From contig NZ_LVJW01000006.1 of assembly GCF_001708965.1 (NCBI RefSeq), positions 868,001 through 932,000 on the forward strand: a stretch of 64,000 nt of DNA. The letters are read 5' to 3'. The translations under genes were made by a program, and so were the position numbers. Below are positions 1 to 64,000 of this stretch, piece by piece. Under the pieces are notes generated by a model. It made no database searches, was not told the origin of the DNA, and was given only the letters and a program-made list of their open reading frames with translations. Positions within the stretch are counted from its first letter, which is position 1. The number at the start of each line of letters is the position of its first letter. This DNA comes from Candidatus Thiodiazotropha endoloripes (GTDB taxonomy: Bacteria; Pseudomonadota; Gammaproteobacteria; Chromatiales; Chromatiaceae).

Positions 1-71
1 TGGTGCAGCAGTAACAGAGCATCATCTTCTGAGTCCTCTGCCAACAACAGACGTAGTGGCGGCTTGTCCAT
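1..71 (-). CDS. Response regulator receiver protein, N-terminal part only (runs off window)
   Basis: An ATG on the minus strand at position 71 opens a frame that reads through the window edge. The visible 23 residues (MDKPPLRLLLAEDSEDDALL and on) are the first beta strand and acidic pocket (EDSEDD) of a CheY-like receiver domain. The start lies only 3 bases after the stop of the upstream response regulator, so the two are surely co-transcribed. What follows the receiver (PAS, kinase, GGDEF or nothing) cannot be seen. Leaders of this kind often begin hybrid or PAS-containing signalling proteins. Confidence 0.7.
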   Translation of the reverse strand, partial: MDKPPLRLLLAEDSEDDALLLLH

Positions 72-74
72 CCG

Positions 75-521
75 TCAGCAATTCCCCGGTGTCATATTCA
101 TTGTCATCCAATAGGCCACCAACTGACGAATCAGATCGGTAAACTGGGTGAAATCCACCGGCTTTCTGATGAAGCTGTTCGCGCCTAACCGGTAACTCTC
201 TACCATATCCCGTTGTTCGTCGGAAGAGGTGAGCACCACCACAGGCAACAGCTGGGTGCGCGGGTATTCACGTATCGCTTTCAATACATCCAAACCACTC
301 ATTTTCGGCAACTTCAGATCCAGTAGTACAACTTTTGGCAGGGATTGGCTCTCATCCATCCTGAAAAGGTAATTCACAGCTTCACTGCCATCACGAGCCA
401 CTTCGACCCGATGACTGATCTTTGACTTTTTAAACGCACGTAAAGCCAGCAGCTCATCATCGGGATTGTCTTCAACCAGCAAAATATGATTTTCGTTCAT
501 AACCGTAATCCAGTCGGTCAT
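75..521 (-). CDS. Single-domain response regulator (Rcp1/CheY-like)
   Basis: 148 residues that are almost entirely one receiver domain: LLVEDNPDDE acidic pocket near residues 15-24, phospho-acceptor Asp about residue 68 in VLLDLKLP, conserved Ser/Thr in VVLTSSD and the Lys in FIRKPVDF. No output domain follows, so it probably works as a phospho-relay or protein-protein switch, as Rcp1-type regulators do beside hybrid kinases or phytochromes. The first ATG is preferred over an internal one at residue 8 because AGGTGGG sits about 7 bases upstream of it. The gene is followed after 3 bases by a second receiver protein cut by the window edge. The cognate kinase is not visible. Confidence 0.88.
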   Translation of the reverse strand: MTDWITVMNENHILLVEDNPDDELLALRAFKKSKISHRVEVARDGSEAVNYLFRMDESQSLPKVVLLDLKLPKMSGLDVLKAIREYPRTQLLPVVVLTSSDEQRDMVESYRLGANSFIRKPVDFTQFTDLIRQLVAYWMTMNMTPGNC

Positions 522-866
522 TCACAACCCACCTGGACCGACAGAGTATCGGTCCTCCCTGACCGGAGATGGTGCCATTTTGTTCGGCTGTCGACATTGA
601 TCTAAGACATATACACATCCTATGAAGCTGACGTTGATCAATCATCTCTGTCTATATCGTCCAATTACCCGGAAATCTGTAGATTGGTGGTCTGCTGGAT
701 GGATGGAACGGGAATGGGTAAGCCAGAACAGCCCTATCCGGCTGAACGCGGAGGAGGCAGCTGGAGATCGGCCTGCCGATGTTGAAACGAACCTGCGTGA
801 GGCAGTGGATTGTCAGACATGATCAACCCGGCAACTGGACCTGGGTTGCCGGATTAACAGGCTCAA
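522..866. other. Intergenic region with one hairpin
   Basis: No convincing gene was found. The short plus-strand frames here lack family resemblance and good ribosome sites. A perfect 8-bp hairpin (CCGGCAAC / GTTGCCGG, 828-852, 9-base loop) lies just beyond the stop of the zinc-finger gene and could help end the glnE-ilvE transcript. It lacks a T-tract, so this is only suggestive. The right-hand part should also carry the promoter of the response-regulator pair. Confidence 0.5.
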
Positions 867-1055
867 TTATTCGGTCAATTGATACCGGCTGCCGCAATAG
901 GGACAGGTGGCACTGCCGGTCTTTTCAATCGGCAGATAGACCCGCGGGTGGAGTGCCGCCAGGGTTTCGCCGGGTCGAGGACAGCAGAGGGGCAGGTCCT
1001 TACGGGTGACCTTGTGTATCTCCTGCTGGGTGGATTGTGTTTCTGCCTGAGTCAT
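867..1055 (-). CDS. Small zinc-finger domain protein (zf-CHCC type)
   Basis: 62 residues. The C-terminal half carries a CHCC-type zinc site: Cys pair region LCCPRPGE, then LHPRVYLP and CPYCGSRY, so probable ligands are Cys, His, Cys, Cys. The fold is shared with the NDUFS6-like zinc-finger family, which occurs as tiny stand-alone proteins in proteobacteria, often next to ilvE as here. The ribosome site GAGGAGAAT 5 bases before the ATG is strong. It is the last gene of the glnE-ilvE group, 25 bases after ilvE. The molecular role is not established; an accessory metal-binding role is only a guess. Confidence 0.75.
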   Translation of the reverse strand: MTQAETQSTQQEIHKVTRKDLPLCCPRPGETLAALHPRVYLPIEKTGSATCPYCGSRYQLTE

Positions 1056-1080
1056 ATACGATTCTCCTCGGAGCTGTTAA

Positions 1081-2007
1081 TCAGACATAGTCGAGCCATT
1101 CCGGATGGGATGCCAACCGACCATGTACCAGGTCGAAATAGCGCTTTTGCAGCTCCCCGGTAATCGGTCCCCGGCCACCGGCACCGATGGCCCGGTTGTC
1201 GACCTCACGGATCGGCGTCACTTCCGCTGCGGTACCGGTGAAAAAGGCCTCGTCAGCGATATAGACCTCATCCCGGGTAATGCGCTTTTCAACCACTTTG
1301 TAATTCAGCTCTTCGGCCAGCTCGATCACCGTCTTGCGGGTTATCCCGTCCAGCGCCGAAGTCAGATCCGGGGTATAGATCACCCCATCACGGACGATGA
1401 AGATGTTCTCTCCCGATCCCTCCATGACATAGCCTTCTGCGTCGAGCAGCAAGGCCTCGTCATAGCCGTCATGCAGCGCTTCCTGCAGGGCCATCATGGA
1501 ATTCATGTAGTTACCATTGGCCTTTGCCCGGCACATGGTGATATTCACATGGTGGCGGGTAAACGAGGAGACCCGGATGCGGATACCCTTCTCCATGTTT
1601 TCTGCACCCAGATAAGCGCCCCACTCCCAGGCGGCAACCATGCAGTGGACTTTCAGATTGTCCGCCCGCAGTCCCATGCCCTCAGAGCCATAAAAGCACA
1701 TCGGCCGGATATAGGCCGAGTCGAGATTGTTCTCCCGCACCACCGCACGCTGAGCCTCATTGATTGTCTCCCGATCAAAGGGAATCGTCATATTCAGGAT
1801 ATGACCTGAACGGAACAGTCGGTCGGTATGCTCCTGCAGACGGAAAATCGCAGTGCCCTTTTCCGCATGGTAGGCGCGCACCCCTTCAAACACCCCCATC
1901 CCGTAGTGCAGGGTGTGGGTCAGTACATGGGTTTTCGCCTCACGCCAGGGAACCATTTTGCCATCCAGCCAGATGACACCGTCACGGTCAGCCATTGTCG
2001 ACATCAT
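1081..2007 (-). CDS. ilvE: Branched-chain amino acid aminotransferase
   Basis: 308 residues, normal length for the class IV PLP aminotransferase IlvE. It catalyses the reversible transamination of leucine, isoleucine and valine with 2-oxoglutarate in the cytoplasm. The opening IWLDGKMVPW, the THTLHYGMGVFEGVRAY block, RPMCFYGSEGMG, the PLP-lysine region FTRHHVNITMCRAKANGNYM (Lys in the CRAKANG motif) and the EGSGENIFIV loop are all typical. The start ATG overlaps the end of glnE by 20 bases and is preceded by GAGAGAAG. A second ATG directly follows, so the exact start may be 3 bases later. Confidence 0.97.
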   Translation of the reverse strand: MMSTMADRDGVIWLDGKMVPWREAKTHVLTHTLHYGMGVFEGVRAYHAEKGTAIFRLQEHTDRLFRSGHILNMTIPFDRETINEAQRAVVRENNLDSAYIRPMCFYGSEGMGLRADNLKVHCMVAAWEWGAYLGAENMEKGIRIRVSSFTRHHVNITMCRAKANGNYMNSMMALQEALHDGYDEALLLDAEGYVMEGSGENIFIVRDGVIYTPDLTSALDGITRKTVIELAEELNYKVVEKRITRDEVYIADEAFFTGTAAEVTPIREVDNRAIGAGGRGPITGELQKRYFDLVHGRLASHPEWLDYV

Positions 2008-4882
2008 GAAAACTTCTCTCGTTCAACTCATCATTGTGCATCAGACAGGACCAGAGATCCTGCACCAGTGCCCGCTCTTCGGCAAGCTTCTCACTCTCCA
2101 CCAGCGCCGGCTGATCCTGAAGCGCACTGCGATGGTAGACCGCCCGCAGCACCTTGTAGATCCCCATCATGCGATCCGCGGCATGATTATCGAGCAATCC
2201 CAGTGTGGAAAGCGTCTCCAGCAGGCGAATGTTATCCGTCCAGACCAAGAGTTCTGGGTGGTGATGCGCCCACCGAAGGACCGTGTATTGAACCATAAAT
2301 TCTATATCGACGATACCGCCCCGGCCCTGCTTCAGGTCAAACAGCTCCTGGCTGCTTTTATCCAGGGCGGAGCGCATCTTCTCCCGCATCTCGACAACTT
2401 CACCACGCAGCTTCTCTCCATCCCGCTCGGCACCGATGATGCCACGCCTTATCTCATCGAAGCGTTCGGCCAGTCTGGCATCCCCGGCCACAACCCTGGC
2501 CCGCACCAGGGCCTGATGCTCCCAGGTCCAGGCGCTGTTCTTCTGGTAGGTCTCAAAGGTCTCCAGGGAGGCCACCATCATGCCCGAATTGCCATTCGGC
2601 CGCAGACGCATATCCACTTCATAGAGTATCCCCGATGGGGTTCGGGTGGTCATGATATGGATAATTCGTTGCGCCATGCGGGCATAGAAAACGTCCACTG
2701 AGACCGGTTTCCTGCCATTGGTATAGGCATTCCGATCGGCGCAGCCATGCAGGAACACCATATCCAGGTCAGAGCCGAAGCCCAATTCGATACCGCCCAG
2801 CTTGCCGTAACCGACCACCGCAAAGCCGCTCTCTCCCGGCTCGATTCCCGGCGGATGGCCATGTCGCCGCACCATCTCCTGGTAACTCAGCTGAATCACC
2901 TGATCGATGATGCTTTCAGCGATCCAGGTGAGGTAGTCACTGACCACCATCAATGGAATCTGATCGGCGATATCCGCCGCCGCCACTCTTAAGCGATTAC
3001 TCTGGGCAAACTGGCGTAACCGCTCCATCTGGCTCTCCAGGTCATCCGCATCGATACGGGACAACTGATCGCCCAGCTCCTCTGTGAGCGCTTCCCGCTT
3101 GAGGGGTGAATAGAGCCGGCGCGGATCGAGCAACTCATCCATCAGGATCGGATGACGGGTCAGCATGCTCGCCACCCAGGGACTGATACCGGCCAGCTTG
3201 ACCAGCTGGGAGAGGACCATGGGATTCTCAATCAACAGGGCGATATAGGCGGTTCGGCGGGCCACCGCCTCCAACAGATTGAGCACCCTGGGCAGGGCGG
3301 CGTCAGCACTCTCCGACTGACCGACCGCCTGCAGCAGCAGGGGCATCAACTGATCGAGACGCTCCCGGCCTTTGCTGCTCAACTGACGGCAGGCATGGCT
3401 GTTGCGGAGATGGTTCAACAGGTGCAGTGCCTGATCCGGTGCCCTGAATCCGTACTGGTGAAGTACCGATTCAGCCTGCTCATCATCCAGTAGATCATTC
3501 CACAGCGCGACAAATGGCTGGCTCTGTTGATCCGCTTCTGCCTGCGGGGCGGCGAAAACCATATCGAAATGGCCCTGCACCCGTTTGCGATGCTGTTCCA
3601 GCACCTCTGAGAAACCCGGCCAGTCGTCAAATCCCATGGAGCGAGCCAGACGCAGTCTCAGCAGCTCATCCGACGGCAGCAGATGGGTCTGCTTGTCCTG
3701 CCAGGCCTGAATTCGGTTTTCCACCAGGCGCAGAAACTTGTAGGCCTCGGTCAATTCCCGCACCGTATACTCCGGCAGCAGCGCTCGCTCCTTTAGCAGC
3801 TTCAGTACCGGGAGTATGGGGCGGGTCTGCAGGTCCTTGTCCCGTCCGCCCCGGATCAATTGAAAGGCCTGTCCAATGAACTCGATCTCACGGATTCCAC
3901 CAGGTCCAAGCTTGATGTTGGCCGCCATGCCTTTCTTGTGCAGCTCACTGCTGATCAGCTGTTTCATCTCGCGCAAGGACTCGATCGCGCTAAAGTCCAG
4001 ATAGCGGCGATAGACGAAGGGTCTGAGCATCCCCATCAGCTCATCGCCGGCATCCGTATCACCGGCCACGACCCTCGCCTTGATCATGGCGTAGCGCTCC
4101 CATTCACGGGCCTGGGAACCGTAGTAGCTCTCCATGGCGGAAAAGCTCATCGCCAGCGGTCCAACCGTACCAAACGGCCGCAAACGAGTATCCACCCGGA
4201 ATACGAAGCCGTCGGCGGTATGGTTGTCCAGTGCCTGAACAAGCTTCTGGCAGAGACGGATGAAAAACTGTTCATTGGTCAGACGTCGTGCACCATCGGT
4301 CTGGCCTGACTGGGGATAGGCGAAGATCAGATCGATATCGGAGGAGAGGTTGAGTTCCCGGGCACCCAGCTTACCCATACCCAACACCACCAGGGGCTGA
4401 GCCTCCCCCTGTTCGTTTCTCGGCACACCCATCTCGTTGCAACACCAGTCGTAGAGTTGCTGCAGGGCCAGTTCAATCGAGGCATCCGCCAGGGCGGAGA
4501 GATCCTCCAGGGTTTCAGCGAGATCGGCCAGTCCGGTCAGGTCACGCCAGATGATGCGCACCATCTGCAGACGGCGGAATTGGCGAAGCTGTTTACCCAG
4601 CGCTTGTTCATCACTGATTCCGGTGAGGCGATCAGCCAGACGGGAAGCCATCTCACCGGCCTCATATCGCCCCCCCAGCAGCCCCTGCTGATGTAGTTCC
4701 GGCAACAGTTCCGGAAAACGGTTGGCGACCTGGACGACAAAATCACTACCCTCCCAGACCGCCTTCAACTGAGTGATAAAGGCCCTGTCTTGCGGAGGAC
4801 TCAGTTCGGCATCCGCCAGCTTTTCACACCACTGATGCCACTGTTTTTCGTGCTCTTGATCTAGCTCCACGCCTCTTCTCAT
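1988..4882 (-). CDS. glnE: Bifunctional glutamine synthetase adenylyltransferase/adenylyl-removing enzyme
   Basis: 964 residues, close to the usual 940-980. GlnE adds AMP to, and removes it from, glutamine synthetase in response to PII and glutamine. Two nucleotidyltransferase modules are present. One is near residue 170 (GMGKLGARELNLSSDIDLIF) with its Asp-x-Asp pair intact; it corresponds to the N-terminal adenylyl-removing half. The second is near residue 690 (GYGKLGGIELGFGSDLDMVF), the adenylylating half. A GlnD PII-uridylyltransferase-like helical domain follows each. Both catalytic centres look functional. The gene overlaps ilvE downstream. Confidence 0.97.
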   Translation of the reverse strand: MRRGVELDQEHEKQWHQWCEKLADAELSPPQDRAFITQLKAVWEGSDFVVQVANRFPELLPELHQQGLLGGRYEAGEMASRLADRLTGISDEQALGKQLRQFRRLQMVRIIWRDLTGLADLAETLEDLSALADASIELALQQLYDWCCNEMGVPRNEQGEAQPLVVLGMGKLGARELNLSSDIDLIFAYPQSGQTDGARRLTNEQFFIRLCQKLVQALDNHTADGFVFRVDTRLRPFGTVGPLAMSFSAMESYYGSQAREWERYAMIKARVVAGDTDAGDELMGMLRPFVYRRYLDFSAIESLREMKQLISSELHKKGMAANIKLGPGGIREIEFIGQAFQLIRGGRDKDLQTRPILPVLKLLKERALLPEYTVRELTEAYKFLRLVENRIQAWQDKQTHLLPSDELLRLRLARSMGFDDWPGFSEVLEQHRKRVQGHFDMVFAAPQAEADQQSQPFVALWNDLLDDEQAESVLHQYGFRAPDQALHLLNHLRNSHACRQLSSKGRERLDQLMPLLLQAVGQSESADAALPRVLNLLEAVARRTAYIALLIENPMVLSQLVKLAGISPWVASMLTRHPILMDELLDPRRLYSPLKREALTEELGDQLSRIDADDLESQMERLRQFAQSNRLRVAAADIADQIPLMVVSDYLTWIAESIIDQVIQLSYQEMVRRHGHPPGIEPGESGFAVVGYGKLGGIELGFGSDLDMVFLHGCADRNAYTNGRKPVSVDVFYARMAQRIIHIMTTRTPSGILYEVDMRLRPNGNSGMMVASLETFETYQKNSAWTWEHQALVRARVVAGDARLAERFDEIRRGIIGAERDGEKLRGEVVEMREKMRSALDKSSQELFDLKQGRGGIVDIEFMVQYTVLRWAHHHPELLVWTDNIRLLETLSTLGLLDNHAADRMMGIYKVLRAVYHRSALQDQPALVESEKLAEERALVQDLWSCLMHNDELNERSFHDVDNG

Positions 4883-5105
4883 TAATCTAACTTATTTTTA
4901 TCAGGGCCTGAATAGAGCCTACCCCGGCATCTAAGAATGTGCTGCTCAGATTACACCGGCAGGGGAATTCTACCAACCTGTTCTTGCGTCAGCCGTAACA
5001 CAAACCGCCAGGCAGGTATCGTTGGGGATAACGATAATTGCCAAGCCGTAGCAAATCACATAGGGTTGCTCACTTCACAAATTGGCGCCAGAGACCAGAT
5101 CAGGC

Positions 5106-6029
5106 ATGATCAAACTGCAGCAAATAGACTATCACTACCCACACCACCCCCCGCTCTTCGAGGGGGTGAACCTGGCGATTGCCAAGGGTGCTCTATTTGG
5201 CTTGCTGGGTCCCAACGGCGCAGGCAAAACCACCCTGATCTCATTGATGACCGGACAACTGCAACCTACCGCCGGCGAGATCGAGATCGATGGGGAGAGC
5301 TACCCTGCGCAACGAACATCGATCCTGCAGAAGCTGGCTCACATACCCCAGGAATATGCCTTCTATCCTCAGTTGAGTGTGCTTGAGAATCTGCAGTTCT
5401 TCGCCAGTCTCTATCCGAAACAGTCTCACGACCGGGCCGGGCTGATCGAGCAGACCCTGGAGCTGACCGGATTGACAGAGCGGAGGGAAAAGCTGGCGAA
5501 ACACTTCTCCGGTGGTTTGAAACGGCGCCTCAACCTGGCGATCGGCCTGCTCAACAAACCGCAGCTGATCTTTCTCGATGAACCCACCGTGGGGATCGAT
5601 CCTCAGTCCCGCCATTTCATTCTGCAATCGATCCGGGAACTGAACAAGGCAGGCAGCACCATCGTCTATACCAGCCACTACATGGAAGAGATCGAACAGC
5701 TCTGCGACCAGGTGGCGATCATGGATCATGGCAGGATCCTGGTGCACGGCCCGTTACACCAGATCCTCAAGCGGGACCCTCAACTGATCGTTGAGCTGGG
5801 GCCGATAAGCGACCATAACCGATACACCCAGCTGGGCAATGCCCTGCAGGCAAAGGGCTTCAATCTCTCTGAACTGACGATCAGCGGTCATCCAAAAGAT
5901 CAGACAGAGATCAGCGAACTGCTGCAAATCCTGGCTTCACTCAACCTGTCTGTGATCAACCTTTCCTACGGAAAACATACCCTGGAAAAGCTGTTTTTCG
6001 AGCTGACCCAAACCCACTTGAGAGATTGA
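5106..6029 (+). CDS. ABC transporter ATP-binding protein of the lipid cassette
   Basis: About 307 residues from the ATG at 5106; an in-frame TTG at 5082 is possible but less likely. It has Walker [10 protein letters not shown] near residue 36, the signature FSGGLKRRL, Walker B LIFLDEPTVGID and a switch His in YTSHYMEEIEQL. The family is the CcmA/DrrA/NatA type of ABC-2 exporters, with a C-terminal extension typical of drug or lipid exporters. The permease gene begins 4 bases after its stop, and an acyl carrier protein and ketosynthase genes follow. The exporter most likely moves the lipid product of this cassette across the inner membrane. Confidence 0.92.
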   Translation: MIKLQQIDYHYPHHPPLFEGVNLAIAKGALFGLLGPNGAGKTTLISLMTGQLQPTAGEIEIDGESYPAQRTSILQKLAHIPQEYAFYPQLSVLENLQFFASLYPKQSHDRAGLIEQTLELTGLTERREKLAKHFSGGLKRRLNLAIGLLNKPQLIFLDEPTVGIDPQSRHFILQSIRELNKAGSTIVYTSHYMEEIEQLCDQVAIMDHGRILVHGPLHQILKRDPQLIVELGPISDHNRYTQLGNALQAKGFNLSELTISGHPKDQTEISELLQILASLNLSVINLSYGKHTLEKLFFELTQTHLRD

Positions 6030-6033
6030 AAGC

Positions 6034-7224
6034 ATGCTGTTTGCGGTGATCAAAAAAGAGCTGTTACTGGTATCCCGTGATATCCATGCCCTGCTGGTGC
6101 TGTTCCTGCTGCCGATCGTATTCATTCTGATCATGTCCCTGGCACTGCAGGACCGGATGAGTGGCGAATCCAAGGACCGCCCCGCAGTGGGCCTGTGGAT
6201 GGCAGCCGACAACCGCCTCAACGGTGAGCTGAGCCAACACTTCCAACAACTTGAAGGGGTTCGGGTTGAAAACTTCGAAAGCCCGGCCGAGTTGACCCGT
6301 GCCCTGCAACAGGGAGAGATCATCGGCGGCGTCATGCTACCCGCCCGTTTCGAGAAGATCATCCAATCCCCAGTGACCGAGCACAGCGAAAAGCTGCGGG
6401 TCCTCTATGCCGCCACTCTCCCCGGTTCAATGCGTCGATCGATCCTGGGTGCGGTGCGGCAGGCCCTCGGCGCCTATCAGGTCAATCAGCTGTTCAAACA
6501 TGACGACCTCAGTGAATCAGAACGCCAGCAGCGGGTCGACCATCTGCTGGGTAGATCCCTGGTGGTCACAGAGACCTATGGCACCGAGAAGGAATCCCAG
6601 CCCAATTCAGTTCAGCAGAGTGTTCCCGCGTGGCTGATATTTGCCATGTTTTTTGTGGTGCTGCCGATCTCGACAACCCTGTTGACGGAACGGCAGCAAG
6701 GCACCCTGCATCGCCTGCAGACCCTGCCGGTACCCCGCAGCTACCTGCTGATCGGCAAGCTGATACCCTATCTGGGGATCAACCTGATTCAGGCGGCACT
6801 GATGCTGCTGATCGGCATCCATCTGGTGCCGCTGCTGACCGGTGAGGGACTGCAACTCAACGGGCAGAGTTGGTTGCTGCTGCCGCTGATCGTCGCCACC
6901 AGCCTGTCGGCGATCAGTTTCGCCCTGCTGATCGCCACCCAGGCCAAGACCACTGAGCAAGCCACCACCCTGGGCGGAATCAGTAACCTTATTCTGGCCG
7001 CCATTGGTGGTATCATGGTGCCGACTTTTGTAATGCCTGAACTGATGCAGCAGATCGCCGCCCTGTCACCCATGAACTGGGCGCTGGAAGGCTTCTTCTC
7101 CATCCTGTTGAGACAAGGTGGATGGGCCATGGCCGGGCCCGAGATTCTCAAGTTGCTGGCATTCTCCGGCTGTTTGTTTTTACTTTCACTCCATTCATAT
7201 AAAGGCCTGACGGAAATCAAATAA
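6034..7224 (+). CDS. ABC-2 type transporter permease of the lipid cassette
   Basis: 396 residues. One N-terminal membrane helix (about 20-40, LLVLFLLPIVFILIMSLAL), a large extracytoplasmic domain to about residue 190, then five further hydrophobic segments from WLIFAMFFVVLPIST to LLAFSGCLFLLSLHS. This is the ABC-2 membrane layout of YhhJ/DrrB-like exporters; the LTERQQGTLHRLQTLPV coupling helix is typical. It pairs with the ATPase encoded 4 bases upstream. Its last base overlaps the first base of the acyl carrier protein gene, which ties export to the biosynthetic genes. Confidence 0.9.
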   Translation: MLFAVIKKELLLVSRDIHALLVLFLLPIVFILIMSLALQDRMSGESKDRPAVGLWMAADNRLNGELSQHFQQLEGVRVENFESPAELTRALQQGEIIGGVMLPARFEKIIQSPVTEHSEKLRVLYAATLPGSMRRSILGAVRQALGAYQVNQLFKHDDLSESERQQRVDHLLGRSLVVTETYGTEKESQPNSVQQSVPAWLIFAMFFVVLPISTTLLTERQQGTLHRLQTLPVPRSYLLIGKLIPYLGINLIQAALMLLIGIHLVPLLTGEGLQLNGQSWLLLPLIVATSLSAISFALLIATQAKTTEQATTLGGISNLILAAIGGIMVPTFVMPELMQQIAALSPMNWALEGFFSILLRQGGWAMAGPEILKLLAFSGCLFLLSLHSYKGLTEIK

Positions 7225-7493
7225 TGAAAGGTTCAACGGATACACAGTTCAAATTGGAACTCAAAAAGATGATCGTTGACGAATGCCGGTTAGATGATTT
7301 CGATCCTCAGGATATCAAGGATGACGAATATCTGGCCGGGCCGGAGGCTCGCTTTGGACTCGATTCAATCGATATGCTTCAAGTCATAGTCACAATCAAA
7401 AACCGTTACGGCGTACACATCCAGAATGACGCCGAATCAAGAGAGATTCTAGCCACCATCAACAACCTGGCGGACCATTTGCGTCCAGAGTAA
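7224..7493 (+). CDS. Acyl carrier protein (phosphopantetheine-binding)
   Basis: 89 residues. The phosphopantetheine attachment motif FGLDSIDMLQ gives Ser48 as the modified residue. The protein is acidic, with three to four helices predicted as in ACPs. It would carry the growing or finished acyl chain for the ketosynthases that follow. It starts inside the stop of the permease gene and ends 4 bases before the ketosynthase ATG. It is divergent enough from housekeeping AcpP to be regarded as a dedicated carrier. Confidence 0.92.
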   Translation: MKGSTDTQFKLELKKMIVDECRLDDFDPQDIKDDEYLAGPEARFGLDSIDMLQVIVTIKNRYGVHIQNDAESREILATINNLADHLRPE

Positions 7494-7497
7494 GGAG

Positions 7498-8646
7498 ATG
7501 GAATCAAACAAGCTTCCCATCATAGGATATGCCTGCGCATCCCACCTCGGCGAATCACTGAGTAACTTGTCGGGCCAGAGTGGCGCAACGGGGCGATTCG
7601 GACCGCCCAGGCTGCAACTTGATTCCACAGCACTGCAACTGCCCTACTATTCGATCGACGACCGGTTTAACGAACTGGAGCGAACCGAACGCATCCTCTT
7701 CGAGGTGATCGAAAAGGCTTTGCAGAGAAGTCAATTGAGCCCTGCCGAGATCAGACGGACCGGACTCTTTATCGGTTCCTCCTCTTACGATCTGCGCGAC
7801 AGTGAAATCGTTTACCAGCAGAAGCTTGAGGCAGGGGATCCATCGGCTGTACCGATGCCCTTTACCGGCTACAACCGACTCGGGGAATCGATCTGCCGGA
7901 AGTTTGATATCGACAGCGAACCATTCAATATCAACTCGGCCTGCACCTCCAGTGCTAATGCCCTGCTGTTGGCCCATAGCATGATCCGGCAGGGTCACTA
8001 TGAACATGCGCTGGTAGTGGGTATCGAACTCTACAACGAGACCACCATCAACGGTTTCGCCGGATTGCAGCTGATTGCCGAACAACGTATTGCCCCTTTC
8101 GATAAATCCCGCGACGGCATCATCCTCGGTGAATCCTGTTCCGCCGTGATCATCGGCACCCGCAGAAAAACAGCACCCTCCCTGATGCTCTGCGGTGGTG
8201 GCAGCTGTTTTGACCCATACAGTATCACCACGTCGAATCCGGATGGCTCGACGATTACCCAGACTCTGGAAAATGCGCTGCGAAATACCGCGATCGACAA
8301 GTCCGAGGTAGTGGCGATCAAAACCCACGGCACAGCGACCTATATGAACGATATTTCCGAGTCGAAGGGGATAATCACCGCCTTTCCCGAGGAGACACCA
8401 CCAATCACTGCCATCAAACCCTATGTCGGACACACCCTGGGTGCATGTGGCACATTGGAACTGATTCTGTTTGCCGAGGCGCTCGAACAGGGGTATGTAC
8501 CCAAAACACCCAATTTCGAAACCCCCGACCCGGATCTGCCTATCATTCCACTGAATGAGGAGATTGATGCCAGGGATGGTGTCTATCTACTCAACTATTT
8601 CGGATTCGGCGGTAGCAATACCGTCGTCGTAGTGGACAAGGTCTAA
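7498..8646 (+). CDS. Beta-ketoacyl synthase (FabF/KAS II-like thiolase fold)
   Basis: 382 residues, with an intact Cys-His-His triad: Cys149 in NSACTSSAN, His277 in KTHGTATYMND and His312 in KPYVGHTLGACG. It should perform decarboxylative Claisen condensation of an acyl primer with malonyl-ACP. It is slightly shorter than FabF (about 410) and closer to ketosynthases of aryl polyene and related lipid clusters. The ribosome site AAGGAG sits unusually close to the ATG at 7498. The gene ends on the ATG of a second, truncated ketosynthase-like protein. The two may form a heterodimer like a KS and its chain-length factor. Confidence 0.92.
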   Translation: MESNKLPIIGYACASHLGESLSNLSGQSGATGRFGPPRLQLDSTALQLPYYSIDDRFNELERTERILFEVIEKALQRSQLSPAEIRRTGLFIGSSSYDLRDSEIVYQQKLEAGDPSAVPMPFTGYNRLGESICRKFDIDSEPFNINSACTSSANALLLAHSMIRQGHYEHALVVGIELYNETTINGFAGLQLIAEQRIAPFDKSRDGIILGESCSAVIIGTRRKTAPSLMLCGGGSCFDPYSITTSNPDGSTITQTLENALRNTAIDKSEVVAIKTHGTATYMNDISESKGIITAFPEETPPITAIKPYVGHTLGACGTLELILFAEALEQGYVPKTPNFETPDPDLPIIPLNEEIDARDGVYLLNYFGFGGSNTVVVVDKV

Positions 8647-9515
8647 TGGAATTGAACCTCTCTCTATTTGCCTATGGCGGCTACAGCCATACCGTTGATC
8701 AGCAGCTACCCGGTCTGAACGAACCACTGAAGGCGGTATCCTTCAAGCTGCCCCGCCGCTCGGACCGGCTGACCCAGCTCTGTCTGCTGGGCCTGCACCA
8801 AACACCGGGCGGAGACAGCTTCAAGGCCGGGACTCATCTGGTGCTGGCCAGTGGTGACGCGAATCTCAACAGCACCATCCTCAACACTGAACAGATCTTT
8901 GACAGTGGCACCCTGCCCAACCCGATCGGCTTCATCAACACCGTCAACAACTCTACCGCCTACCATCTCTTTGTCAGCCTGGGTATCCAGGGCCAGGCGA
9001 TCAGTGTATCCAGGGACCACTGTTCACTGGAGGCCGGCCTGCAGATCGCGGCCAGCTTGCAACAGAGCGACCCATCACCCATCCTGCTGGGAACGGTCGA
9101 TGAGATACCCAATGATCCGCAACAGCACCGGCAACGTCTGAATATGTCGTCGACTAGACCACTGGCTGAAGGCAGCTTCTGGTTCCACTGCGGCCACCCG
9201 CAGCAGCAGGAGTCCCCGATTGCCACCATCGAATATTGCGGGCCGATGCGGGACGGCAGAGGCGTCGGGGATTTTTTACGTGAGCGTCAGATCAGCCACC
9301 ACCTGCTCGGGGATCTCCTGCGAGAATCAGCCTTGCGTGATATTCAACTGCCAGGAGAGCGGCTCGTTACCAAAAGCCAGGGGCACTACCTGACACAAAA
9401 CGCAGACTACCTGCAGCGTTGGCTTGATGGTGCCCGCCCCGGCGAACGCCTGGGGATGTTGAACGGTACCGAAGGCAGTGAACGACTGACCGTTACTTTG
9501 ATTCTAAAGCGCTGA
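8646..9515 (+). CDS. Degenerate ketosynthase N-terminal-like protein (chain-length-factor-like)
   Basis: 289 residues. The first 150 resemble the N-terminal half of a ketosynthase: NTVNNSTAYHLFVSLGIQGQ, then VSRDHCSLEAGLQIA, where Cys126 falls near the nucleophile position in an altered context, then ILLGTVDE. No HGTxT or GHTxGA histidine motifs follow, so it cannot be a complete condensing enzyme. It most resembles the truncated 'beta-ketoacyl synthase chain length factor' proteins of aryl polyene-type clusters. I infer that it is a non-catalytic partner of the neighbouring KS, setting chain length. Its 3' end overlaps the convergent BtrH-like gene by 23 bases. Confidence 0.65.
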   Translation: MELNLSLFAYGGYSHTVDQQLPGLNEPLKAVSFKLPRRSDRLTQLCLLGLHQTPGGDSFKAGTHLVLASGDANLNSTILNTEQIFDSGTLPNPIGFINTVNNSTAYHLFVSLGIQGQAISVSRDHCSLEAGLQIAASLQQSDPSPILLGTVDEIPNDPQQHRQRLNMSSTRPLAEGSFWFHCGHPQQQESPIATIEYCGPMRDGRGVGDFLRERQISHHLLGDLLRESALRDIQLPGERLVTKSQGHYLTQNADYLQRWLDGARPGERLGMLNGTEGSERLTVTLILKR

Positions 9516-10494
9516 GCCGGGCAAACAGCGCTCCTTCGCGCAGGGCGATCTTATCCAGCTGGTCGGCAATTGAGTCAAAGGTGTCATCATAGCGGGCTTT
9601 GCTCTTGCGCGCGCACATCAGGGCAAACAGACGCCACTCATCACCGATCGACGACATCTCATCCGCCGCTTCAGCCAACTGATCCGATGCCAGTAACTCC
9701 GCCGCCTCCTGCAGAAATGCGGCATACATGAAGCGAAAGCCTCCACCGCCGGTGCCGATCTCTTCCTGCATACGCACAATATGGCCGAGATAGAGATGGG
9801 CGTAACGCGTCTCTGCATCGACCAGTTTGCGGATATTTCCAGCCACCCGTTGTATCCCCTTCGACCCGGCGATGGGTACCGGACTTCGCTTGCCATTGAT
9901 CTTGGCGGTGAAGCGGATCGCCTTAGGCAGCACTGTTTTGAAATCGATTTCCGCCGGTACCTCGGCCGGGTAGTAGAGCAGACCTTTGGGAGCCAATGCG
10001 CCTTTGGCAAAACGCGCCTTGGTCAGACTCTGCCGGTCCACTGTCACCAGATGGGAGAACACCGGATCACTGACCTGGAAGGCCTCCCCCTCGCGACCGT
10101 AGACAAGCAGATTGTGCGCATTGAAATGGAAGCGCATATCCTCGGGAAAATAGGGCAGAAAGAAGACCGAGGTCTGCAATCCGACAATCCGCCCATCATC
10201 CAACAGCCGGTCAAGTGCAGCTTCCCCTTGAGCCGGTTTGCGGAATTTCTGAAATGTCATCTTCAGTCCACCGATCCGCCTGGAGAGTGCCCGGATGATC
10301 ATCCGCGGAGGGGTTCGATAGGCGATCAACGGCATACCGTTGATCTTTACCATAGGGATATAGGCATAGGTCAGACCGCTTGCCAGACCGAAGGCCATCG
10401 GTTCAGACACCTCCAATCCATGATAGCGAAGCATGGCGGACATAACCCCTGTCTCACAATGCGCCGCATGCCGGTGCTCGAGTGGTTTATTCAT
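9493..10494 (-). CDS. BtrH N-terminal domain acyltransferase-like protein
   Basis: 333 residues. The opening HRHAAHCETGVMSAMLRYHGL and the FGLASGLTYAYI stretch match the BtrH N-terminal family. BtrH transfers an acyl group from an ACP to an aminoglycoside in butirosin synthesis. Probable papain-like residues are Cys13 (HCETG), the His of FNAHNLLVYG and the Asp of FQVSDPVF. The C-terminal helical part resembles the DUF4872 region that usually follows this domain. In this cassette it could move the acyl product from the ACP to an acceptor or to the aromatic head group. Substrate and acceptor are unknown. Its start overlaps the preceding 135-residue gene by 8 bases. Confidence 0.75.
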   Translation of the reverse strand: MNKPLEHRHAAHCETGVMSAMLRYHGLEVSEPMAFGLASGLTYAYIPMVKINGMPLIAYRTPPRMIIRALSRRIGGLKMTFQKFRKPAQGEAALDRLLDDGRIVGLQTSVFFLPYFPEDMRFHFNAHNLLVYGREGEAFQVSDPVFSHLVTVDRQSLTKARFAKGALAPKGLLYYPAEVPAEIDFKTVLPKAIRFTAKINGKRSPVPIAGSKGIQRVAGNIRKLVDAETRYAHLYLGHIVRMQEEIGTGGGGFRFMYAAFLQEAAELLASDQLAEAADEMSSIGDEWRLFALMCARKSKARYDDTFDSIADQLDKIALREGALFARLSALESK

Positions 10495-10894
10495 ACGTTT
10501 CAGGAAGTTGTTTTAATGTATCTCGATCGATGCCCAGTACTTCGGCATAGCCGTCCAGCTTCTCCTCCGAGAGCCTGGCGAACCTTTGTGGTGAAAAGTC
10601 CCGTTTCACCATCCATTGAAAACGTCCCATCGCCTGGGCCAGCATCGGCAGGTCCATACGCTGATTGTACATATGAAACTCAAGCGCCGAGGTCTCTCCC
10701 TGCCTGGCCCGCTGATAGGCATCCAGGGTCAGCCGTTTGATCTCATCCAGCGCCTGGCCGAGCACGATCTCTTCGACCTCCCAGCCGTTGGTCTCGGACG
10801 ACTCGATCCTGCCGGTGTCCGATTCCGCATAGATCACCTTGGTCTCTCCCCCCAGGGACCCTGCCTTATCCTGTGGAATGTCTTTGATCTTCAT
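10487..10894 (-). CDS. Conserved-looking hypothetical protein of the lipid cassette
   Basis: 135 residues of no family I recognise. It is soluble and acidic, with a probable helical middle (EIVLGQALDEIKRLTLDAYQ), a FHMYNQRMDLPMLAQAMGRF segment and a C-terminal SEEKLDGYAEVLGIDRDTL stretch. The last resembles a short helical or tetratricopeptide-like end, but no motif is decisive. It has no signal peptide, no membrane segment and no Cys. The gene overlaps the KAS III gene upstream by 4 bases and the BtrH-like gene downstream by 8, so it is translationally coupled to both. It very likely acts in the same pathway, as an adaptor or small enzyme. Confidence 0.75.
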   Translation of the reverse strand: MKIKDIPQDKAGSLGGETKVIYAESDTGRIESSETNGWEVEEIVLGQALDEIKRLTLDAYQRARQGETSALEFHMYNQRMDLPMLAQAMGRFQWMVKRDFSPQRFARLSEEKLDGYAEVLGIDRDTLKQLPETYE

Positions 10895-12039
10895 ACCACG
10901 CTCAATAACATGAATGAACTGGAGAAGCGTCCACTCTCCGGGACAAAACAGAGCAACCGCTCACCGCTTTTCAACTGTCCGGATTTTAGCAGTTCATCCA
11001 GCATGATGTAGATCGATGCGGAGCCGGTATTGCCCCGGTTGGTCAGGTTGGTGAACCAGCGCTCACGGGGAATCTCGAAATCGAGCTCCACCAGCGCCTC
11101 ATAGACCTTCTCATCAAAGTACATGGAAGAGATATGGGGCAGAAAATAGTCCACCTGATCAGCCTGCAGGCCGGTTTTGGCGATCACCCGTTTCAGGGTC
11201 TCCTTGACCGCCATGGGTACGATATTCTCATTCAGCAGCTTGACGTCCTGTTTGATGCTCATCACCGAATGATCGATCAATCCCTGCTGGGTGTAGAGCT
11301 TCCAGCTCTCCAGACTGCCATCCTCCAGCTTTTCCGCACCTGAGTACATACAGGTCTCAAGCTCGTTCGCATAGGAGTAGATCTCAATCCACTCAATCTC
11401 CACTACCGGCTGTTCCGCCCGCTGGTTGGGTTCGCTCTCGACACGAAAGGCACCGGCACCATCAGACAGCATCCAGCGTAGAAAATCTTTCTCAAAGGCA
11501 ATTTCCGGGTTCTTCTTCAGGTTTTCGATTTTGTACTTCGACTCACCTTCGAAGTGGCTGGCCCGCAACACCGGTGAAACCAGTTCCGAACCGGTGGAGA
11601 CCGCCTGTTTGAACTCGCCGCATTTCACCGCCAGATAGGCATATTTCAGTGCTGCTGCGCCACTCAGACAGATTCCGGATGTGGAGATCACCTCGCAACA
11701 CTGATTCCCCAGCTCCCCATGCACCATCAAGCCATGACCGGGCATCACCTGATCCGGAATGGAGGTGCCGGAGACCAGACACTGCATCTGATTGAGCTCG
11801 GCCTCGGAGGCAAACAGCCGCCGCACACAGAGCGCTGTCATCTCGGCATTGCTGTGGCTCAGCTCGCCACTCTCCGGATCGATTGCATAATAGCGCTGTT
11901 TGATCCCGTTACTGCGCAATACCAGACGCTTGGCACGGGAGGGTTTACCCCCCACCATGCCCAGTACATCCTCGATCTGCTCATTCTCAACAGGTTGGTT
12001 CGGCAGAAAAGCCGATGTATTGGTTATGTATGCCCTCAT
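10891..12039 (-). CDS. Beta-ketoacyl-ACP synthase III (DarB-like)
   Basis: 382 residues, longer than housekeeping FabH (about 317) and similar to DarB-type synthases. The triad is complete: Cys124 in STSGICLSGAAA, His302 in YFLPHISSMYF and Asn337 in NRGNTGSAS. DarB-type enzymes supply or condense the beta-ketoacyl chains from which dialkylresorcinols are built. The gene overlaps the DarA-like gene upstream by 4 bases (ATGA) and the 135-residue gene downstream by 4. The DarA/DarB pairing is the main basis for assigning the cassette to resorcinol-type lipid synthesis. Confidence 0.9.
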   Translation of the reverse strand: MRAYITNTSAFLPNQPVENEQIEDVLGMVGGKPSRAKRLVLRSNGIKQRYYAIDPESGELSHSNAEMTALCVRRLFASEAELNQMQCLVSGTSIPDQVMPGHGLMVHGELGNQCCEVISTSGICLSGAAALKYAYLAVKCGEFKQAVSTGSELVSPVLRASHFEGESKYKIENLKKNPEIAFEKDFLRWMLSDGAGAFRVESEPNQRAEQPVVEIEWIEIYSYANELETCMYSGAEKLEDGSLESWKLYTQQGLIDHSVMSIKQDVKLLNENIVPMAVKETLKRVIAKTGLQADQVDYFLPHISSMYFDEKVYEALVELDFEIPRERWFTNLTNRGNTGSASIYIMLDELLKSGQLKSGERLLCFVPESGRFSSSFMLLSVV

Positions 12040-12989
12040 TTACCGCAACCGAATTCTTCCATGCGCTCACTCCCCGATCCGGAAGGCGCCTCAAAATATG
12101 TTTTAATCTGTTGGTGTCTTTGCTTCATCAGCGGCGCCAATAGCGCCTTCAGAAACATGCTCAGCGGCACCACGGTGACAATCATCAGAATCAGAAATAC
12201 CACGTAGACAGCCAACACAGGTGTCCGTTTGGAATCACCCTGTTTGCCGATCCTGCGTAACAACTTACCCCAAATCAGAAAGCTACGATAACCCACTTTT
12301 TCTGATTGAATTTGACTCACATCCGCTTCCACGGCCTGCAGGCCCCTCAGCATTGGGCCTTCGGTCTTCTCAGCATCCTCACCGAGCCCCTGCTCTATCG
12401 CCTGACCGAAGCGACAGCAGGCCTGGATATCCTGATCGGATACCCCGGCGGCCGGAAATCCCCAGAAGGGCTCCTTTTTACCTGTCCACAACCATCTTGG
12501 GGTGGTGATAAAGGAGGCCAGCAGAGAGCCCTGATCTGTCAGCACCACATTATCAATTAAACGGGCGCCACAGTCATCCAGCATGGCCTTCATCGTCTCT
12601 TGCGCCCGAGTCCACATGTTGCGGCAACCGATGACCGTGATCACCGGTTTACCGCTGAGTAACCGCTTAGCCTGTTCGCTCTGCAGAAAGCCGGTTATCG
12701 GCAGGGCCGGTGCCAGAAACCAGACCTGATAGGCCAGGATCACTAGATCCGCATCGTAATCTGTATCAATCTGCAACGGTTGCAACTCAGGAGCATCCAG
12801 ATAGACGCATTCGGGAAAAACATCCAAAAACCGGAAAAACGGCCAGGGAAACGGATAGGGATCCAACGGTTGGAGCGTCTCGGTTTTCAGCTCAATTCCG
12901 GTCGATTCCTGTAGCGGTGCACTGATCGACTGCACAATATTGGAGAGCTGACCGGTTTGCGAAAATTGAAGTACGAGGATCTTTTTCAT
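12036..12989 (-). CDS. Dialkylresorcinol condensing enzyme (DarA)-like, flavodoxin fold
   Basis: 317 residues. The N-terminus KKILVLQFSQTGQLSNIV is a flavodoxin-like strand and phosphate loop, followed by alternating strands and helices to about residue 200 (LVILAYQVWFLAPALP, VITVIGCRNMW). A hydrophobic segment near residues 260-290 (VYVVFLILMIVTVVPL and on) should anchor it to the inner membrane. From memory this layout matches proteins annotated as dialkylresorcinol condensing enzyme, DarA. It is first in a four-gene minus-strand operon with the KAS III. If the family link is right, it joins two acyl-derived chains into a 1,3-diketone or resorcinol ring. A plain flavodoxin-like oxidoreductase is the alternative. 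Confidence 0.75.
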   Translation of the reverse strand: MKKILVLQFSQTGQLSNIVQSISAPLQESTGIELKTETLQPLDPYPFPWPFFRFLDVFPECVYLDAPELQPLQIDTDYDADLVILAYQVWFLAPALPITGFLQSEQAKRLLSGKPVITVIGCRNMWTRAQETMKAMLDDCGARLIDNVVLTDQGSLLASFITTPRWLWTGKKEPFWGFPAAGVSDQDIQACCRFGQAIEQGLGEDAEKTEGPMLRGLQAVEADVSQIQSEKVGYRSFLIWGKLLRRIGKQGDSKRTPVLAVYVVFLILMIVTVVPLSMFLKALLAPLMKQRHQQIKTYFEAPSGSGSERMEEFGCGK

Positions 12990-13511
12990 ATCTGGATTGG
13001 TATCAGTCAGGCTCTCTCACCCGGAACGCTCATGGCGCGTTTCAATGCGCCAAATTCAAGGCGACAGCTCCCTTTTTGTTACCGGGCTACCCCATTCTCA
13101 GTCGGGTGTAATTCAACATGATCCAATTGTTCGGCCTGTTGGGCCCTGTTAACACGAATCCAATTGGCCCTAATACTAATCCGTTTGTTTGAAGCTGTCT
13201 CTCACCACACACAATTATGAGCAGCAGCAAACAGTTAACCATGCCTGGCCATACCATCAGGGGGAATTTTACCCACCCTCTGACGAAGGGAGCCCCTCGT
13301 TCTCTGCAAACCTCGCCTTGATCAGGCGCATGTCTGAAGCCCTGACTGGAGTAATTCAGTCGCCAGGTTGAAACATATGAAGGTGATGGAGACAGCTTCA
13401 GTCTGCCTATAGCGGGGGATTCTGTCAATTGAGCCGGGATCAGCTCAAAGGGGGGATGCCAGCTTCAACCAGCAGGAGATTGATACCCCGCTGGTTGAAG
13501 CCTGGGGTTGT
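12990..13511. other. Intergenic region upstream of the DarA-like operon
   Basis: About 520 bases with no supported gene. It should hold the promoter of the minus-strand lipid operon at its left edge. It contains one copy of the dispersed palindromic repeat at 13141-13171. Frames of 60-113 codons on either strand lack ribosome sites and family resemblance, and they run through the repeat. Confidence 0.6.
13141..13171. repeat. Dispersed palindromic repeat, copy A
   Basis: 31 bases with core GTTAACACGAATCCAAT, bounded by GGGCC and GGCCC arms that can pair. Related copies occur at 39115-39145, 42650-42679 and 54389-54419. All are intergenic. Confidence 0.75.
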
Positions 13512-15773
13512 TTAAAGTTTGCCTTTGATACTGCGCATCAGGTTGACGATATTCTCCGACATCGGCCCAACCCGTTCATACTCCCTTTCCGCGCCGGCCA
13601 TGTCGCCGTTCCGTTTCAGATCGGCGATTGTCTTGATCAGATCGTGCAGCTCTTTGTGGGGTTTCTCGATCTGATTGATCTCACTGATATGGCTCAGCTC
13701 ATGCTTACCATGGGTGTGATACCACTTGCCGAAACCGCACTGGGTATGATCGAAGGCAACCCGCTCATCCAGCGCACCCTTGCCATCCAGAAACCCTCTC
13801 AGCTTGGTCTTCCAGCTCAGATGGGCCACCATCGCCTGCTGAAGCTGCTTGGCATTACCATCGCCGATATTGAACTGATCGAGCAAATGACTCAGCTTGT
13901 CCACTTCAGAGGACATATCGGTGCTGGCTTCATAGCTGCGGTCGGAATCCCTCGAGGTCTCATCGGCGATCTGGGTAATCTCGATGATGTTGCGATTGAT
14001 ATCCTCAGCCACCGCACTCTGCTCCTCCGCCGCGGTGGCGATCTGAGCACTCATGCTGGAGATCGAGTCGATTACCTGGGTAATCTCCTCAAGTGACTGA
14101 TGAGCCCGTTCAGCCTGATCCACACTCTCGGCGGCCTGTTGCTGACTGGTCTCCATTACGGCCACCGTCTCATGCACTCCGGATTGCAGACTCTCGATCA
14201 TCTCCTGAATCTCTTCGGTGGAATCCTGGGTCCGTTTGGCCAGCGTGCGAACCTCGTCGGCCACCACGGCAAATCCCCGTCCCTGCTCACCGGCTCGCGC
14301 TGCCTCGATGGCAGCGTTGAGTGCCAGCAGATTGGTCTGATCAGCGATGCCGCGGATTACATCCAGCACGGAACCGATCCGTTCGCTGTCCTGGGCCACA
14401 TGCTGCACCGTATCAACCGCCTTGCCCACATCGGTCGCCAGACGATCGATGCTCTTGGTCACATCCATCACCACTTCGCGACCGGAGTTCGCCTGCTTGT
14501 CAGCCTCAAGGGCCGCCTCGGCAGTCTGGGTGGTGTTCTGCGCCACTTCGTGCACAGTCGCCGACATCTCGGTCATTGCCGTGGCCACCTGGGTTGTCTG
14601 TTCATGCTGCTTACGGATACCGCTGTTGGTATGCTCGGCCAGATTGGCAAACTCACCGATCTGCACACTCAGATTGCCCGCCGAGTTGGAGACGTTCTTG
14701 ACCATACCTTCGATTTTGTCCGCAAAACGGTTATAGCCCTTGGAGAGACGGGCCACCTCGTCCTCACCGGTCTCATCCATGCGTACCGTCAGATCACCAT
14801 CCGCAGAGGCGATCCCCTCCATGGCCTCGGCGGCATTGCAGATCGGCTGCACCACACCACGACTGATCAGCCAGACCAGCAGGCCGATTACCGCGACCGA
14901 TACCAGCCCCAGGACAAGCAGTATCCAGGTCAGCTGGGTAAACGCTTCAGCGGCTTCGGAACGATCTTTCGCCACCAGCAGCACACCGATCGGATCACCG
15001 GAATAGTTGGTGACATTCGCGGCATAGTAAGCCACCGGCTTACCCTTCAGCTCACCCCGTCCATAGAGACCGTCACCCCGCAGTATCTGGCCCAATTGAT
15101 CTTTGGCAATCAGCTCATTGCCCTCCATGGTGGAGGCGAAGCGGTCCATGTTGCCTTTACGGTCGATGTAGAGTTCCAGATCCACATCATGGCTCTGGGC
15201 ATACTCATCGAAAAAGGCCTGTCCAAAGGACATGCCGAACTCGACCGTGCCGATATGCTTTCCCTGGTTACTGACCGGCACCAGACCGCGAATTCCCAGA
15301 CCGGCAACACCGACCTCCAATCCCTGAATCGGTTTTTTGCTGTTATTGCCTTCCACTACGGTGAGACGAAAACTGGAAAGGTCATCGCCGAACTTTGCCG
15401 GCTTGTGGACACGTAAATAGGAGGTGGCGGGAGGCTCATGAAACTGGAACTGGCGCACCCCGTACTCCTTCTTCAGCTTGGCGAAACCTGGCACGAACAG
15501 GTCATGCAGGGTCTCCCGGTCCTTGTCGGCAAACGCCTCCTGCACATCAGGGATACCAGCCACAAGGGCACTCATGGCACGCGCCAAGCGACCTTCCGAA
15601 TCGATACCTGCGACCACATTCTGGTAGATTTCACTCATCTCATTCTTCTCGGAGGCACTCAGGATACCGCCCATGTAGTTGAATGTGGTGACGAGGGTAA
15701 TAGCTAGAACAACCATTACAGCAACAACGGTAGCAATCACAAACCGCGCGGAAATGCCGATATTGCGGAACAT
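13512..15773 (-). CDS. Methyl-accepting chemotaxis protein with double Cache sensor and CZB domain
   Basis: 753 residues. Membrane helix 1 is near 10-32. A periplasmic sensor follows to about 275 ([22 protein letters not shown] and [17 protein letters not shown] are typical of dCache_3-like domains). Helix 2 is near 278-300, then HAMP, and the signalling hairpin with the tip [16 protein letters not shown]. The C-terminus carries a chemoreceptor zinc-binding (CZB) domain: [20 protein letters not shown] plus a later EKPHKELH give the His/Cys/His/His ligands. CZB domains sense zinc or hypochlorite-type oxidants. It is a single gene, with a start just after an AGGTGTT-like ribosome site, and no che genes are nearby. 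Confidence 0.93.
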
Positions 15774-15880
15774 TTTTTAACACCTCAGGAGAGAATTGCG
15801 CGTCCCTGTGCGTTAATTACTTAGCCATAAGACGTAACGGCAAAATCTGAAATTTATTTAGCTCCATAAACAGAGTTCAC

Positions 15881-15917
15881 AAAAAAAACCCCGCCTCCTG
15901 GCGGAGACGGGGTTTTT
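15881..15917 (-). terminator. Intrinsic terminator of groESL
   Basis: Stem CCCCG-C-CTCC / GGAG-A-CGGGG with a TGGC tetraloop (889-912 of the 15 kb block). It is flanked by eight A on the left, which read as a U-tract in the minus direction, and five T on the right. It lies about 50 bases beyond the groL stop and could act in both directions. Confidence 0.9.
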
Positions 15918-15930
15918 CGAGCCATTTCGG

Positions 15931-15946
15931 GGCCTGTTAACAGGCC
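15931..15946. repeat. Perfect 16-bp palindrome after groL
   Basis: GGCCTGTTAACAGGCC lies between the groL stop and the terminator. It shares the GGCCTGTTAACA half with the dispersed repeat family found elsewhere in the window, so it may be a derived or minimal copy. It may also simply form a 3' mRNA hairpin. Confidence 0.6.
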
Positions 15947-15966
15947 TCGAGAGTGCTGAGAGGCAA

Positions 15967-17613
<1,647 letters not shown>

Positions 17614-17682
17614 TTAATTTCCTTGGAAAATGTTGAGATTCGTCATCAGGCTCTGCCTGATCGGGTCATCGCTGATACGGGA

Positions 17683-17973
17683 TCAGCCCTCGATCACACC
17701 CATGATGTCTTCTTCGCGCATGACAAGAACTTCCTCGCCACCCACTTTCACTTCGGTACCGGAGTATTTGCCAAACAGGACTCTGTCTCCGACTTTGACA
17801 TCCAGCGGACGGGCCTCGCCGCTGTTGGTTACTTTGCCGTTACCCACGGCCAGCACTTCACCCTCAACGGGCTTTTCAGTGGCTGCATCAGGGAGCACGA
17901 TGCCACCCGGGCTGGTGCGCTCTTCTTCCATACGACGAACGATTACGCGATCGTGCAGCGGACGAATATTCAT
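17683..17973 (-). CDS. groS: Co-chaperonin GroES (10 kDa)
   Basis: 96 residues, the normal size. It is the heptameric lid of the GroEL chamber. It has the typical opening [13 protein letters not shown], the mobile loop [17 protein letters not shown] and the end [12 protein letters not shown]. It is first in the groS-groL operon. A vegetative-type promoter and a perfect CIRCE operator lie 70-125 bases upstream. Confidence 0.99.
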
Positions 17974-18042
17974 CGACTGTTTCTCCTAAGCTGTATTTGG
18001 TGTTTTTAATCGAATGATTTGATTTGTCAGTTGGCAAGCTTG

Positions 18043-18069
18043 TTAGCACTCGCCTTCACTGAGTGCTAA
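18043..18069 (-). promoter_or_regulatory. CIRCE operator (HrcA binding site) of groESL
   Basis: A perfect inverted repeat, TTAGCACTC, 9 bases, GAGTGCTAA, exactly the CIRCE consensus. It overlaps the start point expected from the promoter at 18069-18096, so HrcA binding would block groESL transcription at low temperature. Confidence 0.97.
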
Positions 18070-18096
18070 TAATAGAGGCAAAACTCCGAGAGTCAA
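18069..18096 (-). promoter_or_regulatory. Sigma-70-type promoter of groESL
   Basis: On the minus strand TTGACT (18091-18096) and TATTAT (18069-18074) are separated by 16 bases. The -10 box abuts the CIRCE element. No clear sigma-32 consensus is evident in addition. Confidence 0.75.
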
Positions 18097-18327
18097 GACC
18101 GTCGGGAAATATTTTCAGGCTCCCGCTTCAGTTCAGAATCAATTTACCGCTTTTTTGTGTGATAATAGAGAGCTGAATAACAATAAGGGGAGGCAATTCA
18201 AGGCAGCCGGCGTGATCCAGTCACTATGGCCGACCGTGTTATTTTGCAAATTTTCAATATCAATACCATCACCCTGCATTACCATTCTGTGCAGTGCAAC
18301 CAATCAGTCATACTCCGGGAGATCACC

Positions 18328-19152
18328 ATGGCAGAAGCTAAGCCAGAGAAAAAAGAGAAAATTAAGAAGCCTAAGAAGATCGACAACAAAGTCTATGAGA
18401 AAGAGCTTTTCAAGCTTCAATTGGAGCTGGTCAAACTCCAGGAGTGGATAAAACACAAAGGTCTGAAGGTTGTTGTCATCTTCGAAGGTCGCGATGCCGC
18501 TGGCAAAGGGGGCGTGATCAAACGTATCACCCAGCACCTCAACCCACGCATCTGTCGTGTTGTCGCCCTGCCGGCCCCAACCGAACGAGAACAGACCCAA
18601 TGGTATTTTCAACGTTACGTCCCCCATCTACCCGCAGCCGGTGAGATGGTGCTGTTCGACCGCAGTTGGTACAACCGGGCCGGTGTTGAAAAGGTCATGG
18701 GATTCTGTAATGAGGATGAATATCAGGAGTTCATGCGTTCCTGCCCGGAATTTGAAAGAATGCTGGTGCGCTCGGGCATCATACTCCTGAAATACTGGTT
18801 CTCAGTCTCCGACGAAGAGCAGGAACGTCGATTCCAAAGTCGCCTGGAAGAGCCGCACAAACGTTGGAAACTGAGTCCGATGGACCTGGAGTCACGCTCC
18901 CGCTGGCTTGAATACTCAAGGGCCAAGGATGAGATGTTCGCCCACACCGATATTAAGCAGGCCCCCTGGTACGTGGTCCACTCAGACGTCAAAAAGCATG
19001 CTCGGCTGAACTGTATCGCCCATCTGCTGGACCAAATCCCCTATGAGGACCTGACACCGGAGTCTATCGAACTGCCGCAACGCACGGAGAACACTGGCTA
19101 TGTCAGACCACCGATCACCGATCAGACTTTCGTACCGGACGTCTATCCCTAA
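18328..19152 (+). CDS. ppk2: Polyphosphate kinase 2
   Basis: 274 residues from the ATG at 18328, chosen because GGGAGATC precedes it and the family starts here. An upstream in-frame ATG at 18226 would add 34 unlike residues. PPK2 moves phosphate between polyphosphate and nucleoside diphosphates. Walker A is FEGRDAAGKGG, Walker B is VLFDRSWYNRAGVEKVMGF, and the lid module has the RRFQSRLEEPHKRWKLSPMD stretch. The lysine-rich N-terminus is ordinary for the class. It stands alone, divergent from groESL, and would help ATP/GTP homeostasis or polyphosphate use. Confidence 0.95.
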   Translation: MAEAKPEKKEKIKKPKKIDNKVYEKELFKLQLELVKLQEWIKHKGLKVVVIFEGRDAAGKGGVIKRITQHLNPRICRVVALPAPTEREQTQWYFQRYVPHLPAAGEMVLFDRSWYNRAGVEKVMGFCNEDEYQEFMRSCPEFERMLVRSGIILLKYWFSVSDEEQERRFQSRLEEPHKRWKLSPMDLESRSRWLEYSRAKDEMFAHTDIKQAPWYVVHSDVKKHARLNCIAHLLDQIPYEDLTPESIELPQRTENTGYVRPPITDQTFVPDVYP

Positions 19153-19201
19153 CCTATCGATCCTCTGGCCAGTTATCCTTGAGATGCCTGGCCGACATCA
19201 G

Positions 19202-19220
19202 GGTGGGGCCCCGCCCCACC
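19202..19220. terminator. GC-rich hairpin between convergent ppk2 and fxsA
   Basis: Perfect 8-bp stem GGTGGGGC / GCCCCACC with a CCC loop, between two converging genes. There is no T-tract on either side, so termination activity is uncertain. Confidence 0.4.
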
Positions 19221-19235
19221 AATAGCCGTCGACAG

Positions 19236-19685
19236 TTACTCGTCTTCGCGACGGAACTCCCCTTCGATCACCCGTTTCCGCTCACCATTCTGTGGCTCGT
19301 AATGGTCCGATTGCATCGGACGCATGACTCCACTACTCTGTAGGCCCACGGTCAACAACCAGCGTCTGACCCAAGGAATGAGGAAGATGAATCCAACGAT
19401 GTCGGTAACGAACCCGGGCAGCAGCAGCAGAAAACCACAGACCAGCAATACCGCACCCTCCATCATATCGATGGCCGGTACCTCACCACGATCCATGGCA
19501 TCCCGCACCCGGCCAAAGGTGGATACCCCCTGGGCACGCACCATCCAGCCACCCAGCACAGCGGTAAACAGGGTCAGGGAGAGGGTCGCGATCACTCCGA
19601 TCTGCCCACCCACCTTGATCAGAAAATAGAGCTCGACAAGGGGGATGCCGACAAATAACAACAAAACGAGTAACAGGGGATTCAT
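19236..19685 (-). CDS. fxsA: FxsA family membrane protein
   Basis: 149 residues from the ATG at 19685; the longer frame upstream has no FxsA resemblance. Hydrophobic segments are near residues 3-22, 28-48 and 75-105, then a charged tail ending in RREDE. FxsA of E. coli is an inner-membrane protein whose overproduction relieves F-plasmid exclusion of phage T7; its normal role is unclear. The GVSTFGRVRDAMDRGEVPA loop and LLLLPGFVTDIVGFIFLIP segment are hallmarks. In E. coli fxsA also lies close to groESL, as here. Confidence 0.93.
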   Translation of the reverse strand: MNPLLLVLLLFVGIPLVELYFLIKVGGQIGVIATLSLTLFTAVLGGWMVRAQGVSTFGRVRDAMDRGEVPAIDMMEGAVLLVCGFLLLLPGFVTDIVGFIFLIPWVRRWLLTVGLQSSGVMRPMQSDHYEPQNGERKRVIEGEFRREDE

Positions 19686-19797
19686 AGGGCAGAGCTTACG
19701 CCGCCGTATTAAGTCACACAAGCAACAGTGAATTTCGCACTTAACATTGTGACGAAATGCTATACCTTTAACTGACAGGACTTCACAGGGGATTAGA

Positions 19798-20643
19798 ATG
19801 AGTATGCAATTCCAGAGTAAATTATTAACTTCCTTCAAAACAGCAACCTGGATTACGGTTGCTGCACTAATCGGGCTGACTGGCTGTGGCGGAACCATGC
19901 CCACCCTAGGCGGATCCTCAGGCAATACGGTAACCGGCGCTGCGGGCGGTGAGACATCTTCCGGCGCCAACAGCCAACTGGAGAGCTGCGATGAAACCCT
20001 CGGTACCCTGGCCGTGGTGGAAGATCAATCCGCTCCCTGGTGGTACACCTACAGGAGACGCTACCCGACCCTCGGCACCACCGTGCCGGTATTGCGCATG
20101 ATGATCCAGCAGTCCAACTGCTTTGTGGTCGTTGAGCGGGGCCGAGCCATGAACAACATGATGCAGGAGCGGGCGCTGATGCAATCCGGAGAGATGCGCC
20201 AGGGGAGCAATTTCGGTAAGGGACAGATGGTCGCTGCCGACTACACCATGAATCCCAGCATTCAGTTCTCTGAAAAGGGCACCGGAGGTCTCGGAGCAAC
20301 AGTCGGTGGCCTGCTCGGTAACTATCGACTCGGACGACTGGCGGGCGGAGTGAAATCCAATGAAGCGGCCACAACCCTGCTGCTGATCGACAACCGTTCT
20401 GGGGTTCAGGTTTCATCGTCCGTAGGCAGTGCACAGAACTTTGACTTCAATCTCTGGGGAGGCCTCTTCGGTGGTGGCGGATGGGGCAGCGTGAAAGGCT
20501 TTACCGACACCCCGGAAGGTAAGGTTGTAACCGCAGCTTTCGCCGACTCATACAACCAGATGGTCAATGCCTTACGTAACTATAAAGCACAAACCGTCAA
20601 GGGCGGTCTGGGCAAAGGCGGACGCCTTAAAGTCGGTGAATAG
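19798..20643 (+). CDS. CsgG/HfaB-like outer-membrane lipoprotein
   Basis: 281 residues with a lipoprotein signal peptide: positively charged start, hydrophobic core WITVAALIGLTG, then LTGC as lipobox. The mature protein has the CsgG-family pattern LGTLAVVEDQSAP, VPVLRMMIQQSNCFVVVERGRAMNN, then VAADYTMNPSIQFSEK. CsgG forms the secretion pore for curli; relatives without curli genes are common and their cargo is usually unknown. No curli subunit genes are nearby. The C-terminal glycine-rich part (LFGGGGWGSVKG) is atypical. It is followed by a perfect 10-bp hairpin. Confidence 0.72.
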   Translation: MSMQFQSKLLTSFKTATWITVAALIGLTGCGGTMPTLGGSSGNTVTGAAGGETSSGANSQLESCDETLGTLAVVEDQSAPWWYTYRRRYPTLGTTVPVLRMMIQQSNCFVVVERGRAMNNMMQERALMQSGEMRQGSNFGKGQMVAADYTMNPSIQFSEKGTGGLGATVGGLLGNYRLGRLAGGVKSNEAATTLLLIDNRSGVQVSSSVGSAQNFDFNLWGGLFGGGGWGSVKGFTDTPEGKVVTAAFADSYNQMVNALRNYKAQTVKGGLGKGGRLKVGE

Positions 20644-20662
20644 ACAATTCACCTGAAATGCA

Positions 20663-20688
20663 CAGCGACCGGCCGGTACCGGTCGCTG
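20663..20688 (+). terminator. Hairpin after the CsgG-like gene
   Basis: Perfect 10-bp stem CAGCGACCGG / CCGGTCGCTG with a 6-base loop, 19 bases beyond the stop codon. It lacks a following T-tract, so it may be a processing or stability hairpin rather than a true terminator. Confidence 0.5.
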
Positions 20689-20875
20689 ATGCCCTAAGGC
20701 TCTGTCAGGCAGATCCTCAACCGAACAGCTGGACCACCCTCACATCAGCACCGATTTACAACCAGATAATCATTGCTTTTCCCTTAAAAAGACAAGGGTT
20801 TACCGCAACGGTGATAAAATCGACAGAAGCCGTTTCTCTTTGCTTGAAGCGGCCGGATAGTGTATTTTGCCGCGC

Positions 20876-21205
20876 ATGCCGACCTCACTCCTGCTGATGC
20901 TCTGTACCGCCCCCGACCGTGGCACTGCCGAACGTCTTGCCGGAATGCTGGTAGAACAGGAACTGGCTGCCTGTGTCAATCTCTCTGCACCGATTACCTC
21001 GATCTATCGTTGGCAGGGAAAAACCGAGCAGTCCGAGGAGGTCCTGTTACTGATAAAAACCACAAAGGACCGCTACCAGGCCTGTGAATCGGCACTCCGG
21101 GCGGAACATCCCTATGAACTTCCGGAAATCATTGCAGTCCCTGTAGAACAGGGGCTGGATGACTACGTAAACTGGGTGGAGAGATGCACAAACCAATCAA
21201 ATTGA
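20876..21205 (+). CDS. cutA: Divalent-cation tolerance protein CutA
   Basis: 109 residues from the ATG at 20876 (an in-frame TTG lies 9 bases upstream). It is a small trimeric cytoplasmic protein linked to copper tolerance. Typical blocks are LMLCTAPDRGTAERLAGMLVEQELAACVN, then YRWQGKTEQSEEVLLLIKTT and HPYELPEIIAVPVEQG. Its end overlaps the dsbD start by 22 bases. The cutA-dsbD pairing is the same as in E. coli and supports a link to periplasmic copper and thiol handling. Confidence 0.96.
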   Translation: MPTSLLLMLCTAPDRGTAERLAGMLVEQELAACVNLSAPITSIYRWQGKTEQSEEVLLLIKTTKDRYQACESALRAEHPYELPEIIAVPVEQGLDDYVNWVERCTNQSN

Positions 21206-23481
21206 TCGTCCTGTTCCTGTTGATTACAGGGCTGGCGGGTACTACCCCGGCTGAGTGGAACGAAGATGAGCTGCTGATGCCGGATCAGGCTTTCCAGATA
21301 TCCGCACAGAGTGTCACAGCCGACACCCTTAAAGTCGAATGGCGCATCGCTGACGGCTACTACATGTACCGGGACAAAATTCATTTCGATACGGAAGCGA
21401 TCGGTATCGAACTGGGTGAACCCAGTCTCTCGAAGGCCAAGATAAAACAGGACGAGTTCTTTGGTGAGGTAGCCATCTACCGCAATAAAGCGGTTGCCGA
21501 AATCCCACTCAAACGAATCCAGGGATCGACTGAAACCCTGCTGTTGAAAGCACGCTCCCAGGGCTGCGCGGACCAGGGCATCTGCTTTCCGCCGCATATG
21601 CAGGAAGTTCGCCTGGCACTGTTACCGATGCCGGTGGAGAACGCCGCCGCAGAGAGTACCATCCCAAGCCTTGCTCTGGATGATAGCGCCCCCCTGTTTG
21701 ACAACGACGGAGAGGATGAACTGCTTGAGCCGGATCAGGCCTACCAACTGAGCGCAAGAGTCGAGGATGGTACCCACCTGCAACTCGACTGGGCAATTGC
21801 CGAGGGCACCTATCTCTATCAGGATAAGATCAAACTCTCCCTGGCGGAGAATCAGACCGCCGTTTTGGGCCAGTTCGAATTACCCCAGGCAGAGATCAAA
21901 CAGGACTCGGTCCGCCCCGATGGCACGATCGGGGATGTGGCGGTCTATCACGACCAGGTGGCGCTGAATGTACCCCTGGTCAGAAGCAGCACTGATCCGG
22001 GAGAGGTCGTACTCGAAGCGAAATATCAGGGTTGTGCTGAGATCGGTGTCTGCTATCCACCAATCACCAAACAGTTCACCCTCAGCCTGCCCGGCATCTC
22101 TGCCGCCCAGGCGGAGGAATCAACCGCCGCAGTGGCCAGCACTTCCGCGGCACCACCCCCCGAACAGCTCCAGTCTGAGACAGACGAGATCACCAATACC
22201 CTGAAAGGCGGCTCGACCCTGGTGATCATCAGTATCTTCTTTCTGCTTGGCCTGGGCCTGGCCTTCACCCCCTGTATCTTTCCGATGATCCCAATCCTTT
22301 CCGGCATCATCGCCGGACATGGCGATCAGATCACGACCCGCAAGGCGTTTGTGCTTTCGCTGGTCTATGTCCTGGCTATGGCGATCACCTACACCATTGC
22401 GGGCGTTCTGGCGGGGCTGTTCGGAGAGAACCTCCAGGCCTATTTCCAGAACCCCTGGATCCTCTCTTCATTCGCCCTGGTGTTTGTGCTGCTCGCCCTG
22501 TCGATGTTCGGGTTTTATGATCTGCAACTGCCCAGCAGCCTGCAAAGCCGGCTCACTGAAGTCAGCAACAAGCAACAGGGTGGCTCCCTTGCCGGGGTTG
22601 CCATCATGGGCTTTCTCTCCGCCCTGATCGTCGGCCCCTGTGTGGCCCCGCCACTGGCCGGCGCACTGATCTACATAGGCCAGACCGGTGATGCCTTGCT
22701 GGGTGGCCTGGCACTGTTCGCCCTCAGCATGGGTATGGGCGCACCACTGATTGCCATCGGCACTTCAGCCGGCAAGCTGCTGCCCAGGGCTGGCAGCTGG
22801 ATGGATGCGGTCAAAGCCGTTTTCGGTGTGGCCCTGCTGGGTGTTGCGATTGTCATGCTCGAACGTATCATTCCGGCCGAGGTGGCCATGGTGCTGTGGG
22901 GTATTCTGCTGATCATTTCAGCGGTCTATATGGGTGCAATGCGTAATCTTCAGATTGAGGCCAGCGGCTGGCAGAAACTGTGGAAAGGTCTGGGTGTTGT
23001 GTTCCTCGTCTACGGCACCTTGATGCTGGTCGGCGCTGCGGCCGGCGGCAAAGACACCGTGCAACCACTGCGCGGATTAGCCCTCGGCGGCGGTTCAGGT
23101 TCTGCGCATCAGGAGCTGGTCTTCAAGCGCATCAAGAGCCTGCAGGACCTGCAGCAGGAAGTCGCCTCAGCCTCAGCAGCCGGGCAATCGGTGATGCTCG
23201 ATTTCTATGCCGATTGGTGTGTCTCATGCAAAGAGATGGAAAAGTACACCTTCACCGATGCGGGGGTGATCGCTGCACTCAGTAATACCGTCCTGCTGCA
23301 GGCTGACGTCACGGCCAACGATGATATCGACCAGGCACTGCTACAGGGGCACTTCGGCCTGCCCGGACCTCCAGCGATCATTTTCTATGGTGCAGACGGT
23401 CAGGAGCGTAAAGCCTACCGGGTAGTCGGATTCAAACCGGCTGAGGCCTTCGCAGAACACGCGCAACAGGCGATAAAGTAA
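21184..23481 (+). CDS. dsbD: Thiol:disulfide interchange protein DsbD with a duplicated N-terminal domain
   Basis: 765 residues against about 565 in E. coli. DsbD carries electrons from cytoplasmic thioredoxin to periplasmic DsbC, DsbG and CcmG. After a signal peptide come two nDsbD immunoglobulin-like domains in tandem: residues 28-148 with Cys128/Cys134 (CADQGICFPP) and 178-302 with Cys284/Cys290 (CAEIGVCYPP). Each begins with an ELLxPDQAxQ(I/L)SA motif. Then comes the eight-helix membrane domain with its two cysteines (FTPCIFPM, VGPCVAPP) and a C-terminal thioredoxin domain with the WCVSCK active site. All redox cysteines are intact. The extra length is the domain duplication. Confidence 0.96.
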   Translation: MHKPIKLIVLFLLITGLAGTTPAEWNEDELLMPDQAFQISAQSVTADTLKVEWRIADGYYMYRDKIHFDTEAIGIELGEPSLSKAKIKQDEFFGEVAIYRNKAVAEIPLKRIQGSTETLLLKARSQGCADQGICFPPHMQEVRLALLPMPVENAAAESTIPSLALDDSAPLFDNDGEDELLEPDQAYQLSARVEDGTHLQLDWAIAEGTYLYQDKIKLSLAENQTAVLGQFELPQAEIKQDSVRPDGTIGDVAVYHDQVALNVPLVRSSTDPGEVVLEAKYQGCAEIGVCYPPITKQFTLSLPGISAAQAEESTAAVASTSAAPPPEQLQSETDEITNTLKGGSTLVIISIFFLLGLGLAFTPCIFPMIPILSGIIAGHGDQITTRKAFVLSLVYVLAMAITYTIAGVLAGLFGENLQAYFQNPWILSSFALVFVLLALSMFGFYDLQLPSSLQSRLTEVSNKQQGGSLAGVAIMGFLSALIVGPCVAPPLAGALIYIGQTGDALLGGLALFALSMGMGAPLIAIGTSAGKLLPRAGSWMDAVKAVFGVALLGVAIVMLERIIPAEVAMVLWGILLIISAVYMGAMRNLQIEASGWQKLWKGLGVVFLVYGTLMLVGAAAGGKDTVQPLRGLALGGGSGSAHQELVFKRIKSLQDLQQEVASASAAGQSVMLDFYADWCVSCKEMEKYTFTDAGVIAALSNTVLLQADVTANDDIDQALLQGHFGLPGPPAIIFYGADGQERKAYRVVGFKPAEAFAEHAQQAIK

Positions 23482-23501
23482 CAGGATTCCAAACGCCGAC
23501 A

Positions 23502-23522
23502 GTTGCACCATCCGGGTGCAAC
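23502..23522 (+). terminator. Hairpin after dsbD
   Basis: GTTGCACC / GGTGCAAC, 8-bp stem with a 5-base loop, 20 bases after the dsbD stop. The following bases AGGGCTTTG give only a weak U-tract. It probably separates dsbD from aroQ-acc. Confidence 0.5.
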
Positions 23523-23731
23523 AGGGCTTTGAGGGGCCTGCACAGGTCTATTACACACCGATAAATTGTAACGATCTTGATAAGTTCTGCATTGAAACTG
23601 GACAAAACCGCGCTGATCTTGCAGAATTACATTCATCTCATACAGACACCGCAAAAACGATCCCCAGGCACGAAAATCGGGACAACTATAGGCGGTTTTC
23701 TTCATAACTCATTGTCCGGGAACACAGAAAC

Positions 23732-24172
23732 ATGGCGACCATTCTGATCCTAAATGGCCCCAATCTGAATCTGCTTGGTGTCCGTGAACCCAAACACTAC
23801 GGCCATGAGTCCTTAAATGAGATCAGCCAGAATCTGAAGCAGCTGGCCGACCAGCTCGGCCACGAAGTCGACTTCCGTCAATCAAACGCTGAACACGAAC
23901 TGCTCACCTGGATTCACCAGGCCTATGAGCAAAAGGTCGACTATATCATCTTCAATCCGGCCGCCTTTACCCACACCAGCGTTGCCCTGAGGGACGCCCT
24001 GCTGGGAACCGGCATACCCTATATCGAAGTTCATCTCTCCAATGTTCACGCCAGAGAGGAGTTCAGAAAACACTCCTACTTCTCGGATAAGGCCGAAGGT
24101 GTCATCACCGGCCTCGGCGCCCAGGGTTATGAACTTGCATTGCAAGCCGCTGCCGCGCGGCTCAACAAATAA
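23732..24172 (+). CDS. aroQ: Type II 3-dehydroquinate dehydratase
   Basis: 146 residues. It converts 3-dehydroquinate to 3-dehydroshikimate in the shikimate pathway as a cytoplasmic dodecamer. Hallmarks are [19 protein letters not shown] (catalytic Tyr in the flexible loop), [32 protein letters not shown] with the catalytic His, and [20 protein letters not shown]. It precedes accB by 24 bases, the classical gammaproteobacterial aroQ-accB-accC order. Confidence 0.98.
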
Positions 24173-24196
24173 ACAATCTTAGAGAAAATAAACATC

Positions 24197-24652
24197 ATGG
24201 ATATTCGCAAAGTAAAGAAATTGATCGAATTGCTTGAGGAGTCGGATGTTGCGGAGATTGAAATCCACGAAGGAGAGGAATCGGTCCGCATCAGTCGCAA
24301 CAGTTCCACGCCTGCTCCGCTTGCCGCACCGGTAGCGGCACCCGCCGCCGCAGCCGCCGCCCCAGCCGCTCCGGCCGCAGCCCCGGCAGTGGAGAGTGAG
24401 CCATCAGAGGAGATCCAGGGTCATGCGGTACGCTCACCCATGGTCGGTACCTTCTATCGCTCTCCATCACCTGGCAGCAAGCCATTTGTCGAAGAGGGCC
24501 AGCAGGTCAGCGTCGGCGATACCTTGTGTATCATCGAAGCGATGAAGATCCTCAATCAGATCGAATCCGACAAAACGGGAACCGTCAGAAAGATCCTGGT
24601 CGATAACGGTCAGCCGGTGGAATACAACGAACCCCTATACATCATTGATTGA
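24197..24652 (+). CDS. accB: Biotin carboxyl carrier protein of acetyl-CoA carboxylase
   Basis: 151 residues. The N-terminal helical part ([16 protein letters not shown]) binds AccC. A mobile Ala/Pro thumb-linker occupies about residues 38-66. The biotinyl domain ends with Lys117 in the EAMKILN motif as the biotin site. It delivers the carboxyl group to the AccAD carboxyltransferase for malonyl-CoA synthesis. accC follows after 8 bases. Confidence 0.98.
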
Positions 24653-24660
24653 GTAGCCCC

Positions 24661-26001
24661 ATGATAGACAAGATAGTAATCGCCAATCGTGGTGAAATTG
24701 CGCTGCGCATTCTACGTGCCTGCAAAGAGCTGGGCATCAAAACCGTTGCCGTTCATTCCGAAGCGGACCGGGACCTGAAACATGTTCTGCTTGCCGACGA
24801 ATCGGTCTGCATCGGACCCGCACCTTCCACAGAAAGCTATCTCAACGTACCTGCCATCATCAGTGCTGCAGAGGTCACCGATTCGGTGGCAATCCATCCT
24901 GGATATGGATTTCTCTCAGAGAATGCTGACTTTGCAGAAAGGGTTGAGAACAGTGGCTTTATCTTTATCGGCCCGAAAGCTGACACGATTCGCGTCATGG
25001 GCGACAAAGTCGCCGCCATTGACGCCATGATCAAGGCCAACGTACCCACGGTTCCTGGCTCCAACGGGCCACTCGACAACAACTCCAAGCGCACCAGAGA
25101 ACTGGCCAATGAGATCGGCTATCCGGTGATCATCAAAGCGGCCGGTGGCGGTGGCGGTCGGGGTATGCGGGTGGTTCACTCTGAAGCTACCCTGTTGAAT
25201 GCCGTGGCCATGACCAAGGCAGAAGCGGATGCGGCTTTCGGCAATGCCACCGTCTATATGGAAAAGTTTCTTGAGAACCCACGCCATGTGGAGTTCCAGG
25301 TGCTTTCCGATACCCACGGTAACGCCATCCATCTTGGTGAACGGGATTGCTCCATGCAGCGTCGCCATCAGAAAGTTGTCGAAGAGGCGCCGGCACCGGG
25401 CATCACTGAACAGCAACGCAGGGATGTGGGCGAGCGCTGTGCCGAAGCCTGTCGCCAGATCGGTTATCGCGGTGCAGGCACCTTCGAATTTCTCTATGAG
25501 AATGGTGAGTTCTACTTCATCGAGATGAATACCCGGGTACAGGTTGAACACCCGGTAACCGAACTGATCACCGGTGTCGATATCGTCAAGGAGCAGATCC
25601 TCATCGCCGCAGGTGAACCACTCAGATTCAAACAGAGTGATATCAAGCTGCAGGGCCATGCTGTGGAGTGCCGCATCAATGCGGAGGATCCGGACAACTT
25701 CATGCCCAGCCCGGGCACCATCACACAACTGCATACGGCAGGCGGGCCCGGCATTCGGGTCGATACCCATATCTATAACGGCTATAAAGTACCGCCCTAC
25801 TACGATTCCATGATCGGCAAACTGATTGCCCATGGTGAAGACAGGAATGTTGCTATCGCACGCATGAGAATCGCACTGCAGGAGATGGTGATCAGCGGTA
25901 TCAAGACCAACATCCCACTGCATCAGGATATTATGCGTGACAGCGCATTCAATGCGGGTGGCGCCAATATTCATTATCTGGAAAAGAAACTGGGACTCTA
26001 A
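24661..26001 (+). CDS. accC: Biotin carboxylase subunit of acetyl-CoA carboxylase
   Basis: 446 residues from the ATG at 24661; a TTG start 12 bases upstream would overlap accB and is less likely. It carboxylates biotin on AccB with ATP and bicarbonate. ATP-grasp hallmarks are [15 protein letters not shown], the glycine-rich loop [48 protein letters not shown] and the catalytic [14 protein letters not shown]. Length matches E. coli (449). The product feeds fatty acid synthesis and also the malonyl units of the lipid cassette at 5-13 kb. Confidence 0.98.
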
Positions 26002-26014
26002 AGCTCGTCTACTG

Positions 26015-26902
26015 ATGTCATGGCTTCAACTCTCACTTGATACCAGCGAGGCGCAGGCACCGATCCTGGAGCTGGTATTCGAGAATCTGGGAGCACTCTC
26101 GGTGACCCTCGGTGATGCGGGGGATCAGCCATTGCTTGAGACACCGCCCGCCAGTGAGCAGCTATGGCAGCATACCCGGGTTACTGCCCTGTTCGAAGGG
26201 AGCCAGGATCCGCAACTGCTACAACAGGCCCTTGGCCAGGCATTGAGCGAAGAGCTGCTCAACAGCCTTTGCTGGGAGCGGATCGAGGACCGAATCTGGG
26301 AAAGGGTTTGGCTGGAACATTTCAAACCCATGTCATTCGGCAAACGTTTATGGGTATGCCCGGCCGGTGAACAGATCTCCGAACCCGATGGAGTGGTCAT
26401 TCAACTGGACCCAGGCCTGGCATTCGGCACCGGCACCCATCCGACAACCGCCCTTTGTCTGACCTGGCTGGACAGTCAGGCGCTAACCGGTAAAACCGTG
26501 ATCGACTATGGCTGCGGTTCCGGCATCCTGGGGATTGCGGCGCTCAAGTTGGGAGCCTCCTCGGTAATCGCCATAGAACATGATCCACAAGCACTGCAGG
26601 CAAGCCAGGACAATGCGGTGAAAAACGGCGTTGCCGACCGACTCGCAACCTACCTGCCAAATGAAGCGCCAGCAGACAAAGCGGACTACCTGGTAGCGAA
26701 TATTCTTGCCGGGCCTTTGATAGAACTTGCTCCACAACTGATTGACCACATCAAACCAAATGGTCATTTTGCCCTATCAGGCATTCTTACCGAACAGGCC
26801 GATGAGCTAGCCCAACGCTATCGGCCCTTTGCATCGCTTGACCCGGTGAAGCAACTGGAGGAGTGGGTTCTGATCAGTGGTGTCAATCGCAAAAATGGAT
26901 AA
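26015..26902 (+). CDS. prmA: Ribosomal protein L11 methyltransferase
   Basis: 295 residues from the ATG at 26015, which gives the canonical start MSWLQLSLDT; the upstream part of the frame overlaps accC and is not PrmA. It trimethylates L11 using S-adenosylmethionine. The N-terminal L11-binding domain is followed by LDPGLAFGTGTHPTTALCL and the SAM motif VIDYGCGSGILGIAALKLGA, then the ANILAGPL active-site block. It follows accC by 13 bases, as in many gammaproteobacteria. Confidence 0.97.
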   Translation: MSWLQLSLDTSEAQAPILELVFENLGALSVTLGDAGDQPLLETPPASEQLWQHTRVTALFEGSQDPQLLQQALGQALSEELLNSLCWERIEDRIWERVWLEHFKPMSFGKRLWVCPAGEQISEPDGVVIQLDPGLAFGTGTHPTTALCLTWLDSQALTGKTVIDYGCGSGILGIAALKLGASSVIAIEHDPQALQASQDNAVKNGVADRLATYLPNEAPADKADYLVANILAGPLIELAPQLIDHIKPNGHFALSGILTEQADELAQRYRPFASLDPVKQLEEWVLISGVNRKNG

Positions 26903-27002
26903 CAAGAGAGCATTCAGGATTGTCAGGCTTTTTGCTACAGTCTTACATGGGGCCTGTCAGGGGCTATAGACACTCATCCTATGCAACAACGATAGTTCAG
27001 CT

Positions 27003-28220
27003 ATGTTTACCCAGTGTGCACACTGCCTAACTCTGTTCCGCATCACACCGGAGCAGCTTAAAGCTGCTGCAGGTCAGGTCAGATGCTGCCAATGCAACCA
27101 GACTTTCAATGCATTGGAGAATCTGCATGAATCCCCCATATCATTCACCACCCAGTCAGAGGAGCTGCCCACAACCGACGGGGAGTCCTCTGAAGACAAG
27201 CTGATCTACTACCCGCCACAACAGGACGAACACAGCTCTCTGCTGATCCACGACAGTGAGGTCGAACGGTCCCTGGATGATCTGGCCGACGACTCCACAC
27301 CGATTCCATCCTTGACCGATGATTCAAACCTTGACGGCGATGAACCGAGCCTGCTGAAAGAGAGCAGCCAGCTCCTCTATGAACAGGATGATGGCCTGGA
27401 AACCGAACCCGACTACTACGCATCCGGAACCGAATCCCAGATGTCGGAACTGCTCGACAAGGACTCGGCTTCATTGCTGCTCGATTCGGAAAAGCCCGCC
27501 CCGAATCTGGCTGAGATTATCGAGCTGGATATACCCGAGCTCGAATCAGAGCAACCCCCCGACCATGCTGAGGGGTTGCAAAGCCCGAGCCTTGAAGAGA
27601 GTGAATCCCTTGAGGATTTCACTGACGAACAACAACCCTCTGAAGAGGATACGGCTTTAACTGAGGATTCCCTGACAGCTGAAGAGGAAGCAGAGCTGGA
27701 GAAAGCACTACCCTTCACCTTCGAGGAGGAGAAAGATCAAAGCCCAAGTTCTCCCCGCTCACCATGGTGGGCGATCGGTTCCTTGTTACTGTTGATTCCT
27801 CTAATCGGACAGATGACCTGGCAGTTTCGGGATAGCCTGATACATCATGATGTAGGCAGGCAGCTGTTGAACACTGTCTGCACAGTAGCCGGTTGCACAC
27901 CACCTCAGCGTATAGACCGGGAGAAGATACTGATAACCAATCGTTCTCTGGCTGCACACCCGGACAAGGACAACACGCTCGCCATGAGACTTGAAGTGGT
28001 CAATACCGCACCCTTTGAACAACCCTACCCCAAACTGCAACTGAGTCTGTTTAACGATATGGGCGCGCTCGTCGCCCGTCGCACCTTCTCCGAGTCAGAG
28101 TACCTCGACCGTGCAGCGGATAGTGAACAGCTGATGCCCAAGTTGAAACCGATTGAGATTGAATTGGAGCTGGTCGACCCCGGCAGCCAGGTTACCGGTT
28201 TTACTTTCGACTTCCTCTAG
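27003..28220 (+). CDS. Zinc-ribbon and DUF3426 domain membrane protein
   Basis: 405 residues. An N-terminal MJ0042-type zinc ribbon (QCAHCLTLFRIT then VRCCQCNQTFNALE; CxxC pairs near residues 6-9 and 29-32) is followed by a long acidic low-complexity linker (about 40-245) rich in Glu, Asp and Ser. One membrane helix comes next (PWWAIGSLLLLIPLIGQM, about 255-275), then a periplasmic DUF3426 domain. The gene commonly lies between prmA and dusB in gammaproteobacteria, as here. The function is unknown; the layout suggests a cytoplasmic sensor tethered to an envelope domain. Confidence 0.88.
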   Translation: MFTQCAHCLTLFRITPEQLKAAAGQVRCCQCNQTFNALENLHESPISFTTQSEELPTTDGESSEDKLIYYPPQQDEHSSLLIHDSEVERSLDDLADDSTPIPSLTDDSNLDGDEPSLLKESSQLLYEQDDGLETEPDYYASGTESQMSELLDKDSASLLLDSEKPAPNLAEIIELDIPELESEQPPDHAEGLQSPSLEESESLEDFTDEQQPSEEDTALTEDSLTAEEEAELEKALPFTFEEEKDQSPSSPRSPWWAIGSLLLLIPLIGQMTWQFRDSLIHHDVGRQLLNTVCTVAGCTPPQRIDREKILITNRSLAAHPDKDNTLAMRLEVVNTAPFEQPYPKLQLSLFNDMGALVARRTFSESEYLDRAADSEQLMPKLKPIEIELELVDPGSQVTGFTFDFL

Positions 28221-28593
28221 GACCTTTCAACAAGCCCTAAACAATCCCCGAGCAACCCACTAAACCAATCAAGTTTTCGCCGGTAATCAGAGGCGCAGTC
28301 AAACCCGCGCCGGACAGACAAACATAATACATAGTTATGATAGGGAATTAATTTCATAAAAAAATTTTACATTTTGAATCTTTTTGGATTTCAGGCTTAA
28401 GCAATCCCTATATCTAATGGAGATTGAATAGCTTACTAAACACCCTTCCAGCCGATTGCTAAGTGTCAAAGGTTTCAGGCAACTGTGCAGAATCAATTCA
28501 ACGCCATTTTAACTTTGATTCCGCCCTGATTTAGAGGTAGTATCCCAACCCCTCCTTCACCTGAGAACAGCCCCCGAAGAGTGGCGATTTTTA
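28221..28593. other. AT-rich leader region upstream of dusB-fis
   Basis: No gene is visible. The middle (about 28320-28400) is strikingly AT-rich with A- and T-tracts, including a run of seven A near 28357. This is the kind of bent DNA expected upstream of growth-regulated dusB-fis operons, where Fis binds its own promoter. No exact promoter can be called by eye. Confidence 0.5.
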
Positions 28594-29580
28594 ATGCGCA
28601 TTGGGTCTTATGAGATTGCGAATAATCTGCTGTTAGCGCCGATGGCCGGTGTGACAGACAGGCCGTTCAGGCAGCTCTGCAGGAGTCTGGGTGCAGGCCT
28701 GGCTGTGTCAGAGATGATCTCAGCCGATGCATCACTTTGGGGCACTAAAAAAAGTGTCAAGCGACTTGATCACGATGGCGAAGAGGCACCGATCAGCGTA
28801 CAGATTCTGGGTTCCGATCCTCAGGTGATGGCCCAGGCCGCGCAAGCCAATGTTGCCATGGGTGCTCAGATCATCGACATCAACATGGGTTGCCCGGCTA
28901 AGAAAGTGTGTAAAAAATCAGCCGGATCAGCGCTACTTAAGGACGAGTCTCTTGTGTCTGCCATACTTAAGGCAACGGTTGATGCAGTTGAGGTACCTGT
29001 AACGTTAAAGATACGCACCGGCACGGATCCGCAAAACCGAAACGGTGAACGAATTGCAGAAATCGCCGAGGATGCCGGCATTCAGGCTTTAAGCGTACAC
29101 GGTCGTACCCGGGCCTGTAAATTTGCAGGTCAGGCTGAGTATGAAACGATCGGCAAGATAAAACAAAAGGTAACCATACCGGTTATTGCAAATGGAGACA
29201 TCGACTCCCCGCAAAAAGCGGCGGAGGTCTTGGAAAAAACCGGCGCCGATGCTCTGATGATCGGACGCGCTGCGCAAGGACGCCCCTGGATCTTTAATGA
29301 GATCAGCAGTTACTTGGCAACCGGCCAGCTGTTACCAGAGCCGGAACTAGAATGGGTCGCTGACATACTAACCCGGCATGTTCAGCAGCTCTATGGATTT
29401 TATGGGGAGTACCTTGGCGTACGTATAGCTCGAAAACATATCGCCTGGTACAGCAAAGGGCACCCTGAAGGTGCCGTTTTCAGAAACAGAATAAACTATT
29501 CGGAATCACCTGCTGAGCAGCTCCAGGCGATCAAAGAGTATTTTCAGTTTCTGCGTGACAATAGGGATCTGGCAGCATGA
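28594..29580 (+). CDS. dusB: tRNA-dihydrouridine synthase B
   Basis: 328 residues. An FMN-dependent TIM-barrel enzyme that reduces uridine in the D-loop of tRNA. Hallmarks are the start MRIGSYEIANNLLLAPMAGVTDRPFR, the NMGCPAKKVCKKSAGSALL block with the catalytic Cys, LSVHGRTRACKFAG and ANGDIDSPQKA. It overlaps fis by 4 bases, as in E. coli, and so is probably subject to Fis autoregulation. Confidence 0.97.
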   Translation: MRIGSYEIANNLLLAPMAGVTDRPFRQLCRSLGAGLAVSEMISADASLWGTKKSVKRLDHDGEEAPISVQILGSDPQVMAQAAQANVAMGAQIIDINMGCPAKKVCKKSAGSALLKDESLVSAILKATVDAVEVPVTLKIRTGTDPQNRNGERIAEIAEDAGIQALSVHGRTRACKFAGQAEYETIGKIKQKVTIPVIANGDIDSPQKAAEVLEKTGADALMIGRAAQGRPWIFNEISSYLATGQLLPEPELEWVADILTRHVQQLYGFYGEYLGVRIARKHIAWYSKGHPEGAVFRNRINYSESPAEQLQAIKEYFQFLRDNRDLAA

Positions 29581-29873
29581 TGATAGAAGCGGTTTTATCC
29601 GACCAACAGAGCGAAGAATATCTGACAGTCACTCACAGCAAGAAGTCAGAACCCTTGCGCCAGTGTGTGAGTGATGCCATGCAGCGCTATTTCAACAACC
29701 TGGATGGCCATGGCGCCAATAATCTTTATCGTCTGGTGATGAATGAGGTCGAGGCCCCACTACTGGAAAGCGTCATGAAACATACCGGCGGCAACCAGAC
29801 CCAGGCGGCCACCATTTTAGGTATCAGTCGCAGTACGTTACGTAAAAAACTATCCCAGTACGACCTGGATTGA
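29577..29873 (+). CDS. fis: DNA-binding protein Fis
   Basis: 98 residues, exactly the size of E. coli Fis. A nucleoid-associated dimer that bends DNA and activates rRNA and tRNA promoters in fast growth. The C-terminal helix-turn-helix GGNQTQAATILGISRSTLRKKLSQY is nearly canonical; the N-terminal beta-hairpin arm (about 8-25) is more divergent. It overlaps the dusB stop by 4 bases. Confidence 0.97.
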   Translation: MMIEAVLSDQQSEEYLTVTHSKKSEPLRQCVSDAMQRYFNNLDGHGANNLYRLVMNEVEAPLLESVMKHTGGNQTQAATILGISRSTLRKKLSQYDLD

Positions 29874-30077
29874 TCACCGATTCCTGACGTCGGGTAGAAA
29901 TATCGCATAGATTACAGAGCACGCCTTATACAATTGAGGTTGCACCCGAAGCCTTCACTTCACAAGGGCTCAAAGCCCGTTTGGACTATTGGATCGCCGG
30001 GTTTAATAAAACCACCTTTAGAATTACATCGTGATCTATTCACAATCTGTTCATTACTACAACTAACGGTATCACTC

Positions 30078-31637
30078 ATGGCATCGATAAAACGCGCACT
30101 GATCAGTGTCTCAGACAAGACCGGCATCGTTGAATTCGCCCGCACACTGGCAGAGAAACAGGTCGAGATACTCTCCACCGGAGGTACTGCCAAACTTCTC
30201 ACTGAAAATGACGTGCCGGTTATCGAGGTTTCCGAATATACCGGCTTCCCTGAGATGATGGACGGTCGGGTTAAAACCCTGCATCCGAAAATCCACGGCG
30301 GTATCCTCGGTCGGCGCGGCACCGATGACGGGGTGATGAAAGAGAACGGTATCGGCCCGATCGACCTGATTGTGGTCAACCTCTATCCCTTCGAACAGAC
30401 CGTGGCCAATCCGGATTGCGACCTGCCCACAGCGATCGAGAACATCGATATCGGTGGCCCAACCATGCTCAGGGCCGCCGCCAAAAACCATCGGGATGTC
30501 ACCGTCGTGGTGGATGCCGCCGATTATCAGCGGGTCACAGACGAAATGGCTGCCAATGAGAACCAGCTGAGCGACAACACCCGTTTTGATCTGGCGGTCA
30601 AAACCTTTGAGCACACCGCGCGATATGATGGTGCGATCGCCAACTATCTGGGTGCCAGACTGAACAACGAAACCAGTGACTTTCCGCGCACACTCTCGAT
30701 GCAGTTCAAACAGAGTCAGACCATGCGTTATGGTGAGAATCCTCATCAGAAGGCGGCCTTCTTCGTCGAACACAAGATCGAGGAGGCCAGTGTGGCAACT
30801 GCACAACAGCTGCAGGGCAAGGAGCTCTCCTACAACAACATTGCCGATACCGATGCAGCACTGGAGTGTGTCAAGAGTTTCGATGGAGCACCGGCCTGCG
30901 TGATCGTCAAACACGCCAATCCATGTGGTGTCGCTTATGGTGAGAATCTGCTCGAGGCTTACGATCGAGCCTACAGTACCGATCCTGAATCGGCGTTTGG
31001 CGGCATTATCGCGTTCAACGGGGAACTGGACGGGGAGACCGCCAAAGCCATCGTCGACCGGCAGTTCGTTGAAGTGATCATAGCCCCCAAGGTCTCTGCC
31101 GCTGCGGTTGAAGCGGTCAGCAGTAAAAAGAATGTACGCCTGCTTGCCTGTGGCGAGTGGCTGAGTGAATCGATCCACCGTACCGAATACAAACGGGTCA
31201 ATGGCGGCCTGCTGGTACAGGATGCGGATCTGCAACTGAGTAACGAGATCAAGGTCGTCAGCAAACGACAACCCACGGAGCAGGAGATGCAGGATCTGCT
31301 GTTCACCTGGCGGGTGGCCAAATTCGTCAAGTCGAATGCCATCGTCTACGGCCGCAACGGCATGACCATCGGGGTTGGCGCCGGCCAGATGAGCCGGGTC
31401 AACTCGGCCCGTATCGCCGCCATCAAGGCCGAACACGCCAAACTGGAGGTCCAGGGCTCCGTGATGGCTTCCGATGCCTTCTTCCCGTTCCGCGACGGTA
31501 TCGACAATGCGGCGCAAGCGGGTATTGCGGCCGTCATCCAGCCCGGTGGGTCAATGCGCGACGAGGAAGCCATCGCTGCGGCTGACGAGCACGGCATGGC
31601 TATGGTTTTCACTGGCATGCGTCACTTCCGTCACTAA
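30078..31637 (+). CDS. purH: Bifunctional AICAR formyltransferase/IMP cyclohydrolase
   Basis: 519 residues from the ATG at 30078. The frame extends 48 codons further upstream without PurH resemblance. It catalyses the last two steps of IMP synthesis. The N-terminal cyclohydrolase domain has [26 protein letters not shown] and [16 protein letters not shown]. The C-terminal transformylase has the [11 protein letters not shown] motif with the catalytic Lys-His and [12 protein letters not shown]. The purD ATG overlaps its stop region by one base, forming a purHD operon. Confidence 0.98.
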
Positions 31638-32935
31638 TGAATATTCTGATAATCGGTTCGGGCGGCCGAGAACACGCCCTGGCCTGGAAAGCGGCACAAT
31701 CCCCTCTGGCAGAGAAGGTCTATGTGGCACCGGGTAATGCCGGCACGGCGCTGGAAGAGAAACTCGAAAACATCGCCATTGGTGTTGAAGAGATCGAGCA
31801 ACTGGTCAGCTTTGCACAATCGAAGCGGATCGGCCTGACCATCATCGGTCCGGAGGTCCCCCTTGTGATGGGCATCACCGACGCCTTTCAGCAGGCCGGA
31901 CTGCGCTGCTTTGGACCAACCCAGGGAGCAGCCCAGCTGGAGGGTTCAAAATCCTTCACCAAGGACTTCCTGGCCCGTCACAACATCCCCACTGCTGACT
32001 ATCAGACCTTCACGGAGATCGATAAGGCATTGGCCTATCTGCACCAGTGTGGCGCTCCCATTGTGATCAAAGCGGATGGCCTGGCTGCCGGGAAAGGGGT
32101 GATTGTCGCGATGGAGATGGAGAGCGCTGAAACAGCGGTCAAGGAGATGCTGGCAGGCAACGCTTTTGGCGAAGCGGGTCACCGGGTGGTGATCGAGGAG
32201 TTCCTTGAGGGTGAAGAGGCCAGCTTCATCGTGATGGCCGATGGTAAGCATGTGTTACCGATGGCCACCAGCCAGGATCACAAACGGGTCGGTAATGGTG
32301 ATACCGGCCTCAACACCGGAGGGATGGGGGCCTACTCCCCTGCCCCGGTGGTCACGCAATCCGTCGACCGGCGGATCATGGACGAAGTGATCCTGCCGAC
32401 CGTCAAAGGCATGGCCGATGAGGGCCTGCCTTACACCGGCTTTCTCTATGCCGGCCTGATGATCACGGCCGACGGCACACCGAAGGTTATCGAATACAAC
32501 TGCCGCTTTGGTGATCCGGAAACCCAACCGATCATGCTGCGCATGAGATCGGATCTGGTCGCTCACTGTCTGGCCGCCCTGGATGGCAACCTGGACCAGC
32601 AGACAACCGAATGGGACCCCAGGGCATCGGTTGGCGTGGTCCTGGCAGCCGGCGGTTACCCTGGAAGTTACGACAAGGGATTACCGATCTCCGGTCTACC
32701 GGAGAGTGACAACAATGAGCTTAAGGTATTCCATGCCGGAACCAGTATGGAGGGTGACGAAGTCGTCACCTCCGGAGGCCGCGTACTTTGTGCCACCGCA
32801 CTGGGAGACACAGTCACTCAGGCCCAGCAGAATGCCTATCAACTGACCCGGGCCATCCATTGGGATGGGGTCTATTTCCGTACCGATATTGCTTATCGAG
32901 CCATCGCCAGGGAACAGGCGACGGATGGTGGCTGA
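31637..32935 (+). CDS. purD: Phosphoribosylamine-glycine ligase (GAR synthetase)
   Basis: 432 residues, a full-length ATP-grasp enzyme that joins glycine to phosphoribosylamine in purine synthesis. Hallmarks are ILIIGSGGREHALAWK, IKADGLAAGKGVIVA, NTGGMGAYSPAPV and EYNCRFGDPETQ. It overlaps purH by one base and the VanZ-like gene by 11. Confidence 0.98.
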   Translation: MNILIIGSGGREHALAWKAAQSPLAEKVYVAPGNAGTALEEKLENIAIGVEEIEQLVSFAQSKRIGLTIIGPEVPLVMGITDAFQQAGLRCFGPTQGAAQLEGSKSFTKDFLARHNIPTADYQTFTEIDKALAYLHQCGAPIVIKADGLAAGKGVIVAMEMESAETAVKEMLAGNAFGEAGHRVVIEEFLEGEEASFIVMADGKHVLPMATSQDHKRVGNGDTGLNTGGMGAYSPAPVVTQSVDRRIMDEVILPTVKGMADEGLPYTGFLYAGLMITADGTPKVIEYNCRFGDPETQPIMLRMRSDLVAHCLAALDGNLDQQTTEWDPRASVGVVLAAGGYPGSYDKGLPISGLPESDNNELKVFHAGTSMEGDEVVTSGGRVLCATALGDTVTQAQQNAYQLTRAIHWDGVYFRTDIAYRAIAREQATDGG

Positions 32936-33332
32936 GCAACAGATTCCCAGGCAACGACTGCCAAGCACCCTGGTACGGGGTGGTTTGGCGATCAGCCTGG
33001 TCGCAATCTGTTTTCTGGCCTTCACACCGCTGCAGTTACCGGCTGTCAGCAGCTTGAACGACAAATTCTCCCACATTCTCGCCTTTCTCTACCTCGCGCT
33101 TTTGTGCGACTTTTCCTGGCCTGAAGCAGATTGGAATTTCACCAAAGCTCTCTCTCTGCTTGGCTATGGGTTGTTTATCGAAACTGTCCAGGCCTTTCTG
33201 CCCCATCGCTTCTTTTCCATGCTCGACCTGGCAGCGGATGGGCTTGGCCTGATCATCTACAGCATGATTCTACCCGGGCTGTTGCGTATCAATTGGATCA
33301 AACGCCTACGACAGAAAACAGCAAAGGCCTGA
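32925..33332 (+). CDS. VanZ-like family membrane protein
   Basis: 135 residues from the ATG at 32925. Three to four hydrophobic segments: AISLVAICFLAFTPLQLP, DKFSHILAFLYLALLCDF with the Asp-Lys-x-x-His typical of the VanZ family, KALSLLGYGLFIETVQAFLPHR and DLAADGLGLIIYSMILPG. The family is named for the teicoplanin-resistance protein VanZ. Stand-alone homologues like this have no established function and do not predict resistance. It is at the end of purHD, overlapping purD. Confidence 0.82.
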   Translation: MVAEQQIPRQRLPSTLVRGGLAISLVAICFLAFTPLQLPAVSSLNDKFSHILAFLYLALLCDFSWPEADWNFTKALSLLGYGLFIETVQAFLPHRFFSMLDLAADGLGLIIYSMILPGLLRINWIKRLRQKTAKA

Positions 33333-33438
33333 TCAAAAATCTCGACCCCTGAACCCGACCTGTCACGTGTGCTGTATTATTATTGAATTACCATGGAATC
33401 CGGAACCATGCATCGGACTGGGCCTGTTGTCTTTGATC

Positions 33439-33447
33439 GGGGGGGGG
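33439..33447. repeat. Run of nine G upstream of glgP
   Basis: A nine-base G homopolymer 174 bases before the glgP start. Tracts of this length are prone to slippage. The region between VanZ and glgP (33333-33620) holds no gene. Confidence 0.8.
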
Positions 33448-33620
33448 ACCGGTGAAGGATTCTAATCAGTAGAGGTGGCAATCGATGTGATTGGATTTCA
33501 TCAATCTGTGCATGCATCGGGATGGTAAAAAGTGAAATAATCAGAGGATCTGAATTTTACATCATTTACGCAACATGGAACCGCAAGGTCACAATAACAA
33601 CATAACCATATCAACAGCAT

Positions 33621-36095
33621 ATGAGCAATGACGTAACACATAGCGCATTCAAGTACGACTACCTGGGCTCTGACTCCAAGGCGATTCAAAGATCAGTCTC
33701 CAACCATCTTGTCTACACCATCGGCAAGGATCCCTTCACCGCAACCGAACATGACTGGATGATGGCCTTCAGCCATGTGGTCAGGGACCGGCTCATAGAA
33801 CGCTGGATGGAGACCCAGCGCAGCTATTACAAACACGATGCGAAACGGGTCTACTACCTGTCGATGGAGTTTCTGATCGGTCGCAGCCTGATCAACAGCC
33901 TGCTGAATATGGATATCCACAACGCCTGTGGCAAAGCACTGAAAAAACTCGGCATCGAACTCGAGCGGTTACGCAGCCTGGAGCACGATGCCGCCCTGGG
34001 CAATGGTGGACTGGGCCGACTGGCCGCCTGCTTTCTCGACTCCATGGCCAGCCTCAACATTCCGGGCTACGGTTACGGCATCCGTTTCGAATATGGCATG
34101 TTTCGCCAGCAGATCGATAACGGTAATCAGATCGAACTGCCGGAAAACTGGCTGGTACATGACAACCCCTGGGAATTCCCCCGCCCCGAAGTCTCATACC
34201 GGATACGTTATGGCGGTAGAGTCATGGAGTACCAGGACAGTAGCGGACGTCGACACTTCGATTGGATCGATGGGGATATTGTCATCGCCCAGGCCTACGA
34301 CACACCGATCCCGGGCTACCATAACGATACGGTGAACAACCTTAGACTGTGGAGCGCCAAAGCCCATGAAGCCTTCGATCTCAATCAATTCAATCAGGGG
34401 GAGTACACCGAAGCGGTAGTCGGCAAGACGCTCTCTGAAAACATCTCCAAGGTACTCTATCCCAACGACAGCTCCACCATGAACAAACTGTTGCGTCTGA
34501 AGCAGCAGTACTTTTTTGTAAGCGCATCATTAAAGGATATATTACGCCGCTTCTTCACCGACCACGACGATCTGCATGAACTGCCGGATAAAGTTGCCAT
34601 CCAGCTCAATGACACCCATCCGGCTATCGCCATCCCGGAGATGATGCGTCTGCTGATGGACAAACATCAGTTGGAGTGGCAACCCGCCTGGGAGATCACC
34701 ACCCGGGTCTTCTCCTATACCAACCACACCCTGCTGCCAGAGGCACTTGAGACCTGGCCGGTGAAAACCTTTGAAACACTGCTGCCAAGACATCTGCAGG
34801 TGATTTTGGAGATCAACCGACGCTTTCTGCTGATGCTCGGACACCGGCATCCGGGGGACATGGATATCCTGCGCAGACTCTCGATCATCGATGAAAGAGG
34901 CGAACGGCGCATCCGCATGGCCCATCTGGCCATCATCGGCAGCCATAAGGTGAACGGGGTCTCTGCACTCCACAGCGAATTGTTGCGAAACGCCACCTTC
35001 AGGGATTTTGACCGCTTCTATCCGGGCAAGATCATCAACATCACCAACGGAATCACTCCAAGGCGCTGGCTCTATCTATCCAATCGAAGACTCTCCTCGC
35101 TGATCAGCGATGCCATAGGCCCCGAATGGGTGAAGGATCTGAGCAAGATCCAACAGCTTGAAGCCTTTGCGGAGGATCATAGTTTTCAGGAAAAATTCGC
35201 CGCCATCAAACTGGCCAACAAAAAACATATCAGCAAACTGATCAACTACTTCCTGGAAAAACAGGTCGATCCCCACACCCTGTTTGATGTTCAGGTGAAA
35301 CGCATTCATGAATACAAACGCCAGCTGCTCAATCTGTTTCGCGCCATTGAACTCTACAACAGACTGGTGGATGACCCGGGATGTGCTTGTGTACCCCGCA
35401 CCTTCCTGTTCGGCGGCAAGGCGGCGCCGGGCTACAGTATGGCAAAGCTGATCATTCGACTGATCAATGATGTTGCCGATGTGATCGACAATGATCCCGC
35501 CGTGAGTGACCGACTGAAAATCATCTTCATTCCCAACTATGATGTCACCACGGCGACCGATATCATTCCCGCCGCCGAGCTGTCGCAGCAGATCTCCACC
35601 GCCGGTATGGAGGCCTCGGGCACCGGCAATATGAAACTGGCGTTGAATGGCGCCCTGACCATGGGCACCATGGATGGCGCCAATGTGGAGATGCGCGAGC
35701 AGCTAGGGGATGAGAATATTTTCATCTTCGGCCTGCAAACCGACGACATTGCCCGGCTCAATCAGCTGGGCTACCAACCGAGACAATACTATGAATCGGA
35801 TCCCAGACTCAGGCGGATCATCGACATGATTGCCAACGGTTTCTTCTCCCCTGAAGAGCCGACACGCTATCGAATGATCACCGACAGCCTGTTGAATGTA
35901 GATCATTTCAAGGTACTGGCTGACTTCGATGCCTACATTGGAATCAGCGATCAGGCCGACACCATCTATCAACAGCCCGACACCTGGAATCGTATGGCGA
36001 TCCTCAATACCGCCCGCATGGGATATTTTTCAAGCGATCGGACCATCAGTGAATATGCGGAAAAAATCTGGCAGGTTTCACCGGTATCCCGCTGA
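33621..36095 (+). CDS. glgP: Glycogen/starch/alpha-glucan phosphorylase
   Basis: 824 residues, the usual length. It releases glucose 1-phosphate from alpha-1,4-glucans with pyridoxal phosphate as cofactor. Hallmarks are RVYYLSMEFLIGRSL, AALGNGGLGRLAACFLDS, NDTHPAIAIPEMMR and the PLP-lysine motif EASGTGNMKLALNGALTMGTMDGANVE (Lys in GTGNMK). It is a single gene; no glgA, glgB or glgC is nearby. It indicates glycogen or similar storage polymer. It ends 1 base before an 8-bp hairpin. Confidence 0.98.
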   Translation: MSNDVTHSAFKYDYLGSDSKAIQRSVSNHLVYTIGKDPFTATEHDWMMAFSHVVRDRLIERWMETQRSYYKHDAKRVYYLSMEFLIGRSLINSLLNMDIHNACGKALKKLGIELERLRSLEHDAALGNGGLGRLAACFLDSMASLNIPGYGYGIRFEYGMFRQQIDNGNQIELPENWLVHDNPWEFPRPEVSYRIRYGGRVMEYQDSSGRRHFDWIDGDIVIAQAYDTPIPGYHNDTVNNLRLWSAKAHEAFDLNQFNQGEYTEAVVGKTLSENISKVLYPNDSSTMNKLLRLKQQYFFVSASLKDILRRFFTDHDDLHELPDKVAIQLNDTHPAIAIPEMMRLLMDKHQLEWQPAWEITTRVFSYTNHTLLPEALETWPVKTFETLLPRHLQVILEINRRFLLMLGHRHPGDMDILRRLSIIDERGERRIRMAHLAIIGSHKVNGVSALHSELLRNATFRDFDRFYPGKIINITNGITPRRWLYLSNRRLSSLISDAIGPEWVKDLSKIQQLEAFAEDHSFQEKFAAIKLANKKHISKLINYFLEKQVDPHTLFDVQVKRIHEYKRQLLNLFRAIELYNRLVDDPGCACVPRTFLFGGKAAPGYSMAKLIIRLINDVADVIDNDPAVSDRLKIIFIPNYDVTTATDIIPAAELSQQISTAGMEASGTGNMKLALNGALTMGTMDGANVEMREQLGDENIFIFGLQTDDIARLNQLGYQPRQYYESDPRLRRIIDMIANGFFSPEEPTRYRMITDSLLNVDHFKVLADFDAYIGISDQADTIYQQPDTWNRMAILNTARMGYFSSDRTISEYAEKIWQVSPVSR

Positions 36096-36096
36096 T

Positions 36097-36116
36097 GAGG
36101 GTTAAACGTAACCCTC
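36097..36116 (+). terminator. Hairpin directly after glgP
   Basis: Perfect 8-bp stem GAGGGTTA / TAACCCTC with the tetraloop AACG, starting 2 bases after the glgP stop. There is no U-tract, so termination is uncertain; it may protect the mRNA 3' end. Confidence 0.45.
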
Positions 36117-36137
36117 GATGCAATGGGTAATATGGGA

Positions 36138-36143
36138 TATAAT
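36138..36143 (+). promoter_or_regulatory. Candidate -10 box of the cytochrome gene
   Basis: A perfect TATAAT inside the small palindrome TGGGATATAATTCCCA, about 50 bases before the cytochrome ATG. The region 17-18 bases upstream has only a poor -35 match, so an activator may be needed. The palindrome could be an operator. Confidence 0.4.
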
Positions 36144-36193
36144 TCCCAATATATTTCAAATCCAGGAAATATGACAACTAGGGAGTGACACCC

Positions 36194-37954
36194 ATGCACG
36201 GTAAAAACCGGTGGACGATCCTATTGCTGCTGAGCCTCTCTCTGATCGCCTGCGGCGGCGGTGGCGGTGGCGGAGATGACGGGGATGACGACGATGATCA
36301 TGAAAGCGGCCCTGGTGTCAGTGATGTAAACGGTACTCACCGGGTTCTCGCGTTCAACGACCTGGGCATGCATTGCGCCGACCTGGACTATTCCACTTTC
36401 GTCATCCTGCCCCCCTTTAACGTGATCCACAGTCAGGTGGTGGCCAGGGGTAACCCACCCCGTCTGCTCGACTCCAGTGAGGTTCAGCTCAGTTATCTGG
36501 CCACGACCGATCCATCCGGCTCAATCAACTCCACCAGCCAGAACCTGGCCGGCAGCATCGATAAAACCAACTTCTGGGACACCAATCCGAATACCGGCAA
36601 CAGTTTTGTATTCGACCTTTTCGGTGATAATCCTGCGCCTGACGAAGGGTTGATGTTTGAACAGAACATGCCGGGCATTCTCAATCCATACAGCGCCAAT
36701 GATCCCCAGCCATTCAACCACTACAACGAAACAAAAAAGTGGTTCTCTGCGGAAGGCATTCCCATCCTGCCCATCGATGACAGCGGACAACTCAACGCCT
36801 ATCCACTGATGAGGGTGAGCGCACAGGAACTGAATAGTGAGGACTCACTCGCCTCACTCGACGTGGTTCTACCTGTGGCCTCTGAGGCGGACTGCCAAAA
36901 CTGCCATGCCGCCGGGGAGATCGCAGCACCCACCGACAGTGAAATTCCGTTTGAACTGCCCGACGACATCAACGATAGCAACAGTGTTCTCCAGGCTGCC
37001 AAACAGAACATACTGCTGCTGCATGATGCCGAACACGCCACCAACCTGGTGGCCAGCAAACCGGTACTCTGTGCATCCTGCCACTACTCAGCAGCACTCG
37101 ATCTGAACGGATCCGGACCAACTGGCAGTCAGCTTAACCAGGACAGCATGTCAGAGGTGATGCACAGGCATCATGGAGAGCTGACCGATGAGAGCAGTGG
37201 TGAACCGATATTTCCCAGTGACGGCACACTGCAGCAGACCTGTTATCAGTGCCATCCGGGCAAAGTCACCCAATGCCTCAGAGGGGCTATGGGCGGCGCC
37301 GGCATCGAGTGTGCCGATTGTCACGGCAGTATGCTGGCGGTGGGTCGGGAGGAGCGCTCCCCCTGGCTTGATGAGCCACGCTGTGAGTCCTGCCATACCG
37401 GGGATGCCACAAACCACCTGGGCAGTAGCATCAGACTCAGCCAGGCCTGGACCGATGATATCGATACAGCCACACCGCGCATCGCAAGCAACAAGCGATT
37501 TGCAGAGAACGACAACAGCCTCTATCGAAACAGCCTTGGCCACGGTGGTGTCGCCTGCGAGGGTTGCCACGGTTCCACCCATGCAATCTGGCCCAACGCC
37601 AATCCGCAGGCCAATGACAACCTGGCCTCGATCCAGCTACAGGGCCATGCCGGGACCGTCAGTGACTGCGCCACCTGCCATACCAGCCTGCCTCTGACCC
37701 TCTCCGGCCCCCACGGCATGCATAACGTCAACAGCCGGAGCTGGAACCTGGACCATGAAGATTTCTATGAGGCCGACCCGGACAGCTGCCGCAGCTGCCA
37801 TGGTGCCAATCTGCAAGGCACGGTACTTTCACAAACCGCCACTGACAGAACCTATCTGCGGGATGATGACGGTGAGCGTAGCCTGTTTCTGGCAAAGGGT
37901 ACGGCAGTGAGTTGCACTCTCTGTCATGAATATCCGGAGGAGGAGGATGACTGA
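36194..37954 (+). CDS. Multihaem c-type cytochrome lipoprotein (nine CXXCH)
   Basis: About 586 residues. The ATG at 36194 has GGGAG 8 bases upstream; a GTG 9 bases earlier is also possible. A lipoprotein signal peptide ends in LIACG, followed by a poly-Gly and poly-Asp linker. An N-terminal NDLGMHCADLDYSTFVILPPFN region has, from memory, relatives in other multihaem proteins. Nine CXXCH sites follow (CQNCH, CASCH, CYQCH, CADCH, CESCH, CEGCH, CATCH, CRSCH, CTLCH). It is probably an outer-membrane or periplasmic electron carrier. Partner genes are absent, so donor and acceptor are unknown. It needs the Ccm system, to which DsbD also contributes. Confidence 0.88.
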   Translation: MHGKNRWTILLLLSLSLIACGGGGGGGDDGDDDDDHESGPGVSDVNGTHRVLAFNDLGMHCADLDYSTFVILPPFNVIHSQVVARGNPPRLLDSSEVQLSYLATTDPSGSINSTSQNLAGSIDKTNFWDTNPNTGNSFVFDLFGDNPAPDEGLMFEQNMPGILNPYSANDPQPFNHYNETKKWFSAEGIPILPIDDSGQLNAYPLMRVSAQELNSEDSLASLDVVLPVASEADCQNCHAAGEIAAPTDSEIPFELPDDINDSNSVLQAAKQNILLLHDAEHATNLVASKPVLCASCHYSAALDLNGSGPTGSQLNQDSMSEVMHRHHGELTDESSGEPIFPSDGTLQQTCYQCHPGKVTQCLRGAMGGAGIECADCHGSMLAVGREERSPWLDEPRCESCHTGDATNHLGSSIRLSQAWTDDIDTATPRIASNKRFAENDNSLYRNSLGHGGVACEGCHGSTHAIWPNANPQANDNLASIQLQGHAGTVSDCATCHTSLPLTLSGPHGMHNVNSRSWNLDHEDFYEADPDSCRSCHGANLQGTVLSQTATDRTYLRDDDGERSLFLAKGTAVSCTLCHEYPEEEDD

Positions 37955-38002
37955 TGAGCCTAGTCTGTAAACCCGACAAACCCAGAGTATGCAGTAAGCG
38001 GT

Positions 38003-38632
38003 TTATTCTTCAAATAAGGTTCGCTTTAAATATCCGATGACATGCAACAAATCTATCAGTTCAGCGAGTGATTCAACGCCTGTTTTTTCATAAACTCGTC
38101 GGCGATGGATCTCAACTGTTCTAGAACTGATATCCAACTCCTGTGCCATCTGTTTATTTGAATAACCTGAAGCGAGAAGCGCCATCACTTCCTTCTCCCG
38201 CTTAGTCAATCGCTCAACCCGTTGCCAAATAACTGACTGGCTCAGTGCTTTGGTGCGTATGTTTGCATCAATTGTGAGCGCTTCGTTTATTCGCTCAAGC
38301 AATATCTCATTAGAAACAGGTTTCTCCAAGAGATCAATTGCACCATTCCTGAACGCCTGGATGGTAATGGGCACATTTGCCTGGCCTGTTAGAAATATGA
38401 TCGGGATCTTCAGCTGTTGCTCAGCTAACAGTGTTTGCAGCTCAATACCCGAGATGCCGGGTAGATTGATATCAAGCAGCAAACAACCTGGGGTCTCAGG
38501 TTGATAGGCATTAAGAAAATCATTAGCCGTTGAGTATGCCTTGACGCCATGACCTTCGTTTGTGAGCAGTGATATCAGGGCTTCGCGCACCATCACGTTG
38601 TCTTCCACAATAAATATTGTTGAGACTGGCAT
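38003..38632 (-). CDS. FixJ/NarL-type response regulator with LuxR helix-turn-helix
   Basis: 209 residues from the ATG at 38632; the longer frame upstream is not receiver-like. The receiver domain has IFIVEDNVMVREAL, phospho-acceptor Asp54 in LLLDINLP, Thr in FLTGQANVP and Lys in LLEKPVSNE. The output is a LuxR-type domain with LTKREKEVMALLASGYSNKQMAQELDISSRTVEIHRRRVYEKTG. It is a FixJ-like two-component activator. No kinase is adjacent; the hybrid kinase at 40937 in the same AT-rich island is the likeliest partner by position. Confidence 0.93.
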   Translation of the reverse strand: MPVSTIFIVEDNVMVREALISLLTNEGHGVKAYSTANDFLNAYQPETPGCLLLDINLPGISGIELQTLLAEQQLKIPIIFLTGQANVPITIQAFRNGAIDLLEKPVSNEILLERINEALTIDANIRTKALSQSVIWQRVERLTKREKEVMALLASGYSNKQMAQELDISSRTVEIHRRRVYEKTGVESLAELIDLLHVIGYLKRTLFEE

Positions 38633-38899
38633 ATCAGTCCTTGTACATAATCCGACCTTTTGACGTTTCTTTGTCATAGTCTTAATGCCGGTGGTACAGA
38701 ACAACGAACAAGCGATGGCACAACAACGGAACACTTCACAAATATAATTAAGATTATCAGTGTGTTGCCTCTCTTAATACAGCTTGAAGACAAACAATCA
38801 ACTGGCAACACCCTCTATGGAAATATACTACATTTTTTTCCTACCAATACTCAAAAAAGCGCTTAATAATAGTGATTTTCAAGAATCTTCAGTAGTAAT

Positions 38900-39148
38900 C
38901 CTAGGACCTGTTGTGCCTGATAAAGCGCCAATCAATGCGCGAGGAGCGTAGTTTGGTTGTTCCAAATGAGTGACGAGCAACGCCGAGTGACGCTTTTTCA
39001 GACGCACCGCGAAGGGGTGGGGCTGTTTTTGCGCCCAGCGGCGTTATCATTCGCTCATGTAGTCGAGCTACACCACGCTCATTCTGCCTTGCTGGAGACA
39101 AAAGCAGTCCCAGCAGGGCATATTGGATTAGTGTTAATAAACCCTAGG
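38900..39148. mobile_element. MITE-like non-coding element bounded by CCTAGG
   Basis: A 249-bp block that begins CCTAGGACCTGTT and ends in the inverse complement of CCTAGGGTTTATT, so the ends form imperfect terminal inverted repeats. Its last 31 bases are copy B of the dispersed palindromic repeat. The GC-richer interior contrasts with AT-rich flanks and contains several small inverted motifs. The reading frames inside have no ribosome sites or protein resemblance. I interpret it as a non-autonomous mobile repeat; no transposase is present. Confidence 0.5.
39115..39145. repeat. Dispersed palindromic repeat, copy B
   Basis: In inverse orientation relative to copy A; core GTTAACACTAATCCAAT read on the minus strand, with AGGG and CCCT ends. 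It forms the right end of the MITE-like element. Confidence 0.75.
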
Positions 39149-39300
39149 TAAAATGAATAGAGTATTGATATTAACAATAGACGATGAGGAGTAGCGGGTC
39201 TCTGAATATTCCAACTAACCGTTTGGAACATTTCAGGGACACCACTAAGTGGAAGGTGTTAACGAACAGATGAGTATCTGAATTGTGATCAATTATGCCT

Positions 39301-39618
39301 TTATTCTACATCAAGTGTGTATTGTCTCCATGCCTCCTCGGTAGAGGCTCTAATCGCACCTGCACCCAGAGGTATTTCACTTAATTCATTGCTGCAGGAA
39401 TCGATCTCTGTAACCTCTGACAATGTAACAATCCTTATGTCATTGTACTCGTGACCATCGGCACCACAAAAAAATTGCCAAATATCTTCCATGTCATGTG
39501 CTACTGATAAAATCGGCGTATTTTTTTCCAATACATGGCAACACATGACACAAAGTGTACTCTCGGCTTGCTTGAACTTGCAGTTACTGACCTTGTTGAA
39601 CAGTTTTTCAAACATCAA
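39301..39618 (-). CDS. Hypothetical protein, cysteine-containing
   Basis: 105 residues. The central pattern (CVMCCHVLEKNTPILSVAHD, then WQFFCGADGHEYNDIRIVTLSEV) resembles small bacterial proteins of unknown function from memory, loosely like the DUF2185 type that often show H-D and WQF-CG blocks. The CxxCC and FFCG cysteines could bind a metal, but this is not proven. There is no signal peptide or membrane segment. It lies between the MITE-like element and the STAS protein; base composition is AT-rich like its neighbours. Confidence 0.7.
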   Translation of the reverse strand: MMFEKLFNKVSNCKFKQAESTLCVMCCHVLEKNTPILSVAHDMEDIWQFFCGADGHEYNDIRIVTLSEVTEIDSCSNELSEIPLGAGAIRASTEEAWRQYTLDVE

Positions 39619-39682
39619 TAAATCTACCGGTTATTACACGAGTCTGCATGACAGAATTTAGACAATGGAACGAAGGTTTCAA

Positions 39683-39994
39683 TCAGGATATTGAAAATCC
39701 AGAGAACAATCGATTCTCACTCAGTAGTACCTTGACATCAGGCTGACAGTTTTCAATCTGGATTTTAAACGGTGAATATTCCATTTTTTTACTTAACTTC
39801 AACAGTATTCCAAGGCCAGATGCTCGAATATTCTGAGTCGCATTCAAATCAACTACCATGACCTGTATATGATTCTGTCTGGCGCATTGACATGCCTCTA
39901 CAAAAGTACCGTGAGCACTACAATCCAATGTTTTTGCAGCATGGATAATAATCTTTTCATCAGGGATCCCACTGCTTTCCGTAGTATTTGTCAT
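39683..39994 (-). CDS. STAS domain protein (anti-sigma factor antagonist-like)
   Basis: 103 residues spanning one STAS domain. The core VMVVDLNATQNIRASGLGILLKLSKKM corresponds to the DxSxxxxxDSSGLG region of SpoIIAA-like proteins; Ser59 in ASGLG is near the usual phosphorylation site. Such proteins bind anti-sigma factors or form part of stress or secretion partner-switch systems. No anti-sigma kinase is beside it. With PilZ, hybrid-kinase and FixJ genes around it, a signalling role is likely, but the partner is unknown. Confidence 0.8.
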   Translation of the reverse strand: MTNTTESSGIPDEKIIIHAAKTLDCSAHGTFVEACQCARQNHIQVMVVDLNATQNIRASGLGILLKLSKKMEYSPFKIQIENCQPDVKVLLSENRLFSGFSIS

Positions 39995-40095
39995 TTCAAA
40001 CCCTTTGATGTCAGCACGCTCTAATTCGTCACATAAGAATAAGGCTGGCTTTACTCAGTTTGCAGGTTGTATGATCCCGCATATATTTCGTGTTT

Positions 40096-40431
40096 TTAGG
40101 AGTTGACCTCTAGAGTCACCGTGTTGGATTGTTCCAGGTAAGGCAGGATCTCAATGACTGAGTTATTGAGTATGAATGCTGCACCTTCTAATGTATACCG
40201 TACCAGCATACCCCTGAACTTGTGAGTTTCTCTCTGTTTCTCTTTGAACACAAAAGTCAAGTCAACTAAAGCCCCCAAATGGAGATCCAGACTATCGGAC
40301 TCTATAAAAATCCCTGTAGCTGATATATCACGTGTTTTGTACACCCCTAAATGATGTCCATTGCGATCAAGCGTAACCATGACTTGAGCAGCAATACGGC
40401 TTCCAAATCGGTGATCCATAATTGACCCCAT
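40096..40431 (-). CDS. PilZ domain protein
   Basis: 111 residues with the cyclic-di-GMP-binding signature: RFGSR (RxxxR type) near residue 8 followed by DISATGIFIES (D/NxSxxG) near residue 36. The rest of the beta-barrel (LGALVDLTFVFKEKQRETHKFRGMLVRY) fits a single-domain PilZ protein. It probably transmits cyclic-di-GMP levels to motility, adhesion or the neighbouring signalling proteins. The start could be MDHRF, 4 residues downstream, because that is where PilZ homology begins. Confidence 0.85.
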   Translation of the reverse strand: MGSIMDHRFGSRIAAQVMVTLDRNGHHLGVYKTRDISATGIFIESDSLDLHLGALVDLTFVFKEKQRETHKFRGMLVRYTLEGAAFILNNSVIEILPYLEQSNTVTLEVNS

Positions 40432-40581
40432 CCATTTCAGTTATAAGTATTGACTACGAATTGTTTAGAATATAGTGATATCTTTCTATACAATTCAGGG
40501 TACCCTATATTTTATTGTTATACCTTAGGGTTGATGTACACTCTAAGTGAAACTGTAAAGAAAAATAATTCGGGCGTTTAC

Positions 40582-40598
40582 CTACGTAATTCTACGTA
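40582..40598. promoter_or_regulatory. Tandem CTACGTA boxes with 10-bp period
   Basis: CTACGTA-ATT-CTACGTA: two 7-base direct repeats, each centred on the self-complementary TACGTA, one helical turn apart. The arrangement suits a dimeric LuxR/FixJ-type regulator such as the one encoded at 38003-38632. The link is inference. Confidence 0.45.
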
Positions 40599-40604
40599 TG
40601 CTTG

Positions 40605-40616
40605 ACTGACGTCAGT
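40605..40616. promoter_or_regulatory. 12-bp perfect palindrome ACTGACGTCAGT
   Basis: Fully self-complementary site 7 bases beyond the tandem CTACGTA boxes. Possible operator; the binding protein is unknown. Confidence 0.4.
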
Positions 40617-40936
40617 TATCTATTTATTACTGGAGTCACTTGATTGCTGAGTCGAAGGCATGGGGATCGAAGGCTTTACACTAAACAAATCACAATCTAA
40701 CATCTCCTTTAGGACAGCCATCTGTGTGGATACCAATTCCATTAGGCCACTTTAACTGACAAATATTTGAAGAATATTTACTTAAAATTGCACTCTTTTG
40801 CAGCAGATAGAGATCCAGAACGCCCGCCACAATTGAACTGCAATGCTCAGCCAGTTAACAATTAAATTATTATAATATTCATAAGCCCTCATCTAAATAG
40901 AACTATAACGAGGATCGAGAGGTTAGATTTATTTCC

Positions 40937-42622
40937 ATGAGCGATTTAGACAGCCAATTAAAAGAATTGCGCCGACAGGCAGAGAAACGGCTGCAAGACT
41001 GTAAGAATGACTCAGTGGAAATACAGCCTGAACAGTTGGCCGAACAGATCCACGAACTGGAAGTTCATCAAATTGAACTTAAGATTCAAAATGAAGATCT
41101 ACAACGCAGCCAGATGGAACTGGAAACCTCCCGGGATCAATATGCAGAGTTGTTTGATTTTGCGCCTGTAGGCTATCTGATAATTGACAATAAAGGCCGG
41201 ATTGTTCGCACCAATCTACTGAGTAGTGAAATGTTTGGTATGAACAGATTTCAAATGGCTGGGGTCTTCTTCTATACGTTTGTCACCAAGGAATATCGGA
41301 GAGAACTGTTTCGACACTTCCAACATGTATTCAAAGATCAAATCAGAAAAACCTGTGAAGTGAAAATTGCATTGAACGATGGGACAGTATTTTTCGCCAA
41401 AATGGATAGCGTGGTACAGCCTCGAGGTGAGAAAGATAAGCTTCAATGCTTAACCCTCATAACCGATATTACCAAACTCAAGAAGACTGAAGTTACCAAC
41501 AAACAGGCGAGGCAGGCAGCTGAAGATGCGAGCAGAGCCAAGTCACAATTTCTTACAGCAGTAAGTCATGATCTTCGCCAACCTTTACAAGCAATGACTA
41601 CTATCAGTGATTTACTGAAAAGAAAACTCACTGACAAAAAAAATCTTGATTTGGTTAACAATCTATCCAGTTGCCTGATTAGTATGACTGAGTTATTCAA
41701 TACTCTGCTCAATGTCAGTCAGTTAGAATCAGGCTCAATTGAACCTGAACTAAAGACATTTTATGCGAACGAGCTGCTTAATCGATTGGATGTAACATAT
41801 CGTCCACTCGCTATGGATAAGCAACTGAATCTACGGGTGGTCGACTGCTCTTCAGCACTCCGGTGTGATCCTGTTCTGTTATATCAAATCCTTGATAATT
41901 TAGTTTCAAACGCTATCCGCTATACGGATTCAGGTAAAGTACTGGTCGGTTGTAGACGCCGCAAATCGATGTTGCGTTTTGAGATTTGGGATACGGGTAT
42001 TGGCATACCAGAGAATCAACGCGAACAGATATTTGATGATTACCATCAACTCTACAACCCTGCCAGAGACCACAGCAAAGGCCTTGGACTTGGCCTAGCA
42101 ATTGCTGCACGAAGCGCGAAACTATTGGGGCAAAAGATAGCACTTAATTCGTGGAAAAATGGATCGATATTTTCGATTGATGCACCACTGATCGATTATC
42201 AAACGAACAAATCGAAAAAAACATCAATCAACAACCTCGAAAACACCAAAATTTCAACAACATCACTATTGATCATTGATGACAACAGCATCATTCTCCA
42301 CTCATTGAGTTATTTGATGGAGAGTTATGGATACAAAGTCACGGGAACAAAGAGTAGTCATGATGCAATGGCTATGATAAAGGATGAATTACGGCAATTT
42401 GATTTCATTATTTCTGATTACCGTTTACCAAACGGCGAGACCGGCATAGAGCTTATCAAGAAAATTCGTCAAACATTAGGTTTTAACATACCTGCCTTGC
42501 TTATTACCGGAGATCTGGAGATGTCCATGTCACAGGAGTTTGCCGACTCGGGACTGAAACTTCTGCATAAACCAGTCGGAGCAGAAATTTTGAACCAGCA
42601 TATTCAGGAGATCATGGGCTGA
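40937..42622 (+). CDS. Hybrid sensor histidine kinase/response regulator with PAS domain
   Basis: 561 residues, all cytoplasmic. N-terminal coiled coil (about 1-65), PAS domain (about 68-180, YAELFDFAPVGYLIIDNKGRIV), histidine box SHDLRQPLQA with His211, ATPase domain with the N-box DNLVSNAIRYT, WDTGIGIPE and GLGLGLAI, then a receiver domain with Asp494 in FIISDYRLP and Lys in LLHKPVGAE. The kinase core resembles NahK/ErcS'-type hybrid kinases, often partners of FixJ/LuxR regulators or HptB-type relays. It is divergent from the PilZ gene, and its AT-rich codon use matches the island. Confidence 0.93.
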   Translation: MSDLDSQLKELRRQAEKRLQDCKNDSVEIQPEQLAEQIHELEVHQIELKIQNEDLQRSQMELETSRDQYAELFDFAPVGYLIIDNKGRIVRTNLLSSEMFGMNRFQMAGVFFYTFVTKEYRRELFRHFQHVFKDQIRKTCEVKIALNDGTVFFAKMDSVVQPRGEKDKLQCLTLITDITKLKKTEVTNKQARQAAEDASRAKSQFLTAVSHDLRQPLQAMTTISDLLKRKLTDKKNLDLVNNLSSCLISMTELFNTLLNVSQLESGSIEPELKTFYANELLNRLDVTYRPLAMDKQLNLRVVDCSSALRCDPVLLYQILDNLVSNAIRYTDSGKVLVGCRRRKSMLRFEIWDTGIGIPENQREQIFDDYHQLYNPARDHSKGLGLGLAIAARSAKLLGQKIALNSWKNGSIFSIDAPLIDYQTNKSKKTSINNLENTKISTTSLLIIDDNSIILHSLSYLMESYGYKVTGTKSSHDAMAMIKDELRQFDFIISDYRLPNGETGIELIKKIRQTLGFNIPALLITGDLEMSMSQEFADSGLKLLHKPVGAEILNQHIQEIMG

Positions 42623-42959
42623 ATGTTTTCTAGCCCTTAAAACAATCTTGGGCCTGTTAACACTAATCCAATAGGCCCTAGCGTTATGACCACTATAGAT
42701 AAAGAGATTCAGCCACTTCAAACTAGGTTTACGTTGTACATTATTTTCATTTTCGGTCCGAAAGCGTCACCGCCAACACGCTTTCACCAAAAATCCTGAT
42801 TTTTCAAAAACAGCACATTTCATCCGGAGGGACAGACCAGCCACACCATCAAAATTCGTATGGATAGATTGGTAAGTATTGTTTCAATACCCTGATTATC
42901 AACCTGGAGAGAAAGTAGCTGCTGACAGAGGAGGGTTTGAGTATCGCCCAGATCAGACT
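42623..42959. other. Intergenic region at the right edge of the signalling island
   Basis: 337 bases without a gene, between the convergent hybrid kinase and EI genes. It holds copy C of the dispersed palindromic repeat. No terminator-type hairpin with a T-tract was seen. Confidence 0.55.
42650..42679. repeat. Dispersed palindromic repeat, copy C
   Basis: 30 bases with core GTTAACACTAATCCAAT between perfect 6-base arms GGGCCT and AGGCCC. It is the cleanest hairpin of the family, 27 bases beyond the kinase stop. Confidence 0.8.
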
Positions 42960-44699
42960 TTAAACCTCGAGAAAGATCCTGTCGAACAGATGCTCATCAT
43001 CGTTGTCCTCCAACTCTTCCATGAAGATCCTTGTCTTCTGCTGTAGGTCAAACAGGTTGCATTGACGGATCAGTTCCCGGGTTTCCAGCAGTGCACTGGG
43101 TTGCATACTGAGCTCCCGCAATCCCAAACCCAACAGCAAACGGACATAGCGGGGATCACCCGCCATCTCACCACACATACTGACCGGGATATCCGCATCC
43201 TGAGCCGCCTCGATGGTATAACGGATCAGCATCAGAACGGCCGGATGGAGCGGATCGAAGAGAAAGTTCACCTCTTCATCCATACGGTCCACAGCCAAGG
43301 TGTATTGAATCAGGTCATTGGTACCGATGGAGAGAAAATCGAGATAGTGGGCAAAACGTCTTGCCGCCAGTGCCGCTGCCGGTACCTCGATCATGCCTCC
43401 GATCGGTATTTCCCGATCGAACGCCACCTCCTCATCGATCAGGTCCTGTTTCGTCTTGTCGATGATGGCAAGCACCTGCTTCAGCTCCTGAACTCCGGAG
43501 AGCATGGGAATCATCAGTCTCACAGGCCCTTCAGCTGAAGCTCGCAATATCGCCCTGAGCTGGGGAATGAAGAGCTCAGGCTCCTTCAGACAGAGACGGA
43601 TCGCGCGCAAACCAAGAGCCGGATTGATCGCCGGCATACAACCAGAATCCGCCATCGTATCGGTGGTTTTGTCCACACCCAGGTCGAGGGTACGAATCGT
43701 CAGTGGAATGCCATTCAGCCCCTTAACTGCATCGACATAGACGCCATACTGCTCCTCTTCAGTCGGTGGCGTAGTGCGGTTCATATAGAGAAATTCGGTG
43801 CGGAAAAGCCCCACCCCATCGGCCCGGTTCTCCATGGTTACAGGAATATCATCGGGTAACTCGATATTGGAGTAGAGCGAGATTCGTTCACCGTCGGTGG
43901 TCAATGCCGGCAGATCGACCTGCTGCCTCAGCTCCACCTCGCGAATTCGCCGGCTCTCGATACGTTGCCGGTAGTAATCGAGTATCCGTTCTGTGGGATC
44001 GGCCAGCACCACACCCTGGGCCCCATCGACCACCAGGGGCTCACCCTGACGAAACAGCACAGTCGCCTGATGAACACCCACCACCGCCGGGATACCCAGG
44101 CTGCGCGCCAGAATGGCAGTATGGGAGAGAGGCCCGCCGAATTCGGTGATGAAAGCGGCTACCCCCTGGTTTTTCATCATGATGGTCTCTGCCGGCGTCA
44201 GATCCCGTGCAACAACAACCCGCCCTTTCAGATCGCCCCGCTGTTCCGGTTTGCCACCGGCCAGAACGAACTGCACATGACCGACCACGTGGTTCACATC
44301 ATCCTTGCGGGTACGCAGATAGGGGTCGTCCATTTCGTCGAACACCCGTACCAGCTCATCCCGTCGAACCTGAAGTGCCCACTCAGCACTATAGAGTTTT
44401 TGCCGGATCAGGCTTACCGTCGCCTGGCTGATCGCATTGTCTTCAAGCATCAACAGATGGGTATCGATGAACTCACTGATATCCTGTGCCGTATCAGAGG
44501 GGATCTGATCCCGAACAGATCGTAAATGGCTGGTGGTTGTCAGGAGTGCGGATTCGAAACGATCAATTTCAGCTTCCACCCGCTCCTGGGGAATTTCACG
44601 ATGAATGATTTCCGGAACACCATGCTGTAACAGGTAGGCCTCACCAATCGCGACTTCCCGCGTGGTTTTGATCCCTATACCCTGACAGGATAGTGTCAT
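42960..44699 (-). CDS. ptsI: PTS enzyme I (phosphoenolpyruvate-protein phosphotransferase)
   Basis: 579 residues, the length of sugar-type EI without an N-terminal GAF domain, so not PtsP. It takes phosphate from phosphoenolpyruvate onto His193 (GGPLSHTAILARSLGIPA) and passes it to HPr. The C-terminal PEP-binding barrel has GVGLFRTEFLYMNR, NPALGLRAIRLC, GGMIEVPAAAL, SIGTNDLIQYTLAVDR and the catalytic Cys in VSMCGEMAGDP. It overlaps ptsH by 4 bases. It is the last gene of the hpf-ptsN-hprK-rapZ-EIIA-ptsH-ptsI run. Confidence 0.97.
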   Translation of the reverse strand: MTLSCQGIGIKTTREVAIGEAYLLQHGVPEIIHREIPQERVEAEIDRFESALLTTTSHLRSVRDQIPSDTAQDISEFIDTHLLMLEDNAISQATVSLIRQKLYSAEWALQVRRDELVRVFDEMDDPYLRTRKDDVNHVVGHVQFVLAGGKPEQRGDLKGRVVVARDLTPAETIMMKNQGVAAFITEFGGPLSHTAILARSLGIPAVVGVHQATVLFRQGEPLVVDGAQGVVLADPTERILDYYRQRIESRRIREVELRQQVDLPALTTDGERISLYSNIELPDDIPVTMENRADGVGLFRTEFLYMNRTTPPTEEEQYGVYVDAVKGLNGIPLTIRTLDLGVDKTTDTMADSGCMPAINPALGLRAIRLCLKEPELFIPQLRAILRASAEGPVRLMIPMLSGVQELKQVLAIIDKTKQDLIDEEVAFDREIPIGGMIEVPAAALAARRFAHYLDFLSIGTNDLIQYTLAVDRMDEEVNFLFDPLHPAVLMLIRYTIEAAQDADIPVSMCGEMAGDPRYVRLLLGLGLRELSMQPSALLETRELIRQCNLFDLQQKTRIFMEELEDNDDEHLFDRIFLEV

Positions 44700-44965
44700 T
44701 GCTCCTCCCCGAAGCGATCATTGATAAGCACGATCAGCGCTTCCATTGCCTGATCCTCATCACGACCTTCAATTTCCAGCTTCAACATCGAGCCCTTGTT
44801 GGCTGCCAGCATCATCACCCCCATGATGCTTTTTCCGTTCACTCTCTGCCCATTGCGATTGAGGAAAACGTCACTCTCATAACTGTTTGCGCAACTAACC
44901 AATTTAGCTGCCGCACGGGCATGCAGACCGAGTTTATTTATGATTTCTACTTCTTGTTGCAACAT
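44696..44965 (-). CDS. ptsH: Phosphocarrier protein HPr
   Basis: 89 residues. It carries both regulatory sites: His15 (LGLHARAA) phosphorylated by EI and Ser46 (GKSIMGVMML) phosphorylated by HPr kinase, which is encoded in the same cluster. The presence of Ser46 in a full KSIMGV context argues for working HprK control. It overlaps the EI gene by 4 bases and follows the EIIA-Man gene by 12. Confidence 0.97.
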   Translation of the reverse strand: MLQQEVEIINKLGLHARAAAKLVSCANSYESDVFLNRNGQRVNGKSIMGVMMLAANKGSMLKLEIEGRDEDQAMEALIVLINDRFGEEQ

Positions 44966-44977
44966 GATATTCAGAAT

Positions 44978-45376
44978 TTATTCAATTGGCCTTTCGCAGC
45001 AGTGGATCCCTTCCCTGCCGCCACTGACCGCTTTTTCAGTCAGCGACTTCAGGTCGAGATCGAGATAATTCAGGGTTCGTATCAGCATCGGCAGATTGAG
45101 CCCTGAAACCACATTTACACGCCCGCTATCTGCAAGGCTGTAAGCGATATTACTCGGTGTGGAGCCATACATGTCAGTAAACACCAGCACACCATCACCA
45201 TCATCCAGATTCTCCACCAGCCGGTGTGCCTCTGATTTCATCTGATCAGGATTACACTCGGTGCTCACAGTCAAGGTTTCGATCGGCAACGGTAACTCCA
45301 CAAACATCTTTTTGACTGTCTCGATCAACGCATCACCGATGCGACTGTGAGTGATCAACAGCAAGCCAATACTCAT
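44978..45376 (-). CDS. PTS EIIA component of the mannose family
   Basis: 132 residues, a single EIIA-Man domain. Active-site His10 lies in LLITHSRIGDAL, then GVLVFTDMYGSTPSNIAY. No EIIB, EIIC or EIID genes are near, so it probably has a regulatory rather than a transport role, as in other proteobacteria that have HprK, EIIA-Man and EIIA-Ntr but no sugar permease. It overlaps rapZ by 4 bases. Confidence 0.93.
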   Translation of the reverse strand: MSIGLLLITHSRIGDALIETVKKMFVELPLPIETLTVSTECNPDQMKSEAHRLVENLDDGDGVLVFTDMYGSTPSNIAYSLADSGRVNVVSGLNLPMLIRTLNYLDLDLKSLTEKAVSGGREGIHCCERPIE

Positions 45377-46239
45377 GACAATTCACGATGACGGCTCATC
45401 ACCTGCAGTCCTGCCGCTTTAAAATGTTTGACCAGACACTCCACCACATAGACTGAGCGGTGCTGACCACCGGTACAGCCAATGGCAATCGTCAGATAGC
45501 TACGCCCATCCGCTTCAAACGCCGGTATCCAGCGTGACAGAAAATCGATCAGATCCGCCACCATCTTTTTGGTTTCTTCCTGCTCATGCAGAAAATCCGC
45601 CACCGGTCTATCCATCCCGGTGTAGCTGCGCAGCTCGGTCTGCCAATAGGGATTGGGAAGACAACGCACATCAAACAGGTAGTCTACATCTCTCGGCAGA
45701 CCATGCTTGAAACCGAATGACTCAAATAGAATCGATACCTGACCACTTTCACCGCCAATCCGATTGCGCACCAGATCCCGAAGCTCATGCACATTGGTGT
45801 GAGTGGTATCGATCCTAAGATCAGCCGCCTCATTCAATGGCTGCAAAAGATCCCGCTCATGCTGGATCGCTTCACTGAGCGAGCGTTGCTGATTGGTCAG
45901 GGGATGCTTGCGCCGGGTTTCACTAAAGCGCTTGATCAGTGTATCCAGCTGGGCATCCAGGAACAGCATGTTACAGTCGAGACCGCGTTGACGAATACTC
46001 TTCACCACCTCCGGCAGATTGGAAATCTGACTGGGCTGACTCCTTGCATCGATACCAACAGCGGTTTTCTTGAAAGTCTCCTCTGGCTCATCGTTTAGAT
46101 AATCGGAAACGGAAACCAACAGGGAGACCGGCAGATTATCGATACAGTAGTAACCCAGATCTTCAAGGGTATGCAAAGCGATGGTCTTTCCTGATCCGGA
46201 AAGTCCGGTGACAATCTGCAGTTTTATCTCATTTGCCAT
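45373..46239 (-). CDS. rapZ: RNase adapter protein RapZ
   Basis: 288 residues, full length. Walker A is GLSGSGKTIALHTLEDLGYYC, Walker B region MLFLDAQLDTLIKRFSETRRKHPL, and the C-terminal part GCTGGQHRSVYVVECL is the RNA and metabolite-binding domain. In E. coli RapZ guides RNase E to the sRNA GlmZ and so controls glucosamine-6-phosphate synthase. Placement beside kinases and PTS genes is conserved. It lies 18 bases after hprK. Confidence 0.97.
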   Translation of the reverse strand: MANEIKLQIVTGLSGSGKTIALHTLEDLGYYCIDNLPVSLLVSVSDYLNDEPEETFKKTAVGIDARSQPSQISNLPEVVKSIRQRGLDCNMLFLDAQLDTLIKRFSETRRKHPLTNQQRSLSEAIQHERDLLQPLNEAADLRIDTTHTNVHELRDLVRNRIGGESGQVSILFESFGFKHGLPRDVDYLFDVRCLPNPYWQTELRSYTGMDRPVADFLHEQEETKKMVADLIDFLSRWIPAFEADGRSYLTIAIGCTGGQHRSVYVVECLVKHFKAAGLQVMSRHRELS

Positions 46240-46257
46240 CTCGCTCAGGCCCCAAGA

Positions 46258-47196
46258 CTATTCTTGATCGATGTAGTTTTGTTGACGTTCGATAAAATCC
46301 TGGGTTGCATTGTACCCATCCATCTTCAGCAGATGCTGCCTGACGGCAGTCTCCACCAGGATCGCCAGATTCCTGCCTGCCGCAACCGGCAGACTCGTCT
46401 GGGGAACATCCACACCCAATAGGGTCCGATGTGAGTGGCACCCCTCCAGGCGATCCATATTTTCGAGTTTTTCATCATCAAAGTGGAGGAGATCTATGAT
46501 CAAGTGTAACTGTTTATTCGGCTTTATAGCACTATTACCGAAGATAGCCCTGACATTAATCAGACCCAGCCCACGAACTTCAAGAAAATCCTGCAACACC
46601 TTCGGGCATCGCCCACTCAATGTGTTCGTGCCTGTCTTATAGAACTCGGTTGCATCATCGGCAACCAGACGATGCCCCCGGGAGATCAGTGCCAGCGCAA
46701 GCTCACTTTTGCCGATTGCCGGATCACCGCTCAACAACACACCCTTACCCAGCACTTCCATATAGACCCCATGCAACAACAGGGTCTCACCAACTGGCAG
46801 GCTGAATTTCTCCAGCAGTCTATGGATGACATGGTTATCCCCTTTGGGGGTAAACATCAAGGCTGTATGGCTGTTTTTCGCCGACTCCAGGCAAGCCGGC
46901 TTGGGCTGCAGGCCATCGGTAAAGATCAGCGCAAGCGGGGAAGAGTCGAACAGGGTTTTCAGAGACTCCAGGTAGCCGGTATCGCCACCATACAGCAGAT
47001 GCTGCTGTTCCGGAGGGCCAACCACCTGTATCTGGTTCGGACGTATCAGGTTAAGTGGACCTACCGGTTGTTGTCCGTCCGGGGACTCACTGTCCAGAAG
47101 GATATTTCCTTCACCACCCTCACCATCCCAGCTGAGCTCAAGTTCACTGGCAAATTCGTCGAAAAGATCGCGAATGGTGTAGTTGGATGGCATCAA
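46258..47196 (-). CDS. hprK: HPr kinase/phosphorylase
   Basis: 312 residues. It phosphorylates HPr on Ser46 and reverses this with inorganic phosphate. The N-terminal domain is followed by Walker A GDPAIGKSELALALI, then HRLVADDA and the family signature EVRGLGLINVRAIFG. The C-terminal part ends in the usual HprK helix. It overlaps ptsN by 4 bases. HprK is standard in Firmicutes and found in many beta-, alpha- and some gammaproteobacteria, but absent in E. coli. Confidence 0.96.
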   Translation of the reverse strand: MMPSNYTIRDLFDEFASELELSWDGEGGEGNILLDSESPDGQQPVGPLNLIRPNQIQVVGPPEQQHLLYGGDTGYLESLKTLFDSSPLALIFTDGLQPKPACLESAKNSHTALMFTPKGDNHVIHRLLEKFSLPVGETLLLHGVYMEVLGKGVLLSGDPAIGKSELALALISRGHRLVADDATEFYKTGTNTLSGRCPKVLQDFLEVRGLGLINVRAIFGNSAIKPNKQLHLIIDLLHFDDEKLENMDRLEGCHSHRTLLGVDVPQTSLPVAAGRNLAILVETAVRQHLLKMDGYNATQDFIERQQNYIDQE

Positions 47197-47663
47197 TCTG
47201 ATGAGGTTATGGTTTCTCGCTGCTTGATCAACTGAAACAGTTGCTGCGTTGTTTCCGCCTCACGCAGTGCGGTACAAAAGGGGGGGTCATCGAACATTCT
47301 GGCCAACTTCGCCAGCAGCTGAAGATGTTCGTCTGTGGCCTGTTCCGGTACCAGCATGGCGAACGCCAGATCGACCGGCTGACTGTCTATGGCGTCGAAA
47401 TCGACACCATTGGGCATCTGAATGAACGCTGCGGTGGCCTGTGTGACCTGAGACATGCGCGCATGGGGTAGCGCAATTCCTTTGCCCAGTCCGGTACTGC
47501 CGAGTCGCTCCCTCTCAAGCAATGCATCGAACACAATATCCTGTGACAGCCCGGGAGCAGCATCGGCCAATCTCTGACCAAGCTGCTCAAGGGCGCGTTT
47601 TTTACTGGCTGCCTCCACACCGCAGCCGAGACGTTCCTCAAGCAGAAATCCGTCGGGAAACAT
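47193..47663 (-). CDS. ptsN: PTS nitrogen-regulatory protein EIIA-Ntr
   Basis: 156 residues. Active-site His67 is in GLGKGIALPHARM, then LVPEQATDEHLQLLAKLARMF. EIIA-Ntr links PTS phosphorylation to nitrogen and potassium control rather than to transport. It lies between hpf and hprK, downstream of rpoN, the conserved order. Confidence 0.96.
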   Translation of the reverse strand: MFPDGFLLEERLGCGVEAASKKRALEQLGQRLADAAPGLSQDIVFDALLERERLGSTGLGKGIALPHARMSQVTQATAAFIQMPNGVDFDAIDSQPVDLAFAMLVPEQATDEHLQLLAKLARMFDDPPFCTALREAETTQQLFQLIKQRETITSSD

Positions 47664-47693
47664 GGAGACCTCGCCAGTTCAATCTATCGAAAG

Positions 47694-48014
47694 TTACTCA
47701 ACTGCATACTTCACACCGCTACCGGCGCGATGACTCTGCATCTTTTCTTTGTGTTTAATCACCTGCCTGTCCAACTTGTCAGTCAAGCCATCAATGGCGG
47801 CATACATATCTTCCTGCACTGAATCAGCGAATACGCTGGCACCGTTCACTTGCATGGTGGCTTCCGCCTTCTGCCTCAGCTTCTCAACGCTCAAGATGAC
47901 ATGCACATTGATTACATTATCAAAATGCCGCTCAAGACGTTCGAATTTATTATCTACATAGCTTTTCAAGGCATCGGTTACTTCCACATGATGACCGGTA
48001 ACGCTTATTTGCAT
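47694..48014 (-). CDS. hpf: Ribosome hibernation promoting factor, short form
   Basis: 106 residues, a single HPF/RaiA domain (MQISVTGHHVEVTDALKSYVDNKFERLERH; ATMQVNGASVFADSVQEDMYAAIDGLTDKLDRQVIKHKEK). The short form pairs with RMF-type dimerisation in gammaproteobacteria. It is preceded by a clear AGGAG ribosome site. Its place directly after rpoN is conserved. Confidence 0.96.
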   Translation of the reverse strand: MQISVTGHHVEVTDALKSYVDNKFERLERHFDNVINVHVILSVEKLRQKAEATMQVNGASVFADSVQEDMYAAIDGLTDKLDRQVIKHKEKMQSHRAGSGVKYAVE

Positions 48015-48167
48015 AATTATCTCCTGTCTTAGATGAGTTGGCTCATCACTCTGACCGACTCGCTGAATCGATTCCCGAAACCATCGATCAGGCTGACCAT
48101 GAGGCCGGATTCGGCTGGAACCACAACCCCTGTTTTCATAGACATCCTGAGCGGTAGATCAATTCAC

Positions 48168-49652
48168 CTACATCAGTCGTTTACGCTCATTCGACGGCGG
48201 TATGCTCATCGATTCACGATACTTTGCCACCGTTCGGCGGGCCACTTTGATGCCCTGTTCCGATAGGATGGCGGCGATCTTGTTGTCGCTGAGCGGTTTG
48301 CTTGTGTTTTCAGCGGCAATCAATTTTTTAATCAGTGCTCGAATCGCGGTGGAGGAGCACTCCCCGCCGGCACTGGTGTTGACGTGGCTGGAGAAGAAAT
48401 ACTTGAACTCCAGCGTGCCCCGGGGGGTATGCATATATTTCTGGGTCGTCACCCGGGAAATGGTCGATTCATGCATCTCCAGTGCCTCGGCAATATCCCT
48501 CAATACCAGCGGCTTCATAGCCTCCTCGCCATGCTCAAAAAAGCCCCGCTGATATTCAACAATCTTACTCGCAACACGCAGAATAGTCTCATTACGGCTC
48601 ATCAGGCTTTTAATGAACCAGCGCGCCTCCTGCAGATGGTTCTTAAGAAAGGTGTTGTCATCGCTCTGATCCGCCCGCCGGATCAGGCTGGCGTAGTCAT
48701 TGTTGACCCGAAGCTTGGGGGTAACCTCCCCATTCAGCTCCACAACCCAGCGGTTGTTGCGCTTGCTGACGAAGACATCCGGAATCACATATTCAGGCTC
48801 ACTTTTTGCGATTGCCGTGCCCGGATGGGGATTCAGGGTCCGGATCAGCTGCATGATGGCAGCGAGCTCCTGCTGATCCACCTTCATGCGACGTATGATC
48901 TGATTCTGATCCTGGGCGGAGAGCAGATTGAAGTGATCCCGGCAGAGTTTTATCGCCTGATCCCGATAGGGGGTCTCTTCCGCCAATTGACGAAGCTGAA
49001 TCAGCAGGCAGTCCTGGGCGCCCTGGGCTCCGACACCCGGTGGATCGAATGCCTGAATCCGATGCAGTACCGCCTCGACATCCTCCAGGGTCGCTTCCTC
49101 ATCATTCAGCGAACTCAGAATATCCTGCAGGTCGCCTTTGAAGTAACCATCCTCATCGATACTGTCGATCAGGGTGGTGGCTATCACGATATCCTGTTCG
49201 GTGAAAGGGGTCAGGGTCATCTGCCAGACCAGATGGTCATGCAGGGTTACAGCGCCGCTACGCTGTACCAGATAGTCATGGTCTGCGGCATCTCCGCCGC
49301 TGCTGGCCGGCGGCAGGTAACTGTCGTAGACATCGGTCCATTCACTGTCCACCGGCAGATCCTCGGTCAGCTGGCTGCTGTCGGTCTGAATCTCCCGCTC
49401 GTTATTGATGTCATTCGACCCCTCGACTTCCTTGCTCTCCCGGGTCTGTTCACCAGCCTCCTGGGCATCTCCCTCTTTCTGCAGCTGAGTGCTGAACTCC
49501 TCCTCGCCCTCAAGCATCGGGTTGGTCTCAAGCACCTCCTGAACCTCCTGGCTCAGGTCGAGCGCAGAGAGCTGCAACAGGCGGATTGCCTGCTGCAATT
49601 GAGGAGTCATGGTGAGATGTTGTCCGAGTCGGAGCTGTAGAGCCTGCTTCAT
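48168..49652 (-). CDS. rpoN: RNA polymerase sigma-54 factor
   Basis: 494 residues. The N-terminal glutamine-rich activator-interacting region (LGQHLTMTPQLQQAIRLLQLSALDL) is followed by an acidic linker (about 50-130), the core-binding domain, a helix-turn-helix (MHESTISRVTTQKYMHTPRG) and the RpoN box ARRTVAKYRE near the C-terminus, which reads the -24 element. All parts are intact. It lies between lptB and hpf as in E. coli. Confidence 0.98.
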   Translation of the reverse strand: MKQALQLRLGQHLTMTPQLQQAIRLLQLSALDLSQEVQEVLETNPMLEGEEEFSTQLQKEGDAQEAGEQTRESKEVEGSNDINNEREIQTDSSQLTEDLPVDSEWTDVYDSYLPPASSGGDAADHDYLVQRSGAVTLHDHLVWQMTLTPFTEQDIVIATTLIDSIDEDGYFKGDLQDILSSLNDEEATLEDVEAVLHRIQAFDPPGVGAQGAQDCLLIQLRQLAEETPYRDQAIKLCRDHFNLLSAQDQNQIIRRMKVDQQELAAIMQLIRTLNPHPGTAIAKSEPEYVIPDVFVSKRNNRWVVELNGEVTPKLRVNNDYASLIRRADQSDDNTFLKNHLQEARWFIKSLMSRNETILRVASKIVEYQRGFFEHGEEAMKPLVLRDIAEALEMHESTISRVTTQKYMHTPRGTLEFKYFFSSHVNTSAGGECSSTAIRALIKKLIAAENTSKPLSDNKIAAILSEQGIKVARRTVAKYRESMSIPPSNERKRLM

Positions 49653-49858
49653 AGCAGAGATATCTTTAAACCTGGTATGTTATTTGTATGTCTTTATTCT
49701 CATTTTAGCTAAAAATAGCCGCCTACGGAAAGATTCTTCTTCACTGGGTCGATTCTCCTGGGTTCACACCACACTCCAACTTATTCCATACTGATTGAGA
49801 CCGCCTTCAGCGCGCCTGCCGCTGCCTGTTTAATCCATTAAAAAACAGTGTTATAGAC

Positions 49859-50584
49859 TCACATCGTAAAATTTTCACCCAGGTAGACACTGCGCACCTC
49901 CTGGTTGCCGAGGATCTCCTCGGTGGTTCCCTCCGCCAGCACTTTACCACTGTTGATGATGTAGGCCCGGTCGCATATATCGAGTGTCTCCCTGACATTA
50001 TGATCGGTTATCAGGATCCCAATCTTTAAGGATTTCAGATGCTGGATGATCTTTTTGATATCGATCACGGCAATCGGATCGACCCCGGCAAAGGGCTCAT
50101 CGAGCAAAATGAAGGCGGGCTCCATGGAGAGGGCCCGGGCAATCTCCAGTCGGCGCCGCTCGCCACCGGAGAGACTCATCGCCATGCTCTCCCGCAGATG
50201 CTCGATACCGAACTCCGTCAGCAACTGGTCACATCGGGCCTTACGTGCCTGGCTACCCAGCTCTTTGCGATGTTCCAGTATCGCCAGAATATTCTGCGCC
50301 ACCGTCAATCGCCTGAAGATGGAGGGCTCCTGGGCCAGGTAACCGATACCCAGACGGGCCCGCTTGTGCATCGCCTGATCAGTCAGCTCCTCCCCATCCA
50401 GATAGATCCGCCCCTGATCCGCCTGCACCAGGCCGACAATCATATAGAAGCTGGTGGTCTTGCCGGCACCGTTGGGCCCCAGCAACCCCACCACTTCCCC
50501 GCTGTTGAGGTTCAGTGAGACGCCATCCACCACTCTACGCTTGTAGTACTGCTTCTGCAGATCGACAGCCTGCAACTGACTCAC
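49859..50584 (-). CDS. lptB: LPS export ABC transporter ATP-binding protein
   Basis: 241 residues. Walker A is [17 protein letters not shown], the signature [15 protein letters not shown], and Walker [17 protein letters not shown]. With LptF and LptG (not in the window) it powers extraction of lipopolysaccharide from the inner membrane to LptC and LptA. It overlaps lptA by 4 bases. Confidence 0.98.
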
Positions 50585-51093
50585 GGTTCAGTTTTCCCGG
50601 TTTGGGGCTCAATCACCACCTGCACCCGCTGTTTACCCTGGACACTGCTGCCAGCTCTGACCTGTGCATTGGCCCGGTTATAGACGATGCGGTCATTGCG
50701 GAAGCTGTTCCCCCCCTGCTCGAGCAGGGCATCGTCGATCAGTAACATCTCATTCCGATTCAGATGGATCTCAATACGCTGCGCCTGACCATGAACCTCA
50801 ACGCCATCGACCTCAGGCAATTGACTGAATCTTGTCGGCTGCCCCTCACTGACTATCTTTTCGGTTTTGCCGGCTGACCTGTGAACCCAGAGACGATCCG
50901 CCCACAACTTCATACTGCCCTGGACGATAGTCACATTGCCCTCATAGAGACTGACGCCGCTGGACTCGTTGATGGAGAGACTATCCGCTTCAAGCGACAT
51001 CGGTTGATTGCGGTCGCTCTCAAGCCCCCAGGCAGGTATCGCAACTGCCATCAGCAGACTACAGATCAACCCCCTGCCTTTATTCAAATTCAT
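50581..51093 (-). CDS. lptA: LPS transport periplasmic protein LptA
   Basis: 170 residues with an N-terminal signal peptide ([17 protein letters not shown]). The beta-jellyroll OstA domain shows [35 protein letters not shown] and [26 protein letters not shown]. It forms the periplasmic bridge between LptC and LptD. It overlaps both lptC (14 bases) and lptB (4). Confidence 0.94.
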
Positions 51094-51643
51094 AGTGCCC
51101 TCGTACCTGACCGAGCAGCTTCAAGCGTGACGGTTCATCAAACCAGATCTGCATGCCGATCGCCGACAGCCAATCCACACCACTGTTGATTCTGACTGCC
51201 TCAGCGGTCTCGGCATAGGACGCCTCTGCATGGATTGTCAGATCCTCGGTCTCAATCCGGTAAGGTGCAAACTCAGCTTTCCCATCACGTTCGATTATCA
51301 CTTGGCCCGGAAGAAACAGTGTCTCCTGACGATGGTCGGCCAGGCCATTTTCACCCCACATTCTCCAGGGAGGTTGATCAGACCTGAATCGTTGCACCAC
51401 CGGTTGAGAGAGCTCAGTGATACCGCGCTTCTCATAATGGGTCATTCTGGGGGTTCGCAGAATCTGTAACAACTGCCCATCGTCATCATACTGTTTTACC
51501 AGCAGGTTGACGGCATAGGTATCAGGGGTATCCCTAGCAATCTCAGGCCTTTTGATCTCCGGCCGTTGCAACTCGTTAACCCACCAGGCCAAACTCAATA
51601 CCAGTGCAAACATCAACAATAGACCGAGCAGGCGCCTGTTCAA
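51080..51643 (-). CDS. lptC: LPS export protein LptC
   Basis: 187 residues, with one N-terminal membrane helix (RLLGLLLMFALVLSLAWWV) and a periplasmic jellyroll (YDDDGQLLQILRTPRMTHYEKRGITEL). It receives lipopolysaccharide from LptBFG. It overlaps kdsC by 4 bases and lptA by 14. Confidence 0.94.
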   Translation of the reverse strand: MNRRLLGLLLMFALVLSLAWWVNELQRPEIKRPEIARDTPDTYAVNLLVKQYDDDGQLLQILRTPRMTHYEKRGITELSQPVVQRFRSDQPPWRMWGENGLADHRQETLFLPGQVIIERDGKAEFAPYRIETEDLTIHAEASYAETAEAVRINSGVDWLSAIGMQIWFDEPSRLKLLGQVRGHYEFE

Positions 51644-52161
51644 AGATAGTGTTCCAGGCTTGACTGCAAGGTATCCTGAGCCTGCATGATCATTTCACAC
51701 ACATCTCTAGCGGCGCCCCGCCCACCGCCATGAGGGGTCTGCCAGTGGGCATGCTGCACCACGAACGGATGGGCGTCCTGCACAGCGATCGCCAATCCCA
51801 CCCGGCGCATGATCGGCAGGTCCACCACATCATCGCCCACATAGGCGATCTGATCATCCGACAAGCCAAGCTTCTGTTTCAACTCTTCATAGGCAGGCAG
51901 TTTCTCCAGCTTGCCCTGATAGACATACTCAACACCCAGACTCTCCATACGCAATCTCACCACTTCAGAAGTACGGCCGGTGATAATGCCGATCACCACA
52001 CCGGTGTACTGCAACATTTTCATGCCATGCCCATCCCTGGAATGGAAGGCTTTATACTCCTGACCATCGTCACCCAGAAAAAGTCCACCATCGGTCAGTA
52101 CACCGTCAACATCAAAGATCACTAGTTTGACCGCTCTGGCCTTATCATGAATATCCTGCAT
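51640..52161 (-). CDS. kdsC: 3-deoxy-D-manno-octulosonate 8-phosphate phosphatase
   Basis: 173 residues, a small HAD phosphatase without a cap. Motif I is FDVDGVLTDGG, motif II IITGRTSEVVRLR, and motif IV YVGDDVVDLPIMRRVGLAIAV. It releases Kdo from Kdo 8-phosphate for lipid A-core assembly. It follows kdsD after 91 bases and overlaps lptC. Confidence 0.97.
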   Translation of the reverse strand: MQDIHDKARAVKLVIFDVDGVLTDGGLFLGDDGQEYKAFHSRDGHGMKMLQYTGVVIGIITGRTSEVVRLRMESLGVEYVYQGKLEKLPAYEELKQKLGLSDDQIAYVGDDVVDLPIMRRVGLAIAVQDAHPFVVQHAHWQTPHGGGRGAARDVCEMIMQAQDTLQSSLEHYL

Positions 52162-52252
52162 TTTGCCCCCCTAATGTTTAATTTTTATTCTGTGGCGTTA
52201 TCTATAATCCCGGTGGCTAAAAGCAAGCCATTCGGTCGCCAGATGAATCTCA

Positions 52253-53281
52253 CTACATAACACCAGCCCTCAGCAGGTCATGCATATTGAACGCGCCGAC
52301 CAGGCGTCGTTCCCCATCCACAACCAGCAGGCCGTTGATTTTATTCTCTTCCATCATCTGCAATGCTTCAGCCGCCAGCATCTCCGGTGGAACCTGTTTA
52401 CACCCCTTAGTCATGACCTCTGCGACGCGCATCTTGTGGATATCGATCGGCCGGTTCAGGGTGCGGCGTAGATCCCCGTCGGTATAGACACCGACCAACT
52501 GCCCCTGCTGATCGACCACCGCCGTCATTCCCAGGCCTTTCACAGACATCACCTCCAATGCCTCATGCAGGCTGGCATCCTGGCTGACGGATGGCAGCGC
52601 TTCTCCGCTATGCATGATGTCACCCACATGCAGTAGCAGACGCCGACCCAGCGAGCCACCTGGATGGGAGAGGGCAAAGTCCTTGGCTGTGAATCCCCTG
52701 GCTTGCAACAGAGCAACCGCCAGCGCATCCCCCATCACCAGCGCGGCCGTGGTACTGGAAGTCGGCGCCAAGCCAAGAGGACAGGCCTCCTTATCGACAC
52801 TCACATCGATATGCACTTCCGACTCTTTGGCCAGGGTGGAGTGGGCTTTACCGGTCATCGCAATCAGTGGCACACCGAGCCGCTTGAGCAACGGCAGAAT
52901 CACCAGCAGTTCGCCGGTCTCCCCGGAATTCGACAGGGCGAGTACCACATCGTCCGGGGTGATCATACCCAGATCCCCGTGACTGGCTTCACCGGGGTGG
53001 ACAAAAAAAGCGGGACTGCCGGTACTCGCCAGAGTGGCCGCCAACTTGTTGCCGATATGTCCGGATTTCCCCATGCCAATCACCACAATCCGTCCACGGC
53101 AATGGAGCAGATAGTGGCATGCCTGGGCGAATCCAGCCCCCAGTCGGGGAATCAGCGCCATGACGGCCGCAGCCTCCGTCTCAATGACAGCCTGACCCAG
53201 CTCGATCATCTGGGCCGTCTCTTGTTCGGTGGGCATCGGGGATCTTTTCATCTGAACAGTATGTACGGTTTGATTTGACAT
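52253..53281 (-). CDS. kdsD: Arabinose 5-phosphate isomerase
   Basis: 342 residues from the ATG at 53281, which lies immediately beyond the yrbG stop; an alternative ATG at 53251 (MKRSPMP) is possible. The longer frame into yrbG is not family-like. The SIS domain has VVIGMGKSGHIGNKLAATLASTGSPAFFVHPGEASHGDLG and LALSNSGETGELL; two CBS domains form the C-terminal third. It converts ribulose 5-phosphate to arabinose 5-phosphate, the first step to Kdo. Confidence 0.96.
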   Translation of the reverse strand: MSNQTVHTVQMKRSPMPTEQETAQMIELGQAVIETEAAAVMALIPRLGAGFAQACHYLLHCRGRIVVIGMGKSGHIGNKLAATLASTGSPAFFVHPGEASHGDLGMITPDDVVLALSNSGETGELLVILPLLKRLGVPLIAMTGKAHSTLAKESEVHIDVSVDKEACPLGLAPTSSTTAALVMGDALAVALLQARGFTAKDFALSHPGGSLGRRLLLHVGDIMHSGEALPSVSQDASLHEALEVMSVKGLGMTAVVDQQGQLVGVYTDGDLRRTLNRPIDIHKMRVAEVMTKGCKQVPPEMLAAEALQMMEENKINGLLVVDGERRLVGAFNMHDLLRAGVM

Positions 53282-53282
53282 C

Positions 53283-54254
53283 TCAAAGAGGTAACACCAC
53301 CGAGTAGAACAGCCAGGACTGGTAGCCGATAAAACAGAGCAGAAGCCCCAATCCCTCAATTCGATTGATCCGCCCCGGTTTACCAAAACCGTAGCCCATC
53401 AGGAAAAGGAACAGTGTCAGACCGAACATCACCGGCAGATCCCGCGTCAGCACAAAGGGGGAGAATGCGCCAGGCGCCACCAGGCCGGGAATACTCAGAA
53501 CAGCCAACATATTATATAGGTTTGAACCGATCACATTGCCGATGGCGATATCATCCTCACCCTTCATCGCACTGGTGATACTGGCGGCGAGTTCCGGCAG
53601 GCTGGTGCCGATCGCGACAATCGTCAGACCGATCACCACATCGCTGACACCGAGCTCGACAGCCACATTGGTTGCCCCCCAGACCAGCACCCTGGAACTG
53701 ATCAGCAGCAGAACCAGTCCGCCAGTTAAAAGCATCAGCGCTTTACGGGTCGGCACATCATGGGGGATCTCGGCATCGTACTCCCCGGCAATCGGGTCAG
53801 CCTCACCGGTTTTGGCGGTATAGATCATCCAACCGAACACCCCGACCAGCAAGACAAGTAATATCCCGCCATCCAGCAGACCCAGCTCCCCATCCAGCAT
53901 CAGCAGAATACAGATTACCGTCACGCCAAGCAGAATCGGATACTCCCGTTTCAGCACGCTGGAGTGGACAGAGAGGGGGATCACCAGGGCGGTTACCCCG
54001 AGAATCAGGCCGATGTTGGCGATATTCGAACCAACCGCATTACCGATCGCTAACCCCGGATTGCCGTTCACAGCCGCCATCACGGAGACCAGCACTTCCG
54101 GAGCTGAGGTACCGAACCCAACCACGGTAAGGCCGATCAGCATGGGAGATACGCCCAGATTGTCAGCCAATGCCGCGGCACCGCTGATAAACCGGTCTGC
54201 GCTCCAAACCAGTACGACCAGACCCAATAGAATGGAAAGACTGTACAGCAACAT
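53283..54254 (-). CDS. yrbG: Calcium/sodium antiporter YrbG
   Basis: 323 residues with about ten membrane helices arranged as two inverted repeats. Each repeat carries the ion-binding pattern: GLTVVGFGTSAPEVLVSVMAA with GNAVGSNIANIGLILG, and GLTIVAIGTSLPELAASITSA with GNVIGSNLYNMLAVL. A cytoplasmic acidic loop (about 150-175) separates them. It is first in the kds-lpt-rpoN run, as in E. coli. Confidence 0.95.
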   Translation of the reverse strand: MLLYSLSILLGLVVLVWSADRFISGAAALADNLGVSPMLIGLTVVGFGTSAPEVLVSVMAAVNGNPGLAIGNAVGSNIANIGLILGVTALVIPLSVHSSVLKREYPILLGVTVICILLMLDGELGLLDGGILLVLLVGVFGWMIYTAKTGEADPIAGEYDAEIPHDVPTRKALMLLTGGLVLLLISSRVLVWGATNVAVELGVSDVVIGLTIVAIGTSLPELAASITSAMKGEDDIAIGNVIGSNLYNMLAVLSIPGLVAPGAFSPFVLTRDLPVMFGLTLFLFLMGYGFGKPGRINRIEGLGLLLCFIGYQSWLFYSVVLPL

Positions 54255-54388
54255 GAACTAGGGCCTTTCCTCACCTATCCATAGGCTTGCGCCGGAAACA
54301 GCGCAACACGGGGCTACTCGTCGTTCTCTTGGAATCACCAAACTTCTCTCTCCTCGCGCTTCGGTTGGCGCTCTATTTCAAACACAAC

Positions 54389-54419
54389 AGGGCCAATTGG
54401 ATTGGTGATAACAGACCCT
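54389..54419. repeat. Dispersed palindromic repeat, copy D
   Basis: Inverse orientation; minus-strand core GTTATCACCAATCCAAT, with two changes from the others and AGGG / CCCT ends. Confidence 0.75.
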
Positions 54420-54556
54420 GGTGCTTTTACTCCATTTACCAAACAGTGTTATCGGCATTCACCCGCAGACCAATCGATAGCCGGTGGCATGCCGATAGCG
54501 CCAACAAGAAAATAATCAAAGGGTTGAGATGATAGCAGAAAGCCAATACAAGATGC

Positions 54557-54585
54557 TTGACAATTATATCGGTATATTAGATAAT
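54557..54585 (+). promoter_or_regulatory. Strong sigma-70 promoter of rplM-rpsI
   Basis: Perfect -35 TTGACA (54557-54562), 17-base AT-rich spacer, -10 GATAAT (54580-54585). The predicted start near 54592 gives an rplM leader of about 208 bases. Confidence 0.8.
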
Positions 54586-54642
54586 TCCAACATACTGATA
54601 CATTATGTTTCAGTTATCCTCCTTTGGTGGTATATTCATTCA

Positions 54643-54672
54643 GCGCAACAACCTCTGTTGCGCTTTTTTTTT
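54643..54672 (+). terminator. Intrinsic terminator or attenuator in the rplM leader
   Basis: Perfect 8-bp stem GCGCAACA / TGTTGCGC with a 5-base loop, followed by nine T. It lies about 50-80 bases after the predicted start point and 128 bases before the rplM ATG. It could attenuate rplM-rpsI transcription or end a short RNA of about 80 bases. Confidence 0.8.
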
Positions 54673-54799
54673 GCCTGGCGGCAAACTGGGCACCCCGGGT
54701 TTCCAGGATAATGAAATAGTCCTTGTGCCAACCCATGGGATCATGTATTATCCGCCGTCTTTTTCGAAGCACAATAGTTCTCCATTGGAGCGACATCGG

Positions 54800-55228
54800 A
54801 TGACTACTTTAAGCGCAAAGCCGGCTGAGGTTCGCCGCAATTGGTACCTTGTGGATGCTACAGACAAGACCCTGGGTCGTCTGTCCACAGAGATTGCACG
54901 ACGTCTGCGCGGCAAGCATAAACCGGAATATACACCTCACGTGGATACCGGCGATTACATCGTCGTGGTCAACGCAGAGAAGATTCGGGTTACCGGCAAC
55001 AAAATGTCCGACAAGATGTACCACCACCACACGGGTTATGTCGGCAACATGAAATCCATCAGCCTGGACAAGCTGCTGCAGAAGGCACCTGAACGTGCAA
55101 TCGAGCATGCAGTCAAAGGCATGATGCCGAAAAACCCACTGGGGCGCGTCATGTTCAAGAAGCTGCGCGTCTTCGCCGGCCCTGAGCACAGCCATCAGGC
55201 CCAGCAACCTCAGCCCCTGGAAATCTAA
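54800..55228 (+). CDS. rplM: 50S ribosomal protein L13
   Basis: 142 residues from the ATG at 54800, exactly the E. coli length; the frame upstream is leader sequence. Typical blocks are [64 protein letters not shown] and [30 protein letters not shown]. rpsI follows after 17 bases, forming the standard two-gene operon. Confidence 0.98.
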
Positions 55229-55245
55229 AGCAAGAGTTTAAGACC

Positions 55246-55635
55246 ATGGCAGACACCCATATCACAACCGGACGCCGTAAGAGTTCCACTGCACGAGTCT
55301 TTCTGACCACCGGCAGCGGCAACATCACCGTCAACAACCGTCCGCTCGACGAATACTTCGGTCGCGAAACCGCCCGCATGGTGGTACGTCAGCCACTGGA
55401 GTCCACCGAGACCCTCGGCAAGGTTGACATCAAAGTCACGGTCAGAGGTGGCGGCACCACCGGTCAGGCCGGCGCCATCCGTCACGGTATCTCCCGTGCA
55501 CTGGACGCCTATGACGAGTCACTGCATGGCGTGCTGCGCAAATCAGGCTTTCTGACCCGCGATGCCCGTGCGGTAGAGCGTAAGAAAGTCGGTCTGCACA
55601 AAGCCCGTAAGCGTCCTCAATTCTCCAAACGTTAA
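55246..55635 (+). CDS. rpsI: 30S ribosomal protein S9
   Basis: 129 residues, the standard size. Hallmarks are [14 protein letters not shown], the [20 protein letters not shown] block and the basic C-terminal tail ending [11 protein letters not shown], which reaches the ribosomal P site. It is second in the rplM operon, 48 bases upstream of a tRNA gene. Confidence 0.98.
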
Positions 55636-55682
55636 GTCTGGCTTGTGTTGCGGACGATTTCGTCCTGCACCAGGTCTGCAAC

Positions 55683-55756
55683 TGGGGATTCGTCTAATGG
55701 CAGGACAACGGACTCTGACTCCGTATGTGGAGGTTCGAATCCTCCATCCCCAGCCA
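55683..55756 (+). tRNA. tRNA-Gln (anticodon CTG)
   Basis: 74 bases with encoded CCA. Acceptor arm TGGGGAT pairs with ATCCCCA, discriminator G. The D-arm contains AATGGCA. The anticodon stem ACGGA / TCCGT encloses loop CTCTGAC, giving anticodon CTG. The T-arm is GGAGG TTCGAAT CCTCC. The sequence resembles E. coli tRNA-Gln. It is followed by an intrinsic terminator, and its 3' end is duplicated in the tandem repeats that follow. Confidence 0.97.
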
Positions 55757-56243
55757 ACGCTAAGAAAAGCCCACCATCGTGTGGGCTTTTTTAGTGCTTG
55801 CTAAAACCACCCCGGATGGAGGATTTGAACCGATCAGAGGTTCGACGACCGAGCATAGCGAGGGCGATCAGCTTCAGCTGACCCCGAAGGGGCGAGGCCA
55901 CTGGCCGAGTAATCCTCCATCCCCAGCCAACGCTAAGAAAAGCCCACCATCGTGTGGGCTTTTTTAGTGCTTGCTAAAACCACCCCGGATGGAGGATTTG
56001 AACCGATCAGAGGTTCGACGACCGAGCATAGCGAGGGCGATCAGCTTCAGCTGACCCCGAAGGGGCGAGGCCACTGGCCGAGTAATCCTCCATCCCCAGC
56101 CAACGCTAAGAAAAGCCCACCATCGTGTGGGCTTTTTTAGTGCTTGCTAAAACCACCCCGGATGGAGGATTTGAACCGATCAGAGGTTCGACGACCGAGC
56201 ATAGCGAGGGCGATCAGCTTCAGCTGACCCCGAAGGGGCGAGG
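55738..56243 (+). repeat. 173-bp tandem repeat (2.9 copies) derived from the tRNA-Gln 3' end
   Basis: Three units begin at 55738, 55911 and 56084. Each starts with the last 19 bases of tRNA-Gln (AATCCTCCATCCCCAGCCA), then a terminator hairpin, then about 115 bases of spacer. The third unit stops at 56243. Units one and two are identical by eye. Inside each, GGATGGAGGATTTGAACC is an inverted near-copy of the tRNA T-arm, so a unit is bounded by inverted repeats. Short frames inside are not genes. Confidence 0.93.
55765..55792 (+). terminator. Intrinsic terminator after tRNA-Gln (first of three copies)
   Basis: AAAAGCCCAC, ATCG-type loop, GTGGGC then six T. Identical copies lie 173 and 346 bases downstream, inside the tandem repeat. 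Confidence 0.9.
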
Positions 56244-56265
56244 AATGGAAGGCCGCACTGGGAAA

Positions 56266-56682
56266 TCAGCTCCGATTCTCAGTCTCATAGACCACCACCG
56301 GTGGATGATAGATGACCTGCACGACCACACCATCCGGGTCGTAGCAGTAGAAACTTCTCGCTCCGTCCCGGTGAGTACGGGGTTCATTTCGCATTCTCAC
56401 CCCATCTGCCTTGAGGAACTCAAACCACTCATCCACCGCTTCCGGGGTGGCCAGAAAGAAACCGATGTGATCGAGGCGCTGGGCCGCCTCATCGAACTGC
56501 TCTGCGGCGGTCTTGTGCAGAGCAAGATTGTCCGGCCCGGAGCTGAGATAGAGATTGTCCGGATCCGGGCGCCACTCGACCCCCATCCCCAGCAGCTCCA
56601 CATAGAAGTGCTCACTGCTCGCCATATCCCTGACATTCAGCGCCACGTGGCGCATCCCCATATGATTCCCCGGTCTTTTCAC
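56266..56682 (-). CDS. VOC family (glyoxalase-like) protein
   Basis: 138 residues with one vicinal-oxygen-chelate fold. Probable metal ligands are His in MRHVALNVRD, His in LDHIGFFLATPE and Glu or Asp near FYCYDPDGVVVQVIYHPP, where the usual Glu appears replaced by Gln (VVVQV). Homologues include glyoxalase I and dioxygenase-like proteins; the substrate cannot be told. It overlaps the DUF885-like gene by 4 bases, so the two are coupled. Confidence 0.85.
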   Translation of the reverse strand: MKRPGNHMGMRHVALNVRDMASSEHFYVELLGMGVEWRPDPDNLYLSSGPDNLALHKTAAEQFDEAAQRLDHIGFFLATPEAVDEWFEFLKADGVRMRNEPRTHRDGARSFYCYDPDGVVVQVIYHPPVVVYETENRS

Positions 56683-58277
56683 GACAACACCTCACTCAGT
56701 GCCTGATCCCACTGCTGCTGCCCCAGTGCCCGTTTCACCACCAGCGGCAGGGCAACAGCCCCATGGGCCAGCAACTGCTCATGCAGGTCTCTGATCGAGG
56801 CCCCGGAGTTCTGTTCAAGATAGTGTTTGGAGAGTTGCTCGATCAGATCGGCACCGAGCAGTGCCATGAAGGCATCAGTCGGCCGTCTGGAGATGGCCGT
56901 CAGGCTGACTTCAGCCCAACAGGGAATATCCGAGAGGGGCTTCAGGCGCTCCAGGGCCTGCCGACTGTTGAGCTCACCGGTATGGAACTCGAGGTCGATG
57001 CAGGCCTGTTCAGCCAGCGCCAGACGCCTCTGATTGAGCAGGATACGATCCTGTTCGTCGAAATAACCCCGTGACTCCAGCACACGGCTCATATAGTGAG
57101 CCCAGCCCCGCTTGAAGGCCGCCGAGGGATTGATCTGACGCACCAGACTGTGCGCCGAGATCCCACCGGCCCAGGCCAGATAGTGACGCCCGGCCCAACT
57201 GCTGTAGAGATTCCGCATGCGTATTGCGGCGCGGCTCTCACCTCCCCCGACCTGCTGATCGTGAGGAATCAGGCATACACCACCCTCCTGAGTCCGCAGA
57301 TAGCTGCCACAATCCGGCTGGCGGTAACAGCTGTCGGTGACGCGAATCGCAAGTGGCTGCTTAGAATCGGGCAGTAACTGATGCTGCTGCAGGAAACCCC
57401 GCAGAATCTGTGCCTCCTCCTGATAGGCCTGGATACGCTCGTTTCCACTGAGACGCTCACCTGTGGAGGCCTTCAAATCGGTAACATCCAGACCCTGCTG
57501 CCGTAACGATTCATAGGTCTGGTGCAGGCGCGATCTGGCAAATGTCAGCGCCTGATCGACCTGGAGTTCAACCTGATCCCGGTTGTGCAAAAACCAGCTC
57601 AGCAGCTCCGGACCGCAATCAGCAGTACCGGAAGCCACCGGTATCAGGTTCTTGATCAGACACTGCTGGTAGTCCTCAACGGCTTCTGCCGCCTGGCTGG
57701 CCAGTGACTGCAACCGACCCTGATCGGCACAGCACTCCCGTGTCTGCGGCAGATCGCGACCAAGCCGTTTCAGCCAGGGCACCCCCTTTTCGGCGGTTTC
57801 CAGGGCATCGGCCAGCCACAGGGTAGAGACCACGCCGGGCAGCTCAGACAACCTTCCCCGGGCATCCCGCAGATAGTTGGGTGTAAGCTCCAGCACCCCC
57901 ATCAGCGCTTCACAAAGCCGCTCCGACTGACGAACCACCAGCTCCTGCAGCTGGTTGAGTGGCAGATATTTCGCCGGATCACGATAGCGCCAGTCCTGTT
58001 CCAGCAACATCCGGTGCTCCACCAGGGCGGCCCCACGAATCAACTGCAGATCGAGCTGACGATCCGCATCCAGTTGCTCAAAATCGAGGTTATCCAGGCT
58101 CACCAGAAGGTTGCTGATCAGGTTCGCCAGGGCACCTTTGTCATCATCGCCATCCGCAGTCAGTTTACCTTCGTAGCCCGAAACCGAGGCGTAGACAGCC
58201 GCCAATGGGTGGAAGCGGAACCAGGCGCGATAGTAGTCGGCAACCAACTCATCGAAATCACTGGCGGCACTACTCAT
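56679..58277 (-). CDS. DUF885-like protein lacking the metallopeptidase motif
   Basis: 532 residues from the ATG at 58277, which overlaps the OsmC stop; the longer frame upstream is shadow of osmC. Overall helical make-up and the FKRGWAHYMSRVLESRGYF segment match the DUF885 family, whose active members show HEGxPGHH and EGWALYxE. Here the first motif is not found (region SWAGRHYLAWAGG) and the second reads KRGWAHYM, so the zinc-peptidase site seems lost. Possibly a non-catalytic or altered enzyme. It is coupled with OsmC and the VOC protein. Confidence 0.7.
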   Translation of the reverse strand: MSSAASDFDELVADYYRAWFRFHPLAAVYASVSGYEGKLTADGDDDKGALANLISNLLVSLDNLDFEQLDADRQLDLQLIRGAALVEHRMLLEQDWRYRDPAKYLPLNQLQELVVRQSERLCEALMGVLELTPNYLRDARGRLSELPGVVSTLWLADALETAEKGVPWLKRLGRDLPQTRECCADQGRLQSLASQAAEAVEDYQQCLIKNLIPVASGTADCGPELLSWFLHNRDQVELQVDQALTFARSRLHQTYESLRQQGLDVTDLKASTGERLSGNERIQAYQEEAQILRGFLQQHQLLPDSKQPLAIRVTDSCYRQPDCGSYLRTQEGGVCLIPHDQQVGGGESRAAIRMRNLYSSWAGRHYLAWAGGISAHSLVRQINPSAAFKRGWAHYMSRVLESRGYFDEQDRILLNQRRLALAEQACIDLEFHTGELNSRQALERLKPLSDIPCWAEVSLTAISRRPTDAFMALLGADLIEQLSKHYLEQNSGASIRDLHEQLLAHGAVALPLVVKRALGQQQWDQALSEVLS

Positions 58278-58686
58278 CACGTATCTCGTAATCGTGGGTA
58301 ATCTTCGCGGTCGCGCCCAGCATGATCGAGGCGGAGCAGTATTTATCCGCACTCAAGGAGATGGCTCTGGAGACATGTTTTTCACTGAGCTCCCGTCCAG
58401 TGACGATAAAATGGGCGTGAATATCGGTAAAAACCTTAGGGTCAGCCTCAGAACGCTTGGCCTCCAACTCCACAACGCAACCGGTAACCTGCTGGCGGGA
58501 CTTCCTCAATATGGAGAGCACATCGAACTCTGTGCACCCCCCCATGCCAAGCAGCAGCATCTCCATCGGTCTGACTCCCAGATTCCTGCCTCCATGATCC
58601 GGCGGACCATCCATAATTATTGCATGGCCACTCCCGGCCTCACCCATCATGGTGGCTGCCTCCACCCATACGACCCGTGCTTTCAT
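58270..58686 (-). CDS. OsmC family peroxiredoxin-like protein (YhfA type)
   Basis: 138 residues. The two redox cysteines are in GMGGCTEFDVLSILRKSRQ and ADKYCSASIML. OsmC proteins reduce organic hydroperoxides; the YhfA branch is less well defined. It is divergent from crp, as yhfA is in E. coli, which supports this branch. It starts the minus-strand group osmC, DUF885-like, VOC. Confidence 0.92.
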   Translation of the reverse strand: MKARVVWVEAATMMGEAGSGHAIIMDGPPDHGGRNLGVRPMEMLLLGMGGCTEFDVLSILRKSRQQVTGCVVELEAKRSEADPKVFTDIHAHFIVTGRELSEKHVSRAISLSADKYCSASIMLGATAKITHDYEIRDE

Positions 58687-59074
58687 TCATTACTCCAAAG
58701 TTGGTTTTCACTCTGCGTCTATACAGAACATCAAACTGAGGCTAAGGTCACAGCCATACAGGCCGTAAACAAGTTAAACAGCCATAAGTGTTCTAGAAAT
58801 AGATGATAAACATGACATACGTTAAATTTATGGCTTGTTGTTTTTTGTTACACTATATCTATGCGAGTCTACAGAAGACTGTAAATTCGACAAGTTGATA
58901 AGGGTTGCTAAACTTGATCCTACGCTTTCTATTGAACTTCGTATCATACGAAGCATGGGCTCAGATTTACTGCCATACAGATCAGCAGCGACTGCACTCA
59001 GGCAGATGACTGATTCAATCGGCAGGCTGATCTCTATACCATATAACGTTTAATAAATTCAGAGTCCAAAGATC
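58687..59074. other. Divergent osmC-crp intergenic region
   Basis: 388 AT-rich bases. A 72-codon frame at 58835-59053 has no ribosome site or protein resemblance. A perfect palindrome CTTCGTA-TCA-TACGAAG (58937-58953) about 120 bases before crp is a likely regulatory site. No canonical CRP site was found by eye. Confidence 0.55.
58937..58953. promoter_or_regulatory. Palindrome CTTCGTA-TCA-TACGAAG upstream of crp
   Basis: Two perfect 7-base arms around a 3-base centre. Candidate operator for crp or osmC; the binding factor is unknown. Confidence 0.4.
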
Positions 59075-59728
59075 ATGACGATCATAAAACCGCCACCGCA
59101 GGAACCAGAGTATCTCCAGCGATTCCTGTCATTTTGTCATCGCCGGCGCTACCCAAAGAATACCGAGATCATCCATATCGGTGACCCGGCAGATATCCTC
59201 TATTACATCACGGAAGGCTCGGTGGCTGTCTACATCGAAGATGAAGATGGTCGGGAAATCATCCTCACTTACCTCAACAAAGGGCAGTTTGTCGGCGAAA
59301 TGGGGCTGTTCGTCCCGGAACCGAAGCGCAGTGTGATGGTACGCACCCGCGCCTCCTGCCAGATCGCTGAGATCAGTTATCAGCGGCTGGAGCAGCTCTT
59401 TTCCCATGATCTGAAGGAGTACACCAAGGATATTCTCTATGCGATGGGGGCTCAGCTCTCCCAACGTCTCAACCAGACCAGCAACAAGGTGGGACATCTG
59501 GCCTTTTTCGATGTTACCGGCCGCATCGCCCGCACCCTGCTGGATCTCTGTAAGGAGCCCGACGCCATGACCCATCCGGATGGGATGCAGATCCGCATCA
59601 CCAGACAGGAGATCGGCCGGATCGTAGGCTGCTCCAGAGAGATGGCTGGCCGGGTATTGAAAAACCTCGAGGAGCAGGGCCTGATCAGTGTTAAGGGTAA
59701 AACCATCGTGGTGTTCGGCACCCGCTGA
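59075..59728 (+). CDS. crp: cAMP-activated global transcriptional regulator CRP/Vfr
   Basis: 217 residues. The cAMP pocket is conserved: [10 protein letters not shown], then [18 protein letters not shown] with Arg and Ser for the phosphate, and the Thr of [20 protein letters not shown] for the adenine. The DNA-reading helix is [25 protein letters not shown], almost identical to E. coli CRP, so it should read TGTGA half-sites. Gene order trpDC, crp, osmC recalls Pseudomonas trpGDC-vfr-osmC. Confidence 0.97.
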
Positions 59729-60013
59729 ACCTCTCACCGGCCTGATCGAGTAGGGTGCGGACGAGCCGCACCCGAAAGGTTGCAGGCCCAACACCCCCCT
59801 TGCCAAAACACAAATCCTTGAAAGGCATTCTCTTGCCTGAGTGGAACGCCACCTGCCTGAGAGACTTTCAAGCCGATTCTGCCGGAATAGCTGGGCTTCG
59901 TTGCGTAAAAATACAGCGAATGTCTTTTTTTAATTTATGGCCACTATCTGCCTAGCTTCGCGGTGATTGGTGTTCATTTGCGGCAATTACTCTCAAAAAA
60001 ACACCACTCCCCT

Positions 60014-60589
60014 CTAACTCCCCATCTCCGCTACCACCGGATAACGGGGACAGTTGGTCAAATGGTCATTAACCATTCCCACCGATTGCATGAACGCGTA
60101 GCAGATGGTTGAGCCGACAAAGCGGAAGCCTTTCCGCTTCAACTCTTTACTCATGGCATCTGAGATCGGAGTACTGGCCGGCACCTGCTCCAGCTTACGC
60201 CAGCGGTTCTGCTTCGGTAGACCGTCGACGAAATCCCAGAGAAACTCCGAGAACCCCTCACCGGCCTCGAGCTCGAGGAAGGCCTGGGCATTGCCAATCG
60301 TCGCATTGACCTTGAGCCGGTTCCGCACAATCCCGGCATCCGCCAGCAGCCGTTTCACATCCCCCGCCCCATAGGCAGCAATCCTGTTCACATCAAAGCC
60401 CTCAAAGGCCCGTCTGTAGCCCTCCCGCTTACGTAAAATGGTCAACCAGGAGAGACCCGCCTGTGCTCCCTCCAGGATCAGCATTTCAAACAGATGCTGT
60501 GGATCGCGGGATGGCACCCCCCACTCCCGATCGTGGTATTCCACATACTCATCATCTCCCAGACACCAGGGACAGGGTTCGGTTTTCAT
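60014..60589 (-). CDS. tag: DNA-3-methyladenine glycosylase I
   Basis: 191 residues from the ATG at 60589 (MKTEPCPWC); the extension upstream overlaps the VOC gene. It excises 3-methyladenine in base-excision repair. The zinc site is intact: Cys of EPCPWC, His of YHDREWG, and His and Cys of NDHLTNCPRY. Further hallmarks are FEMLILEGAQAGLSWLTIL and FVGSTICYAFMQSVGMVNDH. It overlaps the VOC gene upstream by 4 bases. Confidence 0.97.
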   Translation of the reverse strand: MKTEPCPWCLGDDEYVEYHDREWGVPSRDPQHLFEMLILEGAQAGLSWLTILRKREGYRRAFEGFDVNRIAAYGAGDVKRLLADAGIVRNRLKVNATIGNAQAFLELEAGEGFSEFLWDFVDGLPKQNRWRKLEQVPASTPISDAMSKELKRKGFRFVGSTICYAFMQSVGMVNDHLTNCPRYPVVAEMGS

Positions 60590-61005
60590 AGCCTCTTGTT
60601 CTCCTCCGGTCCAATCCAGAAATGGGGTACATGGGCAAGCTCCCAGAGAAACCCGTCCGGATCGCTGAAATAGCCTGAATAGCCACCCCAAAAGGTCTCC
60701 TGAGGCGGCTTGATAAGGGTCGCTCCCGCGCTCAACGCCTCTGCCATAACCCGGTCCACCGCCTCTCGGCTGCTCAGATTATGGGCCAGGGTAAACGGAC
60801 TCTTATCAGCCCGACCGAACTCGACACCCGCATCCTCACCCAGTGCCCGCTTCGGATAGAGACCAAGCCAGCTGCCCTGCAGATCAAAAAAGGCTACCGC
60901 ATCGCTGTCGAAATCATAGCGAGGCAGTCCCAGTTGCTGATAAAACCCTATCGACTCTGTGAGGTCATTCACACCGAGGGTAATAAGACTGATTCTTGGC
61001 TCCAT
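60586..61005 (-). CDS. VOC family (glyoxalase-like) protein
   Basis: 139 residues, one VOC domain: RISLITLGVNDLTESIGFYQQLGLPR, FDLQGSWLGLYPKRAL and the C-terminal GYSGYFSDPDGFLWELAHVPHF. The Glu of LWELAH is a typical metal ligand. The substrate is unknown. It is unrelated in detail to the VOC protein at 56266. It is coupled to tag by a 4-base overlap (ATGA), suggesting a joint alkylation or electrophile response. Confidence 0.9.
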   Translation of the reverse strand: MEPRISLITLGVNDLTESIGFYQQLGLPRYDFDSDAVAFFDLQGSWLGLYPKRALGEDAGVEFGRADKSPFTLAHNLSSREAVDRVMAEALSAGATLIKPPQETFWGGYSGYFSDPDGFLWELAHVPHFWIGPEENKRL

Positions 61006-61157
61006 GGCGCTACTCCCTTGAATGTTATGGTGAGTGGGAGTCTATCCACAGCCTGCTGACAACGGGGTGTCAGTATTGAAAATGAGGCCACATCACTCAA
61101 GTTGATTGAAGCAATTTGCGGTTCTCTTCTGAAGTGTCAATCTTGCCTGAACCGGGA

Positions 61158-61856
61158 TCAATCCGCCTCCTCATCCACACTGATCAGGTAATCCTTCAGA
61201 GTCCGGCCACTGAGTTGTGGGTATCGCCCATTCGCCATCTGCAGAGATTCGATTCGATCCACACGAAACTGACGAAACCCCTCCCGCAATTCACACCAGG
61301 CTGCCAAAGTCCAGACAGAACCCCAGTAGAAGAGGCCAAGCGGCCAGATCACCCGATCCGAGTGGACCCCATCCCGACGACGGTAGGCGATCTCTATTTT
61401 ACGCTGTTGGGCGATCGCTTTGCGGAGTCTGGCCACCTGCTGCCTGACTTCGGCAGGAATATGAAAATCGGGCACCAGCAGCGCCTCGTGGGAGAGCACC
61501 GGGCGAATCCGTTCCGGTACCACCGCCGCCACCTTACCGAGCGCACTGGATGCCGCCTCCGCCAATGCCGTATCACACCAGCCCTGAACCATGCGCATGC
61601 CCAACATCAATGCGGTCAACTCCTCTTCGTTGAACATCAGCGGCGGGACTCGAAACCCTTTACTCAGACGATAGCCGCTGCCGGCAACAGCTTCGATGGG
61701 AATGCCGGACGCAGAGAGTGCATCGATGTCACGGTAGATGGTTCTGACCGAGACCTCCAGCCGGGCGGCCAGGCTTTCAGCCGTAATGTAGCGCTCGGCA
61801 CTGAGCTCCTGAGTAATGCGAAACAGACGGTCCGCACGGCGCATGGTGCACTCCAA
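61158..61856 (-). CDS. WYL domain transcriptional regulator (YafY family)
   Basis: 232 residues. An N-terminal winged helix-turn-helix (RRADRLFRITQEL, AESLAARLEVSVRTIYRDIDALSASGIPIEA) is followed by a WYL ligand-binding domain (VIWPLGLFYWGSVWTLAAWCELREGFRQFRVDRIESL). WYL regulators often respond to nucleic acid or nucleotide ligands and control stress or defence genes. It lies 5 bases after trpC in the same direction. It may control the VOC-tag pair downstream. Confidence 0.93.
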   Translation of the reverse strand: MECTMRRADRLFRITQELSAERYITAESLAARLEVSVRTIYRDIDALSASGIPIEAVAGSGYRLSKGFRVPPLMFNEEELTALMLGMRMVQGWCDTALAEAASSALGKVAAVVPERIRPVLSHEALLVPDFHIPAEVRQQVARLRKAIAQQRKIEIAYRRRDGVHSDRVIWPLGLFYWGSVWTLAAWCELREGFRQFRVDRIESLQMANGRYPQLSGRTLKDYLISVDEEAD

Positions 61857-61861
61857 TCAGA

Positions 61862-62659
61862 TCAGGAAAAGAGCTCCCGCAATCTGGCCCCGGGATCCTC
61901 TGCACGCATGAAGGCCTCACCCACCAGAAAGGCATTCACCTGGTGGCCGCGCATCCGTTTGACATCCTGCTGATCGAGGATACCGCTCTCTGTCACCACA
62001 ATCCGATCCTCTGGAATCTGATCCAGCAGTCCAAGGGTGGTATCCAGGGTGACCTCGAAATTGCGCAGATTGCGATTGTTGATTCCGATCAGGCGATTCT
62101 CCACCGCCAGCGCCCGCTGCAGTTCCGCTTCGTCATGCACCTCGATCAACACATCCATACCCAGCTCGTGGGCCAGATCATTCAGACGTTTGAGTTGCGC
62201 ATCATCCAGACAGGCCGCAATCAGCAGAATACAGTCCGCCTCGATCGCCCGAGCCTCATAGACCTGATAGGGATCGATGATGAAATCCTTGCGAATCACC
62301 GGCAGCGTGCAGGCACCACGGGCCTGTCGCAGATAGTCATCGCTGCCCTGAAAAAAATCGATATCGGTCAGCACTGAGAGACAGGCCGCCCCACCCTGCT
62401 GATAACTGATTGCTATCTCTGCCGGCTGAAAATTCTCGCGCAACACCCCTTTGCTGGGGGAGGCTTTCTTGATCTCCGCAATCACCCCGGCCTCTCCGGC
62501 CTGAATCCTCTGCGCAATGGCATTGGCAAATCCACGCGGCGCGGAACTCTCCAGTAACAGTTCCTGCAGATCCTGAAGACGGCGATTCTCCAGCCGGGCT
62601 GCAATCTCCTGCTGTTTGCGGGCGACGATCTTTTTCAGAATATCTGGTCTATTTTTCAT
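61862..62659 (-). CDS. trpC: Indole-3-glycerol phosphate synthase
   Basis: 265 residues, a stand-alone TIM barrel that closes the indole ring in tryptophan synthesis. Hallmarks are [79 protein letters not shown] and [12 protein letters not shown]. It is not fused to TrpF as in enterics. It follows trpD with 187 bases between them. Confidence 0.98.
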
Positions 62660-62714
62660 CTCAGTCTACTGCTATCTCATTAACGCTCAATCTTCCAAGA
62701 AGCTACTCGATTAA

Positions 62715-62739
62715 CCCCTATCCCTTTAAGGGAGAGGGG
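62715..62739. repeat. CCCCT-TCCCTT / AAGGGA-AGGGG inverted repeat
   Basis: A G/C-purine-tract hairpin between trpD and trpC, followed by GGTTGGGGAGAGGGG. Similar gggagaggggttgggg repeats are scattered in many bacterial genomes as extragenic palindromes. It may reduce read-through from trpD to trpC. Confidence 0.6.
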
Positions 62740-62846
62740 TTGGGGAGAGGGGAGCCACCTTGCCTGCTTATTTGGTCGATTGACGACAATTCTGATGATG
62801 AGTCAGTTAATACTCAATCCTCAAAGTTAACGGCACTGTTATGATA

Positions 62847-63869
62847 TCAATCGAAACTCTGGGTCAGTACCACCAGGCGGTCGAGCCGGTTGCGCGCCTC
62901 ACCACTGGCAATGGCTTCATTGGCCCGATCAACACCCTCCTGCAGGGTGGCGGCATTACCGGAGGTATAGATTGCTGCGCCGGCATTGATCATAACGATG
63001 TCTCTGGCCGGCCCCGGATTATCCTCCAGAACCCCGCGAATGGTGCTAAGACTCTCTGCTGCATCGTTGACCTGAATCGCCTTCAGCGGGTTACGGGTGA
63101 TCCCGAAATCCTCCGGCTGGATGGAGAAACGTCGGATCTGACCATCCTTCAGTTCTGCCACATCGGTGGCGTCGCCAATGCTGATCTCATCCAGTCCGTC
63201 GCGTGAGTGCACCACCATCACATGGTGACTGCCGAGACGCTGCAGGACCTCTGCCAACGGCTCCAGCAGTTCACTGCTGAACACACCCAGCAGCAGATTG
63301 GGTACGCCGGCGGGATTGGTCAACGGGCCCAGCACATTGAAAATGGTACGAACCCCCATCTCCTTACGTGGTCCGATGGCATGCTTCATGGCACTGTGGT
63401 GACCTGGGGCGAACATGAAGCCGACCCCCACCTCGCGGACACACTGCTCCACCTGTTCAGGGGTGAGATCCAGCCGCACTCCGGCCGCTTCCAGGGCATC
63501 GGCACTGCCCGACTTGGAAGAGACGGAACGATTGCCGTGCTTGGCCACATGACAGCCTGCCGCCGCCGCGACAAACATACAGGCGGTGGAGACATTGAAG
63601 GTGCCGGAGGCGTCACCGCCGGTACCGACGATATCCACCGGGTGACTCAAACCACCGATCGACACCCCGGAGGCCAGTTCACGCATCACCGAGGCTGCCG
63701 CCGCGATCTCCGCCACAGTCTCCCCTTTCATCCGCAGACCAATCAGAAAACCGCCGATCTGTGCTGCCGTGGCGCCACCGGTCATGATGGTTCGCATCAC
63801 ACCGGTCATCTCTTCACCCGTCAGGTCCTGACGGGCCAGTACCTTATTGATGGCTTGCTGCATTTCCAC
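62847..63869 (-). CDS. trpD: Anthranilate phosphoribosyltransferase
   Basis: 340 residues, stand-alone and not fused to TrpG. It joins anthranilate with PRPP. Hallmarks are [12 protein letters not shown], the PRPP loop [34 protein letters not shown] and the [28 protein letters not shown] block. trpG probably lies just off the right edge; the last 130 bases of the window hold no visible gene. Confidence 0.98.
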
Positions 63870-64000
63870 GCGCTCTCCCCCCTAGGAATTATTGTTTTTC
63901 AGACTAGACAGTGTACATCAGATGCCGGTTACCGGACTGCCGATGGCCCGACATACTTACCGGCGGCCTGCATAGCATCAACAGAACTTTACCCTACACC

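Follow-up and report, generated by a model that had tools for sequence, protein, structure and literature searches.

Gene content and layout

The window analyzed here, a stretch of 64,000 nucleotides from the genome of Candidatus Thiodiazotropha endoloripes, carries at positions 5106-12989 a compact cassette of nine open reading frames, and the question that it raises is which product these genes make and whether they make it by themselves. According to the gene order and strands read from the sequence, the cassette consists of two convergent operons, which overlap by 23 bases where they meet, while same-strand neighbors overlap by 1 to 8 bases or are separated by a 4-base gap. A sequence-only reading of this DNA had described the same layout but counted eight genes; the number is nine because the exporter ATPase and permease are separate genes.

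The plus strand encodes an ABC transporter ATPase (5106-6029; Pfam ABC_tran, 110 bits), an ABC-2 permease (6034-7224; Pfam ABC2_membrane_3, 138 bits), an acyl carrier protein (ACP; 7224-7493; Pfam PP-binding, 22.8 bits with a cut-off of 20.8), a ketosynthase (KS; 7498-8646), and a degenerate KS that resembles a chain-length factor (CLF; 8646-9515). The first four are counterparts of the Azoarcus proteins DarF, DarI, DarC, and DarJ, and the fifth occupies the DarK position. An alternative start of the ATPase gene, a TTG codon upstream at position 5082, is possible. The attachment serine of the ACP, Ser48, is kept in 53 of 53 sequences. On the minus strand are the genes of a BtrH-type acyltransferase (9493-10494; DarH in NCBIfam, darE in Azoarcus), a 135-residue DarD-like protein (10487-10894), a StlD/DarB-type ketosynthase (10891-12039), and a DarA-like protein (12036-12989). 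Pfam and NCBIfam searches of the nine genes revealed no reductase or dehydratase, as the sequence-only reading had noted. Scans of positions 4800-13500 returned no excess of promoters (5 versus 4.9 in shuffled sequences) or terminators (8 versus 7.1).

The cassette has a DarA/DarB core and is conserved as a unit

The DarB protein, a KAS III according to the sequence-only reading, has the Pfam domain ACP_syn_III_C, exceeds the threshold of the NCBIfam model for StlD/DarB (NF005293, 596 bits, cut-off 450), matches the structure of StlD (5gk0) with 460 bits, and has the triad Cys124-His302-Asn337, which is retained in 81 of 81 sequences. Its score for the narrower "dialkylresorcinol DarB" model (NF053539) is 521 bits, under the cut-off of 550. 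The product of the neighboring gene at 12036 matches no Pfam or NCBIfam model, and at an E value of 0.1 Pfam also gives no match for the KS-like and 135-residue proteins. The 12036 protein is, nonetheless, 47-52% identical to the proteins at the DarA position in the compared named isolates outside Thiodiazotropha (Photorhabdus, Pseudomonas), and a DarA profile match shares its locus with DarB in 77 of the 80 related loci that we studied, the top-ranking 80 among 317 relatives that were confirmed. Membership in the DarA family, named beforehand as a point on which the sequence-only reading could fail, therefore holds by homology and position, and the proposed resorcinol cassette of the DarA/DarB type is borne out. 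The AlphaFold model of the DarA-like protein (pLDDT 91) alternates strands and helices and ends in long C-terminal helices; together with a weak profile match to 2mwm (E = 0.0014), the strand-helix order of the model suggests that the N-terminal domain is flavodoxin-like.

Among the best 80 of the 317 relatives, 52 loci are at least 17.5 kb long, and 43 of these contain all nine genes. The individual counts in these 52 loci are 47 for the DarD gene, 46 for the DarF-type ATPase, and 46 for the DarI-type permease. Regardless of length, all nine genes are present in 48 of the best 80 loci, and darA, darB, darD, and darE in 71. Because the complete set recurs in 43 of 52 long loci, the gene organization is not due to chance, and the joint conservation in other genomes that had been set as a second point of possible failure is indeed found.

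The BtrH-type and 135-residue proteins belong to a known set

The BtrH-type protein scores 460 bits with the NCBIfam model NF053550 ("DarH"; cut-off 300) and contains the Pfam domains BtrH_N and DUF4872, in agreement with its earlier designation as a BtrH-type acyltransferase. Its residues Cys13, His127, and Asp143 are kept in 69 of 69 sequences. The 135-residue protein belongs to the "DarG family" of NCBIfam (NF053536, 151 bits, cut-off 70) and stays below the cut-off of the flexirubin_DarG equivalog (110 bits, cut-off 170). Profile searches of the PDB with the alignments of both proteins gave nothing useful; the top matches were "Cake" and "sc-apCC-4" (E = 0.0009 and 0.001), chains that we take to be designed proteins. 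The sequence-only reading had regarded the BtrH-type, exporter, and 135-residue components as additions to the known set. That claim does not stand, because the published gene list of the Azoarcus sp. BH72 locus includes darE, darF/darI, and darD (PMC3949708), and NCBIfam models exist for the BtrH-type and 135-residue proteins. Within the literature searched, the Azoarcus study was the only one to combine BtrH with a resorcinol.

An aryl-polyene cluster is present in the same genome and accompanies the BtrH-type gene

Our search of the genome itself located a separate aryl-polyene cluster on another contig (C3:1031598-1042364), and the idea that the resorcinol cassette is an orphan, with no polyene genes to partner it, was rejected. 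The cluster encodes a ketoreductase, a FabA-like dehydratase, a KS/CLF pair, an AMP-ligase, an ACP, an MMPL protein, and a LolA-like protein; for a second dehydratase proposed in it there was no Pfam match. Its KS and CLF best resemble chains of the PDB entries 6qsp and 7f28, which are presumably ApeO-ApeC. The second KS with which Ape clusters are described, ApeR (PMC8358021), was not seen in the C3 cluster. Since this cluster supplies a ketoreductase and a dehydratase, the absence of such genes from the cassette does not by itself imply the use of ready-made acyl chains, as had been supposed.

No gene for an aryl starter was recognized in the C3 cluster. The genome has no match to PF21168, which we took as a proxy for a XanB2-type chorismatase (3-hydroxybenzoate), but the control genomes were equally blank; a UbiC-type chorismate lyase is encoded at a distance from the cluster. 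The genome also lacks a match to the ammonia-lyase family PF00221, which was matched in 5 of 14 control genomes. In flexirubin biosynthesis the starter is provided from tyrosine by an ammonia-lyase (PMC3992019), and flexirubin proper was therefore rejected.

Across 369 genomes of the class, the polyene CLF marker is found in all 18 genomes that have a BtrH-type protein above the cut-off, and in 87 genomes overall (hypergeometric test, P = 1.2e−12, relatedness ignored). These 18 genomes span 17 families. Within the genus, the marker is present in 7 of 7 genomes with a BtrH-type gene above the cut-off and in 11 of 22 genomes overall. A count in named genomes, which took 49 of the 80 loci, gave the marker in 40 of the 41 that have both DarD and DarE. 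The class, genus, and named-genome counts share some genomes, as seen from identical match coordinates. The two halves can also be physically close: the BtrH-type gene and the marker are at most 30 kb apart on one contig in 7 of 17 other class genomes, and locus L070 (DarB identity 73%) has matches to polyene genes in the 6 kb upstream of darA.

The association has exceptions. When all BtrH-type matches at E = 0.001 are counted, the marker accompanies 19 of 21; the two genomes without it (G013 and G138) have weak matches below the cut-off, in loci with no DarA, DarB, or DarD match. A fragmentary match in G101, of the same genus as G318, was left out of the 18. Three genomes (G104, G198, and G221) combine a DarB above the cut-off with the polyene marker and have no BtrH-type match, so the BtrH-type protein is not universal where both halves occur. 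One locus (L087, with 1.5 Mb of genome) has the cassette but no polyene marker.

Predicted product and pathway

Taken together, these data make it very probable that the cassette is one half of a predicted pathway to a pigment of the arcuflavin/flexirubin type, an ester of an aryl polyene with a dialkylresorcinol, and that this half comprises resorcinol formation, esterification, and export. DarB enzymes are known for condensation and cyclization, and DarA enzymes for aromatization. Here, DarB would join and cyclize two fatty-acid-derived thioesters, and the flavodoxin-like DarA would aromatize the ring to a 2,5-dialkylresorcinol, while the polyene acid would be assembled on an ACP by the C3 cluster. 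Judging from the chemistry of BtrH and from the co-occurrence, the BtrH-type enzyme may use its Cys-His-Asp residues to shift the polyenoyl chain off the ACP and onto a phenol group of the resorcinol. The DarF/DarI exporter would then extract the product from the inner membrane, and its placement in the outer membrane may be assisted by the MMPL and LolA-like proteins of the C3 cluster. The sequence-only reading had proposed an exported resorcinol-type or acylated lipid; its export and an acylated resorcinol as the likely product are both supported.

Could the cassette instead make and export a free or fatty-acylated dialkylresorcinol lipid, independently of any polyene? It contains no polyene genes and has its own ACP, KS, and exporter, and Photorhabdus makes a stilbene with its DarA/StlD system. 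In Pseudomonas chlororaphis the free resorcinol HPR requires darA and darB (PMC6403133). We nevertheless consider this explanation improbable, given the marker in 18 of 18 class and 7 of 7 genus genomes with the BtrH-type gene above its cut-off. Two Photorhabdus loci (L119 and L128) also argue against it, for they have DarA and DarB without DarD, DarE, exporter, or KS pair, in a genome background that lacks the polyene marker.

Compatible with the ester pigment are two roles for the KS pair, which differ in plausibility. DarJ (7498-8646) has the N- and C-terminal ketoacyl-synt domains of Pfam and, as the sequence-only reading stated, a full triad (Cys149, His277, and His312). Its best PDB profile match is 9s5h_B, and 7f28 and 6kxd, which we take to be KS/CLF pairs, are among the seven matches listed. 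The degenerate nature of its partner is likewise confirmed: in the alignment, DarK (8646-9515) is missing both His motifs. It best matches 6kxd_B (E = 0.002) and weakly resembles the polyene CLF of its own genome (24.6% identity over 134 residues, E = 6e−4). A replacement of its active-site Cys by Asn was considered and dropped, since the alignment places there a Cys, a non-conserved one present in 7 of 23 sequences including that of the window.

The full triad of DarJ, the accompanying ACP gene, and the resemblance to KS/CLF pairs would fit a small dedicated elongation step in which DarJ, DarK, and DarC supply an alkyl precursor to DarB. We regard this as possible, at slightly less than even chances, because no reductase is adjacent, because Gln replaces the decarboxylation His in 17 of 51 DarJ sequences, and because a darC mutant of Pseudomonas retains HPR production, at a reduced level (PMC6403133). 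That same substitution would favor a different role, in which a KS/CLF heterodimer was turned from condensation to acyl transfer and DarJ/DarK with DarC, not the BtrH-type protein, passes the polyenoyl chain between ACPs or onto the resorcinol. The Cys and second His are kept in 51 of 51 DarJ homologues, the first His is retained in 34, and its change to Gln, which may mark the shift, arose at least three times on a tree made by a quick method; DarJ also scores 157 bits with the NCBIfam model "acyltransferase subunit AmcF," below the cut-off of 325. We hold acyl transfer by this pair to be doubtful, since the DarJ of the cassette itself retains the full triad and since one locus (L071) has darA, darB, darD, darE, and the exporter without darJ, darK, or darC at the locus, in a genome with the polyene marker.

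Comparison with known systems and host

The predicted ester pathway has its closest published parallel in Azoarcus sp. BH72. By the list in Table 1 of PMC3949708, the arcuflavin locus (azo0283-0293) has the same nine kinds of genes, namely those of DarA, DarB, DarD, DarE, DarF/DarI, DarC, and DarJ and a hypothetical gene at the DarK position. There, a dialkylresorcinol is joined to a xanthomonadin-like polyene by genes in mutually unlinked clusters; the polyene genes lie away from the dar locus, as in the present genome. The gene order differs, and the Azoarcus locus alone includes a PilT/PHD pair (named darH/darG). The Azoarcus polyene clusters also contain XanB2-type and halogenase genes (PMC3949708), neither of which was seen in the C3 cluster. 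Flexirubin of Chitinophaga and Flavobacterium is likewise an aryl polyene acid esterified with a dialkylresorcinol, with DarA/DarB and, by NCBIfam name, a DarG-family protein. Only the DarA/DarB core is shared with Pseudomonas chlororaphis darABC and the Photorhabdus DarA/StlD system, whose products are a free resorcinol or a stilbene, and a shorter locus of Pseudomonas sp. NFIX28 (L098) resembles those of Photorhabdus in lacking DarD, DarE, the exporter, and the KS pair. The comparison suggests a split in which the BtrH-type protein, DarD, and the exporter go with a polyene partner, and DarA/DarB constitute the bare resorcinol core.

Members of Candidatus Thiodiazotropha are sulfur-oxidizing symbionts of lucinid clams, and the host of the cassette is probably such a gill symbiont. 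The literature searched gave no match for Thiodiazotropha together with a polyene; we make no claim of a first report. Our analysis places a predicted pigment pathway of the flexirubin/arcuflavin type in a probable lucinid clam symbiont, and the cassette itself is of a known type, ordinary except for its host.

Gene content and family assignments

We propose, from gene content, gene families, conserved catalytic residues and a genome-level pairing with a polyene cluster, that the cassette encodes the dialkylresorcinol (DAR) half of an aryl polyene (APE)-DAR ester pigment pathway of an already known type. Five plus-strand genes (ABC ATPase DarF, ABC-2 permease DarI, ACP DarC, ketosynthase [KS] DarJ and KS-like DarK) meet four minus-strand genes (DarA-like protein, DarB-like KAS III, 135-amino-acid DarD and BtrH-type DarE), as two convergent operons, the layout described in the sequence-only reading. 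Within both operons, genes overlap by 1 to 8 bases or are separated by 4-base gaps, and the operon ends overlap by 23 bases at the convergence point. Pfam and NCBIfam searches back the gene assignments: the BtrH-type protein (9493-10494) scores 460 bits with NF053550, "BtrH-related acyltransferase DarH" (NCBIfam cut-off, 300), the 135-amino-acid protein (10487-10894) 151 bits with NF053536, "DarG family" (cut-off, 70), and the KAS III 596 bits with NF005293, "StlD/DarB" (cut-off, 450). With the narrower NCBIfam families, scores fall below the cut-off for both the KAS III (NF053539 DarB, 521 versus 550) and the 135-amino-acid protein (NF053545 flexirubin DarG, 110 versus 170). We suggest that the BtrH-type enzyme would form the ester and that the ABC transporter presumably acts as an exporter.

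The BtrH-type, exporter and 135-residue components had been read as going beyond the known DarA/DarB set. This novelty did not hold, because Table 1 for the Azoarcus BH72 locus already lists the same kinds of gene: darA, darB, darD (conserved hypothetical), darE (BtrH-like), darF (ABC ATPase), darI (ABC permease), darC (ACP), darJ (KS) and darK (hypothetical) (PMC3949708). The likeness is drawn from this published gene list. NCBIfam's DarG and DarH appear to be that paper's darD and darE, a clash of names, as a PilT/PHD pair inside the BH72 locus is called darH/darG there (PMC3949708). Arcuflavin of BH72 is described as a DAR joined to a xanthomonadin-like polyene, with the polyene genes in two clusters located apart (PMC3949708), and APE-DAR hybrids (arcuflavin and flexirubin) are named among four described aryl polyene classes (PMC10165715). 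Four Azoarcus metagenome-assembled genome (MAG) loci (L094, L096, L121 and L133) have matches to DarA, DarB, DarD, DarE, the exporter, the ACP and the KS, the KS match of L096 being below the threshold used in counting.

The DarA-like protein

At E 0.1, neither Pfam nor NCBIfam gives a match for the protein encoded at 12036-12989. Of the named loci, which are the best 80 of 317 DarB relatives, 77 hold a DarA-profile match together with DarB, and the protein is 47 to 52% identical to its counterparts in nine compared loci outside Thiodiazotropha (Dechloromonas hortensis, Vibrio galatheae, Pseudomonas peli, Pseudomonas sp. NFIX28, Photorhabdus khanii, Caulobacter sp. SLTY, Pseudoalteromonas sp. 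A601, Aliivibrio sp. S4MY1 and an Azoarcus MAG). Judged by locus sharing and identity, it clearly belongs to the DarA family. In its AlphaFold model (pLDDT, 91.3; pTM, 0.90), residues 1-169 form five strands alternating with helices, followed by long C-terminal helices, which look membrane-associated in the DarA-like alignment. Of the solved structures, 2mwm (E 0.0014), named "putative trp repressor binding protein," matches the DarA profile best, and we take its family to be flavodoxin-like; 4ici, "putative flavoprotein," ranks lower (E 0.44). The flavodoxin fold assigned earlier is thus consistent with the predicted strand-helix order and the 2mwm match.

Conservation of the cassette and its catalytic residues

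Among the best 80 of 317 confirmed DarB relatives, 52 loci hold at least 17.5 kb; all nine genes are present in 43 of these, DarA, DarB, DarD and DarE in 47, and DarA and DarB in 50. Within the same 80, the arrangement is convergent in Thiodiazotropha, several Pseudomonas, Caulobacter and other loci, and is a single one-strand run in Dechloromonas, Azoarcus, Vibrio, Aliivibrio and Helicobacteraceae loci. DarA and DarB occur without the rest in Photorhabdus (L119 and L128), in L086 and in the shorter locus of Pseudomonas sp. NFIX28 (L098); relatives of Photorhabdus and NFIX28 make a free stilbene or resorcinol. A darC mutant of Pseudomonas chlororaphis continues to produce its free resorcinol, HPR (PMC6403133).

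Across the window sequence and the named loci, catalytic residues are kept in DarB (Cys124, His302 and Asn337; 81/81), the BtrH-type protein (Cys13, His127 and Asp143; 69/69) and the ACP (Ser48; 53/53). In DarJ (7498-8646), Cys149 and His312 are invariant (51/51), and the decarboxylation residue His277 is His in 34 and Gln in 17 of the 51. A DarJ tree with 63 rows (a quick method, with several long branches) requires this state to have changed at least three times, including once in L070, sister of the Thiodiazotropha group; the relatives L049, L070, L085, L079 and L082 were noted in connection with this His/Gln variation. DarK lacks the ketosynthase His motifs. Its profile matches 6kxd_B (E 0.002), which we take to belong to the ishigamide KS-chain-length factor (CLF) pair, and in an hhalign comparison with DarJ it aligns over approximately residues 62-209 of the latter (probability, 71%; E 3.6e-5).

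Pairing with a polyene cluster

The window occupies positions 868001-932000 of contig C6 of its genome. A search of that genome with PF13723, the CLF family used as the polyene marker, found a single place, at 1033597 on contig C3. The surrounding compact aryl polyene cluster (C3:1031598-1042364) encodes a glycosyltransferase, a ketoreductase, a 150-amino-acid protein without a Pfam match that we read as a dehydratase, the CLF, a KS (NF006618, 545 bits; cut-off, 407), an AMP-binding protein, a membrane protein without an NCBIfam match, an MMPL exporter, a LolA-like protein, an acyltransferase, a FabA-like dehydratase and an ACP (NF006617, 109 bits; cut-off, 70). It contains a single KS/CLF pair, with no second KS seen, and the best structure matches of the pair are chains of 6qsp and 7f28, presumably ApeO-ApeC. 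No aryl-starter gene was recognized within the cluster; genome-wide, a chorismate lyase was found, an ammonia-lyase was not, and a proxy search for XanB2 (PF21168) matched neither this genome nor any control genome.

In a class sample of 369 genomes, 18 have a BtrH-type score above the family cut-off, and all 18 are among the 87 with PF13723 (hypergeometric P = 1.2e−12, treating genomes as independent; the 18 span 17 families). At a looser E of 0.001, PF13723 accompanies 19 of 21 BtrH-type-positive genomes, G013 and G138, with weak BtrH-type matches, lacking it. In 7 of the 17 remaining class genomes, gene and marker are at most 30 kb apart. Among 49 named genomes, the marker is present in 40 of the 41 with DarD and DarE together in the locus and in 4 of the 8 in which DarD or DarE is missing from it.

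The pairing is, however, not a strict rule. L087 carries the cassette, but the marker is absent from its 1.5-Mb genome. G104, G198 (which carries L086) and G221 have the marker and a DarB above its cut-off but no BtrH-type match; near DarA/DarB of L086, there is no DarD, DarE or exporter match. In these three genomes, a different enzyme may form the ester, or the product may differ.

In the genus sample, 7 of 22 genomes have the BtrH-type gene and 11 the marker, with an overlap of 7/7. A same-genus genome of the class sample, G350, has neither. Four (G380, G381, G382 and G385) have the marker without the BtrH-type gene, and related symbionts of the genus may therefore differ in pigment type.

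Genomic neighbors and host

Candidatus Thiodiazotropha lives in lucinid gills. Among the best 80 of 317 relatives, the DarB proteins closest to that of the window (98-99%) come from Candidatus Thiodiazotropha, a "Chromatiales" MAG and a Stewartia floridana symbiont. Match coordinates in these agree with those in genomes of the window's genus group, so that Candidatus Thiodiazotropha is the probable host. The cassette lies between a gene interpreted as glnE and one for a putative chemotaxis receptor, with groEL nearby; L066, L068 and L073 share these neighbors, and L065 and L069 do so in part.
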